From Arbacia lixula (Eukaryota; Echinodermata; Echinoidea; Arbacioida; Arbaciidae), in NCBI GenBank assembly GCA_963669155.1, contig OZ022579.1, positions 23,135,194 to 23,199,193 of the forward strand: DNA of 64,000 bases, given 5' to 3'. The notes beneath the pieces are model-generated. The model was not told the DNA's origin. It saw only the letters and a program-made list of their open reading frames with translations, and made no database searches. The translations under genes were made by a program, and so were the position numbers. This document shows positions 1 to 64,000 of the stretch, one piece after another (the stretch's first letter is position 1; each line of letters starts with the position of its first letter).

Positions 1-443
1 ATGCCCCCCCAGTGCCAACGTGTTTGCGCCTTGCGAGTGAAACCGACCACCCTTTTACTTTTGAATATATTCGTGAATAAATTATCAGTTAAGAGACTAA
101 AATATATGATGGGGGGGGGGGGGCATTCTCGCCGCACTTCTGATGTGAGACGAAAACAAATACAAATATCGATCACTAAACATGCTCACACTTACTTTCG
201 AGACAGGAATAACCCCCTCATTCGGGGCATTCTTTTTTTTATTTTTTTTTTTGGACATACCCCCCAATAGATAGATCTGTAGCCTATAGGTAGGGCGGAG
301 CCAGTTACTGCGACCAGCCCGCTCACGCAGTGAGCGGGCTGCGTAGCACGGAGCTTTGAAGTAATGTAAGGAAGTCGAGGCTAGATTAGCAGTGATTATA
401 TTAGTTGGTTTCAGCAATTCTGTAACTCAAATCTCAAATCTAT

Positions 444-860
444 TGCACATAATTATTTAAGTAAAATATATACCTGAATAATTCCGAAGTTGGTTTGAAG
501 ATGAATTTAATCCATGTTGCATTTTTTAAAATTGTTGCAATTTCAGGGGATCCAACGTCCTGCACTGCCATGACTGCAGGCTGCAGAGACTGATTTTTTG
601 GTCTACTTGCTTTCATGCTTCTATTTTCAAAATCATATACAGAGACATTTTGAGTAATCACTTACAATAATTGTATTTTCAGTGCAGAATGGTTCCTCTG
701 TCAATATATGTCGACGATAAAGTTGTGGCCCTAAATGCCGCACCTTTTTTCGTGTATTGTCAATAGGCTTTTCCTGATCGAATTTGTGTTCGATTTGATG
801 AAAGTGTTGTGCCAACAGTGATTCTGTAGTCTCATGTGTGATGTGCTTACCATTTCGTTC
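444..860 (-). other. Coding-like fragments, unidentified
   Basis: Two minus-strand frames here have a protein-like composition. One runs from about 845 to 636 and includes HFHQIEHKFDQEKPIDNTRK. The other runs from about 661 to 472 and includes EIATILKNATWIKFIFKPTS. A strong donor-like GTAAGT lies just after the first block (near 661) and a GTATAT after the second (near 471). The two frames do not join in phase through any intron I could find. They may be a frameshifted remnant, two exons of an unknown minus-strand gene, or chance open frames. I recognise no family. Confidence 0.15.
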
Positions 861-891
861 TGATACGCATTTTTGCGAGTGCGTTGATTAA

Positions 892-1412
892 AGATTGTCC
901 GTCCCTTTTGCAAGCTTAAAATTTGAAATCGTCTATCACGATCGTAAATTGAAGAAAATGTGATTCGAGACCATTTGTAAGAATATAGCATGTTGAAGCT
1001 CTCTGTATATGTAAAAAAATTCAGCCGTTAAATTTCAAACCGACTTTTTTCGTACTACGAAAAAAGTATTAGTCTTTGTTACAGTATCTATGTGGTTATC
1101 ATGCGTGTGTGAAATCTTAATTTTATGAGTAACTATCAAACTTTGGAGATGATTCCTTCCACAGAACATTTTTTTTTCATAATGGGTATTATAATTTAAT
1201 AAACAGATTAATCAATAAAGCAGATATTTCAACACAAACTGCTAAGAGCCTGAGGTAAAGACTATTAATCAGACGTTGTTTACGTGCATTATTTGAATTT
1301 TACACTACGTATGAGTTTAAAATTGTGAATATAGAGCTTGCTAACACTTCTCTATATGTTTTGCCAATGTTTCGATGGTTTTGTGGTGATCTGAAAAAGG
1401 GACGGGCTGTCT
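892..1412 (+). mobile_element. TTAA-flanked MITE, family A, copy 1
   Basis: A 521-bp element is bounded by terminal inverted repeats (left AGATTGTCCGTCCCTTTT, right AAAGGGACGGGCTGTCT read on the plus strand). It has TTAA on both sides (888-891 and 1413-1416). Closely similar copies lie at 31325-31843 (same orientation) and 46831-47351 (opposite). The interior contains a palindrome around a TCGTACTACGA core and encodes nothing recognisable. TTAA target duplication is typical of the piggyBac superfamily. That assignment is an inference, because no transposase is present. Confidence 0.85.
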
Positions 1413-1970
1413 TTAAGGACCCCGCGGTGAGAATGGGCCACTAGCCAAATGGTATTTTATTGATAAAACGTGATTATTACAGGTACTGATTACCTGTATC
1501 GTACTTAACTACTTTGTAGGCCCTGACTGAGCAAAAACATATTTTGTAAGTGTGTGTGTATGTACAGTATGTGTGGCTCTGTATTTTGTAAGCTGCAGTG
1601 ATTATAGGTGCAGTATGACATACTTTTTTCCTGTGAAAATTATTTTGCCTATGATTATTTATTCCTGCCTTCTTCCAACTTAACTAGAGTAGATTTATTG
1701 TACAATTTTCACATTGTCCATAAAAATGGGAAATTGAGAAGGAATGTGGGTTTACCTATTTAATGACAATGACAGTAGACATGATTAGACTGCACTTGGA
1801 ACTAATCAAAATTAGATTCTGCTTGTTTTTTCTCTGTTTCATGTATACTTTGCATTTTGATTTATGATGTTTTGAGATGACAAATTTAACTGGTTGTATA
1901 TCTCTCCAAATGATAATTTCTTGATTGGTGGTAAACCGACTGAATGATCTCTTTTTTATTTTCAGCAATC

Positions 1971-4900
1971 ATGTCTGCGTATAACTTTCCGAACTTGTCC
2001 TCATCTGAGCTGGCGTCAATGATGTATGAAGTTCTTGGGGAGACTTTCTCAGAAGAGGATTTCAAGAATCCACAGGTAGTCTACTTGTTCATTTACAATC
2101 TTATCATGTACATGTATGGCATAATAGCAACAGCCATATGAGGTGTTGGCATCATTTATCTATATTGATCATTTTAGCTGTTCCCTCCATCAAGCTTTGA
2201 CACTGCTCTTTGTCAAGAGTGGATGGGTTCCTTAACCCACTTAAAAAGACATGCACCCTCAGATGCAATGAGCATTCAGGATCAAGTACCACAAATATGT
2301 GGTTTGATGGAGGCACAATGGGGCTATAACTTTATTCCACGGGTTTGGGGCAATTTTTGTGACATACCACAACTCCAAATTCATATTTTTTTCAAACCAG
2401 GCAAATATAGTCCAGTAATGGCATGAGCAAAAAAAATGGGGTCCCATCCAGTATTCTTTCTCAAAGACCATGGCATATTTGACTTTTCATGATGTCCATG
2501 TAGCGGTGGTAGGTTTTTGTTTGCCTGTTGCTTCAAATCCATAAAAATTTCCAATTTTAACATCTTTTACTGAGAAAAGAGCAATTTTTCATTGACAGCT
2601 CAAAACTTTACCACATGAATTGATCTTCATGGTGAACTGCAAAGGTTGATACCTCCGTTACATGGACATTGCATGAAAACTTTGCCCCAAACCCATGGAA
2701 TGACCCAACTATTAAAAGTACATGTAGTAAAAGATGCATTACATAAAAGTCATTAAAGAGTAAATAGTTGTGCACATGATAAATCACTTCTGGGAAATTA
2801 TCAAGCGATTACTTTCGTAATTATATTTCAAAGCAAAATAAGGCTTGAATGTTCACTAGATCTTCAAATTGGCAGCGCGCTGAAAAGATTGATGTAACAC
2901 CACGTTTGCTCTTCAAATTGGCACAATTGTTGCGCTAAATTGTATGTTTCTGACATTATGTTAATAATGAAATCTACACTGTGTTATATATCATAGAAAT
3001 GTCCTTGTTTTCAAAAGTAAATGTAGTGTTGCCAATCTAACAGCTGAATAATCATCAGTTTTGGTCTACAAAGGCCTTCGCCTCGATTGAGCTAATGGAC
3101 CAATAAGCTTCATCTAAATCTAAAATCTGACTCCACTTTTCAGGCCTATAAGATTCAGAAGCTGTACCTGACGCTGCTGCAGACCCTGATTAACATCCCT
3201 GTGGACCAGGTCATCCAGCCCCAGTGGCAGGCAGCAGAGGCCGTGCTCCATGCAGAGCTCTACACAGACGTCTTCCCCATCATGAACCTCACCCTGGCTA
3301 TGTGAGCAGTGGGGAAAAAATATATGTGGGGGGAGGGAAGGGAGGGGGCTCAAGGCAATAAGCCGTTTTCCCCCTAACTGCATAGAAAAGAGTTATTACA
3401 TTCATCCATATTTTGTAATTCAGTTTCAACTGGTGGAACGCATCATGAATCTCACCCTGGCTATGTGAGCAGTGGCGAAAAAATATATGTGGGGGTAGGG
3501 AGGGGGCTCGAGGCAATAAGCCGTTTTCCCCCTAACTGCATAGAAAAGAGTTATTACATTCATCTGTATTTTGCAATTCAGTTTCAATTGGTGGAACCCA
3601 TCATGAATCTCACCCTGGCTATGTGAGCAGAGGGGAAAAAATATATGTGGGGGGAGGGAGGGGGCTCAAGGCAATAAGCCGTTTTCCCCCTAACTGCATG
3701 GAAAAGAGTTATTACATTCATGTGTATTTTGCAATTTAGTTTCAATTGGTGGAACCCATCATGAATCTCACCCTGGCTATGTGAGCAGTGGGGAAAAAAT
3801 AAGTGTGGGGGGAGGGGGGAGGGGGCTCAAGGCAATAAGCCGTTTTCATGATAATTTACATTTTCCCCCAAACTGCGTATTTTCCCCAAATCTGTATTTT
3901 GTAATTCAGTTTCAATTGGTGGAACACACCTTGAATCTACTAGTTGTTGCTACTCGAACAAGCGTCTGATAAGCTTTTGGGTTACAATTAGAAATGTATT
4001 GTTTAAACGATGCAAATCAAATTTGCATACATAACAAAAATGGTTTAATTATTTCTAAAAACTTTGCCTGACTTCTTACTTGTTCCATGCTTTGGTATCC
4101 AGTGGACGACTACTGGTAGTACGAATTTCAGCTTTAAATAAAAGAAATTCACACTGTTCGTTCATACATTGCAAGTGCCACTTTTGTTGTACCCTTAAAA
4201 GATTTGATTGATTGACTTCAAACTATGTACAATATAAAACAGGGCTGAAGTGATTTTTACTGACATGTTTTTCTTGATTCTTCCTATGTGTGGTGTACGC
4301 AGGCAAAGACTCATGGTGGCGTGCCTTGTGAGAGACTTCAAAATGACTGACATTCTTCATCCTAGTAAGTGAACTGTTGACACGTTATATGCGCCATTGA
4401 AGCATTTTTGCACTGGTAATACACACCGTTACCATAGGGCAATGTGGCATCTGGTAGAGAAGGAGTTAACTCTTAATGCACCATTGAGGCATTTTTGCAC
4501 TGGTAATACACACCATTCCCAGCGGGCAGTATGGAGTCTGGCAGAGAAGGAGTTAACTATTTATGCACCATTGAGGCATGTTTGCACTGGTATTGGTAAT
4601 ACATACCATTCCCATAGGGTAGTATAGAGTCTGGCAGAGAAGGAGTTAAATCATATCTGCATACAAAACTGCTGAATAATCGGGATAGCAAATTTCTAAA
4701 GTGTGTTTCGCTACATGCAAGTTAGTTGTTAGCAAATAGCTGATAGAATCAGAATGGTCTCATGAAAAAGTGTGCTCCAGGACAATGTCTTTGTGAAATT
4801 AACTTTGGCTGATTTTGATTGTTGATAATTATACTGTGTCCATATCCATATCTTTAGAAATGGTTGCATTTATGAGCAAGCGTTGTCCCCAATCAACTAG

Positions 4901-7900
4901 TGTGTACTGTGGATACTGCTGTATAGAAAACAGGTTTGCATATAAAGACCTCATTTCTTGTTTCTTAAAAAATTGTTTCTCATTGAGACTTGTATTAGAT
5001 TAACCTGGTCATTTATTGTCTCCTTTGACCGGTCTTTAAAATACAGGTTTTACTGTACTTGGCATTTCGCCACCAAATGAACCAATTAACCTGAGTGTCA
5101 CTCCTATACAAGTTATGTCACAAGGAATACATGAAGTATTAGCATTGATAATAGAATGACTAAAAAAATCATGGATGTACCATTCATTTAATTCGTTGAA
5201 AGCCGTAAAAGAACCCATGTAGCGGCATTTACTTGATCCCCATGTATAGCACAGGGCGCCGTCTTATAGAGAGTTACACTTGATCAATTGCAAGTCAAGT
5301 TGCGATCAATCTAACTCTTTATATAAGACAGGGCCCATAATGGTCATTAAAATACTCAATTCTTCTTCCGAAGAGTTCTGGACTGTCTCAGGGATATGTT
5401 TGATGTATTCTTGCTTCACTTTCAGAGCCTAAACGAACGAGACGATTCCTGAGTGCGTTCATCAACTTCTGGCGATTCACTTCGGAGAGGGAGAAGGTGT
5501 ACATCAACATCTGTCAAGAGATTGTAAGTTTACTCTTGACGTGCACGAAGGCAGAGATGCCAACCTTCTTGAAACAAAAAATCAGACTGAATATCTTTAA
5601 AAATCAGACTTTCATGAAAACTCAACAGGACTACTGGCATGTTGGCCCAAGGCCAGTAAAATGTTACAAAAACGTCTTACTGGTAAGAATGGGCAAGTGA
5701 AATGTTAGCATACATGTGGGCTCTTCCGGTAGGCCGGCCTCCTCTTCTCTGGGCGAGCTTGATGCTGCAGAGACTAGGGTAGAAGGGGAATCCAGGGTGT
5801 TGCTGGGGGTGGCTAGCGGCGATATGATTGCTGGTAGTTCGACCGGAATAGGAATGGATTTGCATCTCGGCGACAGAAGGAGTGGGAAGTTCGCGAGGTC
5901 GGGGGTAGTCTCGGGGGCTCGCGATGGATATTCTGACAGGGTCCTTGATGGGGTCCGGGAAAGTCATCGGGCTCTCTTGGTATGTGGCCGACGTTTGCCT
6001 CCACTCAGAAGGGGCGTTGTGAGATGCCTAGGTTGTATCGGGACTAGTCGCAAGGTCGGCGCTCTTGACTGGAGGTGATGAGACTTCTCTTGTGCTACTG
6101 TACTTGTTTGGCTTCGGTTGCAGAATGAGCAATACCTGCACCTTTGTAGGGGTCTCCCCCTTCCGACCCACTTCAGAGTTGTGGGCATCTGGAATGAATG
6201 GTAAAATTGCTTTTAGTTATTATTTCGTTATAAGAGCTATCTTTGCAAAGTCACATTGCATTTTTCATATTTTTTGTTAATTGTCTATTTCTAGCAGAAG
6301 TAGTCAGTTCTGCCGAGTTCTTCTTGTTGTGTAGTGGTTGGCTGTTTCATGGGCCTCCTTAGGGTTTCAGCCAGAGTTTCCTTCTTCATACTTACAGGTT
6401 TTGATGTACCTTCAGCTCTTTTTGTCATAGTTTCACTTTTGTCTCCTCAAGTTCCTCTGACTCTGCTCAGACACTCATCCATACAAGTTCTTGAGCGTAG
6501 TCAGTGCAGTCATTCTGGTTAGTTTGTTCTGCAATGATGTCAGAGGGTAGGGAAACTTCTCTTCCAAACATCATTATGTTTGGGGTCTCTTTGTCGTCTC
6601 GTGTGCTGTGCTTAGATATGCCAGTCGAAAAATATGACTGTATGATTTTAATGTGTATTTTTTTTTCAACATAGATTCAACAGTCAACATAAAAATATAA
6701 AAACATTTTGAGTGGTTCGTGTTTCCAGGAAACATTCAAATTTTTAAAAATTGAAAATCCTTTTTTTGTAAAGGAATATATCTTATTTGCTAAAAACAAG
6801 TTGGTAGCTCTATCACAGGGCAATTTAAACCTTTTTTATGGTGGATATTCAAGACCCTTGTGACTGTTTATGTTTCCATGGTTACAGCAAGAATCATTGG
6901 CTGAGCGCAGGTCCCGCCAGGAGCGCATCAACCAGCTGAAGGAGAGGATTAATCACATCAAGATGTCACGTGCTGAGGAGGAGGGCCAGGTCAAACAGGT
7001 TTGTGCTCATTTTCTCATGTGATATTTCATGATGTGATATTTTGGATTAGATAGGTAAAAAAAAGAGATTAATTTTGACTTGAGATTAAGACAACAGGAG
7101 GGAGAATGCACATCAGTTGACTGCACGCACAATCATATTTTTCTCGTTGTTCATGGCATGGCAAAGGCTGTCATCTCTGTTGATGTAATAAACTTATCTT
7201 GATGATTTGTTCATTGTTTGCAGCTGCAAGCCAGCAGTGATGAGCTGGATGCCAAGATGATGTCACAGCAGCAGGAGCAGGCCCTTCACCAGAGAGATAT
7301 CACCAGACTCAAGGCTGCCGTGGCCGAGAAAGCAGCACTCCTGGTAAGCAAGCAGGCAGGATAGCATCACTGCATGGAACCTGATATCAAATACATTAAT
7401 GTAAACATGATATATTTCATGTACAGATATTTTCATGAATTGCGACAATCCTGGCCATTTCGTGAGCACTTAATTTCGCCAGCCCACCCCAAGCCCAAGA
7501 CACAGGCGTTCAAAGTGATTCAACACTAGTCAGAGAATTCACAACACAATATATACTGTCAAGAGATGCACTGTGTCTTTTTGTAGCAGGCAAGCAATAA
7601 TCACAGTGCTTAAAAGTAACAGCACCTATGGTCCACCTATTTGTAGCGCATTGTTTTTCTGATTCGTTCCAGTATCGACATTTATACTTCAAACTGTGAT
7701 TATGATTGTGTTAATTGGCTTCACAGTGTAATATGGATGGCTTATACCTCGGGTCCGAGGATTTAAGGGAATATACTTTACAGTTGCATGCTTTAAGATG
7801 ACTAAACAGGCCAATCCTCGAGCGACAGACTCTAGCACAATTTTGGCAGGGAAAGCCTTGGACAGGGGGGCTTTGTTCAGTTCTAGCCTTTCTTTGTTGG

Positions 7901-10900
7901 CGTTTTTTCTCTACAACTTCTCTTTGCTAGTGAGAAGGTTGTTCCCATCTGATGAGCACAAAGGTTCTTGCACCTAATGAGTTGGTCCATACACCTTTTC
8001 TAGATCTGTCTCCATCTGGAGCAAGCAGTGCTATCCCTGGAAAAGGATGCTTGGTCACTCAGGATGCTGCTGAATGTCGCTGTTGTCTTGGGTCAGCTAC
8101 AAGCGACCATTACTTCTGAATCTGCGTGTAGGCGGCACAGAAGTATGGGTCGCTTGTTGCTGACCCATACTTCTGAGCCGCCTACTTGCAGATTCGTGGC
8201 TGCGACTCCCAGTACCATCTAGTACCTGTCGTTTCACCCCTTGTCCGTCGCCATAGGACTTTATTCCCGCCTGCGCTAAGCCTGTTTAAAGTGGAAGTCA
8301 GTACGCGCATGCCATCCCCACTCTTTAGGCCAGGGGACAATCCAAAGTGGCACAGCGAACTAAGACAGCTGTGGCAATTACAAGGCTGTAGGTATTTTGT
8401 TAGATCTTAACAGACTTAACCTTGTCTGGAAAATGAAAGTCAGAACCCAAAAACCTGCACCCGTACCGCACTGCGCCTTTCCCGTCAACACGGGGATCTG
8501 TGTTTATGTACTCTCCGTCAACATCGGTGAAGTTGACTTCACGGACAGTGTAATTTAATAGCAGTCAAAAGGTCAAATTTAAATGTTTTGCCCCAATTGT
8601 TTATTCACTTACATAGGAGAAGCACAAGCTGGGTATCCTGAACCGACAGGAGCTGGTCAGCCAACTCCAGTCCCAGGTGGTCCAGTCCCCGGACCGCATG
8701 AAGGGCGACATCGCCCGCATGCACAGCAGCCTGGCCGGCCGCAAGGAGACCAAGCACGAGAAGGGGCAGAGGCTGCAGGAGCTGAGGGGGCAGAAGGAGA
8801 ACTGCCAGATGCTGCTGCAGTCCAGCGAGCAGGGCGTGGGAATGATCTCAGCCATCAACACAGAGCTAGACAAACAGAGGTAACACAACTTACTTTAAAG
8901 GGCATATACTGTACTGGGGAGACAAAAAAAACTCTTCAAAACGTGATCGTGAGCAATCTCCTTGCCAATTGGTCTTAAATTCATGCTTTGTCCACATTAG
9001 AAACTTGCTGAAAGTTATTTGCCCTCAAATGATCCACATTTGGAGGAATTTAAAATTAAATCACAAATCCTCAAAATGTTTGGGCCGAACATTATAAGGA
9101 TTTGCGATTTAGTCACCGATTACTCCAAATGCCGATCATTTGAGGGCAAATAACCTTCAGTAAGTTTCTAAAATGGACAATACATGAATTTAAGACCATT
9201 GGCAAGAAGATTGCTCACGATCACCTTTTTGAAAGGTTTTTTGTCTTCCCAGTACAGTATATGCCCTTTAACCTGGGGCCCGTATCACAAAGAGCTACGA
9301 TTGATCGTACGATCGATCGCTCAATCGTATGACTGATCTATTGATTGATCATAACTATACAATGGATTGCAAGAACATGCATAGACTTGGACTTGCAACA
9401 GATAGCAGTAATGATTTGTGATACAGGGAATTGCAATAGATAGTAACTTTAAAATCAATTGTTGAGTTGCTATAGACAGCAACTCACCCTTTGTTATACA
9501 GTGCCCAGAGTTACCAAGTCTTCCCTGATTTCGCAGGAGACTCCCTGAAAGTAGACCAATAATACTGCATTGGATTTCATCACATCACCCAATCTCTCTG
9601 ATTATTGATAGATTATTGTCATTAGCTTGTATGCATGTAATAGACATCTCCCTGATTTCTGATGAAATTTCCCAAAATCTTCCTAATTGTTGAATTGAAA
9701 TGTTGGTAGCTCTTCATTGCAAGTGCTATTTTTGTTGTACATGTACAGTGTACCTTTAACAATTTTGATTGATTGACTTCAAACTATAGTATGTCCAATA
9801 TAAATAAAGGCTGAAGAGTTTTTTACTGACATGTTTTTATTTCTTTATCTGATGTGTGTGGTGTACGCAGGCTCTGCTGTATCTAAGAGCACTGTGTATA
9901 TAAAAGATATTGACCTGCTGATTTCACATGTTCAGTCAAATGACAAAAAAAATCTGTAGCTGATGATATGATACCTAACTATGATTAAGCGCATTGTATC
10001 TAAGAAATCTATTTAAGGTATGTAAATTGTTCATTTTCTTATGTTCAGTTTTCAAGCTTGTATGATGCAAAATTCATACGTTAAAGGTTAAACTGTCAAG
10101 GTCAAAATCTGAACTCTGCACCATCTGTATCTATCTAGGGAGGCCCAGGCAGCGCTGGAACGAGTACGGGACCAGATCCAGACAGAGAAGGACCAGCTGC
10201 GTGACCGGACGGCCCAGGACGGTCACCTGACCAGGCAGCGGGACACTAAGCAGGAGAAGATGGTCAAGCTTCAGCTGCAGCACCAGCACACCACCACGGC
10301 CTTGCAGGAGAACGTCCAGCGAGAGCAGAGGTCAGTGGTCATCTCACGCCGTGTGTCCAGTCAATAAGGAAGTTCTTAGATGCAGTGTGTGCATAAGCAG
10401 ATTAAAGGGAAAGTTTACCCTGAAATTAAGTTGGTTTTGAAATATGAAAAACATGAAGGAAATAGATAAGTGAAGGTTTCACAAAATTCCATCAAAAGAT
10501 AACAGAGTTATGAATTTTCAATTCTAAGTTTTATGACGTCAGTTGCGTGGTACTCTGCATAAGTTGTGTACGATTTGTTCTAAAAATTTCCATTTTCTCA
10601 AAAGGATGTGCGCCATGTTACATGTGCATTTGATATATATCACTACACTCATGTTTTTACACACACACTGCCATGAAAAAGAATTATTCCTTCATGAAAA
10701 ACAAGAAAAGGGGCAATGTATAGAACCATATGGCACACAACATATGGGAGAGCAGTTTGCAAGTGAGGTCCCAAAATAAAACATTGAGAAAGCCATAACT
10801 CTTATCTATTGACGGATTTCCGTGAAATCTCCACTTGTTGCTTTCATTTTCCTGCTATGATTGAAACCAATGTAATGTCAGGAACTCAGGATGCACTTTC

Positions 10901-12810
10901 CCTTTAATGCTGATAGAATTGATCTCAGTAACTCCCCATTGCTTCTTTGATGTTGAACCCTTTCTCTGAATGTGTATTGTTCATGTGGAAGTGCGACAGC
11001 GACGCAGAGTTTTTATTGATTCGTAAGGTGCGTTTATCAACTTTTTTCTAGCCTATAATGGGCGCTTTCAAACATGCTTTAGTTTATGCTCGCAGTTGTT
11101 CAACAACCAGTTTCTCTTACGTGATTAGCTTCACCATTTTGAAATGCCTATAAGCCTTAACCAGGTGTTTCCCCGGTTAAACAGAACAATGCAGCTGCTC
11201 AGAGACAGGGCCCTTCATTTGTTGACGAGTTGATAAATGTGGCATCACACAATCACGGCATGGAACTTGTTTTAATATGCATATGAGAACGTGTGTAGAA
11301 AACACTGATTCTAACTTAAGAACGCACTCTTGGATATATTTTATTTTGGCTCTAAGTCTAACTTTATGTGTGTGTGTGTGTGTTTGCAGGGAGTTCGATG
11401 CATGCTGCCAAAAACAGGAGAAGAAGATCGGTCAAATCCAGGTTCTCTTGGAGCAGAAGAACAACATCAAGAAGAAGGTCAGTATTCCAGACCACTTCTG
11501 AGCAATCGCTTGCAGAATTGGTTCTTATTGCATATCTGGGTGTTCAAGAAGTACTGGCTTTGTATAATGTCTTGGGGAAAGAATGTAACACTATGCCAAT
11601 ATGCGGCTATGCAAAAATTTGTCACTATTTTGAGCATTATAGACATGTTTTTTAGTTGTTTTCTTCTTGAAGTGTCTACTACCTATGCCATCCATGTACC
11701 CCGGCAAGAGATGAGGGACTGAAGTGATAATATAGTGGTTAAGTAAAGGGAAATGGCATATAAATTACTTGAAATATCAGCGTACCTTTCTTTTGTGATT
11801 GCTCGGTATGAAATTGCACTTGAATACTGTATACGCCATATATTTTGCGGGGTCTTCATTTTCGCGAATTGCTTGAATCTGGACTCTTCGGAAATTTAAG
11901 AACACATGAAATTATGAATACGACGTGGCCGAGCACATGTACTTCAAGTACTAGTACTCCACTATCATGACTTTAACCCATCGCGAAGTCCTGATTCGCA
12001 AAATATATGGCGTATGCAGTATACCACATTATTCACCTTTTCTCAAATACAATGTCTATTTACTGTTGAGGGAGACTGACACCTATTAATGAAAGCATTG
12101 GTCAATACCGGTACTTATTCTGGGTTTTTTTTCATCATTGTGAATCAGATGAGTGATGAGGAGAATGTCCATATGGAGGAGATGAGAAGGAAGAGGGACA
12201 AATACGACCACATGCTGCTAGCTGTAAGTAAACTCCACAGTTCTCTCTCTCTTTCTCTTTCTATCTTTCTTTCTCCCTCTCTCTCCCTGTGTATCTTGTG
12301 TCTTTTGTTCTTGCACTTTTTGTTCCTTTCCCTGTCTCTTCGTATCTATATGTTTCTTTGGTTAGTCCTGTAACTGACATGCACTCATTTATTTACAGAA
12401 ACTGCCCCATATAATTTTAATCTGCTTTTGCTCAGTTTGTTTCATTTGTGTAAATGAATTGGCTTCCTATCAATTTGCTAATTATGACAAGATTCTCCCA
12501 AAAATACATTTTTTTTGTCCATTTCTTATCTGCAAAGAAGACATTAAGAATTCAACATGTATTTACGATTACGCCTTTTGCAATTACACAATTATTTTAA
12601 AATCTTTGAATGTTATTGCATTTATGCAATATGCAACGTGTAAATCCGTGCAACAAGTTTGTTATTTTTTAACAATTAGAGGGTTTTAATCAGAGAAACA
12701 AACCTTGACACATAATTTTCTGTGTCCTTTTGCCTATCCAGGTGGACTTCTATCACAAGGATATTGCAGTGAGCTGGGAGCAGGCAGACCCACGTAATGC
12801 TGCCCTCTAG
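1971..12810 (+). CDS. NUF2: Kinetochore protein Nuf2 (11 coding exons)
   Basis: Subunit of the NDC80 complex, which pairs with NDC80/HEC1 and anchors spindle microtubules to the outer kinetochore. Exons: 1971-2075, 3144-3301, 4303-4364, 5426-5523, 6888-6998, 7224-7343, 8617-8879, 10139-10330, 11390-11477, 12149-12223, 12742-12810. All junctions are GT-AG with matching phases and give 446 residues, close to the human length of about 464. Residues 1 to about 145 form the Nuf2 calponin-homology-like head. It starts MSAYNFPNLSSSELASMMYE and includes VIQPQWQAAEAVLHAELYTD and FLSAFINFWRFTSEREK. The remainder is charged, Glu/Gln/Lys-rich coiled coil ending VSWEQADPRNAAL. The start ATG lies five bases after an acceptor, so the 5' UTR is spliced. 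Introns 2 and 3 carry tandem repeats, intron 4 a retroelement fragment, and introns 7, 8 and 9 foldback elements. The gene converges on ERI2. Confidence 0.95.
3282..3940 (+). repeat. Tandem duplication of NUF2 exon-2 end plus donor
   Basis: A unit of about 158 bp follows exon 2. The motif CATCATGAATCTCACCCTGG followed by CTAT|GTGAGCAG, which is the end of exon 2 with its splice donor, recurs ending at 3464, 3622 and 3780 after the true exon end at 3301. Each copy carries the same G-rich block, a CCCCCTAACTGCAT block and an acceptor-like segment. A last truncated unit runs to about 3940 and merges into a sequence that also resembles 28430-28590 and 22700-22810. Unit spacing is 163, 158 and 158 bp. 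Confidence 0.9.
4391..4655 (+). repeat. Three-copy 87-bp tandem repeat in NUF2 intron 3
   Basis: Units begin at 4391, 4478 and 4565. Each starts GCRCCATTGARGCATTTTTG or a close variant and ends GAGAAGGAGTTAA. The third unit contains a 6-bp internal duplication (TATTGG). The repeat starts about 26 bp after the exon-3 donor. No coding role is apparent. Confidence 0.88.
5246..5338. repeat. Short foldback, NUF2 intron 3
   Basis: An inverted repeat with ends GGGCGCCGTCTTATAGAGAG and its near complement CTCTTTATATAAGACAGGGC surrounds a second inverted pair built on TTGATCAATTGCAAG. It belongs to the same general type as the GGGCCCGTAT foldbacks at 9283 and 27918. Confidence 0.6.
5716..6640 (-). 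mobile_element. Decayed Ty3/gypsy pol fragment in NUF2 intron 4
   Basis: On the minus strand near 6605-6490 the translation reads ETPNIMMFGREVSLPSDIIA. This matches the conserved TPNxLMFGRExxLP block downstream of the integrase core in Ty3/gypsy retrotransposons. It is followed in frame by a stop after QELVWMSV, so the copy is broken. Downstream (about 6190-5716, minus) is a GC-rich, proline- and arginine-rich stretch unlike the AT-rich intron, perhaps the C-terminal tail of the same polyprotein. No LTRs, reverse transcriptase or primer-binding site were found, and frames are interrupted repeatedly. Confidence 0.6.
8091..8195. repeat. Compound inverted repeat, NUF2 intron 6
   Basis: The segment CAGAAGTATGGGTCGCTTGT can pair with AAGCGACCATTACTTCTG upstream (8100-8118) or, through its own 5' part, with GACCCATACTTCTGAGCCGC downstream. 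This gives mutually exclusive hairpins. Flanks CTGCGTGTAGGCGGC and GCCGCCTACTTGCAG extend the second hairpin. Confidence 0.65.
8894..9271. mobile_element. Foldback MITE, GGGCATATACTG family, copy 1
   Basis: An almost full-length inverted repeat of about 378 bp lies in NUF2 intron 7. The ends read TTTAAAGGGCATATACTGTA and its complement TACAGTATATGCCCTTTAA. Arms remain complementary deep into the element (TTATTTGCCCTCAAATGATC on the left, its complement on the right). A second copy is at 48791-49162. It is not coding. Confidence 0.88.
9283..9500. repeat. GGGCCCGTAT repeat with GATC-rich palindromes
   Basis: This begins GGGGCCCGTATCACAAAGAG and contains clustered GATCGATC and TTGATTGATC palindromes, then TTGCAATAGATAG-type repeats. 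A related sequence lies at 27918-28140 (ARPC1 intron 4). It looks like a degenerate foldback element with unclear ends. Confidence 0.55.
9509..9710 (+). repeat. Dispersed repeat (CCCTGATTTCGCAGGAGACT family)
   Basis: This segment of NUF2 intron 7 shares CCCTGATTTCGCAGGAGACT, TGATTATTGATAGATTATTG and following sequence with 28862-29045 in ARPC1 intron 5. Both copies are in the same orientation. The class is unknown. Confidence 0.65.
10404..10906. mobile_element. TTAA foldback MITE, family B, copy 1
   Basis: A 500-bp palindromic element in NUF2 intron 8. The left end is AAAGGGAAAGTTTACCCTGA followed by AATTAAGTTGGTTTT. The right end is a diverged complement ending CACTTTCCCTTTAA. The family consensus from four copies is AAAGGGATAGTTCACCCTGA at the ends, with internal TGACGTCA-like and GGGAGAGCA motifs. 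Other copies are at 18177-18693, 19166-20672 (interrupted) and 46805-47793 (interrupted). Confidence 0.85.
11823..12023. repeat. Foldback, ATACTGTATACGCCATATAT ends
   Basis: An inverted repeat of about 200 bp in NUF2 intron 9. The left arm ATACTGTATACGCCATATAT then TTTGCG pairs with the right arm CGCAAAATATATGGCGTATG then CAGTAT. There is also a complementary inner TTCGCGAA/TCGCGAAG pair. Confidence 0.75.
12240..12345 (+). repeat. CT-rich simple repeat, NUF2 intron 10
   Basis: A run of TCTCTCTCT, CTTTCT and CCCTCTCTCTC units starts about 17 bases after the exon-10 donor. It is simple-sequence DNA. Confidence 0.8.
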
Positions 12811-13640
12811 TGTTTGAGGCACAGTCGATCGTGATCAGAATGCTCTGTTATGATGCACGCCTCACCATGGCGTGTGCCCAGGAGCCCCAGTGAAAGTTAT
12901 CAAAGTTGCATCCCATGGTACCCAGATGAGAAAAGTGCCCAACCTGGATGGATCCCTGGGGGGTATTTTAAAATGATAGGAGTAATTTTATCTTTTTTTG
13001 CTAAAGGGTATTCCAAAAGTACTCCTAAATTTCCTCCTAACTCCCTTCCCAAGTCTTCTCCTAACTTTATTGAAATGTATGCAAATTAGAAAGTTAGGGA
13101 GATTGGTTGATACAGAATGCCCGGATGAGAGGCTTTAGGAGAATATTTAGGAAAGCTACCTCCTGTCCTAGCCATTCATAACCCCCCTCCCACCCCAAAA
13201 AGAAAAAAAAAAGAGAAGCAATTACTGACTGAGACTAATGGTTAGCAATCAAATGCAGTCAGCCTAATGCAATCATTTGATTGCAATCGCGTGGAGTTTA
13301 CCATCAAGTTGATCTCAGAGTCCAAATTGGTTTGCTAACAAAGTTATATGACAGAAGGTATGGCATTGCATTTCATGAAGAAATGCAAGCATCTCTGGTG
13401 CATAATACATGTACTATATAGACAGAATAACAGTGTGTAAAAATAGATGGAACGTCACAATTATTTTGAGTTGGGATCAACGAGTGTATTGGGATGCAGA
13501 TTGATCAATGGAAAAGGAAAATGATGTAATTCCATGTATTTGTATTATGTAGATATGCTGTATGTATGATTTTCATCAATGTTTTATACCCTCATGTAAG
13601 ATAATAAACTGTACATACCATGAAAAAATTGATCATGTGG
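12811..13640 (+). terminator. NUF2 3' UTR and polyadenylation signal
   Basis: The stop codon TAG ends at 12810. An AATAAA hexamer lies at 13603-13608 (within GATAATAAACTG), which would give a 3' UTR of about 0.8 kb. No closer canonical hexamer was noticed. The cleavage site is inferred. Confidence 0.6.
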
Positions 13641-13726
13641 AATTTTGTGGACTCGACCTATATTGTGTAGGCTTATACAAAGTGTTATAAAAAACTTTTG
13701 ATACAATGTACTTGAAAAATAATTAC

Positions 13727-14245
13727 AAATTAGTCTCTACTCACATTAAGCTGAAATTGACTTATGATTATGTCAAGGAATGTCAAATTTTTAGAGACAG
13801 GTTTTGTGATATTTCATTGATAACTTTCTTGTTATAATCCTTGGAATATTTAATGAGATTTTTTATTTTGGACAAACTTTTATCTCAAATTGAGTGTGTA
13901 TCAGATCATTAATTCAGAACACAACAGTGGCCATTGTGCATCACACATGCCAATCGCAACTTCTTTTCTGCCAGAAGCATCATGCATTATTAATGACGTC
14001 ATGGCAGTTGCTAGTGGATTAACAAACTAGTGTAATGCACAATGGTTATTGTTGTGTTCTGAATTAAATTATCTCATACACGCAAATTTGTCCCAAAGTG
14101 AAAATCTCATGAAAGAAAGGTAATCGATGAAATGTCACAAAGTCCTTTTCTAAAAAAAATTGACATCTTTTGACTTTATGATACATGGTGTATCAATTTC
14201 AGCTTGATTTGAGTTGAAACTGATTGCTTATTAATTTTCAAGTGT
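13727..14245. mobile_element. Large foldback element between NUF2 and ERI2
   Basis: An inverted repeat of about 500 bp with imperfect arms of roughly 240 bp. The inner arms include TTAATTCAGAACACAACAGT on the left and TGTTGTGTTCTGAATTAAAT on the right. The outer arms include GACAGGTTTTGTGATATTTC on the left and GATGAAATGTCACAAAGTCC on the right. The unpaired centre holds TTAATGACGTCATGGCAGTT. It fills most of the gap between the convergent genes. Confidence 0.75.
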
Positions 14246-14519
14246 CAATTTTTTTAAACACCTACAGTGTAGTACCATTGCCAGTCAGTGAATAGAGCCA
14301 GAATTGCCTCATACATGTATTGCATCATCTCTCATTGTAACACTTTATGATTCTTCATGAGCAAGGTTAGTAAGCATCCATCCAATCATACACTCAGCTG
14401 GAGCATTTCAGCAATGAAAGAAAAGATTTCAGGATTTTTGATGAGTTACACTACTACATTGTAGTAGGACCAGTACCAAACATAACACAATTTGCCAAAT
14501 AATTTGATAAAATATTAAT

Positions 14520-14525
14520 TTTATT
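14520..14525 (-). terminator. ERI2 long-isoform polyadenylation signal
   Basis: AATAAA on the minus strand, about 420 bp past the ERI2 stop codon. The predicted 3' UTR includes the small TA-flanked foldback at 14546-14704, so the mature transcript would carry its hairpin. Confidence 0.55.
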
Positions 14526-14545
14526 TCATATCAAAAACATGTATA

Positions 14546-14704
14546 CAGTCGAACCTGTTTTAGCGGTCACCTGTCTATAGTGGCCACTAGAATAATTCCC
14601 CGGAGAGAGATCATGTGTTAAAGAACCTGTCTATAGTAACCACCTGTCTATAAAGGCCACACGTTTTGTGTCCCTTGGGTGGCCACTATAGACAGGTTTC
14701 ACTG
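14546..14704. mobile_element. Small pogo/Tigger-like MITE in ERI2 3' UTR
   Basis: A 159-bp element with ends CAGTCGAACCTGTTTTAGCG and, on the opposite strand, CAGTGAAACCTGTCTATAGT. The interior repeats CCTGTCTATAGTGGCCAC-type units. TA precedes the left end (14544-14545), while the right flank is TT, so one target copy appears mutated. CAG-starting ends and TA targets are typical of Tc1/mariner-pogo elements. No transposase is present. Confidence 0.75.
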
Positions 14705-14947
14705 TTCATGTATACATGTACATGTATGAGAAAACAATTAACCCAATCCATGCACTTTCTACATGAGAAACTAGTTCACTGAAAAATTTTAATTCCAAAG
14801 TTTATGTGTAGATTAACATCTGTCACCCTTCAAAAATATTACAAAATTGATTATTCAAATGCAGCAGTTTATGACAATTTCAGCATCACATGCATGGCAT
14901 CTCTTGACTCCTACTCCTACTTGAGTATAAATAATTTAGCATTTGTT

Positions 14948-17900
14948 TTAATGTAAATGCACTGTTCCAATAGGTGTAACACCCCCTCTCATACTGTATC
15001 GTGCAGTATTTTGTCCAGTTCGCATTTGAATAACTTTCTGAATCGACCCCATTGCTAGTGGACTAGGTGTCCTGAATCGCTTCCCTTGGAACCCTGGAGT
15101 CACAAAACCAGTCCCAGCCGGACTAGCCACGCCTGCTGGTGGTGAAAACCCTTCCAGCACACTACTCTCCCAGGAGAAGAACCCGCAACCGTTCCTGCTG
15201 GTGTTGGTATTAGTACTGTCCTTCAGTGCGGTGCTGCTTCCACGCCGTGTCCCAGGGGCGGGGCAGGAGTAGAAGGCCCTTCCCTGGTTGGGACCGGGCC
15301 TCGCCGCTACCCGCCTCTTGCTCCTCCGCCCACACTTGCACATAGGCGGCGTGATCTTGACGCCAGAGGTACAGGTACCCGTCCCAGGCTTGCCGCAGTT
15401 CGATGGCGTCTTGAACCCATCTGAGCTACCTCCACACCCACTCCCATCGCTACCTGGCGTCCTACATGCTACTTCCAAAGTCGTCTTTGCTCCCGATTTG
15501 CCATACTTCCTAATCGAGTTCTGATTGAAGAAAGGGAGCGGGCAGGCGGGTGGAGTTTTAAATTCAACTGCTTGCTTTGGTCCCAAGGTAGGCGAAGGGG
15601 TGCTCCCCATGGCAAATTTGCAGGATTTATTACCTTCATGTAGTCCGCAGGGTAGAGAAACTAAACCCTGCAAGTTTTTGTTGCTGGGGATTTCTTCACT
15701 ATGATCCCGAGTCACCTTCACCCGTCCTTCACCAACAGCTAGGTCATTCTTGTTCACATGATTCTCACATGAGGACATAACTGACCTCTGCCCCACTTCA
15801 CATGACTTTTGACCTGTTTTGACGATGCAGGTGTTGGTCACAGCACTCGCCACATCCAGGGATGCCCTATCGCTCCCATCCTCGTATATACTGAAGTATC
15901 CTTGTGAGTTCTTCGGCCTCTTTGTCTGTTCTGCAGAATGAGGCTTCCTTATCAGGCAACGGTCAGGACTACCTTTTCTCTTCTGAGACTTGAGTTCATC
16001 CCTGCCTGTACAGCCTGGATGTTCACCATGCACACTCAACGTTGTGTGCGTACCTGTCATTGAAGACCTTGATGAGGTGGATGATGCTGTAGGGACTGTT
16101 CTCTTGTGATCCTGGAGATCGTTCCTGCCCATCGTGCATGGACGTTTAGCGTGCGAACTCGAAGTCGATGAGGTGGATGATGTCAAGACTGTTGCTGTAG
16201 CTGACTGCTCTCTGTTGGTTTGCTGCTGATGGGATCCTAGCTGAGTCAGAACCCTTGGAACTGCTACTGGTTTGCCCTATGAAGGGAGAGAGAAAACCTC
16301 TGAATGAATATGCAAAAAATACAACACATAGAACCATCTTCATTTGCCACATTATAGAAATACATGTATTGTAAAGAAGACAATAACATTATGGTTGTTC
16401 CATTCTTTCTTCTCTACTACATGATTTCAAGTAATTTTAGAAGCCATGATTGCCATACAAGATGTTACTGGTGCTGCTTAATATGCCATCCCGCAAACAC
16501 ATTTACTCACACACAAACACACACCCACAAACACACACTTTCCCCTCCTTCCTACATGTACCTGTACATAACATTTAGCACATAGGTACAAATATAAGTA
16601 GCAGATTACAATTTCAAAGAGGAAGAATTTTATTGCACAGTATAAAAAATAATCCAGTGTTTAAACATACATGTGAACAAGACTATACAAAGTACAGATA
16701 CATTACAGACAATACACCTGTATATACAGAGACACTAAATGTTTTGTGAGAGCACTCTGTTAGAGAAATTCTTAAGTTTAGAACCAGAGCAAAATATTCA
16801 GAGGAACAAATAAGGTATGTTACTGAGCAGATAAAAATCACTCTGTATCTTATAAATATTGTTTATTTCATGTACATGTATCATATCTGGGGTGGTACTC
16901 TAAAAGAACCCCCCCCCCCCCCCCCACCAACCAGCTGATGTACATTTACAATAAATTCACTAAGTTCCCCTCTGTATGAATTAAAATTAAACTTAACATG
17001 TTTATTGTTAGATACAGAATGCAAATTGGGGAAGAGTCATATATCTCCTGAAATTGTTTGCTGATGTGTTCTGAGTGATGTGTAGCAGGGTTTGTAATTC
17101 TTCAATGTTTCTCCTGAAGTTGAGTATGAGAGGATCTGCGTTTATAGGTGCACAGTAAGATGGAAAAATATTAATACAACTCAGGATACAATTTCAAAGA
17201 AAAACGGTTTTATTGCCCAGTATAAAAAATTACAAAAACATCCATAGTTGAAATATTCATGTAAACAAGACCATACACAGTACAGATGCATTACAGACAA
17301 TTTAAGCACAGACACTAAATTTTTTTGGTAAAAATCCACAAGGTGAAGAAGATCCACAATTTTTTTTTCATCATTGTTTATCTCCATCGCACCCCGCTAC
17401 CCACCGACTGAATGGACTTGGTGATCTGGAGTTGGCAGCCATCTTGGATCATCCTCCATACCAGTCTAGCTGTGTTCTTGGCATCGTCCAGTCCTAGGAA
17501 TACAATCATGACCAAATGTCTTCCTTTTAACTTCTGAACAGTCCAGTCTTGTCAGTCATACTATTGGATCAAACTTTTAAAGGCATTAACTTTTTAAAAT
17601 TCAAGTAAGTTTTGGACGGGCCGTCCAAACCTCCACCCCCCCCCCCCCCCCAAAAAAAAAAAAAAACATACCTATATCTATCTACCAGTTTATATATTTA
17701 TATATCACAACATGACAAAATAATAATAATAATAATAGAGCACATTTATAACGCGCCTAATACATGTACTATGTTTCTAGGCGCTGTGTTGCTGCTGTCC
17801 CCGCAGTCATTAAGTGAAGTTCTATCCTTATACCAAATGGAAAGCTGGGACAGCAGCACCACGATTAAATTTAAATTACGAGAGGCAAATCAATTCAACC

Positions 17901-20900
17901 TATACAGATTTAAATAAGTGGGACTTTAACACTGTTTTGAAAGTATGTAGCGATGGGGCGTTTTGAATGAAGGCAGGAAGGCTATTCCACAATTGGGGAG
18001 CAGCGACAGAAAAAGCTCTATCGCCGTATCTTGTTTTCACACGGGGACCAGGCATTAACTGAAAGTGAGAGGAAGACACATTAACACAACCTTTGTTATG
18101 TTTCTGATTGTTTTTTCTGTTGGCTTACACATGGTATCCTTATAACAAGGAAACAGTCTTTGTTCCAATGAAATCTTTTAAGGGATAGTTCACCCTGAAA
18201 TTAAGTTGGTTGCAATAAAAGCAGACACATACATGTAAAAGAAACATATTAGTTGAGGTTTGACAAAAATCTGTCTAGGTATAAGAAAGTTATGATCTTT
18301 TAAAGTTTTGATTTTGTGACGTCAGGTGCGAGGTGCTCTCCCATATGTTGTGTAAATCATTTTGAGAATGTGCATTTTCTCAAAAATATATGCATCCTTT
18401 TACCTGTGCATTTGATACATCATTAGAGATACATTTTCACACACATACTTGTATGAAAAAAAAAATCTGTTGTCAAAAACAGAAAAAGGGCAATTTATGG
18501 AACTACATGTACATGTATACTGTACACAACATGGGAGAGCACCTCGCATGTGACATCACAGAATTAAAATTTCAAAAGATCATTACTTTCTTATCCTTTG
18601 ATGGATTTTTGTTGAACCTTCACTGATATGTTTCTTAGATGTTTCTGCTTTTATTGAAATCAACCTATTTTCAGGGTGAACTATCTCCTTTAAGCGGGAG
18701 TTGAATGTTATTCTCCGACACTGTACCTGAATGTTGACGCCCTGAGAACTCTATCCCGACCTCTTGGAGGGCACCGTTCAGCCCCTTAGGTTTGCGCTGG
18801 TAGAAATTCTAGGGGGAAACATCAATGGAAATATAAGTTATTTGTGACATGGGCCTTTATTAGCAATAATAATCACTTTATTAAAAGCTTTCAAATTGGC
18901 AATAATACTGCTTTTTAAATCATATTAAATTTGTTCCTTTAAAACAAGAATGTATATTCTATTTTAAACTAAAAGAGCATCATAAATTAAGGAATAAAGA
19001 AAAAGTTACCCTGTAGACAGCCCTGGCATCAATCCATTGGTTGAGGGCGCTAGGCTTGTAGAGTTGTTTCCGCTGGCACTCATAGTGCAGACACACTCCC
19101 AGATCCCAGTCTGCAGGATTGAAAGAAAAGTGTTAGTTTGTAAGTAAAAAAAAAACTTGTTCATGATATAAAAATTGATTCTGAAATTAAGTTGATTTTA
19201 CGAAAGCAGAAACATGAAAGACACATACAGCTTACTCTCGATATACGTAACGAGGTCGTCGGGACCAGGGCTTTTTCCTCGTTATATCCAAACAGAATAA
19301 AAAACAATAAAACACATTGAAACACGTGTGCTTGCGTGTTCATTGTGTTTTACTATGTTTTCATATCCATAGCTGTCTTGGAAACATGCGTTATCAAACT
19401 GAAAAAGGGGGATTGGATCGTGCGTTATCTAACTGAAAAGGGATTGGAAACATGCGTTTTCAAACTTAAAAGGGTATTTATTTTTGCTTAACACATCATC
19501 CTACCTTGATATATTATTGAGGTTTTAATAAATAATTGCATTCAATAAATTATAGACCATTCCCGATACGATGGGTGTAATTTTGCATTAAATCAACAAG
19601 TCAATTGTTTTCGTAATCTGCTGGACAAGAAAACATGCGGTTTCGTTGTTTGGACAAACAAGAGAACAGGCGGCGCAACGGGTTGAACGGCCGGGAAATG
19701 AGGGGAAGGTGGAGTTAGATAAGAGCGTCTCGCTCGTCTGTTAGCTTTTGCACAACGACGTCCCAACACCGTTATGATCGGCACTTTCTTTGTGGGTCAT
19801 TCCAAAATTATTACGAGGGGGTTCTGCCCTGGATCTTATACGTGTATTTCATTTTGTATCGTGATGATTTCCAGCGGTATTCTAATTTCGAGAAGAATAT
19901 TTTATTATCACTTCAAATCTTTCGTTGTCATATTTTAGTGTGTGAAATATTCTTCACCCGTCCGAGATCACATTTGTTTTTGTCAAGAAACCCAATCAAT
20001 CGCTGCTCATCAGACACACCCCCAATTCAGCACGCACCGTGTCACTGATTGCCGTGATGGGATCGGACTTGGAAACCATGTGCTTTCAATGCACGCTGTG
20101 CGATCGCGAAGGAGTGATGTATTAGAAACTGTGCATATGCTCGCGTTGTGTGGACGTGTATTACAAGATGCGCGTCTGGCTCCTTGCGGTGCCGGTGTTT
20201 TCATGTCTCGATTTTTCCTTCCTCGTTGTAACGGGACGCAATTGTTTTGTTTTTCTTTGTCTTGGGGTCAACAGAATAAGCTCGTTATAACGAAATCTCG
20301 TTGTAACCGTGCTCGTTGTAAGCGACGTGTTGCACCATAGGTTTGCATGTAGACATTTTGGGACCGAGAGATTTCTCTCGTTATAACGAAACCACGTTAT
20401 ATCCGTGCTCGTTGTATCGAAAGTAAGCTGTATTAGTAAAGGCTTGATGAAAATATGTCAAAGGCTAAGAGAGTAAGGATTGTAAAATTAAGCATACAGC
20501 ACAAAATATATATACAGTTGTATATGGGAGAGCATCTCGCATGTGACGTTACAAAATCCTAATTTTATTTCTTATCCTTTGACAGATTTTCGTCAAACCT
20601 TCACTTGTATGGGTCTCTCATGTTTCTGCTTTTATTGAAAGCAACTTTACTCCAGAGTGGACTATCCCTTAATTGTTTTTAGTGGATAATTTTACATAGA
20701 TTAGTGAAACCTTATTTTTCTAATTAAGTAACCCTTTAAAAAACATGAACTCACCAGACCAGGTGAGGAAGGTACAGAGTTTCTTGGTGGTGTCTGTTGA
20801 TTTGTTGTAGGCAATGGCCTTCTTGCTCTCCAGGCTCTTCAACCAGTTTGCAAACTGATTGAGGCAGATGAAAAGTGGAACTCCATTCTCCACCTGATCC

Positions 20901-23900
20901 TGAAATGAAATTTGAAAGACAATTTGTATGGATAGGAAATAGATTTGACGAAATAGAATTGTTTAACTTAACCTACTGCTCACCGTTAAGATTTCCCGGC
21001 TGCGTGAACCCCGGTCTAGTTCGGATAACAATATTTGCCATGCAGTAACCAATCTAAGGTGTCTGGCAAAAGTGTGCCTATAAGGGTTATGAAGTTCATT
21101 CATAGCCTGTCGTTATTTGTCCATGCAGCAGATAATGCAAGAGTCATGCATCTTGGTATGTGAGTGGAGAAAGCCCTCCCACAAACACACTGGCTCAGTA
21201 AAGAATGTGCTTAACAAATTATATCAAGGACATTCTTTTAGCATTTTAGCATTAACATAATTTCAAAAGAAATTGTTCATCACTTTGCGTGCGCCAGATA
21301 ATCGGCTTTCGGTCACTCGTCTTCGTCTACACCTCTCAGATTGGCTTTGCTCTAGAAATTTAGAGTGTTATCATTTCATCAATATGCCTCCCCCTCGCAA
21401 GAAACAGAGTTGCTTCATCAACTCTGTGCAACTTAACGTTTCTTATTAGTTAATAATAGATAAGCGAAGTAGCTTTGCCATGCAATTTTGGTATTTTCCA
21501 CATCTTATATAACAGTTTTCTGTAAAAGTGTACCGGTATAGGTTTCAAAATATAGCAGTTCAAAAATGCCAACACAGAAAACAAAACGCAACTGAAAAGG
21601 CCTAAAAATAAACTTGGCACGGGGCGGATTTGGGGCGGGTACAATGGGGATTAGCGGTGTGACACTAGGAGCGTCTTCATCAGCCCGATGTGGGTGAAAT
21701 AGCGAGCTTGTTCTGATCGGGTTAGCTAGCCAGATCACGAAATAGCTAGCTATTTCCGTCTTCATTAGCCAGATCAGGCAAAATAGCGAGCTATTTGGTC
21801 GAGAAAATTTCCCAACAAATCTTGGGCTAGATGGAGCTAGCTCGAGCTAGTTCGCGAAATAGCTCGAGCTAGCTCGGAGCGTCTTCATTAACCCGAAAAT
21901 TTTCCGACCCCGACACGTATCAGCGCGCACGAGGCATTGTTTACGTCAGGTTTTTATACATGCGTGAATGCGAGCTCACAAACGAAGCCATGCAGTCATG
22001 GCCTATTCCCGTCGCACACTACGCTTGTGCGAACATCGGGATAATTTATGCATCCTGAGTTTCGAGCTTGCGTATCCCGAGTTTCAAGCTAATGAAGACG
22101 CGATTGCAACTTCAGGCTAGTTCCCCGGATCAGCAAACTAGCTCGCTATTTCGTCTGATCGGGCTAATGCAGACGCACCTACTGGGCTATATTCATTGGG
22201 GCAGGTTATGGGTTAATCTCTCTCACCTGTGAGATGCCGGTGAACTCTTGACAGAAGGTGCTCAGTCTGGGGTTCTCATCAGGCATCACATAGTGGTGGA
22301 ACTCAGCCTCCAACTGGCCAGTAGCGGTGTTCAGGAGAACAGCTGGGAACTCAACTGGATATAAACAAAAATGTGTATAGTACAGGTATTTCAGTGACCT
22401 ATACAGTATTTCTACTCACATTAGTGCCATTCTAATTGAGCTTAAAAAATCTTGAAGTTAGAAAAATCGCGAAGTTAGGGGATAGGAATACTGTAATAGG
22501 ACCATTTGGCTTTTGGTACGGTTGCTAGGCAGCTTTCACCCTAACTTCCCGATATTTTAAGCCCAATGTGAATGGCACTATATTGATGATTGCTTCAATG
22601 AATAGACCAGTTTACTTTAAATTCCCTTAGTCAAATTTATGGATGTTTCTTCCCTCGGGCCAAGTAATGATTTATTCCATTATCCTGTACATAACAATGG
22701 TATTTCAGTACTTGGAATCCACTTTGCACACATTAGTTGTTGTTATGTTGGGCAAACCTCGGACAAGCTTTTCGGTTGGCAGGGTAACCTTTGTTAAACT
22801 GATATGCATACAATTTGAATATGTCAGTAAACCGGTCTATTCCAGCTTCAACTCTGTAGTTTTAGGTTAAGATTAAGATTCGAGTTAGAATAATATGCTT
22901 AGGGTTAGATTAAGGTAGTGTTTATGTGATTTCATCACAATTTTGTGGCCAGATTGTCACATGAAACAACATTATTTGAAAAAAAATATGTGCGACATGA
23001 ATCACTATAAACTGCATAACACCAGCCCACAAACCTCTCAAGGCAGATATGAGAGAAAGAGGTCTGTATTGATATTGCATGAAAACTCAACTGCTCTGAA
23101 GGGATCTATTACAGACATGTCATTGTTTTAACAATCTTAGGAGACAGGTTTGATGTCAATTACTCACTTAATTTGTAAGCAGAGTGCTTATATTTACAAA
23201 GAACACATCCATTCTTCAACCCAAACACAGCTTTTCCACAGAATGCAAGCCCCTTACAAAGATTCTTGCAAATATTGCATCACCTCAGACACATAGTCAT
23301 AGACAAATAAATATGAAATGTTGATACTCACTAATCTCCTGGCTGGTGTTTTTCTGATCTTTCCAGCAGGTCGACTCAAAATCGATTACAATGACGTAGG
23401 AGAATGTCTGATCTGTGCAGCAAAGAGACCAATCAAAAGTTATATGAAATGAAATGTGCATGCCACCTAGAGCTACGTCCTTCAAGATTCTGGATTGCTT
23501 CTATCGCGGAATTTACATGACTCAAGTCTGCAAAAGAGAAACGTGCACTCTGCCACAGAAATTCATGCTGAACTGGACTAAATATACTGCAGTTTAAAAC
23601 TGCTGCTCCTTCCCTTTCTTCCATTTCCCTATGCAAATTCCTTTGAGCTGTAGTGTATAGGCCTGCCGTCTATCATTTAAAAACAACAAATCATTAAAAA
23701 TCAAAACAATCAAAATCATTCAAAAAATGTTTACCCATTCTTTGCTTCACATGAAAAAAAATTGGTAATTTGAGTGGACGAGAATAAACACTAAACTGTA
23801 AACGCACTAACAGTTCAAAGAGGCTGGGCATTAAGGCATCATTTTCATGCAATGATGAGTTTTTTTTTGCCCCGGCCCTGAGTGCTCACTCAAAATTTAA

Positions 23901-24357
23901 AAATTAATGTTTATCTCAGCTCAGCTACCAGTGTTGAGTTTCTTACCGGCACAGTTTGACGTCTTCTTCAGAGATTTGTGCTTGCCTGCTGCTGGAACCC
24001 TCTTCCGGAGAAATCCTAGCTCCCTGTGTCATGTGTATGAAGAATAGACAAAGTCAATGCAACAATGAACAATTTTGTGTATTCGCTAATTTCGCTTGAA
24101 CTATATTCTATAATCTTTGTCATTCCACAATTACACATGACAACAAACAGACAAAACATATTTCATGTAAGTTAATTGATGAAATAAACTCAGAGATAGG
24201 CCAGTTCCAGTGGCTCCTAAACAGGCTAGAAGTAGTATGAGCTAGAGAGCTGGCTATTCTAACTTCTTAATATCTTACAATACATCTACTTATGATCTAC
24301 CTAAAATATTCCATTTAACATAGAAACTTACCGTGCCAATTCTTTTGTCGACTTCAT
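14948..24357 (-). CDS. ERI2: ERI1 exoribonuclease 2 (9 coding exons)
   Basis: Predicted DEDDh 3'-5' exoribonuclease of the ERI1 family. Exons in transcript order: 24357-24332, 24023-23947, 23412-23332, 22354-22227, 20899-20755, 19110-19010, 18808-18727, 17493-17405, 16276-14948. All are GT-AG with consistent phases and give 685 residues, against about 691 in human ERI2. Catalytic residues visible are D45 and E47 in VIVIDFESTCW, D153 or D155 in TWSDWDLGVC, H212 in GRQHSG and D216/D217 in LDDAKNTARL. Family blocks EFPAVLLNTATGQLEAEFHH and RKPKGLNGALQEVGIEFSG are present. The 443-codon last exon is low-complexity, then carries a GRF zinc finger at about residues 553-610 (CKCGRRS, QGRAFYSC, CGFFSW). 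The first exon is MKSTKELAR. Known roles of the family are in RNA 3' processing; the substrate here is not known. The gene is head to head with ARPC1. Confidence 0.95.
16600..17404 (-). terminator. Possible short ERI2 isoform end; duplicated poly(A) cassette
   Basis: If intron 8 is retained, translation continues nine codons past exon 8 to a TAA ending at 17378. This would give a protein of about 251 residues with the whole exonuclease domain and no zinc finger. AATAAA follows on the minus strand at 17209-17214. A segment of about 160 bp containing it (17185-17345) is duplicated at 16600-16770, with a second AATAAA at 16629-16634. Both copies share CAGTATAAAAAAT, ACAAGAC.ATAC and CAGACACTAAAT on the plus strand. 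Human ERI2 is also known to have a short form lacking the zinc finger. Confidence 0.5.
16905..16926. repeat. Poly-C run, ERI2 intron 8
   Basis: A run of about 17 C followed by ACCAACC. It is simple-sequence DNA with no coding content. Confidence 0.85.
17636..18070. repeat. Poly-C/poly-A junction and SINE/LINE-tail-like repeat
   Basis: C15 is followed directly by A14 at 17638-17667. After a short spacer comes (TAA)n and then GAGCACATTTATAACGCGCC, with CTAGGCGCTGTGTTGC downstream. The 3' part reads CACAATTGGGGAGCAGCGAC and AAAAGCTCTATCGCC. This arrangement, an A/TAA-rich end next to a GCGC-rich body, resembles 3' tails of retroposed elements common in marine invertebrates. The family is not identified. 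Confidence 0.5.
18177..18693. mobile_element. TTAA foldback MITE, family B, copy 2
   Basis: An intact palindromic copy in ERI2 intron 7. The left end is TTAAGGGATAGTTCACCCTG and the right end is the complement CAGGGTGAACTATCTCCTTT. TTAA lies at both borders. The inner arms carry TGTGACGTCAGGTGCGAGGT and its complement CACCTCGCATGTGACATCAC. It spans 517 bp. Confidence 0.88.
19166..20672. mobile_element. TTAA foldback MITE, family B, copy 3 (interrupted)
   Basis: The left part (19166-19227, containing CTGAAATTAAGTTGATTTTA and GCAGAAACATGAAAGACACA) and the right part (20431-20672, containing GGGAGAGCATCTCGCATGTG and ending GTGGACTATCCCTTAA) are the two sides of one family B element. They are split by the insertion at 19228-20430. 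Joining across it matches the uninterrupted copies around GACACATTATTGAAG-type sequence. Confidence 0.82.
19228..20430. mobile_element. Pogo/Tigger-like non-autonomous element, 1.2 kb
   Basis: Terminal inverted repeats are CAGCTTACTCTCGATATACG on the left and CAGCTTACTTTCGATACAAC on the right, complement strand. TA lies on both sides (19226-19227 and 20431-20432). Subterminal CTCGTTATAACGAA and CTCGTTATATCC repeats occur at both ends. The interior is 1.2 kb without a recognisable transposase; the longest open frame (19942-20340) matches nothing I know. Ends and target site fit Tc1/mariner-pogo elements. Confidence 0.8.
21666..22181. mobile_element. MITE with TAGGNGCGTCTNCAT ends
   Basis: A 516-bp element in ERI2 intron 4. 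The ends are TAGGAGCGTCTTCATCAGCC and, on the complement, TAGGTGCGTCTGCATTAGCC. The interior is dense in AAATAGCGAGCTA, CTAGCTCGAGCTAG and CTTCATTAGCC-type repeats in both orientations, giving many alternative hairpins. I see no clear target duplication, so the superfamily is open. Confidence 0.75.
22421..22582. repeat. Short foldback, TAGTGCCATTC ends
   Basis: Left arm TAGTGCCATTCTAATTGAGC then TTAAAAAATCTTGAAGTTAG. The right arm is its approximate complement CTAACTTCCCGATATTTTAA then GCCCAATGTGAATGGCACTA. It lies in ERI2 intron 3, just upstream of exon 4 on the plus strand. Confidence 0.75.
23555..23658. mobile_element. Half copy of family C foldback
   Basis: Contains TTCATGCTGAACTGGACTAA, CAGTTTAAAACTGC, CTTCCCTTTCTTCC and TTTGAGCTGTAGTGTAT in the same order as the right arms of the complete copies at 42253-42483 and 43275-43480. 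No left arm is present. It lies in ERI2 intron 2. Confidence 0.7.
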
Positions 24358-24836
24358 GATGCAAAAATACTGAAACACACTCGTTTTGATCGTTCACTCT
24401 TCATGATCTTGTCTTGGAATTGGTCTTGAAGCAATGTGCGTTTATGGTATCATAAGTAAGGAGGTACGTTGCCTTAGGTTCTTGGACTTTCGACTCTTCA
24501 GACTGTGTTTTTGAATTTGCCGCGGAAGTGTAGGCTGCCGGTAGTCAAACTGGTATGGGCGTAGCTAGCGGCTCGGCTTGGTCAGGGAGGCGGGAGCTGC
24601 AGGCGTCGACGCTGGCTAGGCCATGCCTCGTAGTAGCTGCATCTAATACAGCGTTCAAGCTCTAGCTGCCCGTTTATTGTGTTCCGTGCCTTCGTTTGCG
24701 CCTGCGCTGCGCCTGCATTATCCATTACAAGGAAGTGCTGCATCGGTGTATGTCAAATTCGTGTAGACTGACCAGAGTCCGCGAATTTGTACTCAAATAA
24801 TTCATATTCCACACCAAGTTTGTTCTCCAAAGCTAG
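24358..24836. promoter_or_regulatory. Probable bidirectional ERI2/ARPC1 promoter
   Basis: ERI2 starts at 24357 on the minus strand. A good donor (AGCTAG|GTAAGA, exon end 24836) suggests an untranslated first ARPC1 exon ending here. The roughly 480 bp between are richer in CpG than surrounding DNA and contain TTGCGCCTGCGCTGCGCCTG near 24700, close to an NRF1-type site. No TATA box is evident. Transcription start sites cannot be fixed from sequence alone. Confidence 0.5.
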
Positions 24837-25755
24837 GTAAGAAAGTAGGATGATTTCATGGAGTTTCGTTTATGTTGATTGTGAACGTGAATTGTAATTT
24901 GATATGGAGAACAGAATAGTGATTTCATTACTTGAGTAGAGTGTGTGATGTGATGTGATGTGGGGATTGGGGATTTCTCTTCCGGGTGTAGTCTATGCAT
25001 GCGTCGTGTGTTGATGCAGTACAATTCAGTCATCATGGTCCCTACACAGTGAACTGACTTGCCCTTCTCAGTTTTTGACACAATGCTTAAAATTCCTACA
25101 ATCTGCATTGTTGTTTTATGTTTGGGGGTTCCCAACACTCCAATAAACACACTGAAATTTCTGGTGTGTGTAACCGCACAGTATTGGGGAGAATTGCCAC
25201 CATTCTCAACAAGTTAGTCTTCAGAAGTTGCAGTTATTCTGTCATTGCTGCTCCGAAAAATTGCATAGCGGAACATCGCGCACGGCTGGTTTTTTATGTC
25301 CTACCAATGATAGTTGCAAGACAAATTCCTGTAAAATTATGTTTAATTATTCACCAAGATTCAAAAAGGCATGTGTTGGAAATAAGTCCCGTAATTGCTG
25401 AATCATGAATGTACAAAATTTCTACAAACCAAGTGTCACTCTACATGTTTAATCGAAAAATGATGTTCTAAATTTACTTTACTTTATGTTTGTTCAACTG
25501 TTTTGAAGCAAGGCACATTCACTCACAATAATTCTTTGACTTTGGGTTAATTTGTTTGTTACAGTTTTTCATTTTTTACTTTGCTTCCACATGTACAAGT
25601 ACTACAAGTTAAGTCTAAATCAGTGAGAAATATTTGAATGAGTTCAAGTAAGAAGTTATCAAGGTTTGCATGTAAATTGCAGACTTCTGTATTTGTTTCT
25701 TTCAAATATGTCATTTTTTTCTTTGATGCAGAATCTACCTCGGCCATAGAGAATC

Positions 25756-28700
25756 ATGGAGAAGCACAGTTTTGGACTGGAACCAATCACATGCCATGCA
25801 TGGAACAAGGATAGGAGTCGTAAGTGACCTGTTTTATTCCTTTGACTGTTTTCCATTGTCATAAATACAACTTCTACTTCTTCTGGCGTGATCTGCATCC
25901 TTTAACGTTGAAGATTCTTGCAGCTGGGCTCAAGCTATCTGCATATCGCAATGATTTCCTCTTAAAGTTTTTCAAATAACATTTCAAATTTTTTCAGGAT
26001 GTACTCAGTGTGGTTATTTAGAGTTCATGTCAATAGGTTGTGATTAAAATCCTTGGGTATTATGCACTTTACCGACTTGCCTTAACAACATGGTCACAAC
26101 ATAGTTACGGTATGTCAAAATTAAGGTCAAAATCTAAGCCTGATTTCAGAATACCATATGTGATGTTCTCTCTCTTTATTTTGTATTGCAGAGGTAGCCA
26201 TCTCGGCCAACAGCCACATGGTGGACATCTATGAGAAGAAAGGTACTGGCTGGAACAAGAAGTACACTCTGAGCGAGGTATGTTTACAAGATTCAGGCAG
26301 AAGTATGGGGAAATATTTATTTGCAAGAGCTACTTTTCAGTCCTCTTGTGATAAAAAAGAATGATGGACACAACCGTGGGAGATGAAATAATTGTTCGTT
26401 GAGGCTGTAGGGGCTTAAAGATCCTCAGATCTGTGTGGGTTTTATTTTTCACTAGTAAGATTAACTTTTTCTGTACCAGATTAAACTTCTGCTCCAATTG
26501 GAGTTATGTGCGTTTCTTGTGCAAAATTTAAACAGTTGTACATAAAGATGTACATGTACAAGGTAATGGATAGAAATGGTGGAGATGACAAGAAGCTGTA
26601 ATACTGCAGAACTGTTCAGCCACCTTCTCTGGTCCAGATCTTGTTGGACTTCAACAATTTTATCACTTTGAGATAAAGTCCACCTCGTGATCCTGGATCC
26701 TGAAATCAAGCTGGAGTAGGATGCAAATATGTATGTACCATTGCTGAAAGAGTCTCCATGTGGTACTTTGTGGTACAGCTTGCACATTGTGTTGTTACCA
26801 AATTAATTAACACTGACAAGGGTCTTGGGGCCATACTCTGTAACCGTACTAAGCTTAGTTAGATGCTTAAGTGCATTCAACTTTATGCAATTTTAGTAAA
26901 TAATTAGGCTAGTAGGGTTTCATGAATATGGCCCCTGCTTTCCAGTAGCAAACATGCAATTCACATATAATTATGACATACAATTTCCATACAGATAAAC
27001 AAATTGATTTCGTTTTCATTTCACAGCACACTCAACGTGTGACAAGCATTGACTGGGCTCCCAACAGCAACCGGATCGTGACTTGCGGATCTGTAAGTTG
27101 AGATTAAACATTGTCTTAATGGAGCTTTGTATTATATGTATGCAATTTCCTATAAAAATCTCTATGGACCCACATTCACCAAGGGGTTTCATGTTTAGTG
27201 CATGCACTTCAGGAAAGGTCCAATAATTAAGGTCCAACGTGTGCCTTTTGCATAGGGTGCTAATTTCACACAAGTTATTATGGTTTTATACCATGGTTTA
27301 TTTCACTTTATTTGATGAAACTGAGGTCTAAACATGGTCAATTTTTTTTTTTTTTTTTTTTTTGGGGGGGGGGGGGAGCAGGTTTGGTGATATTACATCA
27401 CTTTATGTTCTTGTAATGATTCTTTCAATATGAAATAAGATTTTCTTCTTCTTTTTTTTTTTTAAATATGACTGTTGTTCCAAACATTTCATTTATATTT
27501 GCTTGGGAGTGTTAGACTGTTAGCTTACACAGATGGAATCTAAAGTGCAACGTTGAGTGGAATTAATGTATACCAATCTTTCATGAATGCGTGTGCAGGA
27601 CTGTTATACTTACATATAGAATCTAAATGGTAATGTTGAATTGAATGTCTTTCACTCTTTTCTGCTTGGGTGTGCGGGACTGTTATGCCTACACAGATGG
27701 AATTTAAATGGCAATGTTTAGTGGAATTGAAGTCTATCAATCATTTCTGTATGGCTATGCAGGACCGTAATGCGTACGTGTGGAGTCTGAATGGCAATGA
27801 TGAGTGGAAGCCCTCTCTGGTGATCCTGCGAATCAACCGTGCCGCTACCTGCGTGCGTTGGTCACCCTCTGGTAAGAACCCCACGGACCCTAGTTACCAC
27901 ACCACCAGACCACCGCCTGGGCCCCGTATCCCAAAGAGTCGGCTGCTATCTATAGCAACTTTGCGGTTGATTGCAAAGTTGCTATCTATTGCAACTCATC
28001 ATATTACAAACCATCACTGCTATCTATTGCAAGTCCAAGCCTATGCATGATTTTAAGGTCAATTGTAGAGTTACGATATGATCAATATCAATTGCAAGTT
28101 ACAATCAATATCGGTCTTAGATTCGATGTGATTCAGATTTACAATTGAAATCAGTCGTACGCCATTTAGCATGCAGCTAGAAGCATTCCTCATGCGAACT
28201 TCGAGCTTGTGCACACTTTCTCCAATGCACAAGTGTCATACCACTCTTTGAGTCATTTTGTACACTTATTTGATAGATTAACCAAATTTAGATGCTCAAA
28301 ATGCAGGAGGGGGGTACACCCCCTTCCTACCCCATTCCCCTCCCCTCCCAAGGAGTTGTGAGATTAACGTGCTGAATACCACTATATGAAATACAAAATA
28401 ATACATTTTTGTAATGTATTCACAACTTTCCTCCCAACTGTGTAGTTAGACGTTATACAGTTACCTGTATTTTGTTATTCAGTTTCAATGGGAGAGGTGT
28501 ACTCCGAATCTATTAGATCATGCCACATGGACATACCTCGGTCAAGCTTTGGGGTTACCATTAGTAATGAAAATGGTCTATTGCCCCATTTGATAGTGAT
28601 CAATTATGTAGGTAAAATTTCAGAGTAATTAAGAATGTTCATGTTCTTTAGATACCACATATATTATTATTATTTCCTAGACAGCACGCAAGGCCCAGTT

Positions 28701-31700
28701 TGAGCAACATTTGTAATAATATTTGTAATATTATGTTTTGACAGAAAACAAGTTTGCTGTGGGCAGTGGGGCCAGACTTGTCTCCATCTGCTACTTTGAG
28801 GAAGACAATGATTGGTGAGTGGAAGCGTTTTGAGTAGCAAGTGTAAACACACCATCCTATTACCGAGCTACCATGTCTCCCTGATTTCGCAGGAGACTCC
28901 CTGAAAATAGATAAATATCACTGCATCTGATGTCATCACATCAACCAACTTCCCTGATTATTGATATGTTATTGTCATTATCTCCGTGATTTTTTTTAAA
29001 AGTTCTGGTGAAATTTCCCCAAATCTTCCTGATTATTGAATTTCAATATTATTAGTTCTGCTTTTATTTTACAATTTTCAAGCACTGCAGTGTGACGTCA
29101 TATGAGCATGTTGTCAAGACAACTGGTTCTAAACTATGAGGGTAGAGTGAACAGCAGTGATCACAGCAGGGACTCTCATTGGGAGTGCCTAATGCTGTTA
29201 GCCCGCTAGACAGTGTCATACCAGTGAAACTCTCACTTGAGTGATGTTGTTTAGAACCAGAAACCTGGATATGATGACACCAGTTGGGTACTCTATGGGA
29301 TTTATGTACAGTACTGGGTGGTGTTTCACCAAGCTGTTCGTAAGTTACGAACGACTTTACGAACGACTGGTGATCCCCTCTTGTGCTAAATGCGATACCA
29401 CACTTTGTTCATTGAGAATCTGATTTAGCACAAGAAGGGATCACCAGTCATTCATAAAGTCGTTAGTAGCTTACGAACATCTTGGTGAAACACCCCCTGG
29501 TAACAAGGTGCGTGTATGGCACATAATGAGTTAATGATATTGTGCTTGAAATTATGAATAGTTTTTATACCACACCGTTGTTTGTTTTGTAAGCTAAGAC
29601 AGAAATGCAATCTGAATGCACTATAAATGTGACCTCTCGGGCAGAAACCCACAAAAAGTTGACCAAAGTGAATTTTCACTTTTTGACATGGTTTTTAAGA
29701 GTAAGTTCTAAGCTTTAAAATAATGCTTGGGAGGTGCAGTTTCAAAGAAAAAATATGATCCAGAATAGCTGATAATATCTCAGACTTACTTTATGCCAAC
29801 AAATAGGTAGAGAAAGGATCTTTTTTTTAGATAAGACAGACTTCAAAAATTTGAGTTTGTCATCCCAAATGACATCTTTTTGTCTATTACAGAAAATCGT
29901 ACCCAAGGACTTTATGTGGGTTATGAGCCGGGCGGTCACAAATAATTGAATGGATTTTTACAAATATGTCTGTACTGTCTTATGTCAGGTGGGTGAGCAA
30001 GCATATCAAGAAGCCGATCCGCTCAACTGTGACCACCGTGGACTGGCATCCCAACAACATGCTCCTGGCCTGCGGCTCGACGGACTTCAAAGTGCGGGTG
30101 TTCTCTGCCTATGTGAAGGAGATCGAGTCCAAGCCCAGCGGTAACGTCTGGGGAACCAAGCTTCCCTTTGGTGTCTGCCTCAAGGAGTTTGGCGGTGGCG
30201 GTATGTACTTGATTGATTTCAATTTTATCCTTCAAAACAAATATGTATTTATTTTTTACGCACCTTCTTTACCATAAGGATAGATGGAACCATAAATGAA
30301 TCCATCTATTTGATTTCATTGCTATAAAATAGCATAATGTAATCTTTCAATTCGTATTTATTGGTGCTATTGTCGCGACACTCCTAATATTGAAAGGGTG
30401 GTTGCTGTGCCAATAGTTGCAAGGACAACAGCACTTTAGCTTTTACAAACATCGTATTAATCGCAGTAGAAACATATGTATTATTACTGTTGCATTGTAT
30501 CTTATGAAATTTCTTGATCAACTCAAGTACAAATTCATTTTGTAAGCCTCCTTACCTTAACCCGCTATTTACTGAGCCCACGTTTATACGGGTTGGCTTT
30601 TCCCCACTCAGATATTGAGCAGAGAGACTCTTGCGTAATCTGCTGCACAGACAGTAGACAACGGGCTATGAATGAGCTTTAAATTAATTGTAGGTTACAA
30701 TAAAGCCACAGTCCTTCCATTACTGTAGTTCCATGGGAAATGTTGACATCCTAACTGGACAAGGAGTGATTTCACGAAGCCCCAAAAGTAACCTAACCGG
30801 TTAAAACTACTGATTAATCGGATGGAACAGAAATTCATGTGGAAAACTAATTCTATCTGTAATATCTCTCTACAGGTGGCTGGGTGCACACGGTGTCGTT
30901 TGATGCCAGCGGTAACCGTTTGGCCTGGGCAAGCCATGACAGCACGCTGAACGTGGTCAACGCCCCGGCAGAGTTTGCCCAGGGCAAGTGCCGCCTCAAG
31001 GACCTGCCTTGCATCAGCCTGGAGTGGGTGGGACCAAGCAGCATTGTGGCTGGGGTGAGTCTCTGCAACACTGGAAGGCCCAGATTCACAAATGAGTTTT
31101 GCGTTTAGACCACGGTTTAAGCAAATTTTGTAGCGTATAAGCAGATAAGTATGCTTGATATAGCGTGCACACTTCAAAAGGGGTACTAAATTCATGCTAG
31201 CTCATTTGGTTTCGACCATGGTTTATTTCATTTCATTTAATCTACCCTGCATCAGTCTGGAGTTTCTGCAACACTGGAAGGCCCAAATTTAACAAATGAA
31301 TTTTAGATTTAGACCACGGTTTAAAGATTGTCCGTCCCTTTTGCAAGCTTAAAATTTAAAATCGTCTATCACGATCGTAAATTGGTGAAAGTGTGATTCA
31401 AGACCATTTCTAAGAATATAGCATGTTGAAGCTTTCTGTATATGTAAAAATTTCAGCCGTTAAATTTCAAGCCGACTTTTTTCGTATTACGAAAAAAGTA
31501 TTAGCCTTTGTTACAGTATCTATGTGGTTATTATGTGTGTGTGAAATCCTAATTTTATGAGTAATTACCAAACTTTGGAGATGATTCCTTCTATAGAACA
31601 ATTTTTTTCATAATGCATTTTATAATTTAATAAACAGATTAATCAATAAAGCAGATATTTCAACACAAACTGCTAAGAGCCTGAGGTAAAGACTATTAAT

Positions 31701-32834
31701 CAGACGTTGTTTACGTGCATTATTTGAATTTTACACTACGTATCAGTTTCAAATTGTGAATATAGAGCTTGCTAACACTTCTCTATATGTTTTGCCAATG
31801 TTTCGATGGTTTTGTGGTGATCTGAAAAAGGGACGGGCTGTCTTTAAGCAAATTGTGTAGCGTATAAACAGATAAGTAAGCTTGATATAGCGTGCACACT
31901 TCAAAAGGGGTACTAAATTCATGCTAGCTCATTTGGTTTCGACCATGGTTTATTTGATTTGATTTGATCTACCCTGCATCAGTCTGGAGTGGGTGGGACC
32001 TAGCAGCATTGTAGCTGGGGGGAGTTTCTGCAACACTGGAAGGCCCAAATTTAACAAATGAATTTTAGATTTAGACCACGGTTTAAGCACATGTTGTGGC
32101 GTATAAGCAGATAAGCACTCCTGATTTAGCACGTACACTTCAAAAAGGAACATGTGTGCGTTTTATGTAGGGTGCTGAATTCACTCTAGTTACTATAATT
32201 TAGACCATGGCTTATTTAAATTGATTTGTTTGTCCCTTGCACACTTCATTTAGCATGTAGTTGGTGTCACAGAAAAATGACAAGGTTACCAAACTGAGTT
32301 TGAGTCCTGCTCGAAGAGAGCGATTTATTTCCAAAGCGACTCAATAGAGGGCGACTTTGCATAAACATGTAAATTAATTCTCATGTGACAGTTGGCATTG
32401 ATGCATTCTCATAACCATAATTATTACCGATACTGTTTTTCAAATCTGTTGCTGCAGGGCCATGACTGTGAGCTGCTGCGTTTCCGCGTCGACGACGGCA
32501 GCCAGCTGACTTTTGAGGGGAGGGTTGGCAAGGCCCAGAAGAAGGCCCAGGCAAAAGTCAGGTTAGTGTCGGTTGGTGCCCTCATTTCAATCTTCCCTCC
32601 TTTGCTGAGGTGCATAGAGTGCTGAAGGGGTATCATCGTACCCATTGTTATGGAGGTCATGTGGCTAGGAGAGGAGAGACCCACTGGGTTCAGAGAATAC
32701 TCAATTTGACAAAGAAGACAGAAAAGTGTTGGATATTACCCACATTGGCCCAAATGATAGAGCAGTTTCGAGAAGAGCCTTCAAGGAAATGAACTGCCCA
32801 ACCCCACAAAGTGGGGAAAACAGACTTTAAACAT

Positions 32835-32932
<98 letters not shown>

Positions 32933-34558
32933 TTGATGATGATGATGATGATGATGATGGTATGTCTCTCTTGAACTACAGTGCGAGGGCCATGTTCCAG
33001 AACCTGGACAAGAAGAACACTGCGGAGGATGATTCCAAGAAAGCATCCGTCCACCAGAACTCCATCAAGTAAGTCATGTGACCCCCTCAGGGCGTCATAG
33101 AAACGTAACTCCTTCTGTGCTGGACATGTTGTCACTTTGTTTGAGCTGCTAAGATGTTACATTCACACTTGAAGAATTAAGAACAAGATTATGCACAAAT
33201 TCGTTCTGCATTCAAATATGTTTTTGAATTCTACATTGGACTTAGTGCATCACATTTTCAAAAGTGTCCAGAAAATTCTGCATAGAGCATTACTTCTGCC
33301 AGCGAAAAGAGCAAAAGTGTGATATATTCCTATTGTGTTGAGAATTAAAATGTAAGAAATTAAAGATGTATGTTGTAGGATGACGTTTGTCTGGTGTGAA
33401 GTACTAGTATAGACTTCAAATTCGTAGTGTGTACAGTAGTGTATAAGTTCTCCTGAGGAAGCTGTTAGGCTTTTGTCTTGAGTCTTGAGAATAACTCTGA
33501 AAATAGCTGCACAGAGAGGAGAGAATGAAAAGTGAAGGAGCTAAAGTACGGAGTGACATCCTGAATCAAGAGAATTCTGTGCTCAACACATGTACACTCT
33601 ACACTGAGCCATCTCCACCTGCATGTGTATCCACTGTCTGAGCAGCTACATCAGAGCTATTCACATACTTATAGACAAACAACAATACCCTACCAGTCCT
33701 TTCCAGAAGCATATTCCATAACATGGCATACTGGTCTATCAAAGGTGTATGCCATCAGTGATTATCCATTGTAGTGCATAGTTGAAACATGCCTACCCCA
33801 AATCCGTTTGATCCCCCTATTGAAATCAGAGAATGGGCTGGGAACTGAGCAAAATCTTTACTAGCCAGCAAACCAGGAAGCTTTTCCATCTAGTCTTTGG
33901 AAAAGTGCAGAAGCTTTTGTATTTTAAAAGTAATCACTCCTTAGTTTAGAAAGCTTTACTCTATTGGTCAGCCTATGAACTGTACTCTTTGTCTTTACTC
34001 TGACAGAAAAACAAATCTTGTTCATTGAAACCTTTGTTCTGATAACTAAAATATACATCATTTTCTTGTTCTTTCTTTGTATTTCTTTCCCTTTCTGTCT
34101 TTGCTCCTTTCATTTCCTCTCTTTCTTTCCTTTCCACTTTCTTTCTTTGCTGCTTCTTCCTTGTTTCCTTCCCTTTCATTCTCCTTCTTCCCCCATCTCC
34201 TCCTCCTCATCCTGCTCCATCACTTTCGCTCTCCATTTTCCCCTCTGCCTCCTCCTTTGTCCTCTCATTTCCTTTCTTTCCATTTCCATTTCCCCTTCTT
34301 TCTTTGCTCCTTGTTTCCTCCCCCTTCCGTCTCCTTCTTCCCTCCTGCTATATCACTACCTCTTCGTTTCCCCTCTTTGTCTCACCCTTTTCCTCCCATC
34401 TATGTCCTGCAATCTTTGTCTGTCCCCACAGCCAGCTGCACATCCACAGCGGGGCCAAGGAGGCGGTCAGCAAGCTGTCCACCATCGGAGCCGACGGCCT
34501 CATGGTCATCTGGAGCCAGTCAACCCTGGAGGCCAGCATGGGCGACATGAAGATCTAA
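25756..34558 (+). CDS. ARPC1A: Actin-related protein 2/3 complex subunit 1 (10 coding exons)
   Basis: WD40 propeller subunit of the Arp2/3 complex, which nucleates branched actin filaments; animal paralogues are ARPC1A and ARPC1B. Exons: 25756-25819, 26192-26277, 27027-27092, 27763-27871, 28745-28814, 29989-30200, 30876-31054, 32458-32561, 32982-33068, 34432-34558. All are GT-AG with consistent phases, giving 367 residues against about 370 in human. Diagnostic blocks are [14 protein letters not shown] near the N-terminus, [96 protein letters not shown] and [17 protein letters not shown] near the C-terminus. The start ATG lies 24 bases after an acceptor, so the 5' UTR is spliced. An invertebrate may have a single ARPC1, so the A suffix is only by similarity. 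Intron 7 contains duplicated exon-7 fragments and a transposon. Introns 8 and 9 carry long simple-sequence tracts close to their acceptors. Confidence 0.95.
26825..26939. repeat. Short foldback, GGGGCCATA ends
   Basis: The left end GGGGCCATACTCTGTAACCG and the right end, read on the complement, GGGGCCATATTCATGAAACC form an imperfect inverted repeat of about 115 bp. Both are followed by CTA.TA.GC-type sequence. It lies in ARPC1 intron 2. Confidence 0.6.
27341..27376 (+). repeat. Poly-T/poly-G junction, ARPC1 intron 3
   Basis: About 24 T followed directly by about 13 G. The preceding 150 bp (27170-27330) resemble the GGCCCA...TTTAGACC...CATGGTTTATTT repeat found in intron 7. Confidence 0.85.
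27918..28140 (+). repeat. GGGCCCCGTAT repeat, ARPC1 intron 4
   Basis: Begins GGGCCCCGTATCCCAAAGAG and continues with GCTATCTATAGCAAC and TTGCAAAGTTGCTATCTATT, then GATATGATCAATATCAATTG. It is related to 9283-9500 and contains several overlapping inverted repeats. Confidence 0.55.
28310..28590 (+). repeat. Dispersed repeat shared with NUF2 intron 2
   Basis: The segment with CTGTATTTTGTTATTCAGTT, CTCCGAATCTATTAGATCAT and CAAGCTTTGGGGTTACCATT parallels 3890-3990 and, more weakly, 22700-22810. This suggests that the final truncated tandem unit in NUF2 intron 2 is part of a dispersed element. Confidence 0.5.
28862..29045 (+). repeat. Second copy of CCCTGATTTCGCAGGAGACT repeat
   Basis: Same order of motifs as 9509-9710: CCCTGATTTCGCAGGAGACT, CCTGATTATTGATATGTTAT, then GAAATTTCCCCAAATCTTCC. 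It lies in ARPC1 intron 5. Confidence 0.65.
29316..29500. mobile_element. Foldback MITE, family D, copy 1
   Basis: Ends are GGTGTTTCACCAAGCTGTTC on the left and, on the complement, GGTGTTTCACCAAGATGTTC. Arms extend through GTAAGTTACGAACGACTTTA and ACTGGTGATCCCTTCTTGTG. The total is about 185 bp with a short loop. The second copy is at 47999-48329. Confidence 0.85.
30578..30775 (+). repeat. Dispersed repeat shared with FBXW10 intron 8
   Basis: CCCCACTCAGATATTGAGCA, AATCTGCTGCACAGACAGTA and, further on, GTAGTTCCATGGGAAATGTT and GACATCCTAACTGGACAAGG recur in the same order at 51595-51770 (ACTCAGATACTAAGCA, AATCTGCTGCCCAGAGAATA, GCAGTTCCAATGGCACATTT, GACATCCTAACTAGACCAGG). The type is unknown. 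Confidence 0.65.
31055..32150 (+). repeat. Partial triplication including ARPC1 exon-7 end
   Basis: The end of exon 7 plus about 200 bp of following intron is repeated. Fragment copies of the exon (starting CCCTGCATCAGTCTGGAG) occur at about 31244 and 31972. The 31972 copy retains GGGTGGGACCTAGCAGCATT GTAGCTGGG but its donor has changed from GGGTGAGT to GGGGGAGT. The 31244 copy has lost those 30-odd bases. Each unit continues TCTGCAACACTGGAAGGCCC. The second unit is split by the transposon at 31325-31843. Confidence 0.88.
31325..31843 (+). mobile_element. TTAA-flanked MITE, family A, copy 2
   Basis: 519 bp, same orientation as copy 1, TTAA at 31321-31324 and 31844-31847. The neighbouring tandem units preserve the uninterrupted site (ACCACGGTTTAAGCAAATT), so the insertion duplicated exactly TTAA. 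Its terminal repeats are identical in type to copy 1, and it differs from copy 1 by only scattered substitutions. Confidence 0.92.
32836..32960 (+). repeat. (GAT)n microsatellite beside ARPC1 exon 9
   Basis: About 41 GAT-type triplets interrupted by GCTGCTGCTGCT and GTT. The array ends 21 bases before the exon that starts at 32982. The entire polypyrimidine tract of the acceptor is the short GTCTCTCTTGAACTACAG that follows. Histidine- and isoleucine-rich open frames on the minus strand are artefacts of the array. Confidence 0.95.
34050..34431 (+). repeat. Long pyrimidine-rich tract before ARPC1 exon 10
   Basis: Nearly 380 bases are almost purely C and T (repeating CTTTCTTTCC, TCCTCCTCATCC and CCTTCTTCCC blocks). 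They end at the acceptor TGTCCCCACAG of the last coding exon. The open frames rich in Phe, Ser, Leu and Pro here are by-products of composition. Confidence 0.9.
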
Positions 34559-35520
34559 GCTAATCCCTCTTAATCCCTAGGGACGGTATCAAGACCCCGT
34601 TGTCATGTTTTAATCTACCTAGTAGCTGTTAGCGCATTGTACCAAACTTTCTTGTCATAAATGATTTTATTTATAATCTCGAGTTAGCAGTTTCTCATCA
34701 TGGGCGATATTAAGTGTTAAGCTTATCTCCGCAGAGGGCACTAGGCCCCCTTGTTGTTTAAATCTGCCCATCTGTTCGCATATTGTACTTCTCATCTGAT
34801 TTTCAGACTTAAATCTGAATTGAGGCCTTGATACATATTATTAATCAGGACTCGATTTGTGTATAAGTCTGATTTACATTCTAAATGATTTTCAGGGCCA
34901 GGTTAAAAAACGTATCTGTCATCCCTATTGTGTAAGATCGATTTACACAAATGTAGCCTTCAAAATGAAAACATGAAGATGAAAAGATCATGCATATGTA
35001 TAATGCATTGTTTTGATTCACCAATATAGAATTATTCTCTGATTAACAGCACATGTACTAATTATGATTAGAGTGCCTGAAAAATTATCCTTAGTTTTGA
35101 AGTCATAAACAAGTACATCTTAAGTATATGAAGTAGTAAATTTGATTGATGAATTGATTGAGAACTCGACACTAAACATGGTCTCCGGTTGTTAAAGGAC
35201 TGTTTAATGCAAGTATTATTTGAGTGACAGAGAATTCCAGTTTTACGTTTAAAGGTCTTTCACAAGTCAGTTGCATTCCTTAATTTTGATTGAAAAGATA
35301 AATCTTATCCAATGTTATCTTGAAAGAAATGATTTTATCATGCTCTGCTGTAAGCATTGATCTATACAACCATCATGTTTTGATTGTAAGACTATGAGGT
35401 CCTTTATGTCGAACACATCACCATTTCTTGGATATGTTCTTTTTTTACAAGAATTTATGAAACTACAAGAGCAACAGAAAAAGAAAATGAAATAAATTTT
35501 TAAAAAAAATAGTAATAAAT
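34559..35520 (+). terminator. ARPC1 3' UTR and polyadenylation signals
   Basis: The stop TAA ends at 34558. AATAAA lies at 35491-35496 (ATGAAATAAATTT), and a second AATAAA follows shortly after (near 35514). The 3' UTR would be about 0.95 kb. The UTR is AT-rich and contains no recognised repeat. Confidence 0.6.
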
Positions 35521-38520
35521 TTGTATCTCAAGTGAGATTTATTTTTCAGAAGATTGCGTTTGTTGAATACATGTACACATGTTCAAATGTACGAAACAGT
35601 ATCATAGAGATGAATTATGCTGCAGTGCAGTTATCTCAATGATCTCAAAGTAAAAATGAGACATTTGTTGATATCAAGTATGTTCAAGGTTGAATGTTGG
35701 GGTGTCTATTTCTGGTGTTTGTTGGGCCTGTGTTGAGGGTATTAATGTATGTGCGTGCATATGTGTGTGTGTGTGTGTGTGTGTATTAGGGTGTATCTTG
35801 GGTTGTCTGTTTATGGGATGTGTTTGTATGTGGGCCTGTGTTTGAGTATTAATACATGTAGCACTCGGGGCTGTGAATGTGTGTATATTATGCATGCGAG
35901 TGTTAGGGCTCTAGCTATAAGTGCATTAATATAATTGGATGTGTGTAATCTTTGAAAGTGTATATCTGTGTGCGTGTGACCTGAGTGCATGCCTTTTGAA
36001 TTCATATATAATCACATTCCAATCAGAACAATTACTCGGAAACAAAACTAGTACAACACACCAAACAATATCAATACAATTTATCAATATTATAATTCAA
36101 TTACAGCTTCATGCCGTGTATATCTAAATAGCTTGTTTTGCTTCATCAATCACACTAGATTGATTCGGGTTCCCCGAATCGTGAAATATGTATTGGATAT
36201 TATATACAATTACATGTAGTAATACCCTGTCATCTGTCCCTATCATCAATCTTTGCAAATCACATTCTCTTCAGAAGAAAATTTAAGTAACATTTGTTTA
36301 TTATAATCTGAATGTCGTTGAGCATAAACACTTAGTGTCCATCGTCAATGGTAGGGACGATTCGTAAATCTTGTCATAGCATGCACACTTGATGAAACAA
36401 ATTGTGCAATCGTTTGTTATGCTATATTTGTGTCAACTGAGAAAACAAAGAGCTGCAAGCTAGTTAGTTAATCAAGATGCAAGCCATCGGCTTTCTGGTG
36501 ATGCCTAATATTCATTGCTCATGAAAGTTGTTTATTTTTCTTTGTTTAATGAATAAATAATTGAATTGAGATGCATGGATCTACTATCCATGGTGTAAAA
36601 TGAATTACATATCCTTATTATTTTTTTTATTTTCTTTTGTGGCGTCGGTTTTTTTTCCATGTTAACCCTAGTCAGGTCACACACCTGTATTCCTGCCTGC
36701 AAAACACCACTGTGTTTAGTGCACTGATCTCTCCACTAGATCAGTGGTCTAGTGCCATCTTGCGATGAAGTATAGACATTTAAATCCGTCGATAGCGCAG
36801 CGTAGCGTTGCGTGGAAACGCGAAAGGGCTCGGCCCTTGTATTGTGTACAAACCCCTATTTGCATGATTGATTGATTTGCACGCCGCATATAGCGAGCCT
36901 GTGTTGTGTTACTTGTGTATTGTCTGTGCAATTTCTCAACAATGCGAAAGTAAACTGTTTGTAAAACATGCATTAAAGGTCGATGCCGAGGGGCTCCATT
37001 CTAAATTATGCGTAGATATCCAAGGGGAAGGACAATTCTTATGCGGATGATTAATTGCTTGATGTAAAAGGTGAGTATTATGACGAATTATCAGTATCGT
37101 CAGAAACGGGAATTAGATTTGGCCAGTCCCGCGTGCTTACAATTTTGTAAAGATTTATGTGCTCAGATTTATTTGTGTGTAGAACTAGTCTAGATAACTC
37201 TTTACAATTACACAGAGTTATCTAATTTTCTGGTCAGAAATAGTACTTTAAAGTGAAATTACTACAGTAAGAATTTCTCATTCTTTAGTTTCTCAGGAAT
37301 TTAATGGCAGTGGCGCAGTGCTGAGATAATGGGTAGATCTAAAAATATGAATTGTTTTAGGCTTTTGGCTCCAGAATAGATGCAGAGTCCCGACTCCAGG
37401 ACCAGACCAGCAGTGGCAGTGCATCTAAAAAAAGTGACTCCAATTTTCCCAGGCCAGGGCCAGGCCAAGCCCAAGTCAATTCAGACAAACGTTGATTTAA
37501 TGTTCTAATTGTGAAATCACCCTCAATGTCAATGCTGCATTTAAAAAAAAAACAATACGTACCTTTACGGTTCTTGCATCGCAATGCATGACGGGACGGA
37601 ATTCTAGTGTTCAGCGTTTGCTGCGGTCATTGTTTACAACGCTCATGACGCTAACTGCGTCTAACGTGAAGTTCAATATTGTTATATGTTACAGATTTGT
37701 TATGTGGATTGGTTCCGACGTGATAATTTTTAGTAGGCCTAATCTGAATCATATTTTAACAATAAGAACTTTGATTTGTATTATTGTACTTTTTATTTAT
37801 TTATTTAATTTCACACATCACATCACAACACACATCTTTACACAAAAGTTCTAATCGTAAAAATGCAATTCAGATTTACTGAAAATTATCAAGAACAAGA
37901 ACCATAAAGGTACGTTTTGTCTTTGAAACTGGATTTGGACATACTGAGTCTGAGTCCAGCTCAACAACACCATTTGATTTTATTTGCAAGTTAATGAGAG
38001 CACAGTTCAACTTAGTATCAAGTTGTACCATGTAGACCTCTATGTGGATTTCTAACTTCTATTCTTTTATTATAAGTGTCTTCTGAGTCTGAAGCTATCA
38101 CAGATTGATAATCTTATAACTTATGTGGTCTATACTGTAAAACTCTTGCTGAAAAGTTAAGTATATAAACAGGATGATGTTTGCTGATAAGAAAGAAAGA
38201 ACCACAAAACACTTTAATTTACTTGACATAATTTACTAGACAGGCCCATTTAATAAGAAAACAATGATTAGATCTAACAACTAACAATTTTCATGTGAAT
38301 CCTGCTCCGAGAGGGAAATTGAGCATCTCAAAATGATCTGGAGAAGTTGCATGCAGGTGACAATTCTCATTTCCTCTTGTAACAATCACCTACGATTTAT
38401 ACATGCATGTTCTATTGACAGTTATTATTGGTATACATGATACTGTACACTGCCAAATTTTTGTGTATTTTACCTAAGTAATTTTAAGTACAGATTTTAA
38501 CATCTGTGGATTAAGTTCAT
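35521..38520. other. Intergenic region, no gene seen
   Basis: The region holds a (TG)n repeat near 35763-35786 and otherwise AT-rich DNA. An inverted repeat has ends ACGTACCTTTACGGTTCTTG at about 37557 and, on the complement, ACGTACCTTTATGGTTCTTG at about 37916, enclosing some 320 bp; it may be a short transposon. A GC-richer patch at 36780-36850 (GCGCAGCGTAGCGTTGCG) has no coding potential I can support. Confidence 0.55.
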
Positions 38521-38524
38521 ATTT

Positions 38525-40090
38525 AGGTGGTCTGTCGCCAACGACAGATCACCTCTTAATTTCGTTAGAATTTTCTTTCTTTATTATTTATTTATTTATT
38601 ATTTATTTATTTTTATTCCAAATTTTTGTGACATGGATATCTCAACAATGCATAGGCCATATTTCATGAAATGTTCATCATGTATGGACATATATGTGAA
38701 CATGTTACAGCAACATTTTCAAGGTCATGACGTCATCGTGACGTCATCTACGAGCAGTTTAATGAAAAACTATTACCTCATGTAGCTCTAGAACTGGTCA
38801 TCTCTGTGTAATGAAATTTGACATGCATATAATTAATGAGTAGCTAATTAATTTCATTGAAAAAAAACGCGCGCGTACGCGTACGTTAGTGCAAAAACGC
38901 GCGCGCAAAATTTTAAAATGCTCCAAATCAACTCAAAATTGTTTTGCATATGTTTCAGGCCATTTCTAGCATTTCAAAAATTTCCGCGCGTGCGCGCGCG
39001 TTCGCGCGTTTTTTCGTGCGTAACGCGAACAAAACGTCAAAATTCCGTTTTTTTACTGGATTCATGTTACTGACACTACATACAACACATCCTGTCATTT
39101 TGAGCCATTTCCATGCAATAACAAGGTCGTGCGGGTGCGTCAAAGTTCAAAGTCTGCGCGTGCGTCAATACGTTTTTGTGTGCAAATATTGCAAAAAACA
39201 TGACTACCTTCAATCGGCCATAGCTCTTCAGAATGGCCGGTGACCCCCAATTTTTTTTCAATATTCTGAAAGAGTGGGAAATGTAGATGTGATTTAATGT
39301 TTGATTTACCTTTTAAATTTATGTTGATGTCATCATATTGCCATATGAATCGAAAAAATGATTTTTCATGTATGACGTCATGAACTTTTTTACCCGCTTT
39401 TGTGTATCTCAGTAATTCATGGTCAATTTTCTCCCAAATTTCAGTATGTTGTAGCTGAGACCTCGCTCCATAGTGGGAGTTGCCTTCATTTTTCATTTTG
39501 ATGACGTCTTCACGGTGTAAATTTCATTATACGCATGAATGTCAAAATCGCACTTCCGTGTTATGTCAATGGAAGTGGTATTTATGAAATGACATGACGA
39601 GCTTCTAGGAGATGTATCTCACTAATATGTCAAGCTTTCACTCTGAAATTTCAGTATGTTGTAGCTGAGTCTACGAGCTTTCCGGAACGTTGTCTCCATT
39701 TTTTAATCAGATGTCGGGATCATGGTGAAATTTCAGCTTGAATATCGATTTCTTAATCATTCTAGCCCCTGCTGGGCATTACGTGTTAAGTGAATGGGAA
39801 GATTTGTGGCTCAATAGGTAAGGCGCCGTTTTAAGATCTCGAGGCCCCCGGTTCGATTCCTGGCGTGGGTAGGGTCAACTTTTGCATTCCTTTTGCAATG
39901 TTTATTTTGCCATCTTCTTCTGTTCTATGCCTCACTTTGTCATTCTCTTTGAGATTTTCTTTCCAATTCTTTTTTCTCTCACCCCATTCTCTTACATGAC
40001 TATTAATCACGTTAGCATAAACATGTTACCATTTAGGAAATTCTCTGAAATTTTAGTATAATAGGTGCCCTATGAGCTTTCTTGAGCGCT
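38525..40090. repeat. Composite repeat with CG-rich and CRE-like palindromes
   Basis: Starts with a hairpin GGTGGTCTGTCG-CCAA-CGACAGATCACC (38526-38553). It contains TGACGTCA-type palindromes (38727-38749 has two; others near 39373 and 39502). Alternating CG tracts occur at 38867-38909 and 38983-39024 (CGCGCGCGTACGCGTACG; GCGCGTGCGCGCGCG). The segment TTTCAGTATGTTGTAGCTGA followed by a TCTCCA-type block occurs at about 39440 and 39650 and, diverged, at 40045. No reading frame is convincing. A tRNA-like module sits inside at 39800-39872. Confidence 0.55.
39800..39872 (+). repeat. tRNA-like module (SINE head or tRNA pseudogene)
   Basis: The A box TGGCTCAATAGG (39807-39818) matches TRGYNNANNNGG, and a perfect B box GGTTCGATTCC lies at 39850-39860. 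Their spacing of 31 bp is normal for a tRNA. The acceptor stem does not pair (AGATTTG against CGTGGGT) and the T stem has a mismatch, so a functional tRNA is unlikely. A tRNA-derived SINE head or pseudogene fits better. Confidence 0.55.
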
Positions 40091-41627
40091 GTCTCACATT
40101 GCTTATGGATAGTTGGTGTCACGAATGAAGGTCTATAGTTCACCGTGCATTTTCCAGCCCATGTCTGTGCATGAATTTGCCAATGCAGACCACCTGATAC
40201 TTGTCCACAAGTATGTCTCGTCTTGTTTCTTTTACATGTATTCACCTAACTTTATACTTTCCTCAAGAGTTATTAAGGTGCTAAATGATGTCATGAACAT
40301 CTGCAGACCTGTGCAAATGCCTTTAAACTAAAATCTGTTGATCAATAATCATTTTATGTGGTTAAAACCCTTTTCCTCTCTAAATTGCTGCATTTCAAAG
40401 TGACCCATGATTTGCGCAGTAGCAGCAACATCAGAATATTATAGCAAATTTTGGAGTTGCACTGCACTGTTTGGGGTAAAATCTGTGATTCCCAGTGCCC
40501 ACTCCCATGAACTACTTTAGCTAACTACATGTACATACAATATGGCATGTCAACATTGCAGTGAATATATATTAATCTGAGCTTAAAATGTGAACTATGA
40601 AAACTTTTATCTTTAAAATCATTTTAAATACGCAAGTCGAGAGCTGAGCTTATTTGAGGACATTTTACAAGATTTCAATCACATTTCAAGCATTGTATTG
40701 ATTTGTTGTATAGCATTGATAAATGCTCAATTCCAAACTTATATGAAAATTGTTGGACATACATACATGTATGTACTGTACCGAGACACAAGAAGTTAAT
40801 TATGCTGTATTTGAGCTGCATGAGGTCTACAATCATTGATGTTGGTTCTTCTTTGATGGTGGGTCTGTTTCACATCCATATTCAAACTTAGAAGTCACAT
40901 GATAGTCCCTTGGTGAAACTTGAATAGGCAGGCCTTCTCAGATATTATACGTAGTGTAGTGCAGCCATTTAAGTTATTTTCAATTCTTACTTCTTCATTT
41001 GTAAGTGTGCAGTGACTGTACAGCTTCTTAGAGGTTACCTATTGTTTTCTTATGAGATTATGTACATGTACAAATGTACTAGTCTAGAGCTTTACGCACA
41101 ACTTCTTGCTGAGTAAAGTGTGACATATTAGTAAGAGTAGAGTGTGGGGACCGTTTCATGAAAATTGTCAGCACTGACAAGCTGTCTTTCTCTGACAGTT
41201 ACGACAGTTACCATAGTAACAGTCAGAGGCTAGTGCCTCTCAGCCAATCAAAACTGAGGATTTCACTGAAGTTGTCAGTACTGACAACTTTCATGAAATG
41301 CCCCCCCCCCCCCCCCAACTGCCTTTGCTACATGTAGGTGCACTAGCTGTCTTTAGAATCCCATTGTTAAATGTGTTGCTCTATTAACAAAGAAGCAGCT
41401 ACAGTAGACGCGCTATAAAGAGCCCTCATAAGACGTCTTCAAGGACTGTACTAGTAAATAGATAATGGGAATATTGATTAGGGAGTGCACAGGCATAACA
41501 GTCTCTTTTCTTCAGCTCAACAATACATACCTAGTCGGTGCTACGGGTCTGTATAATTGATGAATCTTATCTTTGTGTCACTTGGATGGTGGACTTTTTA
41601 GTGTAATGATCAGAAATTGTTTCCAAA
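40091..41627. other. FBXW10-like gene upstream region
   Basis: AT-rich DNA without a convincing gene. A foldback element with ends ACCGTTTCATGAAAATTGTC (about 41149) and, on the complement, GGCATTTCATGAAAGTTGTC (about 41303) carries CAGTACTGACAACTT-type arms. It is followed by a C17 run (41302-41318). The promoter of the downstream gene should lie here, but no core element is distinctive. Confidence 0.5.
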
Positions 41628-44600
41628 ATGGCTTCAGGTGAGATCCATGTTATATTTTTGGTGCTTGTATTTTGGTGCACTTTGAAATGCATTTCTCATT
41701 TTCATTATAAAGGTTTATCAGATTATTCTTACAGTTCTTTAGAAAGTTTTAGAACAAGCTTTCCTGACAGGCACTGGATAGTTTTCTTTTACCAGTTGTA
41801 CAATACTTTGTAGCGATTTCTTTTATGATTCAATTGTCCTATTCTGTGTACAGTGTAAGAAAGAATATTTTTCATTTTATTGCGTACAACCCATATGTTT
41901 GTACTGGTATTGATTTCTTTCCAATGTTTTTATTTCATTTTTCATACTCAAATGAAAATATCATAGTATGTTCTGAGAGTAATTTTCATACAAATGTTTT
42001 CTGCTTATACAGTAGGTGCACCTACATGTATATGTAATTCATTGACTTATATTTTGAATCTGAAATATGTCTCAAGAACATTTTCATTTACTCTTTCTTT
42101 AACAGGGGACAATGGTCAAACAATATTCTAGCTCAGAATGCATTTATTTGACACCCAAGTTCCACCCTTGGTAAAGGGGACTAATAGCTAGTACTTCTAG
42201 CTAAAATAATGCTTCTATACTGTAGCTAAAACAACAATTAAGAAGTACGTGTACACTGCAGCTCAAAGGAATTGGCTTAGGGAAAGGGAAAAGGAAGAAA
42301 GGGATCCTCAGTTTTAAACCACGACCGTTTTTTGTCCAGTTGAGCATGAAACATGATGCTTTAGCCTAAAAAGCATCATGTTTCATGCTGAACTGGACAA
42401 AGTATACACGGTTTAAAACTGAGGCCCCTTCCCTTTCTTCCCTTTCCCTTTCCCTATGCCAATTCATTTGAGCTGTAGTGTATATTGAAATAAGATAGTA
42501 GCATGTATTGAGAGTAATCATTTTCATATAACCGGTCAAAAAAATGATCTTTTTCTCCACAGATGATGTCCCACTGACTGCCGTCGCTCTCTCCACCTCC
42601 CTCAGCAAGCGGCCTGACGGAGCTGCGGCCATGATGCCCGTGTCCCAACTCACACTCACCGCCCGCTCACTGGCTATCATGAAACACCCTCCACCGACCA
42701 CCGAGAACTCCGAGTTCAACCTTGGGCAAGCACCGGACCTGCGCTGCCTCGCGTCCAAGGGAACCACGACGTGCTCGCGCTGTGAGTCCTGCGTGGTTCG
42801 AACGCGGCTACTTGAGACCCGACAGTGGTTCCCCCGTGCTGGGGAGCGCACCAAGAAGCGGTTTGTCCTGGGGCTGGTCCGGCGCTTTCAAAGCGCGAAC
42901 TTATTCTCCTATGTGGTCCGGATACTGCAACCGCTCTGCGGGAAGGACTACTTGTACGCGCGGTCCCGCGCTAACCCGGGGTTGGACGGGGATCACGTCG
43001 AGGCGGGCTGTGATCGCGCACTTAGCGGACCCGTCACTGAGAGTGCAATATCGGACACGGTTAGGTGGTTTGCGAGTGCTCCGTATTGGAGTAAGTCAAA
43101 TTATTTTCTGGGTGTTCTGCAGATGAGCAGTGGGGAGCTGATACACACTGTCTGTAAGCTGTGCCAGTCCATGCTACTGAATGAAGAACAGAAACAAACA
43201 CTCAGGAACAGAAATATCGGTGAGTCTATACTTCAGTAATTTTATGAAATAGAAAAGGAGAATTAGGACTCATAAACTACAGCTCAAGTGAATTGGCATA
43301 TATAGGGAAAGGGAAGGAGCCGCAGTTTTAAACCATGGTATAATTTTGTCCACTTCAGCATGAAACACAATGCTAAGCATCATGTTTCATGCTGGACTAG
43401 ACAAAACATACAGCGGTTTAAAACTCCTTCCCCTTCTTCCCTTTCCTTTCCCTGTGCCAATTCCTTTGAGCTGGAGTGTATGTCGTACAATTCTGTTCTA
43501 TGGTTCAATAGTAGCAACTCTGCCACAAGCTTTCATCTGGAAAAAAAATGAAAGAATTGATAAACAGACTTCTAAGTAAATGAAAAAAAGTTAGATAAGA
43601 ATGTTTTTCTTACTTAATTCACATCTCAGTTGTAAGATTATGGGTAGTAATAATGGTGACAATTTTTTTGTGACAACATAAACTCTCTTTGTGGAGCTAG
43701 TAAATTGTTTTTAAGTCTGTTTTGTTGGAATTGAGTCTACATGTAGGAAGTGTCGAATGTACACTGTAATGTGCTAGCTGATCCATGGTCCTATCTTTTA
43801 AATGTGAAATGGGTCTCCAAAACATTTTTATTTGCCCGAGCTCTTCTTAATGGAGGCAAATAATTGTCAACAATGTTTCCAGCTCGGAATGCCTCTAATT
43901 GACACCAATGAAGAAATGTATCAGCTGCGTTTGAAGAGGGATTAAGTGTGTTGAAAAAGGGATTAGAACGCTATGCCTAAGTGTCAATAGAAAACAAAGA
44001 GGCGTTAAGCCCTTCTCCATTAGCATTATCCCGATGTGTAAATAAAACAATTCTGGATACTTCTCCCAGCACCTTGGTTTCCCCAAAGAGTATGGTGGTA
44101 TTTACACAGGGGAAGCGCTAATGTACACACAAGATCGATACAGTTAACAGTCAGTCATTCATGGCATGTTTACATGCCCAGTACATTGCCCGGATGCTAC
44201 AGCTAGGATACATTGCAAACACCTTCAAGTAGATTGACAAGAAAGACTTTTGTACTTAACTTTGCAACTTTGACATTAACCAATAGTGTCTTCTCTATGA
44301 ATTACAAAATCTGGGGTTGTTTTTTAAAGTTCATCGCATACCATGAACAAAAGTTGCATGTTTTTATTGTACTCGCAAAATAATCAAATCAGTAATCATG
44401 ATGAAATGTATCCATGACGTGAGCTGTAATCAATTCAAAGTGATACACCTGTACATAGATAAGTTTTCTTGAATAATGTAACACTGTTTTATTATAAAAT
44501 TTTGCTTAGTGATTTCCCATTCCCCTATTGAGCTGAAATATTGATAGTTACATTTGTATATATCTACAGATAATAAAATGTTGAAAAATATTGGATGTGA

Positions 44601-47600
44601 TATAAAGTACTTTTCTAAATGTAGCCATTTACATGTATGTGAGCAATTCTGTATAGTAAATGCAATTGTATTCTACATGTCTTCAGATCATGCACACCAT
44701 ATTTTACACAAACAAAAGATATATGGGGGGGGGGGGCATTTTATATTTACATCTGAATCATTCCAATACTGAGACAAAAATATCAAATATACAACATGCC
44801 TGCCAACCATCTAAAATTTAGAGGAAGGATTCCTGACCTTTTCCATGAAACACATTGTAAAAGTATAGAAAGTTCCCTTGTTCTGAATTTTACTTAACAA
44901 CATCATTTTGACTTCTTGCCTTGAAAGGCAGGAGCTATGATATAATTTATAATATAATATTATATGATATTAATTAATTAAGAGGAATAGATACTTGAAG
45001 AATACTATCCTTGTAGAGTGCTCGCAGTCCTTCTCAGGAAGAGCTTTGAAATAATAATACACAAGTTTAAACGGATGACTGTGAATTTGTCATGTTTATT
45101 GTCTAGAAGTATAATTATATTATGTAGCAGTGTTCTAATTTTTGAAGTGTTCTTTGATCAATTCGTGTTTGTTTGCTTTACGTGTGATATGCACTGCCAA
45201 TGTCAATGACTGAGATTGAATTTTACATATTTTTATGTGACAATAAATCTTGAACCTTGGTGTTTTCTTCAGACTATGAGAATGAGTCCCTGGCCGACAC
45301 AGAGTTCTCATACAAGTCTCACCAGCATCCTGAACACAGTCTCCTCCGTGCCGCCTCCACCACATACTCCCACTCCCAGCCAATCAACCCCTTCCCAGAA
45401 TGCCTCGCCCATGATCATGTGACCGTAGAGGATAACGAATCAGAGGATGACCTCGCAAGCCTCTCCAACTCAAGCGTTGCTTCGAGCGTCGACCCGACGC
45501 ATACCGTGGTCCCAGCAACTGGGAAGGCGCTACTCGGTGTCAGACGGCATGTGGATTTCATCCGTGAGCTGCCCGTTCATCTGTCGAAGTACATCCTGAG
45601 TTTTGTGGAGTACGAGGACTTGATGTACTGCCTCAAGGTCAGCCCGCACTGGTGCTATGTCGGGAAGGAGGTGGATGAGGACATGAAGCTCAGGCAAATC
45701 CTCTGGGAGGAGGTCATGCTTATGCAAGTAAGCACATTTAAGTTTGAGTAGATATGAAAGGGCTCAGTTGAAATAGAATCACCTTTATGACCAGCATATA
45801 GTACCCAAGTGGTGTTGTCATATTTGTTATGCAGGTTTTTTGTTCTCTTTTATGCTTTTCACACTGGCAAAAATTTCCTTAGCCCCGTACTATAGGTGGG
45901 GGGCCTTAGCACCACCTATAGTACGGGGCTAAGCTTAGACCACTTTCTGTTCTCATTGGTTTTTACCAAAGTGGGCTAGCCCTACCAATAATCCGGGATT
46001 ATTTGGCCCTACTGTACATAAAGCAGGGCTAACCCCGCAATTGTAGGGCCAAGCCAAATAGTCCGGGGCTAAGAGCGCCAGTGAGAACAGAAACGAAAAA
46101 TAGTAGGGGGCTAAGGAAATGCGGTGTCAGCTCTAAAGGCCAAGACGCTGAGACCAATCAGATAATGCCCGACGGGCGAGTGACCTTGATGTGGAGTGGT
46201 AAAGAGCCGATGTGCAAGACGTACACTCATAAATATTCATAAGCTGTCGAGAAAGTCCAGGGCTAACGATTTTGAGTGAGAACAACTAGTCGGGTTTAAA
46301 AAATAGTACGGGGCTAAGAAATGCCAGTGTGAAAAGCTTCAAAAAATAGTACGGGGCTAAGGATAGTACGAGGCAAAGGATAGTACAGGGCTAAGAAAAC
46401 CTAGTGAGAAAAGGGTATTTAATTGCTAGTTTCCCTGGTCCAACATTCTACAGTGGGCTAGTGTCAGGCGCTCTCAATGAGAGTGTGTGCAAGGCGAGTA
46501 AATCTTTGCATGTCCTACACTAACCGACTGCTTCTATGTTAACCCATCAGGGCTCGTCAGCCAAGGGGGGCAACCCGGTGTACGCCAGCCTGCTGGAGAT
46601 CCGAGTGCCTCGCCTGGTGGGGGGCGACTCCTCCGAGGTGCTGCTAGCCGACTCGCCGCCCGACGAGATCAACTTCAAGAGCGACATCAGCCTGGATACG
46701 TCTTACAGCGGAGTGGTGACGCACGACGTGGGTATGGAAGAGAGAAACATCTATTGCGGAGCCTACAATGTCATGGTGCTCAGTGACCAGTGAGTACATA
46801 TCTTGCAGGGATAATCCATCCTGAATTTAAAGACGGCCCTTCCCTTTTTCAGATCACCACAAAACCATCGAAACATTGGCAAAACATATAGAGAAGTGTT
46901 AGCAAGCTGTATATTCATAATTTGAAACTGATACGTAGTGTAAAATTCAAATAATGCACGTAAACAACGTCTGATTAATAGTCTCTACCTCAGGCTCTTA
47001 GCAGTTTGTGTTGAAATATCTGCTTTATTGATTAATCTGTTTATTGAATTATAAAACGCATTATGAAAATAAATTGTTCTATAGAAGGAATCATCTCCAA
47101 AGTTTGGTAATTACTCATAAAATGAGAATTTCACACATGCATAATAACCACATAGATACTGTAACAAAGACTAATACTTTTTTTGTAGTACGAATAAAGT
47201 CGGTTTGAATTTTAATGGCTGAATTTTTTTACATATACAGAAAGCTTCAACATGCTATATTCTCAGAAATTGTCTTGAATCACACTTTCTTCAATTTACG
47301 ATAGTGATAGACGATTTTAAAATTTAAGCTTGCAAAAGGGACGGACAGTCTTTAAGATATGTTCTAAAAGCAGAAACATGAAAGATACATTATTGAAGTT
47401 TTGACGAAAATCAGTCAAAGGATAAAAAAGTTGTGACTATTTGAATTATTAATTTTGTGATGTCACATGCAATGTGCTCTCCCATTGTGTGCTATGAATT
47501 GCTCTTTTTCTGTTTTTGATTGAGGATTTTTTTTTTCATAGGAGTATGTGTGTAAAACCTGTTTCTAATGATGTATGAAATTCACAGGTAAATCAATACA

Positions 47601-50600
47601 TATCCTTTAAAGAGAATTTTCTGAAAAATGAGTACACAACAGATGGGAGAGCATCTGGCGCGTGACATCACAAAATCAAAACTTTAAACAATCCTTACCT
47701 TCTTATCTTTTGACAGATTTTCATCAAACCTTCACTGATATTTTTCAGCTATTATTAAAACCAACTTAATTTTATGGTGGATTATCCCTTTAATGCTGCA
47801 GAGTACCGGAGTGTGACATCATTAGGTTCTAAACTATTTTGGTAGAGCAAGCAGCAGTGATCATAGGGGAGACTCTCAGTGTGAGTGCAGGACTCTAGCC
47901 CCACTAGACAATATCGGAACAGTGATTCTCTATTTCATGAAAGTAATGAATCAAATAATACTGGGTTAATTTCGCAGTGTAGATGGAAAAAAGAATCCTG
48001 GGGGGTATTTCACCAAGCTGTTTGTAAGCTACGAACGACTTTACGAATGACTGGTGATCCCTTCTTGTGTTAAATGTGATACCACACTTAATTCCTGTTT
48101 TAATATATTGGGAGTTAATTTCCAACAATCCTAATCAAATTTGACAAATCCTAAGCTTTGTATTCAAACACTTGTTAACAACAAGAATTTTCATTTATAA
48201 ATATCAGATTTGAACTTAAGCTGATGGAAATCAAAATGATTGAGAATGTGATTAAGCACATGAGAAGTGGTCACCAGTCATTCGTAAAGTCGTTTGTAGC
48301 TTACGAACAGCTTGGTGAAACACCGCCCTGCAGTCTAGGATATGGGCTAATCACAGCTTAGAGAATAGAAAATACAACATTCCTAACATCTTGATTTCTT
48401 CCATTTCCAGAGAGGACATCAACAGGGTGGTGCATTATAACTTTGGTCAGCTGGTGGCCATAGGGTCGTTTGACCGCCACGTCAGGTTCCTGGACTGCAT
48501 CAGTGGACAAGAGACTGGACCTCTCATGACCGGTCACTCTGGGTCCATCAAGTCGCTGTACATCAACGAGGCCAGGGGGTTTGTCATCAGTGGCAGCTAT
48601 GACACCAGCATCAGGTAGGAGGACAATGATATGATTTGATACTACTAAAAATTACTAAAACTGGTAATTTTTGCAGCACAACACACGTACAACATGTTCG
48701 CAGGATGTTATTTTCACGCACAAAAAATATTTGTCAATAAAAACAAATCAACCCTATGCATTAATATCAACAAAGCATCATCATGAACTCTTTAAAGGGC
48801 ATATACTGTACTGGGAAGGCAAAAAAGCCTTCAAAAGGTAATTGTTAGCAATCTTCTTGCCAATGGTCTTAAATCATGTATTGTCTATTTTAGAAGGTTG
48901 CTGAAAGTTATTTGCCCTCAAATGATCCACATATGGAGTAATTAATGATTGATGATTAAATCCTCAAGATGTTCGGGCCGAACATTTTGAGGATTTGTGA
49001 TTTAATCACTCATTACTCCAAATGTAGATCATTTGAGGGCAAATAACTTTCAGCAACTTTCTAAAATAGACAATACATGAATTTAAGACCATTGGCAAGA
49101 AGATTGCTAACAATTACATTTTGAAGGCTTTTTTGCCTTCCCAGTAAGAGTATCTGCCCTTCAATCTCTCCTATACCTAGGTGCTGGGACATTCACAGTG
49201 GCCGGCCACAGAAGATCTTCCATGGCCACATGGGCACCATCATGTGTCTGGACATGTACGATAACATCCTGGTGTCTGGAAGCAAGGATAACCAGGTCAA
49301 AGGTCAGGAGAAGCACCCATAATTACTGCTTTTTAGTCTTCTTTTAAATATTTTGTCTTCTTTGAACTGGGTAGTCTCATTAGCTTGGCCTCCAGGCTGT
49401 GGGGCATTTTCAATCCAAACTACAATATTCAATAAAAAGGTCTGGCTGCAGTAGACTAATCATTCTCAGCTCCTTCTCTGGCTCAGAGGGAGAAAAATAG
49501 GGAATGAAAGTAGGACTAGTATTGAGAATGCTAGACTTTTTTTGCGGCATACTCAGCTTGTTTTTTAAGCATGCTCTATACACTGACGAAAAAGGCATCT
49601 TAAATGGTATTGCACTGAATTGTAGAAACTTCTTATTCTGTCTAATGATGTTGTCATGTAACATGTTCACATCATTTAATGTAATGTACATGCATGAATT
49701 CATATTGAATTGTAACCTGGAACACAAATTGATTTGTATGTGTAAGAAGAAGACAGATCAATCATAAATCTGTTTCTTGACTGTAATTGTTTTCTTCCAT
49801 ACTTTTCCTACCATGCTTTAATAGGTAACTTTTCATTCTGGCTAGTAATATTGTGATGTCATTTACTTCAATGTATACATGTATGCATGAACATAGATTT
49901 TAAGAAGACCAATAAAATGAATCTGAATCTGAATCTGACTGGACTCGTTTTCTTCCATAGTCTGGAACTTTGAGACGGGGAAGTGCTGGCGAACCTTCAA
50001 ACATCGGTACCAGATCAATGCTGTGTCGGTCCACATCGACACAGTGGTCAGCGGCTGTGAGGAGGGAAAGGTCAAAGTTTGGAGCATCAAGGACGCCTGC
50101 CTCTTAAAGGTAGGAAGTCAGTGTGACATGGAGGGTATTTCTCTGTAGGGATGACACAATTTTAATTGCCTCAATAGAAATGATATGTATCATTTTGTAG
50201 TAGACACTTCCATCTATCTTTGATAACATTTTTCCTTCAATACATAATATATGTACAATATGATTTTGAATCGTTATTACATCTAGTGCTATAATAAAGT
50301 TTTAAAAAGCTCAAAATGAATTGAAGTCTATGAATTCTTTGAGTTAGCAAATAGTTCTATTTTACAAATACTTCTGTAAAGGATAATAAAAATGAGATGT
50401 TTTGAATTTCATGAAAAAAAACCACAGATTGTCATAAACAGTAAGGAGTGATAAAAGGAGCAACTCTAAAGTGTGGGTGTAAGACATCCTGTTGAAAAGG
50501 AGAATCAAAACTTGTCTCAAAATTGAATTATTATTATTGAATGAAAAGACTTTAAATGACCCCCCCCCCCCCCCCCCCCCCCGCTCTCCCCCCTCCATTA

Positions 50601-53600
50601 GGTGCTGTATAAGTCCCCAAAGCGACTGAACCGGTTTGGCTTGCCCAACCCCAACACCCACCACGGCCCCATCACTAGCGTCAAGGTGGATGACTGGCAT
50701 ATCATCTCAGGCAGCATGGACGGCTACGTCCTGGTGTGGAGCGCCCTCGGTGACCACGATCGGGCAGTCAATGCGCTCAGGCATCCAAAGTAAGTGTCAT
50801 CGACCATGTTTGTACAGTGTGTCCCAGAAAAAAGGAAACTGAGATTCTCTGTTATTTCTCTAGTTAACTGAAGAAAATAATTGAATATCATACACATCAT
50901 TAGAAAGCATGATGTTTCTTCTTTCATTTGACATCTCACATGATAGATAAGAGTCATGCGATGAGGAGCAACACGTGTTTAAAGAATAATTGTCAAAATC
51001 AAGTTGCGCAGGACAAATGGTCAAGATTTGTAAGGAAGCATCAACGTAATGCAAACAACATTCATTATTCTGCGCAAAACGTTTCTGACATTGAGCACTA
51101 AGTCTTGTAATTGCTTGAAATTAGTCATGTGTGGACAATTCATTGTGAATTTGGTACCAAACGAAAGAAGATACTTTACTCTCAATATTGCTGTCATTTT
51201 TATAATAATATGATATTTTATGATTACGTTATCGACCTCCAAAAACAGGTTTCCTTTTTTCTGGGACACACTGTATAACCATGATCCCATGCTAGAATCA
51301 GCGTTTTGATAGAGGACCGAAATTTGACGTCATATGAGCATGTTGTCAAGACAATTGGTTCTAAACTATGCGGGTACAACAAACAGCTAAATAGCCTTCT
51401 GGTGTAAATCATGAGGGGTCGGCATCTCATCAGTTTTCCAGTGTAGGCTTTCTGTCCACCCCACCGGGTTTTCATCCTGCTCTTAATCGAGAAGTGAAGT
51501 TGGGTTTTTAACATGCATAGATTAGGGCTCTTCAATACACAGAACCTCCATTTAACCAGTCCTTTACTCTGCTTGGGTATCTGCAAGCGTCCTTTTCTCC
51601 ACTCAGATACTAAGCAGCACGACTCCCCCACAATCTGCTGCCCAGAGAATAGATGACAGGCTACAAATAAACATAAAATTCCTTTCAGGTAGCTATTCAC
51701 CCACACCTTTGGTTACTGCAGTTCCAATGGCACATTTTGACATCCTAACTAGACCAGGGTTGACAAAGCCAGAAAATCTAAATCAGAGCATTGGGTTAAT
51801 GTCCTATCCAATTGGGAACATAATGTTTCCCCACAAAAAAGGGCAGGTGGGGAAACACACTAACGCTGGCTCTTTTGCAAGGATACATGTGGGACTCGAA
51901 CACACAGCCTTTGCCATTGAGAGACAAACTCCCTACTAATCGTGCTAAGTGCCTATTCTCCGCACCATACAGCCCGGTGCTGTGCATCCACATGGCGTAC
52001 CTGCGGCTGGTGACGGGATGTGAGGACGGTAAGCTGAGGATCTGGAACATGCTGACTGGAGACTGCCTCAGGGTGCTCCGAGGCAACAGCCGCTCAGACC
52101 CCATCGTCGCCATTCATCCCTGCGGGGAGAGGTGCGTATTGCTGCATTTACAGAAGTGCCAACCATTCCGTTTTTGCCATATTTGTTACCTTTTTTTTAC
52201 TCAAAATATGGCAGTATATTTTTCCCTTTGAAAATATATTTTTTTTAAAACATTTTTTTTCTTCTTTTTTTTTTTACAGCTCCCTTTTTCAAAAAGAAAG
52301 TGTTAAGTAGACATTTCTGTAGACATTGTGGATATGCAAATAATTGTGTGTGACCGCACAAATTACATAGGTGGTGTACATGTATAGTAGCAATACATTT
52401 AGGTGGGAATGAAGCGTCACCACCAACTCATCATGAATTCATCATTTAATCATCAATGTATCAATGCATTCATGATAGCTTTGAATGTGTAAAAGAGTTT
52501 GCCATGTTTGTGTCCTGCTGGACCCACAGGTTGCTGCTTCAAACCATTACCAATCTACTCATGCTGTGCTTCGAGGAGGTGGACTGGAATTACGAGCAGG
52601 AGGAGAAGATTGAGCTGCTGAGGTACAAGAGCCACTATGGGGATGCTCCCCTTAGGCAGCAGAGCTACACTGCAGTACGCGCACATCGGAGTCAACTCGC
52701 GGGAGCAGCGAACCCAAAGATCATCGCGCACACCACGGCACAGACCGACAAGAGTAGGACAAATCTGACTCACAGTACTCGGTCGCTTAGCAACAAGAGC
52801 CTGCAGGAGGCCAGGAAGACCCAGGATGTGTTTGTCAATGTCACCTTGACGCAGAATGTGAAGGGCCCCCTCTATCACAACACTCAGGGACGGCGTTCCT
52901 CGGACGTCCACGAACAGACAGACTTAGGCCTTGTAGAAGTGAATGGCCAGACAAAGACGTATAGAGTAAACTCGAGACCACCGACCGGACGGTCAAGGAC
53001 CACATCAAATGTGTATGTGAGTAAAGCATCGGCAGATGTCACGTCTCGGCCATCAAGTGTTCAGGTGTCCTCGAAGATGACCGAGTCTAGAGCCACCACT
53101 CCTTCAAGAGGCTTGTCCTCTGCACTCTCAAGGGTTTCCAGGTCAAATCCGTCTTTAGGCACCGAACTGAAGGACAACCGCCCAACAACTGCGGTATCCA
53201 CCCAGAGTGCCACACAGCTCAAGCTAACCAAGTTCAAACTGCCAATGAGAGGGCACAGCGCCCCCGTGAGACGAGCCAAAGGGGCGGCCACGGACGCCAT
53301 CTCACTCTCCGAGGCAAAGGCCCTGCTGCGCTCCCAGCAGAGGATCACCAACGAGGGGGTGAAACGGGACCGGCTACTGCTGACGTGGAGTAACATCGAG
53401 GAGGGCAAGAAGAACACCGACGTGGTTAACAATACCATCGCCAACGCCCTACAGATTGACTATGTGGGCTATGCGGCTCCTTCAGAGCAGTCCCTGCGAA
53501 CCTTCTCTAACAGGTCATCCTCAACGTCATCGGCTTCATCCACCGTGTCCAGAGGGAGTCTCCACAAGAGCAGCTACCCAAAGAACCCATCCCCACCCAT

Positions 53601-54270
53601 TGCAAAGGAGGTTGTTGTCCAGACACTTGAGCATATCCCGACCAATGTCAAGCCACCCAAGAGCATCCACCCAAAGACTGTCATCTCAACGGTTCCACGC
53701 GCCAACATCATCAGGCCTCAGACGGCGCAGGTCCTAGAACGAAGCGAGATGAAAATGCCTGCGAACACCAACATGAGCAACGCAAACCCGCTGAGAAGAT
53801 GCAAGAGCGACTCGATGCTAAGACATCAGTCGCCAGCGCCCGCTCCACTCTTTGAAGTTAGCCATATCGCCAGTCCCGTCCGGAAGAAAAAGAGCCATGG
53901 CTGGTCAACGTCTCATACTCAGCCCGTCACAATCGTGCCGATGCTAATAGGTAAAGGCCGGGAGAGTGGATCCACTCCCACAAAGCAGACGGAGCAGAGA
54001 CCAACGACCACCACGCGTCTGAGCATGATCCAGAAGCCGGTGCGCGATCCCCTGACCAATCACGGAGAGTTCCAAGTCCGGACGCGGCAGCAGACCCAGG
54101 ACTACCTGGAGTATGTGACGGGGATCCAGGAGAAATACTTCAAGGAGAAGGGAGAGGAGGAGAAGCAGCAGCAGAGGAGACTCTGGCTCCAGGTGGCCGC
54201 GGGAGGGAGACAGGGGAGGCGGTCCAGCAGCGTGCCTCCGCGTCCAAAGAAGACCGGACAGCCAAAGTGA
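41628..54270 (+). CDS. FBXW10: F-box/WD-repeat protein, FBXW10-like (10 coding exons)
   Basis: Probable substrate receptor of an SCF ubiquitin ligase. Exons: 41628-41637, 42563-43219, 45273-45727, 46551-46789, 48411-48614, 49181-49302, 49961-50109, 50602-50789, 51973-52131, 52530-54270. All are GT-AG with consistent phases, giving 1307 residues (human FBXW10 is about 1050). Exon 1 encodes only MAS plus one base. The N-terminal module resembles vertebrate FBXW10: CSRCESC at 74-80, then KKRFVLGLVRRFQSANLFSY, GKDYLYARSR and SNYFLGVLQM. The F-box is at about 319-360 (IRELPVHLSKYILSFVEYED). WD repeats cover about 430-728 (GSYDTSIRCWDIHSG, GSKDNQVKVWNFETGKC, GCEEGKVKVWSIKDACL, GSMDGYVLVWSALGD, GCEDGKLRIWNMLTGDC). 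The last exon encodes a basic Ser/Thr-rich tail of 580 residues, mostly disordered-looking, with a charged helix near the end (YLEYVTGIQEKYFKEKGEEE). Exon 1 is the least certain, but it has an exact phase match and good splice sites. Confidence 0.88.
42253..42483. mobile_element. Family C foldback, copy 1, before FBXW10 exon 2
   Basis: A nearly perfect hairpin of about 230 bp. The outer arms are ACACTGCAGCTCAAAGGAAT and the complement of ATTCATTTGAGCTGTAGTGT. The inner arms GTTGAGCATGAAACATGATG and CATCATGTTTCATGCTGAAC surround a loop of about 14 bases. It ends 79 bases before exon 2. Confidence 0.9.
43275..43480. mobile_element. Family C foldback, copy 2, after FBXW10 exon 2
   Basis: Same element as at 42253: left arm ACTACAGCTCAAGTGAATTG, inner arms TTCAGCATGAAACA and TGTTTCATGCTGGACTAGAC, right arm CAATTCCTTTGAGCTGGAGT. 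It starts 55 bases after exon 2. The loop is shortened compared with copy 1. Confidence 0.88.
44941..44985. repeat. AT-rich palindromic stretch
   Basis: TATAATTTATAATATAATATTATATGATATTAATTAATTA-type sequence with self-complementary TATAATATTATA, in FBXW10 intron 2. Another 25-base AT run precedes exon 3. A G10 run lies at 44727-44737. Confidence 0.6.
45841..46420. mobile_element. Composite foldback with repeated TAGTACGGGGCTAAG
   Basis: Ends are TTCTCTTTTATGCTTTTCAC on the left and the complement of AAAACCTAGTGAGAAAAGGG on the right. Inside, the motif TAGTACGGGGCTAAG or close variants recurs about ten times in both orientations, including the tight hairpin CCCCGTACTATAGGTGG / CCACCTATAGTACGGGG (45893-45929). 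Four direct copies lie near the right end (46303-46396). It fills most of FBXW10 intron 3. Confidence 0.75.
46805..47793. mobile_element. TTAA foldback MITE, family B, copy 4 (interrupted)
   Basis: The left end GGGATAATCCATCCTGAATT (46809 onward) is separated from the rest (47352-47793) by the family A insertion. The right part carries GCAGAAACATGAAAGATACA, TGTGATGTCACATGCAATGT, GGGAGAGCATCTGGCGCGTG and the right end GTGGATTATCCCTTTAA. It lies in FBXW10 intron 4. Confidence 0.85.
46831..47351 (-). mobile_element. TTAA-flanked MITE, family A, copy 3
   Basis: 521 bp, reversed relative to copies 1 and 2. Ends on the plus strand are AGACGGCCCTTCCCTTTTTC and GCAAAAGGGACGGACAGTCT, with TTAA at 46827-46830 and 47352-47355. 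It is inserted inside family B copy 4, in the TTAA of the family B CTGAAATTAAG segment. Confidence 0.9.
47999..48329. mobile_element. Foldback MITE, family D, copy 2
   Basis: Left end GGGGGTATTTCACCAAGCTG, right end on the complement GGTGTTTCACCAAGCTGTTC. The arms contain ACGAACGACTTTACGAATGA and its complement. It is longer than the copy at 29316 because of a spacer of roughly 170 bp between the arms. Confidence 0.85.
48791..49162. mobile_element. Foldback MITE, GGGCATATACTG family, copy 2
   Basis: Ends are TTTAAAGGGCATATACTGTA on the left and, diverged, CCCAGTAAGAGTATCTGCCC on the right. It is close to the copy at 8894-9271 through the inner arms (TTATTTGCCCTCAAATGATC). The right end is 18 bases before FBXW10 exon 6, so the acceptor region abuts the element. 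Confidence 0.88.
50559..50601 (+). repeat. Poly-C acceptor tract before FBXW10 exon 8
   Basis: C23-24 is followed by GCTCTCCCCCCTCCATTAG and then exon 8. The C run supplies the pyrimidine tract of this acceptor. Confidence 0.9.
50815..51273. mobile_element. Mariner-like MITE in FBXW10 intron 8
   Basis: 459 bp with perfect 25-bp terminal inverted repeats beginning CAGTGTGTCCCAGAAAAAAG, flanked by TA on each side (50813-50814, 51274-51275). The ends, length and target fit a non-autonomous Tc1/mariner element. The interior has only a short minus-strand open frame without transposase motifs. Confidence 0.9.
51290..51960 (+). repeat. Dispersed repeats in FBXW10 intron 8
   Basis: GTCATATGAGCATGTTGTCA then TTGGTTCTAAACTATG also occurs at 29097-29140 (ARPC1 intron 5), and a diverged form at 47810-47880. 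The later part matches 30578-30775. Near 51860-51950 a minus-strand stretch with GTGTTCGAGTCCC resembles a tRNA B box, but no A box or stems are convincing. Confidence 0.55.
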
Positions 54271-54960
54271 TCTCACGGCACCGATAATGTATTCCACTCA
54301 TACATACAGTGCATCAACTGCCTGAAGCAAGAACCTACAGGTGCTTGACTATATACATCATAAGGAGAATCTAACAATAAGTCACTTTGAAATGTAACTC
54401 CACTAAATGTCAGTGTCCAGTTCTTATATTCTGAGGGAAATTCTTGTTGTATATATTTGCTTCCATTGAGCATCATACTTACACAACTTCATATTTTAGG
54501 CCTGCAAGTGGGATACACCACCTTTGATATTAAAAAGGACTAAAGTAGTACTCGGAAGTCAGTAATAGACTCCTCATGGCAGTTGCTAAGCCCTGTAATT
54601 ACTGAGCTGCAATTATGTATAATTTTATTTTCCGGCTCATTAAGCTATTATTAATTTTCATGAGGCTTTGTTTTTGTGAATTTCATGAATTGCTCTAGGT
54701 TTGCAATTACAACAGATTTCACAAATAATGCAGCAGTACAAATATGTTTTCTCTCAGTAGTGTGTTTATTTAGGTTACATTTCGATATTCCAAAGGTTCG
54801 TTATTCCGAAAATGAAAAAGGGTTCGTTAATCCGAGCATTTGTCGCGTAACATTCGGAATAACGAACGTTGGAATAACGAACCTTCGGAATAACGAGTGC
54901 TCTTTATTTATACTCTAGTGTGGGAGGTTATATGTGCAATAAATGCACTGATGTAACTCT
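54271..54960 (+). terminator. FBXW10-like 3' UTR and possible poly(A) signal
   Basis: Stop TGA ends at 54270. AATAAA at 54938-54943 is the first canonical hexamer noticed. Between them, 54775-54905 holds a short foldback made of repeated GGTTCGTTATTCCGAA and its complement TTCGGAATAACGAACC. The mature transcript might therefore carry this hairpin. Confidence 0.5.
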
Positions 54961-57900
54961 GGTGCCAATCTCAAAAAGAGCAACAAGCAAAAATATCTGT
55001 GACCTTGTCATCCACAAAAACTTCAGTGCGTGGAAATATTGGCTTAAATGCAACACTGTTAGTAATATGGCTTTGAACACCCATATCCCATAGCTCAGGG
55101 TTATGAAATCTCCTGAAATGCTGTTAAGATTCTGATAAGAATAGGAAATGTTGGCCATTTACAAAGCCACAAAATGACGCACGTGAGAAGAACAGCTTTC
55201 AGCCTGTTCTAAGATCCTAGTCATATGTTTAGGCAATTAGGCCTATTTCAGGATTGAAAGTGATCTAATACAAAATGTTTCGGGTTTTGCTTGTCAGAGT
55301 TAGGTAAGCATGAATTTAATTTACCTCTGATACACGATGAGAAATAGAAAACAAACTTAACACTTTTGTAATGTCAGGATCTAGACGGATTACAAAACCG
55401 GTCAGTTGAGCATAAATGTATTTATCATAATTACCTCCTATTTGGACAGCAGCTTACAATGTGTTTATGTCTTTTCATTTCCTGTACTGAGCTATCCATT
55501 GGCTTTGGAAAAATTAATACCTATGAAAGCATAAAATCTCCAAACCTTATTCTGTAAAGTATGAATGATACTTTAATCTATAAATAGATAACAATATAAC
55601 GTCAGTGAGGTTTAATGAACGTGATTCAAGCAATCACTTCCTGTTTTGTGGTCTACATTATAGTCCAGTTATCTCAAAGTCACTTTCATGTATACTTCAT
55701 CAGGCCTGCTTTGCTTTATCATCACTTACAATTTTTTTCAGATAAGAAAATGGTTTAGTGTTATTCTTTGTTCAGATCAAGATGATTATTCTACCTACAT
55801 GTACCGGTAGATTTTATCCGTAAGTGGAACCTAGAAAAAAAAATCATCATTTCATGCAATTTGTATATTTAGGTTTATGCAATTCTTATGAATGTCATTT
55901 TTTCCACATCATATATGCACGCAAATATTTCTCAGTCGTATTGAATATTCGGTGTATTATTTCTTTCCTGTGTGCCTGACTAAATGCTTCCTTTTGAGAT
56001 ACTGACACACAAAGTATTAAGCATACATGTATTTTCAATGATATCAAGTATTTAGTTACTAGTAATCAGTCCCTGCTACAAGTATAGGATGATCCCTATT
56101 CTCAATGGTGGTTTCACTTGGACTGCGTAATAAACATAGACTTACTTGATGGAGTGCAAAAGAAATCATCTGATGCCGTCACAAAATCATTTATTTTCAT
56201 CACAGAATCAAAATGGTTGGTGATTTGAATTATTTGCTGTAATTATTATGTGGACAAATTCTATATCATTGTGGTTTGGAGGACAAAATTGATTATATTG
56301 CATCAATGATAATATTTCCTTTTGCTTTATTTGGTATTCCAGGTTTAGTACACTGTTCGCGTTAAACCTCTGTTCGGAATTCGGCCCTTGTCATTTAAGT
56401 AAGAGAAGTGATTAATTTTGCTATCTCATGAAATAGTGTTATATCTGCATGTTATACGTGTATCATCAATTTCTAGTCTATATGTGTACATGTTTGCTAC
56501 AATTGTAAATCTTGAAATTGTAAATCTTGAAATTGTAAAGTGCTTTTGATACAGAGCTCCTTTAGACTGAACACCCTATTGTAATGAATAGAAAAAGTGA
56601 AATATTAATCTTTTTTATCTCCTCTCTGAACATTTACTTGTGTTTATAATAAGCTGAATACAATGTATTACTAAGTGCAATAACAAACTATCATGTCCTT
56701 CCTTTCATAGACTATATATTGTGCCTTTCAGATGGAATAGTACTTAATAGTATTCAGAAATTCTATGCATTAACAAACACCATCATGTAAATATGTTCCT
56801 GTATGATTTGAGTTGATGTTTAAAAGCTTAGGCTTGTGCACTAGCTAGCATATTGCGTGTGAAGTGTGAAAAAATGTTTGTTTCAAATACAATCTTCTTC
56901 CATTTATGTGCTATGAATGTTTTCTTTGGTATCATTATGAGCTGTGCCTTTCAACATTATACCTTGACATTATTGATGATTTATGACAGTCTTTCCTAAT
57001 GATATGTATAGCAATATTAAGCCAGTTTGTAGTTGCAATCTGCACATGAGCAGATTATTGCTGGTACAAATGACCTCAGCTCAATCATACCACTCACAGA
57101 ATAAAATGAAAATTCAGTAGATAGTCGACCACATTTCAACTTATTATCATGCAGATATGGAAAGAACTATTCAGCTCTGAGATGGACGTGAAAGAACATC
57201 TCACCATGTGCACCTGCTTCTATTCTTCTTCCAAGCACACCTTAAAATGTCTTTACATACGTCATCCAATACAGCTTTATGAAAAAATTCCAGTCAGCAG
57301 TCTATTCAGTGGAGTGTCTGATCACAGTGTAACTACGAACTGGTATATTATGCATCATTATGTTTTTCCATTTTCTTCCTTTGGGTTGATCTTGTGCAGT
57401 AATTCTTTGTGGACAGATTTATAAGTGCAAACTGTTAAATGCTTTGCTTTGCTTTGCTAGGGTATTGAACCAAAGTGTGTGAATGATGAAATTCATACAC
57501 AGTTAAATACATACATGCTATGTGCATATCATATACTTTTTGGTTTTGTGCAGGATACTATCAAATTTATTGCAAGATGATTTTGTTTTTTCCTTCGTTG
57601 TTACAACTGCACAGATATAATATAACAACAGTAAAGATATCAATTTTACAACATGCACCATAATCATGATGTTGCATATTTAGATGTTTGATAATGATTG
57701 CAATTTTCAGCATTGTAATTACGATGGAAACAACCAAAGCACTGTAAACATTGTAACCATTGTTGACATGGAAGTTAATGTATAATCAGTGGTTTGCAGG
57801 AAACAAAAATAAGCAACATGTCCCGGAAATATGGGGTCAAACTTAGCTATTGGTAAGACTAAGAGTCAAGAGCTCCTACCACTATATGTTACCAGGAAGA

Positions 57901-58530
57901 ACTTGCAGGTAAACATGGTATAAGATGAGAAATTGGATATATTCCTGTCTGTGATGGGTAGATAATGCTAGATAATGTGCAATAAGTATGACAACTGACA
58001 CATGATTTCTTGTGCGTTGACTGCATGAGATTATTGCTCTGATTTTGCTTATAATGAAAAGATGACACTGATGAATACAATTCTCAATGTGAAATGACAT
58101 TGAACACAGTAAAGGGGATCGATTGTAGTATATGCTTTTACTATACTGCAGAGAAAGAAATTTGTTTGAAAAGTTTAGTGTTTAAACTCAGTTTATGTGA
58201 TGTTAGATTATTGCAAAACTGCGAATGTACTCCCAACAAAACATTTAAGTCTGAAAGCATTTTCTGCTAATTAATTGATAATACACAATGTTGCGTCAAT
58301 GGTAATGAGAGAGTTAACTTATCACAGCTTCCGGTCCATCACCATGATAACACCATGATCTGTGGATTGTATTTTGATATTTGATTGTCTTAATTACTAC
58401 CAACATTGTTGTGTTGGATTTGGGTAATTTGCGCGTTTCCCAAGTTTTTTAAAAATCTGCCCTAACTGAGCAAAAACACAGCATCATCAATAATGAAAGC
58501 TTTTCTTGATTTTCAAATACAAGGCTTGGC
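54961..58530. other. Intergenic region, no gene seen
   Basis: Uniformly AT-rich DNA. The longest open frames (for example 57149-57424) have no recognisable domain, no supporting splice sites and no paralogue in the window. A small direct repeat (AAATTGTAAATCTTG, three units, 56505-56540) is the only structure I noticed. Confidence 0.6.
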
Positions 58531-58539
58531 GCAATTCCA

Positions 58540-58850
58540 CTTTGCTGTAATTACAGCAAAATTAGGAAGGTGTTTCGCATTGTTATTTTGCTGTAATTAC
58601 AGCAAAAGTGGGAACGTTGGTGTGTAGATTTGATATTTTGCTGTAATTACAGCGAAACCAGGAAGATGCCTTGACTCGATATTTCGCTGTAATTCCAGCG
58701 AAATTGGGTGTGCATCTTAACTTGATGTTTTGCTGAAATTACAGCGAAATTGGTCAGGTGTCTTGACTTGATTTCACTGTAATTCCAGTGAAAGTCAGTT
58801 TGATGCAAAAGACTCTGTTGTGGCATATTTTCGCTGTAATTGCAGCGAAA
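58540..58850. repeat. Array of seven 22-bp palindromes
   Basis: Copies start at 58540, 58586, 58636, 58682, 58728, 58772 and 58829, each 22 bp, with spacers of 24, 28, 24, 24, 22 and 35 bp. Consensus TTTYRCTGTAATTACAGYRAAA. Copy 2 (TTTTGCTGTAATTACAGCAAAA) is perfectly palindromic. Arm positions 4:19 read T:A, T:A, T:G, C:G, T:G, C:G, C:G, and positions 5:18 read G:C except A:T in copy 6, so pairing is kept while bases change. Spacers share a looser GGAAGGTGTCTTGACTTGAT-like consensus. The array is intergenic, and the core is TGTAATTACA. Confidence 0.92.
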
Positions 58851-58860
58851 TCAGGTGACA

Positions 58861-61300
58861 CATAGCATTATATCTAAACTTTGATGTTATTGCTATAAAA
58901 CAGAGAAGTAAGAAGGTAGTATTCATTCATAATGCTTGTTTTCTTCCACAAAAGTAAGTGTAAGCTACCAATATCAACATTAATGCTTGTCCAAGTTTAC
59001 CTGACATAGCAACAACTAATGTATGCAAACTGCATGTTCGTCTTTCTGATCAAAGGACATGATTTTGGTAAGACAGGTGAAGACATATTTCACTGGGCTG
59101 AAAAAACATATGTTAGAAGGACAGTCATTTGGAGTCAAGATGCTTCTCTGAAATTACATTGCATATAAGTAGTTATCAATTTCAATGAGTTTAGATTCAT
59201 TACAATTAAGACATTTCAAAATGCTGTCAAGACATTTTTGTGTTTACCGTGTCAGCTTTACAAAATAAGATCAATAGATATACTCTATGATATGATGTTG
59301 TGTGAGGGATATTTGACACTTCTGCACAAGTCTACATACAGTATAATGAATGGCTTTCCAAATTTGTCCTCAGATCCTGCACAGCCTACCTAGCCCTACC
59401 AAATAAAAGGAAACAATTAAATTGATCAATAATGCTAAATATAATTGTTTGTCTCGTAGTGTATGGTCAACGGAATAAAAAAAGATGACAAAGTTTCGTG
59501 AGCCACTGCAACACTTCGTCAGGTGTGATACAAAATTGTAGTAAGTAGGGGTTTCAATACCCTACTTACTACAATTTTGTATCACACCTGTCGAAGTGTT
59601 GCAGCGGCACACAAAACATCATGATCTTTTTAGATTCCGTTGACTATACATTGTGAGACAAACGATTATCACTATTGATGTCTGTCAAGAAATGAGCATG
59701 ACAAAAAACGAGAACTGTCACGTAGGGTAAATCTGCATGCCAATTACATATTACATACAAATAGTCAAATACCACTCTTAGAGCAATTAAATGATAGTAC
59801 ACTATTATTTATTATGGATAAGAGAAAAATAGTACAAAACAGTAGCGCATCTCCAGATTGAATCAGGTACATGAATTATTCTATTCACAGAAGGATCATG
59901 ATTAAAGTGTTACAGAATAAAGAAATATTTTACTTCTATAACACTGTCTTAAACTTGAAGGTCAGTCCAGTAGAAATCAAGTAGTTCACACAACTACTAT
60001 TTAGATTTTACCTCTTCTCCCATACCTAAAACTTCAATGTTGTGTACATTGTTGAAGGTTCACACACAAGCATTGATGGATAGAAGAAAATGCAAAGTTA
60101 TTTTTCCCCAAAAACTTGAATATACTACTGAAACACATTTCAAATTATCTTGCACATCCTAAAAGTAACTTGTCAAGGTCTATACTATACATGTACAAAT
60201 AGTTGTTACCAGCTTATATTTGAAAAAGGAGCTGAGCCTCACAAGCGAAATGCAGAAAATATCTTTCTCTTTCACTATTTGAATACAACTGTTAAGTATC
60301 TTGTCACAAAGTGAGCCTTCCATATTTGTTATAGTGTTTCATACACTTTTTTTTCAGAATTTGGTGATGTCCACATTTGTAATACAATGCCTTGAATGGT
60401 TTATACTACATACATAACATTCATACTTTTTATGAACAGATTGACAAATATTGTAAAGGGCCAAAATGGGTTTTCATCAGAGTCAGCTTATTGCAATCTA
60501 ACATTTTGTTCTGGATTACCAATATGGCAGCATCTGCAGTCATTAAACTTTTGTTAAAGCTCAAACACAATGAGTGGCAATATTCAATGTATTATTGCTA
60601 TTAACTAGACCAGGCATGCATGATAAAGTGATTAAAGTCTTTCACACTCTAACAATTCCTTAATAATAAAGGGCAGTCAATGCACTGCTCTCTGTAGGAA
60701 TGGTATTGCAGCACGATTGCAGGTCAAAAAATAGAATCATGGAAATACCATAAAAAATGTAGAAAAAAATATGTATAAAAACCTTTCACACATTATTAGA
60801 ACTAGAAGCTTACTTTCAGCGGATTTAGATTCAGCTAGATTTTTGGTTGAATTTTGATGAGGCCGTCCTATAGCCTGTAGACCCGAGACCGCGATAATAC
60901 ACATCATGGCTCTCTACACCCCACTATTGCATGAGGTGAGCAGAGCCCCACGGACTGGTGTAATACTGTACAGTGTATTGGTAAAAGGGCTGCAAATAGC
61001 TTTGCCCCATTATGAGTATTGACTTTCTATCAATGACACCATATCCAAATATACACACCTTTGATATCATATTGACACATTATTTCATGAACACTCATAA
61101 GATATTATATTATGTAGTACAATCATGTATTACAATTAATCAAGGAGGGACTTCAAATTTGAGTACTGTATTACTCATTGCCCTGTAGGTCATGTTATGC
61201 ATTTTTTTTTGAAGATGCACAACAAACATACACAGCAAGCTTCATCATAGACAATATGTGTTTTACATAGAGTAGAAAAATATCACTATGTAGCATTATA
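58861..61300. other. Intergenic region with one large hairpin
   Basis: AT-rich with no gene seen. The only clear structure is the foldback at 59445-59667. Isolated open frames (for example 60392-60604) look accidental. Confidence 0.6.
59445..59667. mobile_element. Foldback element with about 105-bp arms
   Basis: The inner arms TACAAAATTGTAGTAAGTAG and CTACTTACTACAATTTTGTA are perfectly complementary around a 9-base loop. Pairing continues outward through CACTGCAACACTTCGTCAGG / CTGTCGAAGTGTTGCAGCGG and the ends ATTGTTTGTCTCGTAGTGTA / its complement. No target duplication is obvious. Confidence 0.85.
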
Positions 61301-61309
61301 TACCTATCT

Positions 61310-62790
61310 GAGATGACAAAAGGAGAAGGCGGGTGGGAGGGAAGAGGATGAGGAGGTGAGGATGAGAAAAAGAGGAAGAAGGGAGGAGAGGAAGATATGT
61401 GATGTAGCTAGGAGCTGGATAAAGAGCGGAAGCGAACAGAAGGAGAAGGGGAAGAGATGGAGGAAGAGAAAATAAGGGAAGAGGAGGAGGAGGAGGGGGA
61501 GGAGGACGAAGAAGAAGAAGAGTGGGGTAAATGATGTGATTAACCCCGTTCATATACACCGCCTATCCGCGAAAAAGGCGCAACATTTGCGGCAATTTTG
61601 CCGATGCATTACCGATAGCTGCGTATATGAACGGGAATCGCTCAAATAATGCGGTATTTGCTTCCTCCTTTTTTGCGCTTATTTTGCGGCTTTTTCGCGG
61701 ATCGAGACCTAGTAATAATACCGCAATATTGCGGTAAGCGAATCTTATAAACTGCGTCCGCAAAATAGGCGTAAATGTTGCGCCTTTAGCATCGTGCTCT
61801 GGCCTGTTGGTCGCTAATCCTACCGCTCGTATGGCTGAGCGGAGCATGTCACCATTGGTTTGGAGAGAGTCCAGCTGTCCAAAACACCGCAACATTACGG
61901 CTTTTGGGGGTGTATATGAACGGTGCTTTTGCGGCTCGCTGGAAACTTCCTTACCGATGTGCATCGGTAATAATAGCGGTATATGGTATATGAACGGGGC
62001 TAATGAGGGATAAATGGGGGGGGGGGGGGGGGCAGAGGCCAGAGGGTGAAAGGTGAAAGGGTGGAGGAAGAGAAAATAAGTATGAAAAGGGAGGGGCGAG
62101 GAGCTTCAGGATGGGAAGGAGGAGGAAATTATCAGGGATAGATGAGGTGCAATAGGGGAGAAATGGAGGGTGGAGGAATAAGGGAAGGAGGTGGAGGAAG
62201 ATGGGGAGCTAGGACGGGAGGGATAGGAAGTTCAGAAAAGATGAGGTGTTGAGGAGAGGGGTACAGGACATAGAGCGAAAGGGGAGGATGTGAAGGTAGA
62301 GAAAGAGGAGAAGGAAGAGGGGATGCTAGAAGAGTAGAAGGGGAAGTAGAGTAAAATCAGAGAGAAAAATCACCTGCATAAGAGGAATAGGAACAGTGGG
62401 GGGGGGGGGGGGGGGGGAGGTGGGTGGGGGGGGAGGGTGGGGGGTGGGGGAGGATCAGGGGGAGGAAAAGAGGATTAGAAAGACGGGAGGAGAAGGGGAG
62501 GATAGGAAGACGAGGGATAGATGTGTATGAGAAGTAGAAGAGGGACTATAAGGGAGAGGTGAGGAAGTAATGGAGGAAGAGGGAGTGGGAAAAGAGGAGG
62601 AGTGAGAGGAACAGGGAAGGAGAGGAAGGCCATTGATATTTGAGTTGCATCAGGAGAAAATATGGGACAGAGGAAGGAAATGAGAGGAAACTGCAATGGG
62701 AAGGTATGGGGAAGATGTATGTCGAGAGGAGGGGAAGGGGAAGGGGGAGAAGAAGAAAAATTACCTGAAGAAAACAAGTGAAGATCCTTA
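61310..62790 (+). repeat. Purine-rich (GGA/GAA) tract with G runs
   Basis: About 1 kb of almost pure purine on the plus strand (GAGGAGGAGG, GGAAGAGG, AGGAAGAA units), split by the transposon at 61544-61999. G runs occur at 62018-62032 (about 15) and 62398-62417 (about 20), with more G-rich sequence to 62460. Pro/Leu/Ser-rich minus-strand frames are artefacts of composition. Confidence 0.9.
61544..61999. mobile_element. 456-bp MITE with CCCCGTTCATATA ends
   Basis: Left end CCCCGTTCATATACACCGCC after TTAA (61540-61543). The right end on the complement is CCCCGTTCATATACCATATA with CTAA following (62000-62003), so a TTAA duplication with one mutation is likely. Internal copies of GTATATGAACGG lie near 61623 and 61911. 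It interrupts the purine-rich tract with normal-composition DNA containing GCGG/CCGC and TTGCGG motifs. Confidence 0.8.
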
Positions 62791-62886
62791 AACTACACAT
62801 AAGTTTTTTTTTCTCTTCCACCTTCCCCATCCCCTCAACTTTTTTTCCTTCTTTTGTCCTCCTAAATCCCTCGATTGGTTACTCAC

Positions 62887-62990
62887 CCCTGCTCCTCGGA
62901 GGAGGGACAGGGATGAGGGCTCTTCCTTAAGCCCACTTCCTTCTGCAACTGCTCCCATTTCTCTACCTTGTATCGTAAATGGTCTGACAC
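62887..62990 (-). CDS. Possible exon of unidentified minus-strand gene
   Basis: The frame reads VSDHLRYKVEKWEQLQKEVG then LRKSPHPCPSSEEQG, ending at a good donor CAGGG|GTGAGT. It is preceded on the minus strand by T10 then AAAAAAAG, a weak acceptor. The length of 104 bases would leave phase 2. The composition looks like a real amphipathic coiled segment, unlike the pyrimidine-derived frames next to it. I do not recognise the protein and found no partner exon that joins in phase. Confidence 0.3.
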
Positions 62991-63385
62991 CTTTTTTTTA
63001 AAAAAAAAAACATGCCTCAGTTGAATTCTCCTACATAGAACATTCAGCAAAATTACATCACCTGACTCAAGGTGTTCATACACAGAAGGTTCTAGAATCA
63101 GCATTTAGAACCAGCAATTGTAAATGAAAAGGTTAAGAAGAGAGTTATTTTTTTTGAAGATCGCAATCACTGTTTCCCTTAAAAATATACATAAAGACTT
63201 CTAATACATCATTAAATTGGTGATATGGTAATATCTACATGCAAGCATAACAAGGTTGATGATGGAATATAATACACTAGTTGTTCACTTTCTGAACATA
63301 CATTATGTCTGCGCTCCAGCTTAGTTTGAATTTGAATATTTCACCTCTTGCATTCATTTTACCAGATCTTCATGAAGTTCCTGCA

Positions 63386-63462
63386 TTATCTAATCTTATA
63401 TCTCCAGAGGTCAAGTTTCCAGTGATGTGCTTTCTTCAGAACAGCTTGTTCTTGTTGCTGCC
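63386..63462 (-). CDS. Possible terminal exon, unidentified
   Basis: After the acceptor-like TTGTTTTCAG at 63463-63472 (minus strand), one frame reads QQQEQAVLKKAHHWKLDLWR then YKIR and stops at TAA. The composition is plausible for a coding C-terminus, but only this 77-base block supports it. The other two phases stop sooner or at a similar distance. Confidence 0.2.
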
Positions 63463-64000
63463 CTGAAAACAAGAATGGATAGGAAATGTAATTCTGTGAT
63501 TAAATCCATTAACGACCACAAAATAATTCCAAAGTATTAACTTCATTGATCTCCACAATTATAGTATTTAGATAAGTCCTAAAGGACACATCAGTGCCAG
63601 TGGTGTACAGATGGACTCACTAAATTAAAGATTTGTTGTTCCGTACTGAATATTCAAAATCTAAAATATTTAGCTCAGCTCTAGTCTGGTGGCAATCATT
63701 TGATTAGCATGTCTATACCAATACATGATACGTTGATAACAGAATTTTAGATTGTTATGCTTCAGTTGATAACATGATAGTATTGGACTTATAAAGCCTG
63801 AGGTAGACTGGTTTGAGAGGAGATCTAGCACACATTATGGATGCGTGCTCATATTTTAACTGCCTCAAAGTCTGAATTTGTATACAGGAAAGAGAAGTAA
63901 AAGGAATCATGAAATGCAGCACAGTCCAGTTAACTGAACGAACACCAAATCAGATCATGTTCACCAAATATTTCATTCCACACTTCTATTCTTTTGACTA

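Follow-up and report, generated by a model that had tools for sequence, protein, structure and literature searches.

The palindrome array and its host element

The window analysed here, a stretch of 64,000 nucleotides of the Arbacia lixula genome (C4:23135194-23199193), carries a row of seven 22-bp palindromes, which start at 58540, 58586, 58636, 58682, 58728, 58772 and 58829 and are separated, start to start, by 46, 50, 46, 46, 44 and 57 bp; the positions and the spacing of 44-57 bp given in an earlier note on this DNA were thus reproduced. On the plus strand, positions 51824-54270 contain a WD40-like stretch similar to FBXW7 structures, followed by a 604-aa ORF without Pfam match, perhaps an F-box/WD gene that ends 4 kb before the element described below; on the minus strand, a GRF zinc finger (E 5e-11) is encoded in a 412-aa ORF at 14948-16186. 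The features of the array and of its surroundings are listed here, paired positions of a unit being written as 4:19 and so on.

58398..58401, left target-site duplication (TSD) TACC; the same 4 bp flank the right end
58402..64000, plus strand, part of the transposon within the window; termini common to other copies, TACC on both sides
58402..59408, plus strand, outermost ~1 kb of the left terminal inverted repeat (TIR); 82.6% identical to the window copy's own right end
58540..58561, palindrome unit 1
58586..58607, palindrome unit 2; T at position 4 compatible with CpG decay; 23 of 26 intact left arrays have C:A at 4:19
58636..58657, palindrome unit 3
58682..58703, palindrome unit 4
58728..58749, palindrome unit 5
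58772..58793, palindrome unit 6; T at position 18 compatible with CpG decay private to the window copy; the remaining left arrays, 26 of 27, have A:C at 5:18
58829..58850, palindrome unit 7
59441..59669, foldback with 110-nt arms; recurs in the left ends L009, L013, L016 and L017

Each palindrome has 9-11 complementary pairs out of 11, and a search for the core with up to three mismatches finds it 14 times in the window, where 3.4 matches are expected and none of 100 shuffles has more than seven; the matches with at most one mismatch are seven and correspond to the array itself. The shuffle counts, together with the pairing, rule out a chance origin of the row. The spacers, too, resemble one another beyond shuffled sequence, so a unit of ~46 bp is repeated in tandem. 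No match to it was found in a viral sequence collection; a Lactobacillus tandem array with a shared 14-base core, from a prokaryote collection, was judged unrelated, and sub-threshold microRNA matches are those that any palindrome row would give.

The array had been considered intergenic, and a candidate for an undescribed element; it is not an isolated feature but sits 138 bp inside the end of a mobile element. In the whole genome (607 Mb, 590 contigs) the core GCTGTAATTNCAGC occurs 325 + 318 times, versus 2 + 2 for the backwards pattern. The first 100 places listed are mostly in arrays, while some are single or unpaired, and among them are five inverted array pairs, 13-25 kb apart, on contigs C1 and C2. 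Alignment of the ends placed a sharp left border at position 58402; the right border, inverted and matching, is at C4:23213640, 14,447 bp beyond the window edge, so that the element measures 20,046 bp. The inverted homology of the two ends continues inward past ~1 kb; over this first ~1 kb six right-type ends match the window left end at 81.5-83.5% identity, and the TIRs of a ~14-kb copy on C1 are 81.5% identical to each other. The seven-palindrome array is found at both ends of the element in opposite orientation, in each case with the first palindrome starting 138 bp from the tip.

The termini read AACATTG, and an exact 4-bp TSD flanks 20 of the 23 copies with both ends compared, a set outside which are the left ends L025, L030, L031 and L047, whose partner tip lies beyond the compared stretch. 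The 20 duplicated sequences are mixed, the commonest being AACA (four copies); the remaining three copies, with no exact duplication, are at C1:410949 (TACT/TAAT), C19:17313981 (CATA/TATA) and C7:10632524 (no match). The inverted array pairs, the shared tips and the exact duplications identify the host of the array as a DNA transposon, probably of the cut-and-paste type; TIRs and a TSD of fixed length, 4 bp, are both class II features. The foldback at 59441..59669 belongs to the element too, since it is present in four other left ends.

The tip AACATTGTTGTGTTGGATTTGG, with up to three mismatches, has 49 + 56 matches in the genome (2 + 3 for the backwards control), and 100 of these 105 places yielded 32 tip pairs. 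Among these, 17 span 13.8-15.1 kb, six 15.9-17.3 kb, four 19.7-25.1 kb, the window copy included, four 38.8-48.7 kb, and one 262 bp; the last (C13:22961071-22961332) would be a very short derivative. Within the ~14-kb family, left-type ends share 97% identity on average, so this family would be fairly young.

Arm changes and probable CpG decay

The earlier note had described pair 4:19 as passing from T:A (units 1 and 2) through T:G (3 and 5) to C:G (4, 6 and 7), and pair 5:18 as changing from G:C to A:T in unit 6; the window units read exactly so. From these changes it had suggested that the arms covary and that symmetry itself is maintained. According to this explanation, a hairpin RNA, a cruciform or a strictly symmetric dimer site would be under selection and the arm changes would be compensatory. 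The seven window units alone are indeed suggestive, with two double-changed pairs, a score reached by 11 of 500 shuffles, and a second test gave P 0.057; in addition, the array folds as RNA with a z of about -12 versus shuffles on both strands, but strong folding is expected, because any row of palindromes folds.

A larger sample was obtained from 52 arrays, 27 left-type and 25 right-type, where 359 of 364 units are gap-free; L051 (same place as L018), four duplicate left loci and the partial end L060 are outside this set. Over the 359 units, pair 4:19 is T:G in 99, C:G in 98, T:A in 90, C:A in 71 and T:C in one; pair 5:18 is G:C in 302, A:C in 32, G:G in 21 and A:T in one, with three others, and the only symmetric A:T is that of window unit 6. 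Across the 14 unit majorities the states at 4:19 are counted 4, 4, 3 and 3 times (Fisher p 1.0). Changes with respect to the unit majority at paired positions are one-sided in 79 cases and two-sided in none, and symmetric pairs at the CpG sites are 138 of 359, against a shuffled mean of 147.4. Thus, no covariation beyond chance is present in the 359 units, and the signal of the seven window units is a small-sample effect.

Selection on symmetry is refuted for pairs 4:19 and 5:18 by these counts, and a third pair also argues against it: 9:14, next to the palindrome centre, is broken in four of the seven window units and in 8 of the 14 unit majorities of the 52-array set. Hairpins in a transcript, another suggestion of the earlier note, find no support, since C:A is common alongside T:G, which forms a wobble pair on just one of the strands, and no clear RNA-type preference is thus seen on either strand, and no Rfam family matches the array at gathering score. 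Overall, maintenance of symmetry for its own sake appears highly improbable.

Ordinary decay of CpG sites is probably the best account of the apparent co-changes of the arms. Columns 4/5 and 18/19 of the window units always read CpG, TpG or CpA, and other copies add a few further states, such as GA in right-end unit 5. At 4:19, 23 of 26 left arrays have C:A in unit 2, which has the symmetric T:A in the window, L025 and L027; at 5:18, unit 6 has A:C in 26 of 27 left arrays and G:C in 24 of 25 right arrays. Both are symmetric in the window because of a C-to-T change at a CpG, the one in unit 6 being found in the window copy only. The window as a whole has an observed/expected ratio of 0.56 for CpG, 1.25 for TpG and 1.28 for CpA, a depletion with complementary excess that would be the mark of methylation decay. 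Indeed, differences from the end-type majority amount to 57 of 1440 sites in CpG columns and to 77 of 6484 in the other palindrome columns, a 3.3-fold excess. A CpG-bearing palindrome row in a CpG-depleted genome can therefore mimic compensatory evolution, and a genome-wide sample undoes the mimicry.

Conservation of the palindromes and their possible role

The remark that spacers drift more than arms proved correct, with 68-73% identity for spacers and 93-94% for non-CpG palindrome positions; unit-to-unit identity outside CpG columns is 93% versus 70-72% for the spacers in a comparison where one right end is counted twice. The same contrast is found between related elements. When units 1-4 of the window are compared with those of a 39-kb relative, 68 of 72 palindrome positions and 52 of 76 spacer positions are identical (p 4e-5), with 120 of 138 in the terminal 138 bp; for the short derivative L074 the corresponding values are 67 of 72 and 57 of 78 (p 0.001), with 105 of 130 in the terminal stretch. 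L074 (C1:49203900-49204800) is ~0.57 kb long and retains seven palindromes, six of them with an intact GCTGTAATTACAGC core. Among the arrays, changes with respect to the end-type majority affect 77 of 6484 non-CpG palindrome sites and 229 of 8066 spacer sites (p 2e-12), and all seven units are gap-free in 48 of 52 arrays. Fixed differences between left and right ends are fewer in palindromes (9 of 154) than in spacers (22 of 157, p 0.02), but no different from those of the remaining TIR examined (14 of 178, p 0.52). From these alignments, the maintained site would read roughly TTTyrCTGnAATTnCAGyrAAA, with the symmetry of pair 9:14 not kept. Dozens of copies, each with two end types, thus offer a case of subterminal palindromes conserved while the intervening DNA drifts.

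This pattern bears on the possibility that the array is a neutral minisatellite hitch-hiking in the TIR. The spacers are tandem-homologous, other minisatellites occur in the window, and fixed left/right differences are alike in palindromes and remaining TIR, all of which speaks for such an origin; however, seven units are kept in 48 of the 52 arrays, and the palindromes are conserved where spacers are not, even in the relative with altered spacing, so that neutrality is improbable.

The reading that we favour, and regard as likely, is that the array is a subterminal repeat of a cut-and-paste transposon whose units are bound by dimers of a transposase or accessory protein, the ~14-kb copies being non-autonomous. 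Palindromes conserved over drifting spacers, at a fixed distance from both tips, fit a dimeric protein of this kind. Thus, the proposal of a binding site for a dimeric protein, already present in the earlier note, survives owing to palindrome conservation within arrays and between relatives, while the covariation argument on which it had been based fails. Each palindrome would most likely be occupied by one dimer, formed either by the transposase or by an accessory protein that binds DNA, and the row of docked dimers at each end may help to pair the ends or tune activity. The ~14-kb copies and the related window copy appear non-autonomous and would depend for their movement on a protein from another locus, for which the ~39-kb relatives that share the tips are a possible source. 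The spacing of the array is uneven, 44-57 bp, and would not correspond to a whole number of helix turns, which counts against this reading; so do the similar share of fixed left/right differences in the remaining TIR, the three of 23 copies and the one 39-kb copy without an exact TSD, and the negative outcome for a transposase in the ORFs tried.

A different binder could also account for a 22-bp dyad motif that is conserved at the two ends of many copies, namely a repressor or transcription factor of the host acting through the homeodomain-like TAATTA core to silence or drive the element. However, like arrays at both ends and at a fixed distance from the tip would fit end recognition better, and 8 of 14 unit majorities have a broken 9:14 pair, which lies inside the TAATTA core; this alternative is rather unlikely.

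The piggyBat left end, the nearest worked-out case among those compared, has three sites 44 bp apart, each composed of a motif and an imperfect palindrome. The transposase binds to each of them independently, with two cysteine-rich domains holding the palindrome, and the subterminal sequence restrains activity (PMC11707139). Since the latter effect is inhibitory, an influence of the Arbacia array in either direction can be envisaged. The related piggyBac has identical 19-bp palindromic sequences in both ends (PMC11707139) and a 4-bp TSD, TTAA (PMC9587614). Repeated subterminal palindromic sites, the 44-bp spacing of the piggyBat left end and a TSD of 4 bp are points of likeness; unlike these elements as described there, the Arbacia element has a row of seven palindromes in each of its ends, the first of them 138 bp from the tip. 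The question whether subterminal arrays help or restrain is raised in general terms by the piggyBat paper (PMC11707139), and the transposase of the present family would allow it to be tested for long rows of dimer sites in very large transposons.

Interior, long relatives and classification

In the ~14-kb copy on C1, left pieces align inversely to right pieces (1,282 of 1,552 and 4,204 of 5,800 bases), so this copy consists mostly of two long inverted arms. No transposase domain was found in the 10 of its 36 ORFs (from two pieces) that were tried, nor in 10 of the 27 ORFs of at least 58 aa from the middle of a 25-kb copy on C2; the 10 ORFs tried from three probes of the 39-kb relative on C21 gave no recognised domain and no transposase. 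Profile matches of ORFs in all these pieces are weak, with E of at least 0.03, below the cut-off. The 25-kb copy (C2:11968387-11993488; its middle is L073) is flanked by the TSD AACA, and 10 kb from its middle show almost no similarity to the compared C1 and window pieces, with a CA-rich microsatellite.

A transposase gene is present in the window copy, in a nested PIF/Harbinger element located beyond the window at C4:~23205404-23210074 (L007 ~6211 to L008 ~881). This insertion contains an ORF for a DDE_Tnp_4 transposase (E 7.5e-33) and a marginal MADF ORF and, by our own parsing, is bounded by TACCCCCATTCCAC inverted repeats with the 3-bp TSD TTA on both sides; the C1 copy has an empty site at the insertion point, with one base different. 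The gene was rejected as the family's own, because it belongs to a nested insertion with its own TIRs and TSD that is absent from the C1 copy. The insertion explains some of the additional length that the window copy has.

The long tip pairs, found among the 100 of 105 tip places, are the following.

C15:4775960-4815184, ~39-kb relative, 39,225 bp
C15:4841790-4880584, ~39-kb relative, 38,795 bp
C21:8626839-8666103, ~39-kb relative, 39,265 bp
C12:10359503-10408220, 48.7-kb relative, 48,718 bp

A 1.5-kb probe from the centre of the C21 copy matches two places in C15 and one each in C12 and C102 at 99-100% identity, and C96 equally well over 1,036 bases, which suggests that the copies sharing it are young. 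The left end of the C21 copy holds six palindromes or more; as in the window copy, the row begins at base 139 counted from the tip, but the spacing is altered further inward. This copy, the only ~39-kb one with its ends read, has flanks without a matching TSD. The last ~430 bases of the probe are a widely dispersed repeat (40 scored of 7,311 candidates genome-wide), which also occurs in the window at 31320-31753, 888-1322 and 46921-47355, with 94-97% identity to the 39-kb probe. The family is unusual in combining ~14-kb copies, one of them mainly two long arms, with ~39-kb relatives that have the same tips and are near-identical where probed. It is conceivable, though doubtful, that the two C15 copies, the C21 copy, the 48.7-kb copy on C12 and the pieces on C96 and C102 represent a giant transposon, recently active and from a superfamily not yet described, with a transposase or an accessory protein that would bind the palindrome rows as dimers and would also move the ~14-kb foldback copies.

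PiggyBac, Kolobok, Ginger, Harbinger and Galileo/P each differ from the family in a feature compared. PIF/Harbinger elements have a 3-bp TSD; apart from the one nested in the window copy, this superfamily was set aside for a family with a 4-bp TSD, where the DDE_Tnp_4 gene lies in the nested element. A 4-bp TSD is typical of Chapaev and Sola1, and one of 3-4 bp of Academ, each with its own transposase; in length, that of the family fits all three, which would remain candidates. PiggyBac and Kolobok were discarded, as none of the 20 TSDs is TTAA. Kolobok shares the length of its TSD (TTAA, 4 bp), and so do KolobokP solo LTDRs (3-5 bp), but KolobokP has the structure LTDR-INT-LTDR with long terminal direct repeats (PMC9587614), while the ends described here are inverted. 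Ginger1 and Ginger2 also have a 4-bp TSD; their tips are TGTNR, their targets CCGG/CCGT (Ginger1) and RTATAY (Ginger2), and Ginger1 measures ~2.6-7 kb (PMC2836005), whereas the present termini are AACATTG and the TSDs mixed, so both were excluded.

Galileo, of the P superfamily, has very long TIRs with tandem repeats and nested transposable elements, its longest copy consisting of two TIRs without a transposase segment (PMC4168063). Long TIRs, tandem repeats inside them, nested elements and a copy made of two arms are all found in the present family; however, the Galileo TSD is 7 bp (8 in three copies) instead of 4 bp, for which Galileo/P was rejected, and its repeats are ~140 bp long and reported from one copy of its genome (PMC4168063), while here seven ~46-bp units occur in nearly all arrays compared. 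Repbase relies on TSD length and the first 11 bases of the tip to sort non-autonomous elements (PMC4455052). A literature search did not find GCTGTAATTACAGC and did not recognise the family, which is no proof of its being unpublished.

A further palindromic feature of the window lies at 21715-21876, where a cluster of overlapping AGCTAGCT/CTCGAG-type palindromes has 9 or 10 complementary pairs out of 11 each.
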